Of a DNA stretch of 37,094 nt, positions 1 to 37,094 are shown piece by piece; position 1 is the stretch's first letter; the number at the start of each line of letters is the position of its first letter. The notes beneath the pieces are model-generated. The model searched no databases and had not been told where the DNA came from. It was given only the letters and a program-made list of their open reading frames with translations. Source of the DNA: Betaproteobacteria bacterium (GTDB lineage: Bacteria > Pseudomonadota > Gammaproteobacteria > Burkholderiales > Thiobacillaceae); NCBI GenBank assembly GCA_007280375.1, contig QYQG01000037.1, positions 1-37,094 on the forward strand. The letters run 5' to 3'. The position numbers and the translations under genes were made by a program.

Positions 1-576
1 GAATAGACAGGCGTAGCACGGCGCGTCTGGGCCCGCGTTGGGGAAGACGCTGATCTGACCGTCAAAACGCAGCGCCGCGCCAGAGACTAACGGCCGCCGC
101 AACGCCACGCAGGCGCGGTTGATGGCGTAACGGGTGGCAAAGTTGTCGCTGCAATCTAAGACCACATCCGCGCGCGCCACCGCCGCCGCCAAAGCCGCGC
201 CCGAGAGCCGCTGCGGCATCGCCTCAACCACGATCCCGGGGTTCACCGCGCGCAGATGAGCGGCGGCGGACTCGGCCTTGTTGATCCCAAGACTGGCCTG
301 GGTGTGGGCAATCTGGCGCTGTAGATTGGTCAGGTCGACCGTGTCGTCATCGGCGATGAGGATCTGGCCCACGCCCGCCGCCGCCAAATAAAGCGCGACC
401 GGCGAGCCCAAGCCCCCCGCGCCGATGATCAGCGCGGTCGCGTTCAACAGCCGCGTCTGGCCGTCAATGCCGATCTCGTCTAAGAGGAGGTGACGCGAAT
501 AGCGCAACAAACGGGTATCGTTTAACGCGTCTGCGGCGACCGAACAGCGCGCGCTATTTGTATTGTCGCCACTCAT
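1..576 (-). CDS. moeB: MoeB/ThiF/HesA-family adenylyltransferase, C-terminus cut by window edge
   Basis: Manual minus-strand translation from ATG at 576: MSGDNTNSARCSVAADALNDTRLLRYSRHLLLDEIGIDGQ..., then DLTNLQRQ, NFATRYAINRAC, GQISVFPN; typical E1-like MoeB/ThiF motifs. Absent from the ORF track because it runs off the window. Confidence 0.88.
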   Translation of the reverse strand, partial: MSGDNTNSARCSVAADALNDTRLLRYSRHLLLDEIGIDGQTRLLNATALIIGAGGLGSPVALYLAAAGVGQILIADDDTVDLTNLQRQIAHTQASLGINKAESAAAHLRAVNPGIVVEAMPQRLSGAALAAAVARADVVLDCSDNFATRYAINRACVALRRPLVSGAALRFDGQISVFPNAGPDAPCYACLF

Positions 577-952
577 CATTGGGCGTGTCGTCATGGTCGC
601 CATGCGGGCGTTTTCCCCAACCCTCAACATGGGCCTGATAGTTCTTGGTTTGTACCTCGGGCACCTTGAGGTTTTCGCGCTGGATACGCTCGACATAGTA
701 GATCAAGGCGCGTTTTAGCTTGCTCAATAGGGTCGTGCCGAGATGAAACCCCTGCCCGGTCAAGCCCACCTCTAGGGCCTGTAGGGTGTATTCCTGTACG
801 CAATACGCCACCTCGATACACTGCGCCCCCGTCTGCCGTGCAGAGAGCCGTGGTAGGCCGGCGAGAAGCGGTAAGGCGCGCTCGATCTGCCCAGGCGGCG
901 TGGCATGAAAGCAGATCTCACGCCGTTTTTGGATATCACAGGGGCTGGACAT
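554..952 (-). CDS. Hypothetical protein (132 aa), between ctpA and moeB
   Basis: ORF with plausible composition, fills the gap between ctpA and moeB, overlaps moeB start by 23 bp. Confidence 0.6.
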   Translation of the reverse strand: MSSPCDIQKRREICFHATPPGQIERALPLLAGLPRLSARQTGAQCIEVAYCVQEYTLQALEVGLTGQGFHLGTTLLSKLKRALIYYVERIQRENLKVPEVQTKNYQAHVEGWGKRPHGDHDDTPNDEWRQYK

Positions 953-958
953 GGCACA

Positions 959-2398
959 TCACGGGCGCAACAGGCTGAGACCTTTAAGCAGGGTGATCGC
1001 TTGGACAAACTGCAGGTCTTTGTTTGAGGCCATGGCATCTTCAGGACGCACGGCGGCCTCGTCGGTGGTTTTATCGGTCGCTTTGTCAGCCGGCTTATCG
1101 GTTGCCTTATCGGTTGCCTTATCGGCAGGTTTAGTCTTAGCGGGTTTGGCCTCAGGTTTACCGCCACGGCCTTCGCTGGCGAGATGATGGTCGAGATCGG
1201 CCTCACGCACCTCAGAGCGACCGTTGGACTCAACGCTAATCTTGCCCTCTTCGACCACGATATCCGGCTCTATGCCCTTGGCCTGAATCGAACGGCCATT
1301 GGGGGTGTAGTAGCGCGAGGTGGTCAGCTTGATCGCCGTACCGTTATTGAGCGGCAAGATGGTCTGCACCGAGCCCTTACCAAAGGTCTGGGTGCCCATA
1401 ATCACTGCCCGTTTATGGTCTTGCAAGGCGCCGGCGACGATCTCGGAGGCCGAGGCCGATCCGCCATTGACCAGCACCACCATGGGGAGTGTCCGCGCCC
1501 ACGCCGGCAAGCCTTTGAGATAATCCGACTCGCCCGGGCGCAGATAATCTTCGCGCGTATTGCTCAGACGCATCTTGGCATCGTCGGTGCGCCCATCGGT
1601 ATAGACCACCAACTCTTTGGGTTTTAAGAACGCGCCCGATACGCCAACGGCCGCGTTGAGCAGGCCACCCGGGTCGTTACGCAGGTCTAGCACCAGGCCC
1701 TTGAGCGGGGCCTTGTTCTGCGTCTCCAAGTCTTTTAGGGCGGCAACCAGGTTTTCAGCGGTACGCTCCTGGAACTGGGTGATGCGCACATAGCCAAAGC
1801 CCGGCTCGGGCAGCTTGTGTTTAACGCTCTTGATCTTGATCACGGCGCGGGTGATGGTGATGGTCAGCGGCTTGGCCTGCCCCTTGCGGATCACGGTGAG
1901 GATGATATCCGCGCCGATCTTGCCGCGCATACGCTTGACCGCCTCGTTGAGGGTCATCCCCTTCACCGGCGTCTCGTCGAGCTTGATGATCAGGTCGCCC
2001 GGCTTGATCCCGGCGCGGAAGGCGGGGGTGTCCTCAATCGGCGAGATGACCTTCACGAGGCCATCATCCATGCCAACCTCGATACCCAAACCGCCAAACT
2101 CGCCTTGGGTGTCGACTTGCAGTCCTTTAAAGGCATCGGCATCCAAGTAGGACGAATGCGGGTCTAGGCCAGATAACATGCCGTTGATCGCCTCGGTGAT
2201 GAGTTTTTTGTCCTCTACCGGCTCGACATAATCATTCTTGATGCGGCCGAAGATCTCGGTAAAGGCACGCAGGTCTTCGATGGGCAAGGGGTCCTGTTCG
2301 CGCGTCGCCTGCGCGGGGTAATTGAGCGCGATAGCCCCCCCTAGCGCCACACCGCCAAAAAGAATACTCAATGATTTCAACTTGCCCGACATACCCAT
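959..2398 (-). CDS. ctpA: S41-family C-terminal processing peptidase with PDZ domain; likely start MGMSGKL at 2398
   Basis: PDZ region (GIKPGDLIIKLDETPVKGM), LVLDLRNDPGGLL, NGGSASASEIVAGALQDHKRA and FGKGSVQT active-site motifs; low-complexity TDKATDK tail. Confidence 0.93.
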   Translation of the reverse strand: MGMSGKLKSLSILFGGVALGGAIALNYPAQATREQDPLPIEDLRAFTEIFGRIKNDYVEPVEDKKLITEAINGMLSGLDPHSSYLDADAFKGLQVDTQGEFGGLGIEVGMDDGLVKVISPIEDTPAFRAGIKPGDLIIKLDETPVKGMTLNEAVKRMRGKIGADIILTVIRKGQAKPLTITITRAVIKIKSVKHKLPEPGFGYVRITQFQERTAENLVAALKDLETQNKAPLKGLVLDLRNDPGGLLNAAVGVSGAFLKPKELVVYTDGRTDDAKMRLSNTREDYLRPGESDYLKGLPAWARTLPMVVLVNGGSASASEIVAGALQDHKRAVIMGTQTFGKGSVQTILPLNNGTAIKLTTSRYYTPNGRSIQAKGIEPDIVVEEGKISVESNGRSEVREADLDHHLASEGRGGKPEAKPAKTKPADKATDKATDKPADKATDKTTDEAAVRPEDAMASNKDLQFVQAITLLKGLSLLRP

Positions 2399-2414
2399 AC
2401 CCTTCACCTCACAC

Positions 2415-3677
2415 CTATTTCCCGGCCACCCATGCCAACGGATCAAATGGCTTACCCTGATGGCGTAATTCAAAATAGAGCCCGGGACGCTCATGCCCGC
2501 CCGTGTTGCCCACACTCGCGATCATATCGCCCGCCCGCACGGACTCACCCGCCTGTTTATACAGACTTTCGTTATTGCTGTATAGACTGAGGTAGTCGTC
2601 GCCGTGATCCAAAATAATCAAATTGCCGAAGCCGCGTAACCAGTCCGCAAAGACCACTTGACCGGTCGCCACCGCACGCACGCCTTGCCCCGCGCCGGCA
2701 CGGATAAACAAGCCCTTCCAGACCGGCCCGCCGCCTTCACGCGCCGCCCCAAAACGCGTGCCGATCTCGCCTGCAACGGGCAAGGCCAGCCGCCCGCGCA
2801 AGCGCGTAAAGCCCACGCCCGCCAGACGCGCATCGGCGACTTGATCGACAATCTGTCCGCGTGCCGGCGCAGATTTTCCCTGGGGCACGGCTTTTGGACG
2901 CGGGCGCAAGGCGGCCAAGCGCTGCACCAAACGCGTCAGCCGTTGTTCATCGCGCTCCTTTGAACGGATCTCTTTGCGTTGTTGCTGGATCTGTTCGGAC
3001 TTCTGCGCCCACACCGCCGCATGCGCCCGGCGCTCGCCTTCGAGCTTTTGTTTCTCCGACACCTGCGTCGCACGCACGCGATCTAGTCGCTGTTTGTTTT
3101 CATCGACCGTCGCGGCCAGCCGGGCCAATTCGTCCAGACTGCGGGCATGCGCACGGATCAGCTCGGCGCGCGCCTGCGCCACATAACCCGCGTACCCCAG
3201 TTGCCGTGCCACGGTCGCGGGGTTTTCGCCATTCAACGCTAGACGCAGCGCGTCGTTTCCGCCGCGCATATAACGCTGGCGCACTAATAGGGCTAGCCGC
3301 TCTTGCTGTTCTTCACGCCGCGCCTGCGCTAAACGAATCCGCCCCTCCAGGCGTTTTAGCTCGCTGCCGTAGGTGATGGCCTGATGCCCAAGGTCACGCA
3401 AACTGCGTTGTACCGTCGAGATGTTCTGTTCGGTATCGCGCAAGGCATCGGCGGCATCGGCGCGCTCGCCCTCAGTCTGTTCCACCTCGCGCCTTAACTG
3501 TTCGATGCGATCGCGCAACGCGCCCAGTTCGTGGCGCGTCGCGGTGGTCTTATCTGTGGCTTTGTCTGTGGCCGCCCCAGCGCTGCCCAGCATCAGCCCG
3601 CACCACACGAGCACACACAGGGTACGCACACGCCACACGCAACGACTACCGAGGCGCGTCGAAATGCACCAAGGCAT
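2415..3677 (-). CDS. envC: Murein hydrolase activator EnvC / M23-family peptidase
   Basis: Signal-like N-terminus, long coiled coil, C-terminal LytM-like domain (LPVAGEIGTRFG...GLFIRAGAGQGVRAVATGQVVFADWLRGFGNLIILDHGDDYLSLY); adjacent to gpmI as in E. coli. Confidence 0.9.
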   Translation of the reverse strand: MPWCISTRLGSRCVWRVRTLCVLVWCGLMLGSAGAATDKATDKTTATRHELGALRDRIEQLRREVEQTEGERADAADALRDTEQNISTVQRSLRDLGHQAITYGSELKRLEGRIRLAQARREEQQERLALLVRQRYMRGGNDALRLALNGENPATVARQLGYAGYVAQARAELIRAHARSLDELARLAATVDENKQRLDRVRATQVSEKQKLEGERRAHAAVWAQKSEQIQQQRKEIRSKERDEQRLTRLVQRLAALRPRPKAVPQGKSAPARGQIVDQVADARLAGVGFTRLRGRLALPVAGEIGTRFGAAREGGGPVWKGLFIRAGAGQGVRAVATGQVVFADWLRGFGNLIILDHGDDYLSLYSNNESLYKQAGESVRAGDMIASVGNTGGHERPGLYFELRHQGKPFDPLAWVAGK

Positions 3678-5202
3678 GCCCGCCCATCTCGGTCGGTTGC
3701 GCGAGGCCCATCATGCGCAACAAGGTGGGCGCCACATCCTCCAGCGCGCCGGTATCTTCCACCGTCGCCGGGCGACCGATATAGACAAACGGCACCAGAT
3801 TGATGGTATGCGCGGTGTGCGGCTCACCCGTAATGGGGTCACGCATCTGCTCGGCATTGCCATGATCGGCGATGATCAGCGTCTCGCCGCCAGTCGCGCG
3901 CATCGCCTCGACCACACGCCCCAGACCGACATCGATCGCCTCGACGGCCCGTTTTGCGGCATCGAAATCGCCGGAATGGCCCACCATATCGGCGTTGGCA
4001 TAGTTGCAAACGATGGCCTGATACTGGCGCGACTCAATGGCCGCGACCAACTTGTCCGTCACCTCCGCCGCATTCATCTCCGGTTGTAGATCATAGGTGG
4101 CGACATCGGGGGATTTGATCAGGACGCGATCCTCGCCGGGATAGACGGTCTCTTCGCCGCCGTTGAAGAAATAGGTGACATGGGCGTATTTTTCGGTCTC
4201 CGCGATGCGCAGTTGATGCAGACCGAGGCGCGAGACATACTCGCCAAAACCGTTGCGCACCTCAGTCGGCGGGAAGACGACCTCCACATGCGTCATGTTA
4301 GCCTGATACTGCGTCAGGGCGCAGTAATGCGACAACTTAGGCACGCGCTCACGGGTAAAGCCGTCAAACGCGGCATCGGTAAAGGCGCGCGTGATCTCAC
4401 GCGCCCGATCAGCGCGGAAGTTCATGAACACCATGGCGTCACCGTCTTCGATCCGCACCGGTTTTTCACCCGCTGGACAGATCGCCGTCGGCTTAACGAA
4501 CTCATCCGTCTCTCCCCGCGCATAGGCGGCGGCCAGGCCCGCCTCGGCGGTCTCGGCCTGAAACTCCGCCTTACCCTGTGCCAGCAGGTCATAGGCCTTC
4601 TCGACCCGCGCCCAGCGTTTATCGCGATCCATAGCGTAATAACGACCACACAAGGTAGCGATGCGCCCCACGCCTAGGCCATCAAGCCGCTCCTGCATGG
4701 AGCGCAGGTAGCGTGCAGCACTCTTAGGCGGCGTATCACGGCCATCTAAAAAGGCGTGGATATACACCTTATCGAGCCCCATGCGCGCCGCCATCAAGGT
4801 CAACGCGTGAATCTGACTATCGTGACTATGCACCCCGCCATCCGACAGCAGGCCCATGACATGCAGGGCCTTGCCCGTAGCCTTCACATCGCGCAAGGCA
4901 TTTTCAAGCACATGGTTATGGAAGAAATAGCCCGCGCGGATCGCCAACTCGATGCGGCTGTAATCTTGATAGACCACACGCCCGGCGCCAATGTTGAGAT
5001 GACCGACCTCGGAGTTACCCATCTGGCCACGCGGCAGGCCGACCGCCGCCTCGGAGGCGTGGATCAAGGTGCGCGGGCAGGTGTCCCAATAGCGGTCAAA
5101 ATTTGGCTTATCCGCCGCATGCACCGCATTAAAATCGGCATTGGCACTGATGCCAAAACCATCGAGGATGATCAACAGGACAGGGGTAACAGAGGGTGCC
5201 AT
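3646..5202 (-). CDS. gpmI: 2,3-bisphosphoglycerate-independent phosphoglycerate mutase
   Basis: MAPSVTPVLLIILDGFG, GNSEVGHLNIGAGRVVYQD, HAFLDGRDTPP, ADHGNAEQM motifs. Confidence 0.96.
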   Translation of the reverse strand: MAPSVTPVLLIILDGFGISANADFNAVHAADKPNFDRYWDTCPRTLIHASEAAVGLPRGQMGNSEVGHLNIGAGRVVYQDYSRIELAIRAGYFFHNHVLENALRDVKATGKALHVMGLLSDGGVHSHDSQIHALTLMAARMGLDKVYIHAFLDGRDTPPKSAARYLRSMQERLDGLGVGRIATLCGRYYAMDRDKRWARVEKAYDLLAQGKAEFQAETAEAGLAAAYARGETDEFVKPTAICPAGEKPVRIEDGDAMVFMNFRADRAREITRAFTDAAFDGFTRERVPKLSHYCALTQYQANMTHVEVVFPPTEVRNGFGEYVSRLGLHQLRIAETEKYAHVTYFFNGGEETVYPGEDRVLIKSPDVATYDLQPEMNAAEVTDKLVAAIESRQYQAIVCNYANADMVGHSGDFDAAKRAVEAIDVGLGRVVEAMRATGGETLIIADHGNAEQMRDPITGEPHTAHTINLVPFVYIGRPATVEDTGALEDVAPTLLRMMGLAQPTEMGGHALVHFDAPR

Positions 5203-5295
5203 ATTAGTAAGGCCTCATAACGAAGCCGTAGTCTTTAGTGAGCCTTTATTTTAGCCTTTTTCGTCGATCTTTGCAGCCAACTTGCGGCCGCCTAC

Positions 5296-5310
5296 ACATT
5301 ACTGTAATGT
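5296..5310. promoter_or_regulatory. Palindrome ACATTAC-T-GTAATGT, candidate operator of the adjacent ArsR-family regulator
   Basis: Perfect 7+1+7 inverted repeat 39 bp upstream of the regulator ATG (5350), in the gpmI/regulator divergent intergenic region. Confidence 0.5.
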
Positions 5311-5349
5311 TGCACCAAAGATCAGTATGTAGTGATATAAGGCTTTTTC

Positions 5350-5673
5350 ATGAACACTCAACAGATACAACAGCAAGTCATCGATACCGATGAGCACATC
5401 GAGCAGGCCTCACGCGCCATGAAGGCCATGTCGCATCCCTTGCGGCTGAAGATCCTCTGCGCCCTCGGCGACAAAGAGATCAGCGTACAAGACCTCGTCA
5501 GTCATGTGGGCACCTCGCAAAGCAACATCTCCCAGCACCTCGCCGTCCTGCGCGACAAGGGCGTGTTGCGCACCCGCAAGGACGCCAACCGCATCTACTA
5601 TCGCATCAGCGACAGCCGCACCCTCAGCCTGATCAGCATGATGCGCGATGTCTTTTGCGGCTTCGCGCAATAA
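5350..5673 (+). CDS. ArsR/SmtB-family winged-helix regulator, SqrR/BigR/YgaV-like
   Basis: AMSHPLRLKILCALGDKEISVQDLVSHVGTSQSNISQHLAVLRDKGVLRTRKDANRIYYRI is canonical ArsR wHTH; two cysteines only, at residues 37 and 103. Confidence 0.9.
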   Translation: MNTQQIQQQVIDTDEHIEQASRAMKAMSHPLRLKILCALGDKEISVQDLVSHVGTSQSNISQHLAVLRDKGVLRTRKDANRIYYRISDSRTLSLISMMRDVFCGFAQ

Positions 5674-5698
5674 GCCTGTCCTAAGCCCGTCCCTGCCC

Positions 5699-5723
5699 AT
5701 GACCCTATCATAATCAGGGTCAT
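5699..5723. terminator. Hairpin downstream of the ArsR-family gene (ATGACCCT-9 nt-AGGGTCAT), possible terminator
   Basis: 8-bp perfect inverted repeat 26 bp after the stop codon; no strong T-tract. Confidence 0.35.
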
Positions 5724-5767
5724 ATTAATCATTGCGAAGGTGCTTGCAGCGCTCGCTGCCGTAGCTT

Positions 5768-5838
5768 TCGCGGGCAAGCCCGCTCCTACGGCAGTTCGTA
5801 GCGGCCTCCACCGTAGGAGCCAGCGTGCTGGCGAACAG
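5768..5838. repeat. REP-like inverted pair (REPIN-like)
   Basis: TCGCGGGCAAGCCCGCTCCTAC (5768-5789) facing GTAGGAGCCAGCGTGCTGGCGAACAG (5813-5838); matches the familiar GTAGGAGCGGGCTTGCCCGCGA REP pattern. Confidence 0.75.
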
Positions 5839-5920
5839 CACTTACTTACGCAACGATTGATATCACGGTTGTCATCTCACAGTTGTCAAACGCCTAGTAC
5901 GCGATACAATCCGCCCATCC

Positions 5921-5949
5921 TTGCATTAGCAAGAGGCATGGAATATAAT
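5921..5949 (+). promoter_or_regulatory. Sigma-70-like promoter for tolC-MFP-RND: TTGCAT-17 bp-TATAAT
   Basis: -35 at 5921-5926, consensus -10 at 5944-5949; -35 lies in a short inverted repeat CTTGC-ATTA-GCAAG (5920-5933). Confidence 0.65.
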
Positions 5950-5963
5950 TATTTGCTTATATA

Positions 5964-5994
5964 CGACCCTTGTTACGCCTCGCAACAAGGGTCG
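5964..5994 (+). promoter_or_regulatory. Leader hairpin CGACCCTTGTT-9 nt-AACAAGGGTCG upstream of tolC
   Basis: Perfect 11-bp inverted repeat starting about 14 nt after the -10 box and ending 29 nt before ATG 6024. Confidence 0.55.
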
Positions 5995-6023
5995 CGTGTC
6001 GGACTACCGATCGGAGAGCGTGG

Positions 6024-7415
6024 ATGAGAACACGATTGTTGCTGGCCCTATGGGGTCATTTGATAGCGGCGGGTACTTTGCCAGCACACGCCCTCGCGGC
6101 ACCGGTCACGCCGGTGGATCTGCGCCAGGCCATTGCCGCCGCCCTCAGCCAAAACCCCGACCTAGACGCCACGCGCAGCCAGATCCAACAAGCCGAGGCC
6201 GCCGTGCGTCAGGCCGAGGGCAACAAGCTGCCCCAGGTGAACCTCTCTCTGACCGGTTCGCGTAGCAATGACCCCCTAAATGCATTTGGCATGAAACTGG
6301 GGCAACGCCATGTAACCTTTGGCGACTTTGATGCCAGCCAATATATAGGCCCAAGCAGCGTAGGCGTCGAACCCAGCACACTCAATAACCCCGGGGCCGT
6401 CAACAACTTCAACACCCGTATCGAACTGCTCATGCCGATCTACAACGCCGGCCAGATCCAGAGCCATGTCGATACCGCCAAGTCCTATGTCCGGGCCGCG
6501 CAGTCTGGCGATGCGGTGGCGCGGCAACACCTCATCAAGCAGGTATTAATGGCCTACCAAGGCGTACACACCGCGCGCGCCTACATCACCCTGGCCGCCG
6601 ATGCGAACAAAGCCGCCCAAGAGTTTGCCCGCGTCAGTGACCGCCTCCATCAGCAAGGCATGGTCTTGAAGAGCGATGTCCTCTCCGCACGCGCCAACCT
6701 GCAAGAGATGAAGATCAAGGTCATCGAGGCCAAGAACGCTGAAGCCGCCGCCTTAGATCAACTCGCGCTGATGATGAGCCGCCCGCTCCACGAGGCCCTC
6801 GATGTCGGCGCGCCCGTCATCCCCAAACTCTTACCCGGCACGACGGCCGAACTGCGCGCCCAGGCCCTCGCCAAACACGCCGGTATCAACGCCTTACGCA
6901 ACCAGATCGACGGCGCCGGCCATCAGGTCAAAGCCGCCCGCGCCGAGCGCATGCCCAAGTTTAATGTCATGGCGCGGCAGGACTGGAACGACAAACAGAT
7001 CGGCCTAGAGGCCGCCTCCTACACCGTGGCCGGCGTCTTATCGTGGACGGCGTTCGACGGCGGCATCACCCGCGCCGCCATCGACCGTGCCGAGGCCGCA
7101 CGCAGTGAACTGGCCGCCAAGCTACGCCAAGCCGAAGCAGGCGTGGCGTATCAAGTCGGCGAGGCGCAGCGCAAGGCCCTCGAAGCCGACGAAAAGATCG
7201 TCGCCCGTGAGTCCGGCGTGGCGCAGGCCGAAGAGGCACAACGCCTGATCAAGAAACGCTATGAAAACGCCATGGCCACGGCCGTCGAGGTCTTGGCCGC
7301 ACAAGCCCAGAGCGACAAGGCGCGTGCCGATCTGGTCGCCGCACACTATGACGCCGCCGTCCAACGCGCAGAACTGCAACGCGTCGTTGGCGTACTCTCT
7401 GTCGATACCCTGTAA
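6024..7415 (+). CDS. TolC-family outer-membrane efflux protein; likely start 6024
   Basis: Signal peptide, two OEP repeats with periodic coiled coil (LRQAIAAALSQNPDLDATRSQIQQAEAAVRQAEGNKLPQVNLSLTGSRS). Confidence 0.92.
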   Translation: MRTRLLLALWGHLIAAGTLPAHALAAPVTPVDLRQAIAAALSQNPDLDATRSQIQQAEAAVRQAEGNKLPQVNLSLTGSRSNDPLNAFGMKLGQRHVTFGDFDASQYIGPSSVGVEPSTLNNPGAVNNFNTRIELLMPIYNAGQIQSHVDTAKSYVRAAQSGDAVARQHLIKQVLMAYQGVHTARAYITLAADANKAAQEFARVSDRLHQQGMVLKSDVLSARANLQEMKIKVIEAKNAEAAALDQLALMMSRPLHEALDVGAPVIPKLLPGTTAELRAQALAKHAGINALRNQIDGAGHQVKAARAERMPKFNVMARQDWNDKQIGLEAASYTVAGVLSWTAFDGGITRAAIDRAEAARSELAAKLRQAEAGVAYQVGEAQRKALEADEKIVARESGVAQAEEAQRLIKKRYENAMATAVEVLAAQAQSDKARADLVAAHYDAAVQRAELQRVVGVLSVDTL

Positions 7416-7441
7416 ACCCCGTCGTGTTCGAGGTCTCCCCC

Positions 7442-8518
7442 ATGAAAAATATCCCCCTGACCGCCTTGGTCCTCGCCCTCTCTCTGACTGCCTGTTCTGA
7501 CCCTGCCGAGCAGGCCAGCGCAAACGCCGTCGTGCGCACGATCAACGCCGAGAGCGTCCTGATCGAACCCACCGAGACCGCCAGCGTCATCACCACCGCC
7601 GGCAGCGTCGTCGCCGTAGAATCGGTCAAGGTCGCCTCGCGCCTGATGGGTCACATCCGCGACATCGCCGTCGTGGAAGGGCAGGCCGTTAAGGCAGGGC
7701 AACGCCTCTTTACCGTCGATCCTATCGATGTCGAGGGCGCAGTCGAGCAAGCCCGACTCGGTTTACAGCAAGCCGAAGATGCCCGTAAAGATGCCAAGGC
7801 CGACTACGACCGCTTTGCCAACCTCTATAAAGACGAGGTCGTCACCCGGCAAAACTACGAGAAGATGAAGCTAGGCTACGAGATCGCGGTGTCGCGCGCC
7901 GCACAGGCCAAGGCCGGACTCGCTACGGCCACGGGGCAATTGCGTTACGCCACCGTCACCGCCCCGATCAGCGGCGTCGTCACCCAAAAGCTGGCCAATG
8001 AGGGGGATATCGCCGCGCCAGGCCACCCCGTGGTCATCGTCGAAAACACCGCGCACCTCCAAGTACAGACCAGCGTTGACGACAGCGTCTTCCGTAGCCT
8101 CAAGCAGGGTGACCGCATCAAGGTCGAGATCGACGGTCAAGCCGCCCCGCTCACCGCCAAGATCGCACGCATCTCTCCCGCCGCCGACCCGATGACCCAC
8201 ACCTATCTGGTCAAACTCGATGTGAGCGGTACGCGACTCCACAGTGGCGCCTTTGCCCGCGTGCATTTCGCCACCGGCCTGCGTCTGATGTTGGCCGTTC
8301 CCCAGACCGCACTACAAAACCGCGCGGGCATCGAAGGCGTCTTCGTCATCGACGCGCAGGGCATCGCCCAATACCGCATGGTGCGCGCCGGGGCCGAAAA
8401 AGCCGGTCAAGTCGAGATCCTATCCGGCCTGAGCGCGGGTGATCGCGTCGTCAGCAGCAAGGCCGCCACGGTGAATAACGGCGATCGCATCGTCGCCGCC
8501 CCTGCTGTAGCCAAATAA
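7442..8518 (+). CDS. RND efflux periplasmic adaptor (MFP/HlyD-like) lipoprotein; likely start 7442
   Basis: Lipobox LTAC; VASRLMGHIRDIAVVEGQAVKAGQRLFTVD biotinyl-lipoyl-like half; YATVTAPISGVVTQKLANEGDIAAPGHPVVIVE. Confidence 0.93.
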   Translation: MKNIPLTALVLALSLTACSDPAEQASANAVVRTINAESVLIEPTETASVITTAGSVVAVESVKVASRLMGHIRDIAVVEGQAVKAGQRLFTVDPIDVEGAVEQARLGLQQAEDARKDAKADYDRFANLYKDEVVTRQNYEKMKLGYEIAVSRAAQAKAGLATATGQLRYATVTAPISGVVTQKLANEGDIAAPGHPVVIVENTAHLQVQTSVDDSVFRSLKQGDRIKVEIDGQAAPLTAKIARISPAADPMTHTYLVKLDVSGTRLHSGAFARVHFATGLRLMLAVPQTALQNRAGIEGVFVIDAQGIAQYRMVRAGAEKAGQVEILSGLSAGDRVVSSKAATVNNGDRIVAAPAVAK

Positions 8519-8532
8519 CCGAGGCCGCCACC

Positions 8533-11500
8533 ATGAGCACGACCGACGACCACAGCAACGCACCCGAAAACCTCGCCGGAAAACTGGCGCGTATCTTCTT
8601 ACGCTCCAAGATGACGGCGCTGTTTATCCTCGCCGTTACCTTGACCGGCCTCTTGGCACTCATCGTCACGCCGCGCGAATACAACCCGCAGATCGTCGTC
8701 CCGGCCGCCAACATCATCGTCGCCAAGCCCGGCGCGTCGGCCGCCGAGATCCAAAACCTCGTGGTCAAACCGCTCGAGGCGATCATGAACGCGCAAGCCG
8801 GTGTCGATCACACCTACGGCTTTGCCAGCAACGACTTCGGCCTCGTCACGGTGCAATTTAAGGTCGGCGAAGACCAAGAAAAAAGCCTCGTCAAGCTCTA
8901 CAACCAGATCATGCAAAACTGGGATCGCATCCCGCCCGGCGCGATGGAACCCATCATCAAGCCGATCAATGTCGATGATGTGCCCATCATGACGCTCACG
9001 CTCAACTCCAGCACGCACGACGATATGCGCCTGCGGCAGGTGAGTCAGCGCGTGTTGGAACAGCTGCGTAATGTGCCTGGCGTCTCCTTCACGCAGATCC
9101 TGGGTGGTCGCGCCCAGGCACTCAATGTCTGGATAGACCCGCAACGCCTAGAGTCCTCGGGCGTCACCTTAGACCGTATCGATCAAGTCCTGAGCGGTAC
9201 CAATGTCGCCGCGCCCTTGGGCGACCTGGTGCAAAGTAATCGTAGCGTCCCCTTGCGCATGGCCTGTTTCCTGTGTTCCGCCGAGAAGGTACGCCAGATC
9301 GTCGTCGGCACCTCACGCACCGGTGCGCCTATCTATCTTCAAGATGTCGCCCGGATCGAAGATGGTGCGGTGGAGACCGAAGAGACCACCCGCTTTGCCT
9401 ATGGCCTCGCCAGTGCCGCCGGTTTGTCGCGTGATGAGCGCCCCGCCGTCACCCTCGCCATCGCCAAGAAGTCCGGCACCAACGCCGTGGTCGTCGCCGA
9501 TGCCGTCCTTGCCAAACTGGACGAACTAAAAAGCCAAGCCATCCCTGCCGGCATCGACATCGCCGTCACCCGCAACGATGGCGCCAAGGCCGATGCGGCG
9601 GTGAACGAACTGGTCATGCACCTCGGCATCGCCATCGCCTCGGTGGTCGTCATCCTCGTTGCCTTCTTGGGCTGGCGCGAGGCTGGCATCGTCACCATGA
9701 CCGTGCCGCTCATCCTCTTCGTGGTCCTCGCCGTCGGGTTTGTCGCCGGTCAGACCATGAACCGCATCACCCTGTTTGCACTCATCCTCTCGCTCGGACT
9801 CTTGGTCGATGCCGCCATTGTGGTGATCGAGAACATCCACCGCCACTTGCACCACGGCGGCGGCAAAGACTTTGGTCAGACCTTGATCACGGCCACCAAC
9901 GAGATCGGCAATCCGACCAATATCGCCACCATCGCCGTCATCTTGGCCTTCATCCCCATGGCCTTCGTCAGCGGCATGATGGGGCCATTCATGTTGCCCA
10001 TCCCCTTCAATGTGCCGATCGCCATGATCGCCTCCATCCTCGTCGCCTACATGGTCGTGCCGTGGGCCGCTAATCTATGGCTGCGCGGCAAGGCCTTGAA
10101 AGCCATGGAGACGACGCCTACGCTGGAAGAGATAGGCGAGTCGAAGCGAGACCCGTTGCACCGCGCCTATGTCGCCACCCTCACCCCGTTGATCGCCTCG
10201 GCCACCAAACGCAACATCACCTTTGCCCTCGTGCTCACCCTCTTGGGCGGCGCAATGTTGATGCCGGCCTGGCAATTCATCCGCCCATCAGGACTGAACG
10301 GCCCACTCTCGCCACTCGGTGTCGAGCTCAAGATGTTGCCTAACGACAACACCAACACCCTGTTGCTACAGGTTGACATGCCCACCGGCACGGCCTTGGC
10401 CGCGACGGATCAGGTCGCCCGAGCGGTGGGCGCGGTCATCGCCAAACACCCGCATGTCACCGATTATCAGACCTTCTCGGGCCTCACGGCCCCGATAGAC
10501 TTTGCCGCCCTCGTGCGCGGCGACATGATCAAGCGCGGCACCAATCTGGCCCAGATCCGCGTCAACCTCGTGGACAAACATCACCGCGATGATGCCTCGC
10601 ACAGCATCGCTATCCAGATGAACGAGGCCCTCGCCACCGTGCGCCAAAAACACCCCAGCGCCAACATCAAGCTCTACGAAACGCCACCCGGCCCGCCGGT
10701 ACAGGCGCAGATCTTGGCCGAACTCTACGGCCCGGATTACGAGCGACTACGCGCCGCCGCACCGATCATCGACAGCGCCTTCAAGGGCATCTACGGCATG
10801 ATCAATGTGGATGATTCGGTGACCGCCAACGCGGATAACTTCCACATCCAGATCGACCGTGAAAAGGCCATGCTCGCCGGCATCGTCCCCGGACAGATCG
10901 CCAAACTGCTGCGCGACTATGTGGCCGGTCTCAACATCGGCACGCTGCATGTGACCAGTGCCCGCGAGCCGATCGACATCCGCGTGCGCCTGCCGCATGA
11001 ACTACGCACCCAGCCTGAATCCTTGATGAGCCTGCGTATCACCAACCCGCACGGGCAACAGATCCCGCTGTCGGCCATTGCCAGCATCAAGCCGGTGCAA
11101 CAAGCGCGCCCCATCTACGATCGCGATCAACACCCCATGGTCATGGTCGGCGGCGAGCTGCTCAAGTCCAGCCCGGTGTACGCCGTACTCGCCTTGGATG
11201 CGCAGCTAGACGGCAAGGTGCTACCAGATGGCACCGTCTTCAAGACCGGCAATCTCGGCTTCACCCAGGCCAGCCCCAAGGATGTGGTGGAGAACACCCT
11301 GCTCTGGGGTGGTGAGATGCGCCTGACACTCGATGTCTTCCGCGACCTCGGTTCGGCCTTCATCGTCGCCCTCATCCTCATCTACCTGATGCTGGTCGGC
11401 TACTACAAGTCCTTCATGTTGCCGCTCATCGTCATGGGCGCGATCCCGCTCACCTTGGTTGGCGTCTTCCCCGGCCATGTCATCACCGGTCAGGCCTTCA

Positions 11501-11835
11501 CCGCCACCTCAATGATCGGCGTCATCGCCTTGGCCGGTGTCGTGGTGCGCAACTCGCTATTGCTGATCGACTTCATCCTCGATTATCGCAAACAAGGTTA
11601 CAGCCTGAAGGAGGCCGTGATCGAGGCCGGTGCGGTGCGTTTCCGCCCCATCCTGCTCACCGCCTTGGCCATCATCTTGGGTTCGGCCATCATGACCACC
11701 GACCCCGTGTTCGGCGGCCTCGCCGTCAGCCTCATCTTCGGCACCTTCGCCTCCACCGCACTGACCTTGGTCGTCATCCCCTTGGTGTACTTCCTCTGGC
11801 AGCGCAACGCCCAACCTACAACGACCCCCACCTAA
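8533..11835 (+). CDS. RND-superfamily efflux permease
   Basis: 1100 aa; TM4 LGLLVDAAIVVIENIHRHL; late GVIALAGVVVRNSLLLIDFI...EAGAVRFRPILLTALAIILGSAIM; positioned after OMF and MFP. Confidence 0.95.
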   Translation: MSTTDDHSNAPENLAGKLARIFLRSKMTALFILAVTLTGLLALIVTPREYNPQIVVPAANIIVAKPGASAAEIQNLVVKPLEAIMNAQAGVDHTYGFASNDFGLVTVQFKVGEDQEKSLVKLYNQIMQNWDRIPPGAMEPIIKPINVDDVPIMTLTLNSSTHDDMRLRQVSQRVLEQLRNVPGVSFTQILGGRAQALNVWIDPQRLESSGVTLDRIDQVLSGTNVAAPLGDLVQSNRSVPLRMACFLCSAEKVRQIVVGTSRTGAPIYLQDVARIEDGAVETEETTRFAYGLASAAGLSRDERPAVTLAIAKKSGTNAVVVADAVLAKLDELKSQAIPAGIDIAVTRNDGAKADAAVNELVMHLGIAIASVVVILVAFLGWREAGIVTMTVPLILFVVLAVGFVAGQTMNRITLFALILSLGLLVDAAIVVIENIHRHLHHGGGKDFGQTLITATNEIGNPTNIATIAVILAFIPMAFVSGMMGPFMLPIPFNVPIAMIASILVAYMVVPWAANLWLRGKALKAMETTPTLEEIGESKRDPLHRAYVATLTPLIASATKRNITFALVLTLLGGAMLMPAWQFIRPSGLNGPLSPLGVELKMLPNDNTNTLLLQVDMPTGTALAATDQVARAVGAVIAKHPHVTDYQTFSGLTAPIDFAALVRGDMIKRGTNLAQIRVNLVDKHHRDDASHSIAIQMNEALATVRQKHPSANIKLYETPPGPPVQAQILAELYGPDYERLRAAAPIIDSAFKGIYGMINVDDSVTANADNFHIQIDREKAMLAGIVPGQIAKLLRDYVAGLNIGTLHVTSAREPIDIRVRLPHELRTQPESLMSLRITNPHGQQIPLSAIASIKPVQQARPIYDRDQHPMVMVGGELLKSSPVYAVLALDAQLDGKVLPDGTVFKTGNLGFTQASPKDVVENTLLWGGEMRLTLDVFRDLGSAFIVALILIYLMLVGYYKSFMLPLIVMGAIPLTLVGVFPGHVITGQAFTATSMIGVIALAGVVVRNSLLLIDFILDYRKQGYSLKEAVIEAGAVRFRPILLTALAIILGSAIMTTDPVFGGLAVSLIFGTFASTALTLVVIPLVYFLWQRNAQPTTTPT

Positions 11836-11844
11836 AGGAAACCT

Positions 11845-12066
11845 ATGTCTATTGAACGCATCGTCCGCATCGTCGCCGGCCTTATGATCCTCCTCTCCCT
11901 GTTCCTCGCCCACAACGCGGGCACGGTCGACCTGACCGCCGCAAGCTGGCTCTGGTTCACCGCCTTCATCGGCGTCAACCTGCTCCAATCGGGGTTTACC
12001 AACCTCTGCCCGCTGGTCGCGATCCTCAAAAAACTCGGCTTTAAAGAAGGCGGCGCCTGCTGTTAA
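11845..12066 (+). CDS. DUF2892 (YgaP-like transmembrane domain) protein, 73 aa
   Basis: MSIERIVRIVAGLMILLSLFLA...WLWFTAFIGVNLLQSGFTNLCPLVAILKKLGFKEGGACC; two TM helices and the CP motif typical of the family. Confidence 0.85.
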   Translation: MSIERIVRIVAGLMILLSLFLAHNAGTVDLTAASWLWFTAFIGVNLLQSGFTNLCPLVAILKKLGFKEGGACC

Positions 12067-12090
12067 GCGTAAGCAAACTTCCTACCCTCT

Positions 12091-12119
12091 GACAGGCTGG
12101 AGTAAAATCCCAGCCTGTC
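12091..12119. terminator. Hairpin GACAGGCTGG-9 nt-CCAGCCTGTC between the DUF2892 gene and the rhodanese gene
   Basis: Perfect 10-bp stem followed by GTTCTTTCT; loop contains TAAAAT that could alternatively be a -10 element for the rhodanese gene. Confidence 0.55.
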
Positions 12120-12140
12120 GTTCTTTCTGCGGTCTTTACC

Positions 12141-12557
12141 ATGCCTATCGATTTCATCACCCAAAACATCTGGCTCATCATCTTGGTCCTCACCTCCGGC
12201 CTCATGCTGGTCATGCCCTCGTTAACCGGCAAACTCTCCGGTGTCGTGCAGATTGGCCCACAAGAGGTCGTGCGCCTGTTCAACCACGAAGACGCCCTCA
12301 TCCTCGATGTACGCGAAGACTCCGAATTCCGCGATGGCCATGTCCCCAAGTCACGCCATATCCCGCTCGGCAAGCTCAAGGCCGAGATCGGCGGACTCGA
12401 AAAATATAAAGACCGCGCCGTCATCGCCATCTGCCGTAGCGGCAACCGCTCACAAAGTGCCTGCGGCCAGTTACGCCGCGCCGGTTTCACCAAGGTACAC
12501 AACCTCGCCGGCGGCATCGGCTCGTGGGACCAAGCCGGTCTACCCAAAGAACGCTAA
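12141..12557 (+). CDS. yibN: Membrane-anchored rhodanese-like protein (YibN-like)
   Basis: N-terminal TM then single rhodanese domain (LILDVREDSEFRDGHVPKSRHIPLG; active loop CRSGNRS); followed by grxC and near gpmI as in E. coli. Confidence 0.85.
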   Translation: MPIDFITQNIWLIILVLTSGLMLVMPSLTGKLSGVVQIGPQEVVRLFNHEDALILDVREDSEFRDGHVPKSRHIPLGKLKAEIGGLEKYKDRAVIAICRSGNRSQSACGQLRRAGFTKVHNLAGGIGSWDQAGLPKER

Positions 12558-12581
12558 TCTATTAAACGCCTAGGAACGACC

Positions 12582-12839
12582 ATGCCCATCGTAAAAATGT
12601 ATTGCACCGCGACCTGCCCCTACTGCGTCATGGCCGAAAAGCTCCTCAACCGCAAGGGCGTTACCACGATCGAAAAGATCCGCGTTGACCTACAGCCCGA
12701 GCAGCGCGACGCCATGATCGCGCTCACCGGCCGCCGCACCGTGCCACAAGTCTTTATCGGCGAACAGCACATCGGTGGCTTTGACGACCTCTCTGAGCTG
12801 GATGCCGCAGGCGACCTAGAGCCCTTGCTCGCAGCGTAA
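12582..12839 (+). CDS. grxC: Glutaredoxin 3
   Basis: 85 aa, CPYC active site, RRTVPQVFIGEQHIGGFDDL. Confidence 0.94.
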   Translation: MPIVKMYCTATCPYCVMAEKLLNRKGVTTIEKIRVDLQPEQRDAMIALTGRRTVPQVFIGEQHIGGFDDLSELDAAGDLEPLLAA

Positions 12840-12850
12840 GCACGCGCCGA

Positions 12851-13756
12851 TCACGCCCACCGCCCTAGACTCAACCGATCCAATCCGGCAAGATCGTGTT
12901 GCGTCTCCACCTGCACAAAGCCCCGCTGGGTAAGGAGTGCGCGTACCGCCGTCCCTTGGTTATAGCCGTGCTCCAACATCAACCAGCCGCCAGAGACAAG
13001 ATGATCGGGCGCAGCCGCGATCAGGCGACGGATCGTATCCAGCCCCTCCACGCCCGATGCCAAGGCCAGTGCCGGTTCAAAGCGCAGATCGCCTTGCGCA
13101 AGATGTGGATCCGCCGCCGCGATATAGGGCGGATTCGAGACGATGCCAGCAAAGCGTTGTCCGCCTAACGGTGCGAACAGATCGCCCTCGACAAAACGCA
13201 ACGCCGCGCCCAACGCACGCGCATTCTCCTGCGCGACGGCGAGGGCATCGGGACTGATATCCAGCGCCGTCACCTCCGCCTCCGGTCGTTCCAGCGCCAA
13301 CGAGATCGCCACACAGCCGCTCCCCGTCCCCACATCCAACAGCGCCACCCTCGCCCCCGCAGGCCACTGCGTCAACGCCGCCTCAAGCAAATGTTCCGTC
13401 TCGGGGCGGGGGATCAAAACCGCCGCCGTGACCTTAAAGTCGCGCCCATAAAACTCACGCACGCCCACGATCTGCGCAATCGGCTCGCCCGCTAAACGAC
13501 GCGCCAATGCCGCATCCAAGCGTTGCTGCCACTCCGCGCACAGGGTCTCATCGCCGTGCGCCACCAGCCACACCCGAGGCTGGCCCAGCGCGTAACTCGC
13601 CAGGGCGTGCGCCTCAATCCGCGCCTCGGCCGGCGAAAAGACATGGACACGGGCTAAGGCATGCTGTGCGTCCCCCAGCCATGCGGTCAAGGTGATCGCA
13701 GGGATCAACGCGGCGGTGCGGGGGGTGTATTTACAGGCGCTGACGGCGCGCCCCAT
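12851..13756 (-). CDS. prmC: Peptide chain release factor N(5)-glutamine methyltransferase; start codon uncertain (overlaps upstream ORF)
   Basis: VALLDVGTGSGCVAISLALERPEAEVTALDIS and GIVSNPPYIAAADPHL (NPPY). Confidence 0.93.
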   Translation of the reverse strand: MGRAVSACKYTPRTAALIPAITLTAWLGDAQHALARVHVFSPAEARIEAHALASYALGQPRVWLVAHGDETLCAEWQQRLDAALARRLAGEPIAQIVGVREFYGRDFKVTAAVLIPRPETEHLLEAALTQWPAGARVALLDVGTGSGCVAISLALERPEAEVTALDISPDALAVAQENARALGAALRFVEGDLFAPLGGQRFAGIVSNPPYIAAADPHLAQGDLRFEPALALASGVEGLDTIRRLIAAAPDHLVSGGWLMLEHGYNQGTAVRALLTQRGFVQVETQHDLAGLDRLSLGRWA

Positions 13757-14148
13757 GCGGGTAGCGGACGCGGCTCATACACCACCGGCGGTGGTGGGAT
13801 CATCATTGCATCCCACTTCTGGGAAAGATCCTTGATATAGCCATCACCCTCGACGCGCATACGCCTCTGGAGGATCTCCAGCCGAAAAGCCAAATCAGGC
13901 GCCAAGCTCGCATCCTCCGTGCCTTGCAGGCCGTCTAACGCGGCATCGAGCAGATAGTGCGAAACCTGTTTCCACTCCTCCTCGGTGAAATAATCTTGTA
14001 GCGTGGCCAGCTTCCCCTTCAGTGAGTCACTGGCGTTAACCGTGCCCGTCGGCGCGGCGACAGTACCATTTACGGGTGGCATCGGGGCCGCGCCCAAGAC
14101 GGGGGAGGTTACCAGGGTCAACAAAAACACCGAAAGCAGACGGGACAT
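13705..14148 (-). CDS. Secreted/periplasmic hypothetical protein, Pro-rich C-terminus
   Basis: Signal peptide MSRLLSVFLLTLVTSPVLGAAP; helical core; tail IPPPPVVYEPRPLPAWGAPSAPVNTPPAPPR. Confidence 0.65.
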   Translation of the reverse strand: MSRLLSVFLLTLVTSPVLGAAPMPPVNGTVAAPTGTVNASDSLKGKLATLQDYFTEEEWKQVSHYLLDAALDGLQGTEDASLAPDLAFRLEILQRRMRVEGDGYIKDLSQKWDAMMIPPPPVVYEPRPLPAWGAPSAPVNTPPAPPR

Positions 14149-14292
14149 AAGGCACTCACAAAGTCATAAACCACAGTCAGCATACCGCAAACGGCATTTA
14201 ATGCGCTATTTTTATCGCGATCCATCACCCCAAACGGACAATGGCTTTATGATGCGGCCCTAGACCTATCAAGAGAGACGATCGCAACCCCT

Positions 14293-16551
14293 ATGTTCCG
14301 CAGCTTGGGCCACCGCATCAGTAACGCCCCGCGTGCCTTTTTGGTCGTCGCCCTGCTATTGACCATCTTCGCAGGCGTGTACGGCAAAGATGTCATGCAA
14401 CGACTGACCTTGTCGCCCGGCTGGGATGTGCCAGGTAGCGGCTCGGCCTTGGCACGCCAAGCGGTACGCGAACAATATGGGCACGACGAAACCGCCGTCA
14501 TCCTGCTCTTCCGGCCGCACACCCCCGCCTTCACCCCCGATGACCCCGAATACCGCCGTGCTGTGGAGGCGGTACTCGACCCCATCGGAAACATCCCCGG
14601 CGTTTTAGGGGTCGACAGTTACTTCCAAACCCTAGACCCTGCACTGCGCTCGCACACGGGCGAGATGACCTATGCCATCGTGCGCCTCGCACGCGGCTCC
14701 GACAAAGGGATCGCCGCCTATCAAGCCGTGCGTCAACGCCTCACCTCCGAGCGTCTACAGGTCACCGCCGGCGGCGAACTGGCCACCTACATGGATGTCC
14801 GCGCCCAGCTCACCCACGATGTCGAACGCGCCGAGTGGATCAGCTTTGGCATCTTAGCGGTCCTCTTGGTATGGGTGTTTCGCTCAGTCATCGCCGCCTT
14901 GATGCCGCTCATGATCGGCGTCGTCACGGTGATACTCAGCACCGCCTTACTCAAGTTTTGCGCCCTCTTCACTGACATCACCATCTACGCCGCCAATGTA
15001 GTCTCCATGCTTGGGCTAGGCCTCGCCATCGACTACGGCCTCTTTATCGTCTCGCGTTTCCGCGAAGAACTAGCGCACGGTCACACACCCCAACACGCCT
15101 TAGGCACGACCATGGCCACCGCCGGTCACACCGTCGCCTTTAGCGGTGTGACCGTAGCCTCCAGCCTATTCTGTCTGCTGTTACTCCCACAACAGTTCTT
15201 CCAGAATATGGGACTGGCCGGCGGGCTCTCCGTGATTGCCGCGATGCTGACCGCCATTCTGCTCTTGCCGCCGTTACTCGTCCTCCTCGGTGAGCGCATC
15301 AACTATTGCGCCATACCGCGCCGTAAAGGCCGTGCGCGCGTCGATCGTGGGCGTTGGGAGCGTTTTAGTTACTGGGTGATGCATAACGCGCGCGCGGTGC
15401 TCGTCGTCAGCATATTGCTCCTAGGTTTCTTCGGTCTACCCATCTTGCACATGCAAATAGGCCCGGTCGATAGTCGTTCGTTGCCCGTCGCTGCCGAGAG
15501 CCGTCAGGTCCAGCAGATCTTGGAGCAATCTTTTCCTCGCTCGGGGATGAGCCCCTTGATCCTCAGCGTGCAGACGCAAGGCCCGGCCCACCTCGCGGCG
15601 GGCTTGACAGCCATCGACGCCCTCACACGACAAATCAACGCCCTGCCCGGCATCAATCGTGTCGACAGTCTCGTCACCCTCAGTGCCGGCATGTCCCTGG
15701 CCGACTATCAGCTATTCTATCAACACCCCGAACAATTCCCCGCCGCCAGCATCGCCCTACAGACCTACGCCAAGGGCCATCAAACCCTGGTCCTAGTACG
15801 CTACACGGCAGATCCCATCACCCCTGAGGCGCGTCAATTAGTACGGCAACTACGCGCCATGCCCTTGCCCCCCGGCATCACAGCGATGCAAGTCGGGGGC
15901 TTCCCTGCCGAACATCTGGATTATGTCGAGTCCCTCGTGCAGAACACCCCGTGGGTCATGGGCGCCATCATGCTCGTCATTGGCGTGTTGCTCTTCTTCA
16001 TGCTGGGCAGCGTCTTCTTGCCGATTAAGGCCATCCTCACCAACATCATCTCATTGACCGCCACCTTTGGCGGCTTGGTGTGGGTGTTCCAAGACGGCAA
16101 CATGGCCGGTCTACTCGGCTTTACACCGCAAGGCCAGATGGAAGGCACAGTGTTGGTCCTCATCTTCGCCACCGCCTTTGGTCTCTCGATCGACTACGAG
16201 GTCTTTCTACTCTCGCGCATCAAAGAAAGCTGCCACCGCAGTGGCGATAGCGTCACCTCTATCGCCACCGGCATCCAAAAGAGCGGCCCCATTATCACCA
16301 GCGCGGCCTTACTGATAGGCGTCGTGCTGGCCAGTTTTGCGATGGGCGAGGTGGTCTTCATGAAGGCGATGGGCCTAGGCTTATTATTCTCCGTCATCAT
16401 TGACGCCACGCTGGTGCGCATGTTGCTCGTCCCCGCCTCGTTGCGTCTATTGGGGCGTTTCAACTGGTGGGCACCGCCCTTCTTGCAGCGCATCTACCAG
16501 CGTTTTAACCTCTCTGAACACGACACCTTCACACCCCGGGGACCCACATGA
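14293..16551 (+). CDS. MMPL/RND-superfamily transporter
   Basis: Two repeated halves: GLGLAIDYGLFIVSRFREEL and FGLSIDYEVFLLSRIKE; IDATLVRMLLVPASLRLLG; MmpL-like topology. Confidence 0.9.
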   Translation: MFRSLGHRISNAPRAFLVVALLLTIFAGVYGKDVMQRLTLSPGWDVPGSGSALARQAVREQYGHDETAVILLFRPHTPAFTPDDPEYRRAVEAVLDPIGNIPGVLGVDSYFQTLDPALRSHTGEMTYAIVRLARGSDKGIAAYQAVRQRLTSERLQVTAGGELATYMDVRAQLTHDVERAEWISFGILAVLLVWVFRSVIAALMPLMIGVVTVILSTALLKFCALFTDITIYAANVVSMLGLGLAIDYGLFIVSRFREELAHGHTPQHALGTTMATAGHTVAFSGVTVASSLFCLLLLPQQFFQNMGLAGGLSVIAAMLTAILLLPPLLVLLGERINYCAIPRRKGRARVDRGRWERFSYWVMHNARAVLVVSILLLGFFGLPILHMQIGPVDSRSLPVAAESRQVQQILEQSFPRSGMSPLILSVQTQGPAHLAAGLTAIDALTRQINALPGINRVDSLVTLSAGMSLADYQLFYQHPEQFPAASIALQTYAKGHQTLVLVRYTADPITPEARQLVRQLRAMPLPPGITAMQVGGFPAEHLDYVESLVQNTPWVMGAIMLVIGVLLFFMLGSVFLPIKAILTNIISLTATFGGLVWVFQDGNMAGLLGFTPQGQMEGTVLVLIFATAFGLSIDYEVFLLSRIKESCHRSGDSVTSIATGIQKSGPIITSAALLIGVVLASFAMGEVVFMKAMGLGLLFSVIIDATLVRMLLVPASLRLLGRFNWWAPPFLQRIYQRFNLSEHDTFTPRGPT

Positions 16552-17306
16552 ATCGTCTTCTACTCGCTATCTGCATGGTTGGCGTCACACACACGGCGAT
16601 GGCCGACTTCACCCTCAGCGGGCGCAGCACCGTCATGACCATGGGGATGAACCAAACGGGGCGCGAGGCCTTGATGATCAAAGACCACCAGATGCGCCGC
16701 GACCTCAATGAACGCGGCCGCAACTACAGCTACCTCTACGACATCAAGCGCAAAGAGGTGGCCGTGATCGATCACCTCATGCGCACTGCAGAGGTGCGCG
16801 CCCTCACCGCCCGTAGTCGTAGCAGCGATGGCAACAACAGCATGAGCTTTAACATCAAACCCACAGGGCGTAACACCGCCCTAGGTGACTGGCATTGCGA
16901 AGAGTTCGAGCTCGCCGCCAGCATGCCGATTGAGTGGGGCACCGAGAAGGCGACGATACACCTTGAGGGTCAGGTGTGGTTAGACCGCAAGGCCAGCGAG
17001 CGCAAGGAGCTCGCACCCTTTATACAGACCATCGAGAATGAAGATTTCTTTGCGGGTACCGCATCAAACAACAGCCCCACCTCCCCACAAGTGCGCATCT
17101 TCAACGAAGCTGCGCGCAAGATGTTATCCAAAGGCATGGTCTGTGCAACCCAGATAAGCTTCAAATTTGAGGGGGCCGGCCCCATGGCCGACCTCGCACG
17201 GCGCAGTCAAACGCGCGCCGGCATGGCCTACGAGGCCCACTCCGACGCCGCCATCAGCGAGGCAACCTTCGCCATCCCAGCTGGTTATCGCGTCGATCGC
17301 CGCTAA
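16548..17306 (+). CDS. Secreted hypothetical protein translationally coupled to the MMPL gene
   Basis: Signal peptide [23 protein letters not shown] start/stop overlap with the MMPL gene at 16548-16551; possible DUF4412/LolA-LppX-like beta fold (guess). Confidence 0.75.
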
Positions 17307-18388
17307 CCCACCGCCCCGCTCAGGGTGGCCAACTGCTCGGCCTGATGTTCGCTGGCCAGCGCGGCGATCAGTTCCCCCATATCGCCATCCATGATGGCAT
17401 CAATCTTATACAGCGTCAGGTTGATGCGATGGTCGGTGATGCGTCCCTGCGGAAAGTTGTAGGTGCGGATGCGATCAGAACGGTCGCCGCTGCCCACCAG
17501 CGATTTGCGCGTTGACGCCTCTTCTGCGTGTGCCACGCGATCTTGTGCATCTTGGATGCGGGCGGCCAGTACGCCCAAGGCCTGCGCCTTGTTACGGTGT
17601 TGCGAGCGATCATCTTGGCATTCGACCACAATGCCGGTCGGCAGGTGCGTGATGCGCACCGCCGAATCGGTCTTGTTGATGTGCTGGCCACCCGCGCCAC
17701 TGGCCCGATAGGTGTCTATTTTCAAATCCGCCGGGTTGATCGCCACCGCCACGCGCTCGTCGGCCTCCGGCATCACCGCCACCGTGCAGGCCGAGGTGTG
17801 GATACGCCCTTGCGACTCGGTCTCTGGCACGCGCTGGACGCGATGCCCGCCCGATTCAAACTTGAGCCGGGAGTACGCGCCCTGCCCATTGACGCGGCAG
17901 ATGATCTCCTTGAAACCACCCACCTCGCCGGGGCTTTCCGAGACGATCTCCACCTGCCAGCGTTGCCGTTCGGCATAGCGGGCGTACATGCGAAACAAGG
18001 TGCCCGCAAACAGGGCCGACTCGTTGCCGCCCGTCCCGGCGCGGATCTCCAAGAACACATTGCGCTCGTCGTTGGGGTCTTTAGGCAGCAACAAGACCTG
18101 CAACGCGGCCTCGACCTGCACGATGCGCGCCTCGGCATCGGTGATCTCGTCCTCGGCCAATTCGCGCATCTCTGGGTCTGCGATCAGCTCGCGCGCCGTG
18201 GCAAGGTCGGCCTGCGCCTGCTGCCAAGCGCGATATTCCGCGACCACCGGGCCGATCTCGCTCTGTTCACGGGTGATCCGGCGATAACGATCCATATTCG
18301 CCGTGACCGTGGGTTCGGCCAACAACGCGTCGATCTCGATATGGCGATCAACGAGTTGATCAAGTTTATTGATGAGGGTGGGGTTCAT
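17303..18388 (-). CDS. prfA: Peptide chain release factor 1
   Basis: GGQ motif [55 protein letters not shown]. Confidence 0.96.
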
Positions 18389-18440
18389 AGCGGACTTAAA
18401 GGAAAGGGAACACGCCGGACAACGAGGGCGGCCAGCGTCG

Positions 18441-19694
18441 CTAGCGTTCGCCGTGCAGGTTATAGAGCCGTTCGATCAGGTGCGCGAGACGCCCTTGTTC
18501 GTCGCCTTGAGCGTGACCCAAGGCATGCGTAGGCTCGTGTAGGAATTTATTGGTCAAGGCCTTGGACAAGGCATCCAAGACCTGCGCCGGATCCTCGCCA
18601 TGGGTGAGGTGTTTCAGGGCCTTTTCTAGTTCATGGCGACGCAAGCGTTCACCATGATCGCGCAGGGCGCGCACCGTCGGCACCGCACGGCGGCTATCGA
18701 TCCAATGCGTAAACTCGCTCACCCGCGTGGTGATGATGGCTTCCGCCTCGTCCACCTTGGAGCGCCGCGCGTCGTGACCGGCGCGAATCACCTCACCCAA
18801 GTCGTCCACGGTGTAGAGGTAGACATCACTCAACTCACCCACCTCGGCCTCAATGTCGCGTGGCACGGCCAGATCCACCATAAACATCGGCCGATGCCGC
18901 CGCGCCTTGAGGGCGCGTTCGGCCAGCCCCAGACCCAAGATGGGCAAGGGGCTGGCGGTCGAGGTGCAGACGATATCAAACTCGTGCAGGATCTCAGGCA
19001 ACCGGGTGAGCGCGGCGGCCTCACCACCCAACCGGTCGGCCAACTCGCGCGCCCGTTCGACGGTGCGATTAACCACCATGATGCGACGCGGGGTGCGCGC
19101 GGCAAAATGGGTGGCGACCAGCTCGATCATCTCGCCCGCACCGATAAACAGCACCGATTGCCGGGCGATCGACGGGAAGATGCGCTCCGCGAGGGCCACG
19201 GCCGCCGCCGACATCGACACCGTATTGGCCCCGATCTCGGTCGCGGTACGCACCTCTTTCGCCACCGCAAAGGTATTTTGAAACAGCTTGGACAACAGCG
19301 TGCCCACCGTCCCCAGCGTCTGCGCCTTATCCACCGCCTGCTTGAGCTGCCCCAAGATCTGCGTCTCGCCTAACACCATCGAGTCCAAGCCCGAGGCGAC
19401 ACGAAAGGCGTGACGAATCGCGTCATCGCCCGCGAAGATCGTCAGATAGGGGCTGACCTCCGTGCGCGGGATGCCATGAAAATCGGCCAGCCAATCCGCC
19501 ACCGCCTCAGGCGTATGTGTGTTGCAATACACCTCCGTACGATTGCAGGTGGACACAATAATGGCTTCGCTGGCGCGTTCGTCCCGCGTCAGATCCTGCA
19601 AGGCCCGTTCCAAGATATCCGGCGGAAAGGCCACGCGCTCCCGTACGGCGACGGGCGCGGTGTGGTGGTTGATGCCAAAGGCAAAGAGTTGCAT
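18441..19694 (-). CDS. hemA: Glutamyl-tRNA reductase
   Basis: [47 protein letters not shown]. Confidence 0.96.
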
Positions 19695-19768
19695 CCCGTT
19701 GTTCTGCGTGCCGCTAGCGTAAACTAAAGAGCGGCATTGTACCCGATGCGCCCCACGCCACCCGCCCG

Positions 19769-22700
19769 TTAAAACAGGTATTCATACTCAGGCGAGACCC
19801 AGGGATTGCGTTTCTGCTCGGGCTTAGGCGCCTCCACCACCGGCGGCGCCGGAGGCGGTGCGGGCGACGCCAAGGGACGCGACACAACGACCGACGCAGG
19901 CACGCTGACGCTCGGCGCGTTCGGCGTCGGCACGGGTCGGGTTATCGCAACGGGCTTTGCCGGTGGCACAGAGGCCGCCGGGATAGCGGCAGAGGGGACA
20001 GCCGCCTTGGCCACCGGGGCAGCCGAGCGTGTTGCCAGCACGGGCTTAGGCGGTACAAGCACAGGCTTCGCTAGCGGCTTAGGCGCTACCACGGCCACCT
20101 GTTTAGTCACCGCCGCACGCGCCACAGACTCCGCCTTAGCCTCCGCATCAAAGGCCGCCACCTGCGCCAGCCACGGCAATTCGGCATTTTCTTGACCTAA
20201 CACCAAGGGGCGCAGGATAGGCGCCATGGTCTTCAAGAGTTGCACTGGCAGGCCGCTGGTGAAATGGTAGTTGCCCGCTTGCTCGCCCGGCACAAAGGCG
20301 GTGATCACGCCGAAATAGCGTTCGCCCATAAAGAAGGCAAAGGTCGCGACGCGGTTCATCACCTTCTCTTCGATGACGCGCCCGCCCGCCGCGATGACCT
20401 GCATCCGGTGGTCGCCCGTCCCCGTTTTACCCCCAATCGCGAGGCTACCCTCGGCGGTCGGGAACGCGCCCTTGATGCGCCGCGCCGTGCCGTTCTCGAC
20501 CACATCTAACAAGGCCTTACGCACCACCTGCGCCACCACCGGGTCGAAGATCCGCTCAGGTTTCATCGGCGTGCGCCGGAACACGGTGTGATACGGCGTA
20601 TCCGCGCCGAATTCCAGTTGCCTAATGTTCACGGACGGCAACTTCACGCCATCGTTACGGATCACGCCCATCATCTCGGCCAAGGCCGCCGGGCGGTCGG
20701 CCGACGAACCAATCGCCGAGGCATACGACGGCACCAGACTGTTAAAGGGATAACCCAGCCGGCGCCAGCGTTTGTGCAACTCTTGGAAAGACTCGATCTC
20801 CATCAGCGACTGGATACGATTGTCCTGTGCATTTTTGCGCCCCGTGGTGAACAACCAATCATAGACCTCGATCCGCTCACGGCCCGATTTCTGCACCAAC
20901 TCCTCCCACTTTGCCGTCGGGTGTTGACGCAGATAGGCCGCCAACCACAACTCCAACGGGTGAATCTGGGTAATATAGCCCCGATCGGCGAGATTAAACT
21001 TGTCCGGCCCATAGGTCTCAAACAGATAGGCCATGTCCTTGTCGTCATACGCGCCGGGCCGCACCAAACGGCCGCGCATCAACCGGGTAAAGGCCGCCAG
21101 ATCGGCCTGCGGCTCAATGTAACGAAACACCGCCGCCAGCCGCTTGGGGTGCGCGGCCAAGTGGTTAAGCAGGTTGTCGGCCATCTGCGACGGGGTCAGG
21201 CCACGATATTTTTTGTGGAACCGGGCGAGGAAGGCGCGCCCTTCGCTGTCGGCAAACTTGACCAGATAGGTGTCTCGCTTAGGATCGTTGACATCGGCCA
21301 AGACGCGCGCCGCCGTCGAGGGCGCACGATAGGTCAGGTGATGGATGACATCGCGCATCAGACGGATGAAGGGCAGGTTGACCGAGTTGCGTGTCGATTC
21401 CCACAGGTCCATGACCTTATGATTGTCTTCGCTATGGAAGTTATTGAAATGGTGCACCCCGCCGCCGGTGTAAAAGCCCTCACCGGGGTTAGCCGAATAA
21501 CGGCGGCCCATCGCCGCCTCGAGCGTACCGTTCAGACTCCGATCGCCCGGGCCGCGCAGGTGCGCGATGAGCCACGCCGTCAACACATCCTTGGCCGGTA
21601 CACTGACCTTGGCTAACTGCGCCGCAGACTTTCCAGCAAACTGTTTATGCAGGTCAGCGATGATCTCCAGATAGGTGATCAGCGTGCGCAACTTGGCCGA
21701 CGAGCCCATGTCCAGTTTCGCGCCTTGATTGATGTCGAAGGGCTGATTGAGGTTGTCGGCCTGAATCCGCACCACCGCGCCCTCGGCGGTCAGCTCGTGC
21801 AAGGTAAAGCTGAAGATGATCTTGGTCAGGTCATCGTCCGGCTCTAGCAGGTAATGCCCATAGAGGCCCAACTCCGCCACCGCCGCTGGGTCGTTCAACC
21901 GTTTGAGTTGTTGCGTGACCGCGCGCTGGGCGCTGGCATGGAGCGTGGTATCGACATTGAGGTCGAGCCGGTCGAGGTCATAAAGCTGCGAGAGGCCCAG
22001 TTGCCGGGTGATGTCCGCACGCAAGGCGTTGGCCGCCTTGTTCTCGACAAAGGTCAAGGTCTGGCTCGCCTTCGCGGGCGCGGGTTTGCGAAATTGCAGT
22101 TTAGCGCTCAAGGCCAGATCGCGAATCTCCTCGTTGATGATCCCCGCCTTGGCCAACATGCGCAGGTGGGTGTCCGCCTGCGTTTCCAGTTGCGCCCGAT
22201 CAGCTATTAAATAAAACGAAGGCCGCCGCTGGGCGATCAACAAGGCCAAGACATGCTTATAGGCCCGCGCCGATTCCGCCGAGATGGCCGGGCCGCGCAC
22301 CAGACGATTGACCTCATCAAAATCCAGACCAAACCACGCATCCAGCGCATCGGCCGTGCCGATCACCTCGCCATGCCCCGGCGCAGCGGACAGCGGCACG
22401 GTATTGAGATAGGCCTGCACCAGACGCCGCCGGGTGACGCGCGTATCGGTGCCGTCGATATAGGCACGCAACGAGGCCGAGGCCATCTGCGTCAGCTTAT
22501 CGCCGCCGGACAGGGTCAGGCCATCGGGCGTGTGACGGTATTTCTCGATCTGCGTGGCGAGGGTAGAGCCACCCGGCACCTTGCGCCCCGGTTGCACGAC
22601 CTGCACCGCCTTTTCCAACACGGCCTGGGCAAACCGATCCCACTCCACCGCCGGGTTGCGTTGCGGATGATTAGGGTCGAGCAATTCGCGGTTCTCGATA

Positions 22701-23203
22701 TAGAGCAGGGTATTGGCAATGACCGGCGGGATGTCCTCAAAACGGACATAGTGGCGTTTCGGTTGCGGCAGGCTGAACAAGGTCTCTTGATTGCAACCGC
22801 GCAAGGTCACGCCCGCGACCGATTTCTCGTTATAGGGCAAGAACAGACCAAAGGCCCCGACGCGATTCATATCGTCGGAGATACGCGCCTGCTTGGCCAA
22901 GACATAGCCGCGCTGCGTCAACCGTTGGGTAAACTCAGGGATGCGGTTATAGCCCAAGCGGACATCGTAAGGGCCTTGCCCCGGAAAGACGATCTGCGCG
23001 CTGGGGCCATCGTTCAGTGTCCAAGTCAGCCGCTTGCCGTAGCCCGCCAACAACATCGCCTGAAACGGCGAGGCGATCATCTCGTAGGCCGCAATCAAGG
23101 CCGCCGCAAACACGAGCAGACCCACCATCCACCACGGCCAACGCCGCTTCTTGCGCGGCGGGCGAACGGGTTCTAGCGGGACATATTCAGATCGTTCTCT
23201 CAT
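19769..23203 (-). CDS. Large divergent class A penicillin-binding protein (GT51 plus transpeptidase), 1144 aa
   Basis: N-terminal TM; GT51-like [10 protein letters not shown] and [14 protein letters not shown]; transpeptidase motifs SSAK (SxxK), SVN (SxN), KTGTGD; Ala/Pro/Val-rich C-tail. Confidence 0.88.
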
Positions 23204-24140
23204 CTAGCCAATCTCTCGGTTTAAGGAACACATCATACAGCCGCGCCTCGGCGGAGCCGGGTTCGGGGTGCCAGTCATAACGCCATTTAACGATGGGCGG
23301 CATCGACATCAAGATCGCCTCGGTACGCCCGCCCGATTGCAGACCAAACAGCGTGCCACGGTCAAACACCAAATTAAACTCGACATAGCGGCCGCGTCGA
23401 TAGGCCTGGAAATCGCGTTCGCGTTCGCCATAGGGCAGGTCTTTGCGACGCTCGAGGATGGGCGCGTAGGCGGGGATAAACCGTTCGCCGACGCTACGCA
23501 TCAAGGCGAAGCTGTGCTCAAAGCCACCCGCATTGAGATCATCAAAAAAGATGCCGCCCACGCCACGCGGCTCGTTGCGATGCCTCAAGAAAAAGTAACG
23601 GTCGCACCAGGCCTTGTACTCGGCGTGTACGCCCTCACCAAACGGGGCCAGCGCATCGGCACAGCCCTGATGGAAATACCGCGCGTCCTCCTCAAAGCCA
23701 TAATACGGGGTCAGATCCATGCCGCCGCCAAACCACCAGATCGGCTCGGCATCGACCTGCGTAGCGATAAAGAAACGCACATTCAGGTGCACGGTCGGCG
23801 CATACGGGTTGCGCGGATGCAAGACCAAGGACACCCCCATCGCCTCCCACGGCCGCCCCGCCAATTCGGGCCGATGCGCCGTCGCCGAGGCCGGCATCTG
23901 CGCCCCGGTGACATGGGAGAAATTGACCCCGCCGCGCTCGAATACCGCGCCCTCTTCGATCAGACACGACAGCCCGCCACCGCCTTCTGGTCGCGTCCAC
24001 GCGTCGCGACGAAAAGCATTGCCGTCGATCTGCTCCAACCGAGCCACGATCTGCGCCTGCAAGTCGTGCAAAAACGTCTTAACGCGCGCGGTTTTCGCGT
24101 GCGGCGGGGAGGCGGATAACGGTTGTAGTAATTTAGGCAC
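23187..24140 (-). CDS. hemF: Oxygen-dependent coproporphyrinogen-III oxidase
   Basis: [71 protein letters not shown]. Confidence 0.97.
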
Positions 24141-24275
24141 GGCGCGGATTGTAGCGGGGTTTTGCGGGTTTTAGGCAGCGCACACAACACACCGCGCAAA
24201 AACATCCCTGCCGCGCCCACGGGTTGTCAGCACGGCGAACAATGGCTGGCGGATAAAAACAAGCTACCCACCGCC

Positions 24276-24297
24276 GTAGGAGCGGGCTTGCCCGCGA
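24276..24297 (+). repeat. REP-like element GTAGGAGCGGGCTTGCCCGCGA
   Basis: Exact reverse complement of the 5768-5789 element. Confidence 0.75.
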
Positions 24298-24342
24298 TTA
24301 ACCCTTGTACGACTCCAGCTAAACACGCACCTTGTGCCACAT

Positions 24343-24366
24343 TGTGGGGCGGGCTTTAGCCCGCCA
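24343..24366 (+). repeat. Second, divergent REP-like element TGTGGGGCGGGCTTTAGCCCGCCA
   Basis: Palindromic GGCGGGCTTTAGCCCGCC core 46 bp from the previous REP. Confidence 0.6.
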
Positions 24367-24424
24367 AGATACATTCATCGGCTTAGTCACCCATGGTTGA
24401 GATGGCCAAGTTTGATGGAGGATG

Positions 24425-24805
24425 CTAATCGGTAAACTTTACGCACATACCTTTAGCGTCCATATACCCCCATGTTGTGAAACCAATGCCGCTTTTGTAA
24501 GCGACATTAACCACGGCATCCGCACCCATCGCATCAGCCTTTTCGACTAGGGCTGCATTAACCAGCTCAACAGAGGGATCTTTATGGAATAGCGTCAGCT
24601 TTTTAACACTTACCTCAACCGGCCCAACCTCTTTGTATTTGCGCGGAAACAGATCGCTCTCGGAGATGATGACCTTGGGCCTACTTTTTCCCGGTTGTGA
24701 GGCCTCTACCGTAAAGTTAGAGTCCACGCGATAACTCGCGCAACCGCTCAAAAGAGCAAAGGCCGTTATGGCAACCACATGGTTTACTGCACCATGAATC
24801 TTCAT
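24425..24805 (-). CDS. Small lipoprotein, hypothetical
   Basis: Lipobox LLSGC; core EKADAMGADAVVNVAYKSG resembles YbjQ/heavy-metal-binding-domain-like proteins (weak). Confidence 0.7.
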   Translation of the reverse strand: MKIHGAVNHVVAITAFALLSGCASYRVDSNFTVEASQPGKSRPKVIISESDLFPRKYKEVGPVEVSVKKLTLFHKDPSVELVNAALVEKADAMGADAVVNVAYKSGIGFTTWGYMDAKGMCVKFTD

Positions 24806-25140
24806 AGTGATTTACACTTGCCTTTTACTTGCGCGGTCTCGATCGCCTCGACCTCGCCCTTCAAGCGTGCCACATCGCCCTCGTGGTCGCCGGACAGCTT
24901 GCTGGCGGGGATCAAGACCAAGAACACCGTTGCCGCGTCTAGGTTGGCCTTGCTATCTTGGAGCTTGGAGTATTTGTCTAACTCGGCGCGGGAATCACCC
25001 ATCTTGGTCGCCAACTGAGTGCAATCCAAATGGGTGAACTTCTCGAAGGATACATGCGAGGCACGGATAGACTCTGGGCGCGTGGCGCATCCGGCTAGTA
25101 ACGCTACGGCCACCAAAGAAACGGTTAATATTTTTTTCAT
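24802..25140 (-). CDS. Small lipoprotein, hypothetical
   Basis: Lipobox LLAGC; ATGA overlap with downstream lipoprotein gene at 24802-24805. Confidence 0.7.
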   Translation of the reverse strand: MKKILTVSLVAVALLAGCATRPESIRASHVSFEKFTHLDCTQLATKMGDSRAELDKYSKLQDSKANLDAATVFLVLIPASKLSGDHEGDVARLKGEVEAIETAQVKGKCKSL

Positions 25141-25159
25141 GTTATTACTCCAATAGTGA

Positions 25160-25185
25160 AAAACAGCAGCCTAGGCTGCTGTTTT
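25160..25185. terminator. Perfect palindromic terminator AAAACAGCAGCCTAGGCTGCTGTTTT
   Basis: 26-nt palindrome with A/T flanks just downstream of the beta-barrel gene; T-run on the minus-strand transcript. Confidence 0.8.
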
Positions 25186-25197
25186 AGTAAAACCCAA

Positions 25198-25821
25198 TTA
25201 AAACTTCATCTTTAGGCCGGCCGTGACCAGGTCGATTGTTGCGTCGCTCATCCCGCCCACTTTGTTGTAATGGGTGTAGGCGACTTGTCCGCTTAGCGTT
25301 TTGCTGATTTCGCTCTCATAACCTACGCCAAACAAAAGCCCTGTGCCGGATTTGGATACCGTATAGGTGGCACTTGCACTGGTCACAGTGGCCGTGAGCG
25401 TGGCATCAACATCCATAGCATGCACGCCACCCTTGATAAACACATTCTCAATGGGGTACCAAACAAGCGCAGCATCAAAGCCTTTGGCCTCCATCCCAGT
25501 TGTAACGCTATAAGCGGCACGGCCTGTCGTTGTTCCGTTAAATGTTGCATCCAGCGATGCGGTTTTTAGATAGCCGAGCTCGACAGCCATGTCTTTTGCG
25601 ATGTTCCAGCCGGCGAAGATACGGCCTGCTGGAGCACTTTGCTCATAAGTGTAGGTGACGGTATTCCCTGTGGCGTTGGCTAAAGCCCGCGCAATTTCAC
25701 CAGCCGACGACTCTTGATCTACTTTGCCATAGCCGACATCGAAACCGACATAGCCTGCCGCCTGAGCGGTTGTAGCGCCTACGGCCAACAGGACTGCGGC
25801 TAAAATTTGTGTGTTTTTCAT
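25198..25821 (-). CDS. Outer-membrane beta-barrel protein (OmpA/opacity-like porin fold)
   Basis: Signal peptide ending AQA; alternating beta pattern; terminal aromatic (LKMKF). Confidence 0.8.
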   Translation of the reverse strand: MKNTQILAAVLLAVGATTAQAAGYVGFDVGYGKVDQESSAGEIARALANATGNTVTYTYEQSAPAGRIFAGWNIAKDMAVELGYLKTASLDATFNGTTTGRAAYSVTTGMEAKGFDAALVWYPIENVFIKGGVHAMDVDATLTATVTSASATYTVSKSGTGLLFGVGYESEISKTLSGQVAYTHYNKVGGMSDATIDLVTAGLKMKF

Positions 25822-25970
25822 GGTGTTGCTCCTAGTAATTACCGAAGAATCGGCGAAAGTGGCTTACGCATATCGTTGCCACTGCCGGCATATTAACAAA
25901 TAGTTAAGACAAAATAGTAAATATCGGGATTGTTTTTGTGAAATTCGTAAGTTCGTCGCATATTTACGCC

Positions 25971-26300
25971 ATGAACCTAGGCATAGCAATCCGCTCTCTA
26001 CGCGTCAAAAACGGCTGGTCTCAAGAGGAGCTGGGCTGGCGCTTGCATGTGACAGCCGCCAACATCTCCCGCATCGAAAACGGCAAGCACCGTCCCGGCC
26101 CCGAGGTGACGGAGGACTTGGCGCGGGAGTTTGGTTTGAAGGTGCACGAGTTGTATGCCTTGGCGGAGGGGGAACCGTTGCTGTTGATGGCACGCATCCC
26201 AGAACAGGCGGAAACCTTGTTGGTCGAGCGCTTCCGCGCGATGTCCGACGAACGGCGTCGCTTGATGCTGGACCTCAGCGCGACCCTGACAGGGCGTTGA
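25971..26300 (+). CDS. XRE-family HTH regulator; likely start 25971
   Basis: MNLGIAIRSLRVKNGWSQEELGWRLHVTAANISRIENGKHRPGPEVTEDLAREFGLKVHELYALAEG. Confidence 0.87.
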   Translation: MNLGIAIRSLRVKNGWSQEELGWRLHVTAANISRIENGKHRPGPEVTEDLAREFGLKVHELYALAEGEPLLLMARIPEQAETLLVERFRAMSDERRRLMLDLSATLTGR

Positions 26301-26345
26301 TCTTTACGCCTTTATCCTAAAAACCGCCGTTGAATCATACTGTTC

Positions 26346-26365
26346 TCGGGAAAGCCCGCTCCTAC
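26346..26365 (-). repeat. Degenerate REP-like element TCGGGAAAGCCCGCTCCTAC
   Basis: Similar to the reverse-oriented REP at 5768-5789. Confidence 0.55.
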
Positions 26366-26399
26366 GGGGCGAATAACGGCGGTTTCTAGGTTTATCCCT

Positions 26400-26939
26400 T
26401 TAGGCGCGTAAAACGCGTTGTGTGGCCAGATCGATCAGAGTGGAGGGCCGTTTGCGCGGGCCGACGCGTCCGGGCAGGGTGCGAACGGCATCGCCAAAAA
26501 CGGCCTGACAGCGGGCCACTGTTTTAAGCGATACCTGACCCGTGCGGTTGGCGCTGGTCGAGACCAAGGCCATGCCGGCGGCGAGGCAGGCGCGGCGCGC
26601 GTCGGGGTGGGCGGTGATGCGCACCGCAATCTTGGTATGAGCGCCGGTCAGCCAACGCGGACAGCGACGGCTGGCGGGGAGCAATACGGTGGTGGGGCCG
26701 GGCCAGTAGTCGTCCAAAAGAGCGCGTTCAGCGACACTGAGCGGCGCGAGATAGGGGCGAAGTTGCGCGAGGTCCGCCGCGATAAGGATGAGGCCCTTGC
26801 GTTGCGGTCGGCTTTTAATTCGTAGGAGACGCTGCACCGCTCGGGCATTGCGCGGGTCGCAGCCGAGGCCGAAACAGGACTCGGTGGCGTAGGCGATGAC
26901 CCCGCCGCGCCGTAGAAAACCGCGCAAAGGGGTCAACAT
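26400..26939 (-). CDS. tsaC: L-threonylcarbamoyladenylate synthase (YrdC/TsaC)
   Basis: GGVIAYATESCFGLGCDPRN, KSRPQRKGLILIA, WPGPTTVLLP, STSANRTG. Confidence 0.93.
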   Translation of the reverse strand: MLTPLRGFLRRGGVIAYATESCFGLGCDPRNARAVQRLLRIKSRPQRKGLILIAADLAQLRPYLAPLSVAERALLDDYWPGPTTVLLPASRRCPRWLTGAHTKIAVRITAHPDARRACLAAGMALVSTSANRTGQVSLKTVARCQAVFGDAVRTLPGRVGPRKRPSTLIDLATQRVLRA

Positions 26940-26972
26940 GCGCCCGCCGTGTGTGCGGACGGCTGCGCCCTT

Positions 26973-28262
26973 TCAGCCATGCTTCGGCTTGATCGCCCGC
27001 CAGCCGATGTCGCGGCGCATCTGACAGCCGTCAAAGTGGATGCCCTCGGCGGCGGCGTAGGCCTGTTGCTGGGCCTGTTTCACCGAGTCGCCCAAGGCGG
27101 TCACGCAGAGGACTCGCCCACCGCTGACCTGTACCTGACCGCCTTCTAGCGTCGTGCCGGCGTGAAAAACCATTGCGCTGTCGCTCGCGGTGTTGATTGC
27201 AGCAGGTAGGCCGGTAATCACATCGCCTTTACGCGGCGCGTCGGGATAACCTGCCGCCGCCAAGACGATGCCCAGTGCGACGCGCCGATCCCATTCCGCC
27301 TCGACCTGATCGAGACGACCGTCGATGGCGGCCTCCATCAAGCCGACGAGGTCGGTCTTGAGCCGCATCATGATCGGCTGCGTCTCTGGGTCGCCCATGC
27401 GGCAGTTGAACTCCAGCGTGCCGATGCGGCCGTCCGGGGTGATCATCAGGCCGGCGTATAAAAAGCCGGTAAAGGGGATGCCCTCGGCCTTCATGCCGTT
27501 GATCACCGGACGGATGACCTCGCGCAGGGCGCGGGCGTGGACCTCGGGCGTGACCACCGGCGCGGGCGAATACGCGCCCATGCCGCCGGTGTTGGGGCCA
27601 CGATCGCCGTCTAACAGGCGTTTGTGATCTTGGCTGGTAGCGAGTGTAAGTGTGTGCTCACCATCGGCCATCACCATGAAACTCGCCTCCTCGCCGATCA
27701 GACATTCTTCGATGACGACGCGCGCGCCGGCCTCACCGAATACATTGCCGGCCAGCATCATGTCGACAGCGGCGTGTGCCTCATCCACCGTTTGCGCGAC
27801 CACGACGCCCTTGCCTGCCGCCAAGCCGTCAGCCTTGATGACGATGGGCGCGCCCTCGGCGTCGATATAGGCGTGCGCGGCGGCGGCCTCGGTGAAGGTG
27901 GCGAACTTCGCGGTCGGGATGCCGTGTCGGGCCATGAATTGCTTGGCGTAGTCCTTGGATGATTCGAGCTGCGCGGCGGCCTGCGTGGGGCCAAAGATGC
28001 GTAGGCCAGCGGCGCGAAAGGCGTCAACAATGCCGGCGGCCAACGGCGCCTCGGGGCCGACCACGGTAAAACCGATCTTTTCGTGCTGGCAAAAGGCGAT
28101 GAGGTCGGCGAAGTCGGTCAAGGGCAGGTTTTCGATGCCGTCGGCGGTGGCGGTGCCGCCGTTGCCGGGCGCGACAAAGACCTTTTGCACGCGTGGCGAT
28201 TGCGCTAGTTTCCATGCCAGGGCGTGTTCACGGCCGCCCGAACCGATGACGAGGAGTTTCAT
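26973..28262 (-). CDS. purD: Phosphoribosylamine-glycine ligase
   Basis: MKLLVIGSGGREHALAWKLAQSP, GNVFGEAGARVVIEECLIGEEASF, LEFNCRMGDPETQPIMMRL. Confidence 0.97.
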   Translation of the reverse strand: MKLLVIGSGGREHALAWKLAQSPRVQKVFVAPGNGGTATADGIENLPLTDFADLIAFCQHEKIGFTVVGPEAPLAAGIVDAFRAAGLRIFGPTQAAAQLESSKDYAKQFMARHGIPTAKFATFTEAAAAHAYIDAEGAPIVIKADGLAAGKGVVVAQTVDEAHAAVDMMLAGNVFGEAGARVVIEECLIGEEASFMVMADGEHTLTLATSQDHKRLLDGDRGPNTGGMGAYSPAPVVTPEVHARALREVIRPVINGMKAEGIPFTGFLYAGLMITPDGRIGTLEFNCRMGDPETQPIMMRLKTDLVGLMEAAIDGRLDQVEAEWDRRVALGIVLAAAGYPDAPRKGDVITGLPAAINTASDSAMVFHAGTTLEGGQVQVSGGRVLCVTALGDSVKQAQQQAYAAAEGIHFDGCQMRRDIGWRAIKPKHG

Positions 28263-28263
28263 A

Positions 28264-29832
28264 TCAATGCCGGAAGTGACGCATGCCGGTAAACACCATG
28301 GCGATGCCGTGCTCGTTGGCCGCCGCGATTACCTCATCGTCGCGCATCGAGCCGCCTGGCTGGATGACGGCGCGAATACCCGCTGCCGCCGCGTTGTCCA
28401 AGCCGTCGCGGAAGGGGAAAAAGGCGTCCGAGGCCATCACCGAACCGGGCACGATCAGCCCGGCGTGTTCGGCCTTGATGCCGGCGATGCGCGCGGAGTT
28501 GACGCGCGACATCTGCCCTGCGCCCACGCCGATGGTCATGCCGTCCTTGGCATAGACAATGGCGTTCGATTTGACGAACTTGGCGATGCGCCAGGCGAAC
28601 AGGAGATTGGCCATCTCGGTCTCGGTGGGGGCACGCGCGGTGACCACCTTAAGCTCGCCGTGCAACAGCGTATCGGCCTCTTGCACCAAGAGTCCGCCCG
28701 CGACGCGTTTCAGATCCATTTGGTTGACGCCGCCAGTCCACGCACCGCATTCCAACAGGCGCACATTCTTCTTGCTGGCGACGATGGCGGAGGCCTCTGG
28801 GCTGACCTCGGGGGCGATGATGACCTCGACAAACTGCCGCTCGACGATGGCCTGCGCGGTCGCGCCGTCGAGACGACCGTTAAAGGCGATGATGCCGCCA
28901 AAGGCGGATTCGGGGTCGGTTTGATAGGCGCGGTTGTACGCTTCGAGCAGGTCGCGGCCATAGGCCACGCCGCAGGGGTTGGCGTGTTTGACGATGACGC
29001 AGGCGGGGGCGCTGTCAAACTGCTTGACGCACTCCAAGGCCGCGTCGGTGTCGGCGATGTTGTTGTACGACATCTCCTTGCCTTGGATCTGGCGACTGGC
29101 CGCCACCGTGCCAGCGGGGATGTTGTCTTCCACATAAAACGCGCCGGCTTGATGCGGATTTTCGCCATAGCGACAGGTCTGCTGACGGGTAAAGCTGAGG
29201 TTAAGTTTTTCGCCAAAGGCCTCTTTCGCGCCTTCGGCGTTCAGCGCGGTGAGGTAATTGCTGATCGCACCATCGTAGGCGGCGGTGTGGCTAAACGCCT
29301 TTTTGGCGAGCGTGAAACGGGTCGCATCGGTCAACGCGCCCGCGTTGCCCTGCATCTCAGCAATAAGTCCAGCGTAATCGGCTGGATCGGTGACGATGGC
29401 GACATGTTTGTGATTTTTCGCCGAAGATCGCACCATGGCCGGGCCGCCGATGTCGATGTTTTCGATCGCCTCAGCGAGCGTATGCGGCTTAGAGACCGTC
29501 TGCACAAAGGGGTAAAGATTGACGCAGACGAGGTCGATGTAGCCCAGTCCGTGCGTGTCCATGGTCGCCGCGTGTTCGGCGTTGTCGCGCACCGCGAGGA
29601 TGCCGGCATGCACCTTGGGATGCAGGGTCTTGACGCGGCCATCGAGCATCTCGGGGAGGCCGGTGAATTCGGCCACATCCTTGACCGACAGGCCCGCGTC
29701 GCGGATCGCCTTGGCCGTGCCGCCGGTGGATAAAAGCTCAACCCCGGCCGTTTGGAGGGCGCGGGCGAAGTCGATAAGGCCGGTCTTGTCAGACACGGAA
29801 AGCAGGGCGCGTTTAATCATGGTCGTCGTCAC
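28264..29832 (-). CDS. purH: Bifunctional AICAR formyltransferase/IMP cyclohydrolase
   Basis: [71 protein letters not shown]. Confidence 0.97.
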
Positions 29833-29855
29833 TAATCGTCAAAACAAAGAAAGGG

Positions 29856-30101
29856 TTATTCGATGCCGTGGTGCTGCATCTTTTTGCGTAGGGTGTTGCG
29901 GTTGATGCCGAGGATCTCGGCGGCGCGGCTTTGATTGCCAGCCGCGCGATGCAGGATGTCTTCTAACAAGGGCTTTTCGGCGGCCAGGATGACGAGGTCG
30001 TACAGGCCCAAGGCCGGCTCGCCATCGAGGTCGTGGAAGTATTTTTTAAGGACGCGACGGATGCAAACGGCGATGTCGTTTTCTTGTTTTTCGGTGCTCA
30101 T
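29856..30101 (-). CDS. fis: Fis-family DNA-binding protein
   Basis: 81 aa; GNQSRAAEILGINRNTLRKKMQHHGIE; ATGA overlap with dusB. Confidence 0.94.
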   Translation of the reverse strand: MSTEKQENDIAVCIRRVLKKYFHDLDGEPALGLYDLVILAAEKPLLEDILHRAAGNQSRAAEILGINRNTLRKKMQHHGIE

Positions 30102-31129
30102 GCCGTAATCTCCGTTAACTGTTGCGTCGTCTGTTGCGCGTACATCAAGTGCGGGCTGCGATCCTGCGCCCGCCAGAAAAAGTCATCCACCGCCACGCGT
30201 TGCGCGTCCATACCTTCGAGCTGATTCATGGCATGGCGAAAATGCGCCGAGTCCGCCAAGCCGCGTGTGTACCAGGCGATGTGTTTACGCGCCATGCGCG
30301 GCCCGGCGATGTCGCCATAAAAACGATACAGGTCTTCCAGATGCTCGATCAAGACCTGATGGATCTCGGCCACCTCGGGGTGCGACAACTCCGTCCCGGT
30401 CGCCAAAAAATGGGCGATCTCGCGGAACAACCACGGCCGACCTTGCGCGGCGCGACCGATCATGACCGCATCCGCGCCCGTCGTCTCCAGCACAAACTGC
30501 GCCTTTTGCGGCGTGGTGATGTCGCCATTGGCGATGATGGGGATCCGCGCCGCCGCCTTGACCGCCGTGATGGTCGTGTATTCCGCCTCGCCCGTATAGC
30601 CACAGGCGCGGGTGCGGCCGTGGATGGCGAGCGCCTGGATGCCCGATTCTTGCGCGATCTTTAAGATCATCAAGGCATTGCGGCTGTCCTTGTCCCAGCC
30701 GGTGCGGATCTTCAGCGTCACCGGCGTATCCGGCACGGCTTCGACCACCGCCGATAAGATGCGCCCCACCAAGGGTTCGTCCTTCAACAGCGCGGAACCG
30801 GCCATGACATTGCAGATCTTCTTGGCCGGACAGCCCATGTTGATGTCGATGATCTGCGCGCCCTCGTTGGCGTTATATTTTGCCGCCTCGGCCATCATCA
30901 AAGGGTCAGACCCCGCGATCTGCACCGAGATCGGCGCGACCTCGCCATCGTGATTGGCGCGGCGGCGCGTCTTGGCCGAACCATAGAGCAACGAGTTTGA
31001 GGTCACCATCTCAGACACCGCCATGCCCGCGCCCATGCGTTTGCAGAGCTGACGGAACGGCCGATCGGTCACCCCCGCCATGGGCGCGACGATCAGGTTG
31101 TTCTTAAGGAGGTAAGGGCCGATTTGCAC
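30098..31129 (-). CDS. dusB: tRNA-dihydrouridine synthase B; likely GTG start at 31129 (ORF extends to 31180)
   Basis: IGPYLLKNNLIVAPMAGVTDRPFRQLCKRMGAGMAVSEM, DINMGCPAKKI, IHGRTRACGYTGEAEY; dusB-fis order. Confidence 0.94.
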   Translation of the reverse strand: MQIGPYLLKNNLIVAPMAGVTDRPFRQLCKRMGAGMAVSEMVTSNSLLYGSAKTRRRANHDGEVAPISVQIAGSDPLMMAEAAKYNANEGAQIIDINMGCPAKKICNVMAGSALLKDEPLVGRILSAVVEAVPDTPVTLKIRTGWDKDSRNALMILKIAQESGIQALAIHGRTRACGYTGEAEYTTITAVKAAARIPIIANGDITTPQKAQFVLETTGADAVMIGRAAQGRPWLFREIAHFLATGTELSHPEVAEIHQVLIEHLEDLYRFYGDIAGPRMARKHIAWYTRGLADSAHFRHAMNQLEGMDAQRVAVDDFFWRAQDRSPHLMYAQQTTQQLTEITA

Positions 31130-31237
31130 AAATGCTACCGTGGGATTGCCTAAAAGGGAGGCACATTCTACGCCTCTCACGGCCCTCGTGTGGCGGATTT
31201 ACATACGGCACGATAGCCAATTTAGCGCCACTACTGC

Positions 31238-32713
31238 ATGATCAAGGCCATGCGTAAATTATTTCTCCTGTTCTGGCCCCTCGCCCTCGGCGCTGTGAGC
31301 GTCTTTGGTTTTGCACCCTATGGCCACTTTTGGTTGCCCGTGCTGACCTTGGCCCTGCTCTTTATGCGCGTGCGCGTGGTTAGCCCGCGCATGGCCTTTG
31401 CCCAAGGTTACCTCTTTGGCTTGGGCTTTTTTCTGGCGGGCGTGTCGTGGGTATTCGTCAGCCTGCACACCTTTGGCCAACTGCCGTGGCCGCTGGCGGG
31501 TCTAGCGACCTTTTTGTTTTGCGCCTTCCTCGCCCTGTTTCCGGCCGCCGCGCTTGGCTTGGCGGCGCGTCTTACGGCGCACCCCGCGCTGCGTTTACTC
31601 GTCGCCGCACCTGCCTTTTGGATGCTGTTTGAATGGCTACGCGGTTGGATCTTCACCGGTTTTCCGTGGCTGGCGATCGGTTACGCGGCCGCGCCGGATA
31701 GCCCGTTGGCCGCATTCGCACCCCTCCTCGGCGTGTATGGCCTATCGCTCTTGACCGCTTTGGCCGCTGGCGCGAGCGCCTTACGCAATCGCATCGGCCT
31801 CATGGTGCTGCTGGGCCTCGGGCTCGTCAGTTGGGGCGCGCAGCAGCCCGACTGGACCGCCCCGAGCGGCGCGCCCGTCACGGTCAGCCTCGTGCAAGGC
31901 AATGTGGCGCAAGACCTAAAATTTCAACCGGGACGCATCGAGCAGACGCTGCGGGATTATTTGCGCCTCGTGCGGGACGGTCACGGGCGTTTGACGATCC
32001 TACCCGAGACGGCCCTGCCCCTCTTTTGGCACGATGTCCCGCTCGGTTATCAGACGGCCCTCGCCGATGCTGCGCGGGCGCGCGGCGGCGATGTCGTGAT
32101 CGGCGTGCCGACGCTGAATGCGGATGGGCGTTATTTCAACAGCGTGGTCAGCGTCGGCAGCGCGCCGCAACAGGGCTTTCACAAGGCGCATCTGGTGCCG
32201 TTTGGCGAATTCGTGCCGCCCGGATTCCGCTGGCTCGTCGAACAGATGCAGATCCCGCTCGGCGATTTCTCGCGCGGCGCGATCAACCAAACCCCGCTGG
32301 CGGTAGCCGGGCAACAGGTGGCGATGAATATCTGTTACGAAGATGTCTTTGGCGAAGAGCTTATCCACGCCCTGCCGCAGGCGACCTTGATGGCCAATGT
32401 CAGCAACGATGCGTGGTTTGGCGACACCGCCGCGCCGTGGCAACACCTGCAGATCGCGCAGATGCGCGCCTTGGAGACGGGGCGTGTGTGGCTACGCGCC
32501 AATAACACCGGCGTTACCGCCGTGATCGACGCACAGGGCCGCGTCACCGCACAGTTACCGTTATTTACGCAAGGCGTGCTGGAGGCCACGGTGCAAGGCC
32601 GTAGCGGGCTGACCCCGTTTGCGCGTTGGGGCAATATCCTGGTGCTGGCGCTGGCGTTGCTAATGCTGGCATTTGCGGCATGGCACGGGCTTCGATACCC
32701 TCGGCTGCGGTAG
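31238..32713 (+). CDS. lnt: Apolipoprotein N-acyltransferase
   Basis: Multi-TM N-terminus; VQGNVAQDLKF, LPETALPLF, HKAHLVPFGEFVP, NICYEDVFGEE, NVSNDAWFGDTAAPWQHLQIAQMRALETGR. Confidence 0.95.
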   Translation: MIKAMRKLFLLFWPLALGAVSVFGFAPYGHFWLPVLTLALLFMRVRVVSPRMAFAQGYLFGLGFFLAGVSWVFVSLHTFGQLPWPLAGLATFLFCAFLALFPAAALGLAARLTAHPALRLLVAAPAFWMLFEWLRGWIFTGFPWLAIGYAAAPDSPLAAFAPLLGVYGLSLLTALAAGASALRNRIGLMVLLGLGLVSWGAQQPDWTAPSGAPVTVSLVQGNVAQDLKFQPGRIEQTLRDYLRLVRDGHGRLTILPETALPLFWHDVPLGYQTALADAARARGGDVVIGVPTLNADGRYFNSVVSVGSAPQQGFHKAHLVPFGEFVPPGFRWLVEQMQIPLGDFSRGAINQTPLAVAGQQVAMNICYEDVFGEELIHALPQATLMANVSNDAWFGDTAAPWQHLQIAQMRALETGRVWLRANNTGVTAVIDAQGRVTAQLPLFTQGVLEATVQGRSGLTPFARWGNILVLALALLMLAFAAWHGLRYPRLR

Positions 32714-32724
32714 AATCCGCACCC

Positions 32725-33789
32725 ATGACCACACGACTCACTCACCTCTCGCACGGCGGCGGCTGCGGCTGCAAGATCGCCCCCGCCGTCTTAGAACAGA
32801 TCCTTGCCGCCACGCCCTATGCCAAGGGATTGACCTCGGCCTTTCCCGATTTATTAGTCGGCATCGAATCCTCCGATGACGCGGCGGTGTGGCGTTTGAA
32901 CGAACACCAAGCCATCGTCGCGACCACCGATTTTTTCATGCCCATCGTCGATGACCCGTTCGCCTTTGGCCGCATCGCCGCGACCAACGCCATCTCCGAT
33001 GTCTATGCCATGGGCGGGCGACCGTTGTTTGGCCTTGCCTTGGTCGGCATGCCGCTCGACAAACTCCCGCACGACACCATCCGCCAGATCTTGGCCGGTG
33101 GCGAGGCGGCAGCAGCAGCGGCGGGGATGCCCATTGCCGGCGGTCATTCCATCGAATCGGCCGAACCGATCTACGGCTTGGTCGCGATCGGTGTCGTTGA
33201 TCCGGCCCGCATCAAGAAGAACAGCGCGGCGCGTGCGGGCGATGTGTTGATCCTCGGCAAGGGCTTGGGCGTGGGCATCTTCTCCGCCGCGCTCAAAAAA
33301 GACGCGCTGCCGCCCGCCGCCTACGCCGCGATGATAGACTCGACCACGCAACTCAATACCCCCGGCCCCGATCTGGCCGCCTTAGACGGCGTGCACGCGA
33401 TGACCGATGTCACCGGCTTTGGCCTCTTAGGACACGCATGGGAGATCGCGCGCGGCTCCAATGTACAGATCGAGATCGCATGGCCCAGCGTGCCACTCTT
33501 ACACGGCGCAAACGAACTGGCGCAAGCCGGTTTTATCACCGGCGCATCGGGACGCAACTGGGCCAGCTATGGCCATGCCGTCACCCTGTTCGACGGCTGC
33601 ACCGACTGGCAACGCGCCCTCTTAACCGACCCGCAAACCAGCGGCGGCCTCTTGGTCAGTTGCGCCTTGGATGCCGCCGACACGGTCTTGGCCCTCTTCG
33701 CCCAACACGGATTTGCGACCGCCGCCGTCATCGGCCACATCCACGCGGGTCCCGCCGCCGTCAGCGTCAGCGTCAGCGTTCGACGATGA
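32725..33789 (+). CDS. selD: Selenide, water dikinase (Cys-type active site); likely start 32725
   Basis: LTHLSHGGGCGCKIAPAVLEQIL, SSDDAAVWRLNEHQAIVATTDFF, TDVTGFGLLGHAWE, LTDPQTSGGLLVSC. Confidence 0.96.
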   Translation: MTTRLTHLSHGGGCGCKIAPAVLEQILAATPYAKGLTSAFPDLLVGIESSDDAAVWRLNEHQAIVATTDFFMPIVDDPFAFGRIAATNAISDVYAMGGRPLFGLALVGMPLDKLPHDTIRQILAGGEAAAAAAGMPIAGGHSIESAEPIYGLVAIGVVDPARIKKNSAARAGDVLILGKGLGVGIFSAALKKDALPPAAYAAMIDSTTQLNTPGPDLAALDGVHAMTDVTGFGLLGHAWEIARGSNVQIEIAWPSVPLLHGANELAQAGFITGASGRNWASYGHAVTLFDGCTDWQRALLTDPQTSGGLLVSCALDAADTVLALFAQHGFATAAVIGHIHAGPAAVSVSVSVRR

Positions 33790-33855
33790 GATGTCAGCGT
33801 TGGCCAGAAGTCGTGGTCTGCCCCCACACACGCCTGGGCGCACCTAGGCGCGTCG

Positions 33856-35787
33856 TCATTGCGGGCGGAGGGCGTGGTTAAGGTAGGCGCGTAGGCGCGC
33901 GGGTTTCAAGGGTTTGTGCAACAAGGTGAGGCCGGAAGCGTTGATCGCCGCGATGGTTTCCGGGCCGGTGTCGCCGGTGATGATGGCGGCGGGCAGGCCT
34001 TCGCCCAGTTCTTGGCGCAACCAGCGCACGCTGACGATGCCGTCGCGCTCACCGGGTAGACGATAATCGGACAGGATGACATCGGGCAGACGGCCTAATT
34101 CGCCCAAGGCATCGAGCAAGGCCTCGGCTGAAACCGCCGCGACCGTTTCCATCCCCCATTCGCGCAGCAGCGTCGTCATCGCCCCCAAGATGAGGGTGTC
34201 ATCGTCGAGGATGGCGATCAAGGGCGCATCCTCACGCGGCAGGGTAGCGGTGGCGTCCGTCGTGACCGTCACCGCCGTAACCTGTATCGGCGTACAGCGC
34301 GCCAAGGTCAGCCCAAAGCGCGAACCGCGCCCCAGCGTCGAGCGCAGCGTCACCGCGCTGCCCAGCAACTCGGCCTCTCGCGCCACGATGGCGAGGCCCA
34401 AACCCAGGCCCTTGGCGCGTTGCCGTTCGGGGTTGTCGATCTGGAAATATTCCTCAAAGACCTGCGCCTGTTGCCGGGCGGCGATACCCAAACCGGTATC
34501 TAGCACCTGCAACTCCACCGCACCGGCGCGTCGCCGCGCACCGACAATGACACGCCCCTGCGGCGTATAGCGGATGGCGTTGCTGACCAGATTCATCACG
34601 ATGCGCTCCGTCAACAACGGGTCGCTCTGCGCCGATAGGCTACAGGGCAACACACGCAGCGTCAGGCCTTTTTCGGCGGCAGTCGGGGCAAAATGTTGCC
34701 GGATATTGTCCAGCACCCCTTGCACCGGAAAACACTCCGGCTGCGCCTGCACGATACCAGCATCAAGGCGCGAGAGGTCGAGCAGACCGCCCAGCATGTC
34801 GCCCATCGCCGTGGCCGAGGCATCGATGTGCGCCGTCAGGCGTTGCAACTCACCTTCCGGCACCTTGTCTTTCAGGGCGGAGATCAACAGGGTCAGGGCG
34901 TGCAAGGGTTGGCGCAGGTCATGGCTGGCGGCGGCGAGAAACTTGGACTTGGCACGCACGGCGGCCTCGGCGGCTAGTTTTTGCTCCGTCAACTCGGCGG
35001 TTGCCGTCTGGATGCCGATCTGTAGATTTTCGTGCACATCGTGCAAGGTCTCCGCCATGTCGTTGATGTCTCGTTCCAGTTGTCGCAACTCGCCCTCGGC
35101 CTGTTCGACCGGACAGCGCGCGTCTAGGCGACCACGGGTCAAGGCGTGTACCGTGTCGGTAATGCGATGCAGGCGGCGCGCCAAGCGACGACTCAAGGTC
35201 CACGCCATGGTCGCGGCGAGGGCGATCAGGCCGATTAGAAAGGTCAAGATCGTCAAGAGGCTCTCACGCTGTGCGGCGCGAATCGGCGCATCGTTCAAAA
35301 CCACCACGACATGGCCGATCGCGCCCACGCCCAACACACTGTCCATACCCATTGCCTGCGCGCTTTGCACCAAGCCGATCGGGCGACGGAAGAAATAGTC
35401 GTCGTCCACGCGCCGCTCGGCGTGTGTTTGCAACAGGGCACGGTTGGCCAACAAGGCCTCCTTACCGCTCTTGACCCACCAGCGCCCGTGCTCATCGACC
35501 ACGCCAATCGCGTCTCGCTGAGGGTTGAGGCCCGCGTGATCGGCTAGGCGTTGCAGGTTGGCCGTGCTCCCCGTGAAGAGGTCATAGGCGGCGACCTCGG
35601 CCAATTGAGTGGTCAGCTCGCGGCCGCGTTGGCGCAAGGCGGCCTCGGCCTCGCGGCCACTTTGATGCACTTCATAGACCGCAAACAAGGCCGCGCTCAA
35701 CACCGCAGGCAAGAGCGCCAGCCACAGCAAACGCGCATGCAGCGTGCCAACACAACGACGCAGGCTAGAAAACCACGACAGGTACAC
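33856..35787 (-). CDS. Hybrid sensor histidine kinase with C-terminal receiver domain
   Basis: Two TM regions, HAMP, AAASHDLRQPLHALTLLISALKD H-box, LVSNAIRYTPQG N-box, DTGLGI G1, C-terminal REC (ILDDDTLILG...VILSDYRLPG...LHKPLKPARL). Confidence 0.94.
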   Translation of the reverse strand: MYLSWFSSLRRCVGTLHARLLWLALLPAVLSAALFAVYEVHQSGREAEAALRQRGRELTTQLAEVAAYDLFTGSTANLQRLADHAGLNPQRDAIGVVDEHGRWWVKSGKEALLANRALLQTHAERRVDDDYFFRRPIGLVQSAQAMGMDSVLGVGAIGHVVVVLNDAPIRAAQRESLLTILTFLIGLIALAATMAWTLSRRLARRLHRITDTVHALTRGRLDARCPVEQAEGELRQLERDINDMAETLHDVHENLQIGIQTATAELTEQKLAAEAAVRAKSKFLAAASHDLRQPLHALTLLISALKDKVPEGELQRLTAHIDASATAMGDMLGGLLDLSRLDAGIVQAQPECFPVQGVLDNIRQHFAPTAAEKGLTLRVLPCSLSAQSDPLLTERIVMNLVSNAIRYTPQGRVIVGARRRAGAVELQVLDTGLGIAARQQAQVFEEYFQIDNPERQRAKGLGLGLAIVAREAELLGSAVTLRSTLGRGSRFGLTLARCTPIQVTAVTVTTDATATLPREDAPLIAILDDDTLILGAMTTLLREWGMETVAAVSAEALLDALGELGRLPDVILSDYRLPGERDGIVSVRWLRQELGEGLPAAIITGDTGPETIAAINASGLTLLHKPLKPARLRAYLNHALRPQ

Positions 35788-35804
35788 GCGGCGAGCCTGA
35801 GCGT

Positions 35805-36458
35805 TTAGGCCAGACCGGCCTTCTGCGCCACCAAGACCGCCTCGGTACGATTAGAGGCATCCAGTGCACGCAGAACAGCGGTGACATGGATCTTCACCGT
35901 ACCCTCAGTGAGGTGAAAGGCCTCGGCGATCTGCCGATTGCTCATCCCCTGCCCCATCAGACGCAAGACCTCTAACTGTCGCTCGGTCAAGCTGGCCAAG
36001 CGGGGACCGCTGGGGCTGACGGGATGCAGGATAGGGGCCACGCTCTGCGCGCTGAGCAGTTCGGGCGGGGCATAGACGCCACCGGCCAGCACCAGGTGCA
36101 TCGCCAACAAGATCACCGCCGGGGCCGAGGCCTTGCTGATATAGCCCATCGCGCCGGCGGCCAAGACCTGCCGCACCTCATCGGGACGATCCGCCGCCGA
36201 CAGGACGATGAGCGGGATATGCGGAAAACGCGCGCGGAACTGGGTGATGCCCTCGATCCCCGTGCCGCCCGGCATATTGAGATCGAGCAAGGCCAGATCC
36301 ATCTCCGTATGCTGAGCCGTGATCGCATAGGCGCTGGGATAGTCTATCGCCTCTAAGATCTCGACCTGGGCATCGAGCTTAAGTAATACAGGTTTAACCC
36401 CCTCACGGAACAGGGGATGGTCATCGGCAAGCAGTATTTGCATGGCAGGCAGCGACAA
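35805..36458 (-). CDS. NarL/FixJ-type response regulator with LuxR HTH
   Basis: ILLADDHPLFREGV, LDLNMPGGTGIEG, SKASAP; LTERQLEVLRLMGQGMSNRQIAEAFHLTEGTVKIHVTAVLRAL. Confidence 0.95.
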   Translation of the reverse strand: MSLPAMQILLADDHPLFREGVKPVLLKLDAQVEILEAIDYPSAYAITAQHTEMDLALLDLNMPGGTGIEGITQFRARFPHIPLIVLSAADRPDEVRQVLAAGAMGYISKASAPAVILLAMHLVLAGGVYAPPELLSAQSVAPILHPVSPSGPRLASLTERQLEVLRLMGQGMSNRQIAEAFHLTEGTVKIHVTAVLRALDASNRTEAVLVAQKAGLA

Positions 36459-36576
36459 GAAGACAATGCCGCGCAGTTTATACCAAAGTCAGGTTTAGCC
36501 CTATGACTTTACCCAAAGGTCTTTGTGACCCAAAAACCACAGACGCAGGTCATAGGCGTATGGGTTGATCTATGAC

Positions 36577-36604
36577 TTGCGTTATATGCCAGATCGTGTA
36601 GAAT
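36577..36604 (+). promoter_or_regulatory. Sigma-70-like promoter TTGCGT-16 bp-TAGAAT for the MDP-repeat gene
   Basis: Boxes at 36577-36582 and 36599-36604; 71 bp upstream of ATG 36676. Confidence 0.55.
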
Positions 36605-36675
36605 GCCTTCCATCGCGAAACGAAACCTACGCCGCGAACAGCTTTCTAACCTTTCTATCTTACTTGGAGTTTCAA

Positions 36676-37094
36676 ATGAAATTATCTACCCTTGTTTCTG
36701 CCCTGACCCTGTCGGCTATCGCTACCGTTTCGTTCGCTGCTGATCTGGCTAAATTGCCTGCTGCCGTGGCGACTCCTAAGGCTGCCGTGGCTACGATGCA
36801 ATCCCTGATGGACCCGGCGACTTCGATCGCTTTGATCCAGAGCTCGATTGATCCGGCCTTCTACACGAAGATGGGCCAGTCGGCTATGGACCCCAAGACC
36901 GTTGGCGCGTACATGGTTTTCGCTGACCCGGCCCTGGCCACTCAGTGGATGGCCGCTTCGATGGACCCGAACTTCGCCATGAGCATGGTTACTCCGATGA
37001 TGAACCCGAACACCTATGTGAAGTGGATGTCCGCTCCTATGGATCCTCGCGTTCTGAACCTCGGCAGCCAGCTGATCAACCCGTCTTTGTACAC
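36676..37094 (+). CDS. Secreted MDP-repeat protein, unknown function, truncated at window edge
   Basis: Manual translation from ATG 36676 with GGAG RBS at 36666-36669: MKLSTLVSALTLSAIATVSFAADLAKLPAAVATPKAAVATMQSLMDPATSIALIQSSIDPAFYTKMGQSAMDPKTVGAYMVFADPALATQWMAASMDPNFAMSMVTPMMNPNTYVKWMSAPMDPRVLNLGSQLINPSLY..., open to the end. Confidence 0.85.
   Translation, partial: MKLSTLVSALTLSAIATVSFAADLAKLPAAVATPKAAVATMQSLMDPATSIALIQSSIDPAFYTKMGQSAMDPKTVGAYMVFADPALATQWMAASMDPNFAMSMVTPMMNPNTYVKWMSAPMDPRVLNLGSQLINPSLY

Follow-up and report, generated by a model that had tools for sequence, protein, structure and literature searches.

To our knowledge, the known sulfur-globule proteins come, with very few exceptions, from purple sulfur bacteria, and our searches of the literature found none for Thiobacillaceae. 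The phasins of polyhydroxyalkanoate granules are abundant amphipathic inclusion coats that likewise occur as several paralogues, but they are cytoplasmic, whereas the repeat proteins described here carry signal peptides. The closest described proteins, SgpA, SgpB, SgpC and SgpD of Allochromatium vinosum, are hydrophobic, repetitive proteins of the periplasm that are exported by Sec and have prolines at regular intervals; sgpD has its own promoter and terminator (PMC10386293). An exported, Met-rich protein is also known from Azospira suillum, whose hypochlorite scavenger is periplasmic (Melnyk et al. 2015, cited in PMC5358917).

Here, we describe a repeat protein gene at the end of a 37,094-nucleotide stretch of DNA (the window), which is the complete contig C32 of a Thiobacillaceae MAG of about 1.4 Mb (1,375,478 bases in 102 contigs). 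As is typical of the Sgp class, the protein has a Sec-type export signal and a sequence that is hydrophobic and repetitive, its prolines recurring at regular intervals; further shared features are several genes per genome, an own transcription unit with a terminator and occurrence in rDsr sulfur oxidisers (PMC10386293). It differs from SgpA–C, with their sizes of 11–13 kDa, and from SgpD, whose P-X2-P proline pattern sets it apart by description from the one Pro per 12–13 residues seen here; the OmpA-tailed form that we found has no described counterpart among the Sgps (PMC10386293). Like the Azospira scavenger, the protein is exported and Met-rich, but its conserved residue is Pro rather than Met, and its gene lies in a context of sulfide oxidation.

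Repeat architecture and gene copies

The reading frame that starts at 36676 has no stop codon in the 139 codons before the contig ends (table 1). A first-pass annotation had claimed a regular repeat, and [D/N]P indeed occurs at residues 46, 59, 72, 84, 97, 110, 123 and 135, with spacings of 13, 13, 12, 13, 13, 13 and 12; when the mature window protein was shuffled 200,000 times, seven spacings of 12 or 13 were never reached. The signal peptide and the RBS that it had proposed could both be read from the sequence (MKLSTLVSALTLSAIATVSFA-AD and an RBS-like GGAG), and an export signal, also identified by reading, is aligned in 17 relatives (alignment A1). The unit consensus was derived from 310 distinct 13-residue units.

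Table 1. Features of the repeat protein gene and its divergent neighbours in the window.
Feature	Position	Strand	Evidence or remark
Repeat protein gene, 5' 139 codons	36676..37094	+	open to contig end; own-genome match E=4.2e-84
Sec-type signal peptide, residues 1-22 (MKLSTLVSALTLSAIATVSFAA)	36676..36741	+	sequence reading; layout conserved in alignment A1
Repeat region from residue 46, units of 12-13 residues	36811..37092	+	consensus [D/N]-P-[A/N]-x-Y-[M/T]-[K/N/R]-W-M-x-A-[P/G]-[M/L]
Shine-Dalgarno-like GGAG, 6 nt before ATG	36666..36669	+	sequence reading
Response regulator with LuxR-type DNA-binding domain, divergent neighbour	35808..36443	-	Pfam Response_reg 2.8e-21, GerE 3.8e-17
Hybrid histidine kinase with cache, HAMP, HisKA, HATPase and receiver domains, divergent neighbour	33859..35787	-	Pfam

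Past position 37094, the pattern can be followed in a full-length relative. This protein (L006, on a public MAG contig) has 213 aa, is 83% identical to the window protein over the shared part and contains 13 [DNS]P sites with spacings of 13, 13, 12, 13, 13, 13, 12, 13, 12, 13, 12 and 9, the repeat reaching the C-terminus, with Ala, Pro and Lys at the end. Its record, CAMDCO010000008.1, is titled as a Bordetella parapertussis MAG; genome kinship places it in the same genus as the window (G002), and the name looks wrong. Another relative on a public MAG contig (L007, 176 aa) is likewise cut by the contig end, and many genomes have long open frames of 400–560 aa for repeat proteins.

The proteins in A1 are hydrophobic and rich in Met and Pro, Met making up 9–20% of the mature protein. 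Across the 17 rows, 10 Pro columns are invariant, whereas no Met column is besides the start Met, and at the repeat positions Met is interchangeable with Leu, Ile and Ala. Cys and His occur in none of the 17 rows (0/17). Each D/N-P probably caps a short helix. Short helices are visible in the AlphaFold model (three sequences), which are not usable as evidence because the pLDDT is 31.

Searches of Pfam, NCBIfam and PDB sequences gave no family match, in agreement with the view that no known family was recognizable, and literature searches found no description of this 13-residue repeat. Weak matches to TrbJ, BoxB, Spy, JmjN and adenovirus IIIa fell far under their cut-offs. A phage or plasmid origin was dropped, as no relative was present in IMG/VR viral contigs or PLSDB plasmids.

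A search for paralogues returned several repeat-protein copies in the genome of the window. Contigs C10 and C35 begin with identical 141 bases (L130:1-141 and L131:1-141). This stretch is the 3' end of a window-type gene, with its final repeats, its stop codon and, after it, a strong hairpin followed by a T-run. Judged by this shared 3' end, the window-type gene is present in at least two near-identical copies, which is probably why the contig ends inside the gene. A terminator scan missed the hairpin after the stop codon, which folding reveals at -24.9 kcal/mol (z = -4.0). On C24 lies another 3' piece, which differs from these two, and any of the three may belong to the window copy. Contig C10 runs on into a cyclo-ligase/zapA/miaB-like block that is part of the usual orthologue locus of the family. 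The paralogue on C23 shares with OmpA-like peptidoglycan-binding proteins a clear C-terminal OmpA domain (Pfam PF00691, E = 3e-18); this domain is confined to some paralogues, being absent from the window protein, most paralogues and the full-length L006, and the repeat part is unrelated to OmpA-like proteins.

Codon usage and divergent neighbours

Codon choice in the repeat gene shifts in the way that the first-pass annotation had described: GCT accounts for 0.52 of Ala codons compared with 0.05 in the other window genes, and GTT for 0.59 of Val codons compared with 0.07. We scored the log-ratio towards ribosomal-gene codons with the spc operon as reference, rpsL being absent from the assembly. 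The window copy scored 0.233, while the maximum was 0.023 for 29 window genes and 0.17 for 16 ribosomal genes scored leave-one-out; two paralogues scored 0.076 and 0.065. Judged by these ratios, the codon usage of the window copy is that of a very highly expressed gene. The earlier suggestion of high expression is thereby upheld for codon usage but not for the 'good promoter', since a sigma-70 scan found none. The divergently encoded histidine kinase and LuxR-type response regulator (33859-36443, -) are a possible candidate regulator of the gene.

Elsewhere in the window, at 5350-12836 (+), reading identified an ArsR-type regulator followed by outer-membrane efflux, periplasmic adaptor and RND-type genes, and Pfam identified rhodanese and glutaredoxin genes after them. 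Possibly, these genes form a cluster for efflux in response to sulfide or persulfide.

Gene neighbourhoods and distribution

In genomes G025 and G012, soxY and soxZ are followed by genes for a sigma-54 regulator, a rhodanese, a DUF302 protein and the repeat protein, after which come fccB and a molybdopterin oxidoreductase gene; in G025 and in one G012 copy, fccA (cytochrome c) separates the repeat gene from fccB. Other arrangements were found in a sister MAG (L007), where a window-type gene lies downstream of fccB, a sulfur-transport gene (Sulf_transp) and a gene for a small secreted protein, and in the gammaproteobacterium G154, where the repeat gene adjoins a Sulf_transp gene about 5 kb from soxYZ. 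In the genome of the window, the OmpA-tailed paralogue on C23 adjoins the ATP sulfurylase gene (sat). Among the matches listed, 12 pairs of fccB and repeat gene lie within 4 kb of each other, compared with 0.9 expected at random placement.

Many paralogues have unrelated neighbours (liv transporter, mla operon, cysS). In other genera, the orthologue usually lies at a locus that encodes a liv-type ABC transporter, a small cytochrome c and the 5-formyltetrahydrofolate cyclo-ligase/zapA pair, together with a second, degenerate repeat protein. The degenerate protein (L092:8495-9445 (-), with equivalents in 12 of 20 orthologue loci) is usually encoded in tandem with the main orthologue and retains only part of the D/N-P pattern.

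With a profile of the 17 rows of A1, the family was detected in 52 of 117 genomes of Thiobacillaceae, usually with 3–10 matches each, and not in the remaining 65; the genomes without it include G085, a 2.9-Mb single-contig genome. The EAL protein of G085 matches PDB 2r6o/3n3t, which are Thiobacillus denitrificans entries, over 274 residues at 599 bits, and this match identifies the family as Thiobacillaceae. None was detected in 24 other sampled families of the same order. In a class sample of 369 genomes, the same profile revealed five further carriers among other Gammaproteobacteria (GTDB sense). With a profile built from the class-sample relatives (A3), we found seven carriers and recovered the window protein at 4.6e-12. 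Two Cys are conserved in these relatives, a difference from the members in Thiobacillaceae.

The distribution was then compared with that of sulfur oxidation genes. dsrA is present in six of the seven class-sample carriers versus 116/368 overall (p = 0.005); it was not found in the seventh, G233, whose genus mate G354 is dsrA-positive. Within Thiobacillaceae, dsrA does not separate carriers from non-carriers, and as most non-carriers have it, the repeat family is dispensable for rDsr sulfur oxidation. The genome of the window (89.9% complete) contains fccB, and dsrA was not found in it but is present in G001, G002 and G004 of the same genus. Carriers have 3.0 fccB copies per genome versus 1.05 (p = 6e-13), a difference that holds within genus g7 (9 versus 47 genomes, p = 3e-6), and these association p-values, like the others given here, overstate the independent evidence because genomes share descent. 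The separate gene arrangements are the firmer evidence.

We also noticed a second exported family, which has an exact 9-residue period (MNPATYMQW...; L097:11081-11710 (-), L097:11809-12498 (+) and L101:1616-2218 (+)). It is found in 6/369 class genomes, each of which has dsrA (p=0.0009). The five gammaproteobacterial families in which it occurs are the ones that also have the 13-residue family (co-occurrence p=2e-9). A fragment of a Met-Pro-Gly repeat protein (MPGMGGMMPGMPG...; L101:1-258 (+)) lies immediately upstream of both repeat genes.

A candidate sulfur-globule coat and its alternatives

As far as genes and their contexts can tell, the repeat protein is exported, multi-copy, very highly expressed and tied genetically to periplasmic sulfide/thiosulfate oxidation in sulfur oxidisers. 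By analogy with the Sgps, it is probably a periplasmic sulfur-globule envelope protein, Sgp-like in action and belonging to a new sequence family. What we regard as likely is that it 'works like an Sgp', which is distinct from membership of the Sgp family. The earlier description as a periplasmic, envelope or inclusion-coating protein agrees with the signal peptide, with the OmpA tail of a paralogue and with the context of sulfur oxidation, and is narrowed to a candidate sulfur-globule coat.

In such a coat, FccAB and Sox would make zero-valent sulfur in the periplasm, and the exported repeat protein would coat or nucleate the resulting globules. The D/N-P, an invariant Pro after an N-capping D/N, would cap one short amphipathic helix or turn per unit, so that a string of units could line the zero-valent sulfur surface with Met, Tyr and Trp side chains. 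Plain paralogues would form the coat and OmpA-tailed paralogues would tie it to peptidoglycan. The stored sulfur would later be taken up and oxidised via rDsr-Apr-Sat.

The alternative that survives best, though we consider it unlikely, is a general envelope structural protein, forming a periplasmic layer or a link between outer membrane and peptidoglycan, with the linkage to sulfur reflecting lifestyle only. The OmpA-tailed paralogues, the long open frames in many genomes and the paralogues adjoining the mla phospholipid operon would fit such a protein. Neither the direct, operon-like linkage to fccAB and to soxYZ, seen in several arrangements, nor the absence from more than half of the Thiobacillaceae genomes would, however, be expected of it. 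A soluble or surface carrier, binding polysulfide or S8 and passing sulfur between FccAB, Sox and a sulfur importer with no coat, would account equally for the linkage to sox, fcc and sulfur-transport genes and for the hydrophobic Met/aromatic composition. We find it less plausible still, as the Thiobacillaceae members, having no Cys, cannot be covalent persulfide carriers, and as codon bias at the ribosomal level and the many copies fit a structural protein made in mass.

A secreted adhesive or surface-layer protein, which the first-pass annotation had also raised, is highly improbable: repeat architecture and an export signal are compatible with it, but we found no secretion partner, adhesin domain or, except for OmpA, cell-surface anchor. 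Least probable of all is a Met-rich periplasmic oxidant sink or Met-based copper binder akin to the Azospira scavenger, an earlier suggestion that the high Met content favours but that is weakened by the conservation of Pro columns rather than of Met, by the exchange of Met for Leu, Ile and Ala, by the lack of His and Cys, and by the neighbourhoods read, in which no msrP/yedY was noted.

Returning to the sulfur-globule coat, we tentatively extend it to a wider proposal, for which the chances are somewhat less than even. Two undescribed exported families, one with the 13-residue and one with the exact 9-residue D/N-P-capped repeat, may together build the envelopes of sulfur globules in Thiobacillaceae as well as in several gammaproteobacterial families. 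Members with an OmpA tail would anchor the globule to the cell wall, and the resulting storage-shell system would have no sequence relation to the purple-bacterial Sgps. The simple repeat could be tested in vitro for binding of elemental sulfur. If the proposal is true, the repeat proteins would be a marker family from which sulfur storage could be predicted in the genomes of uncultured sulfur oxidisers of lakes and groundwater.
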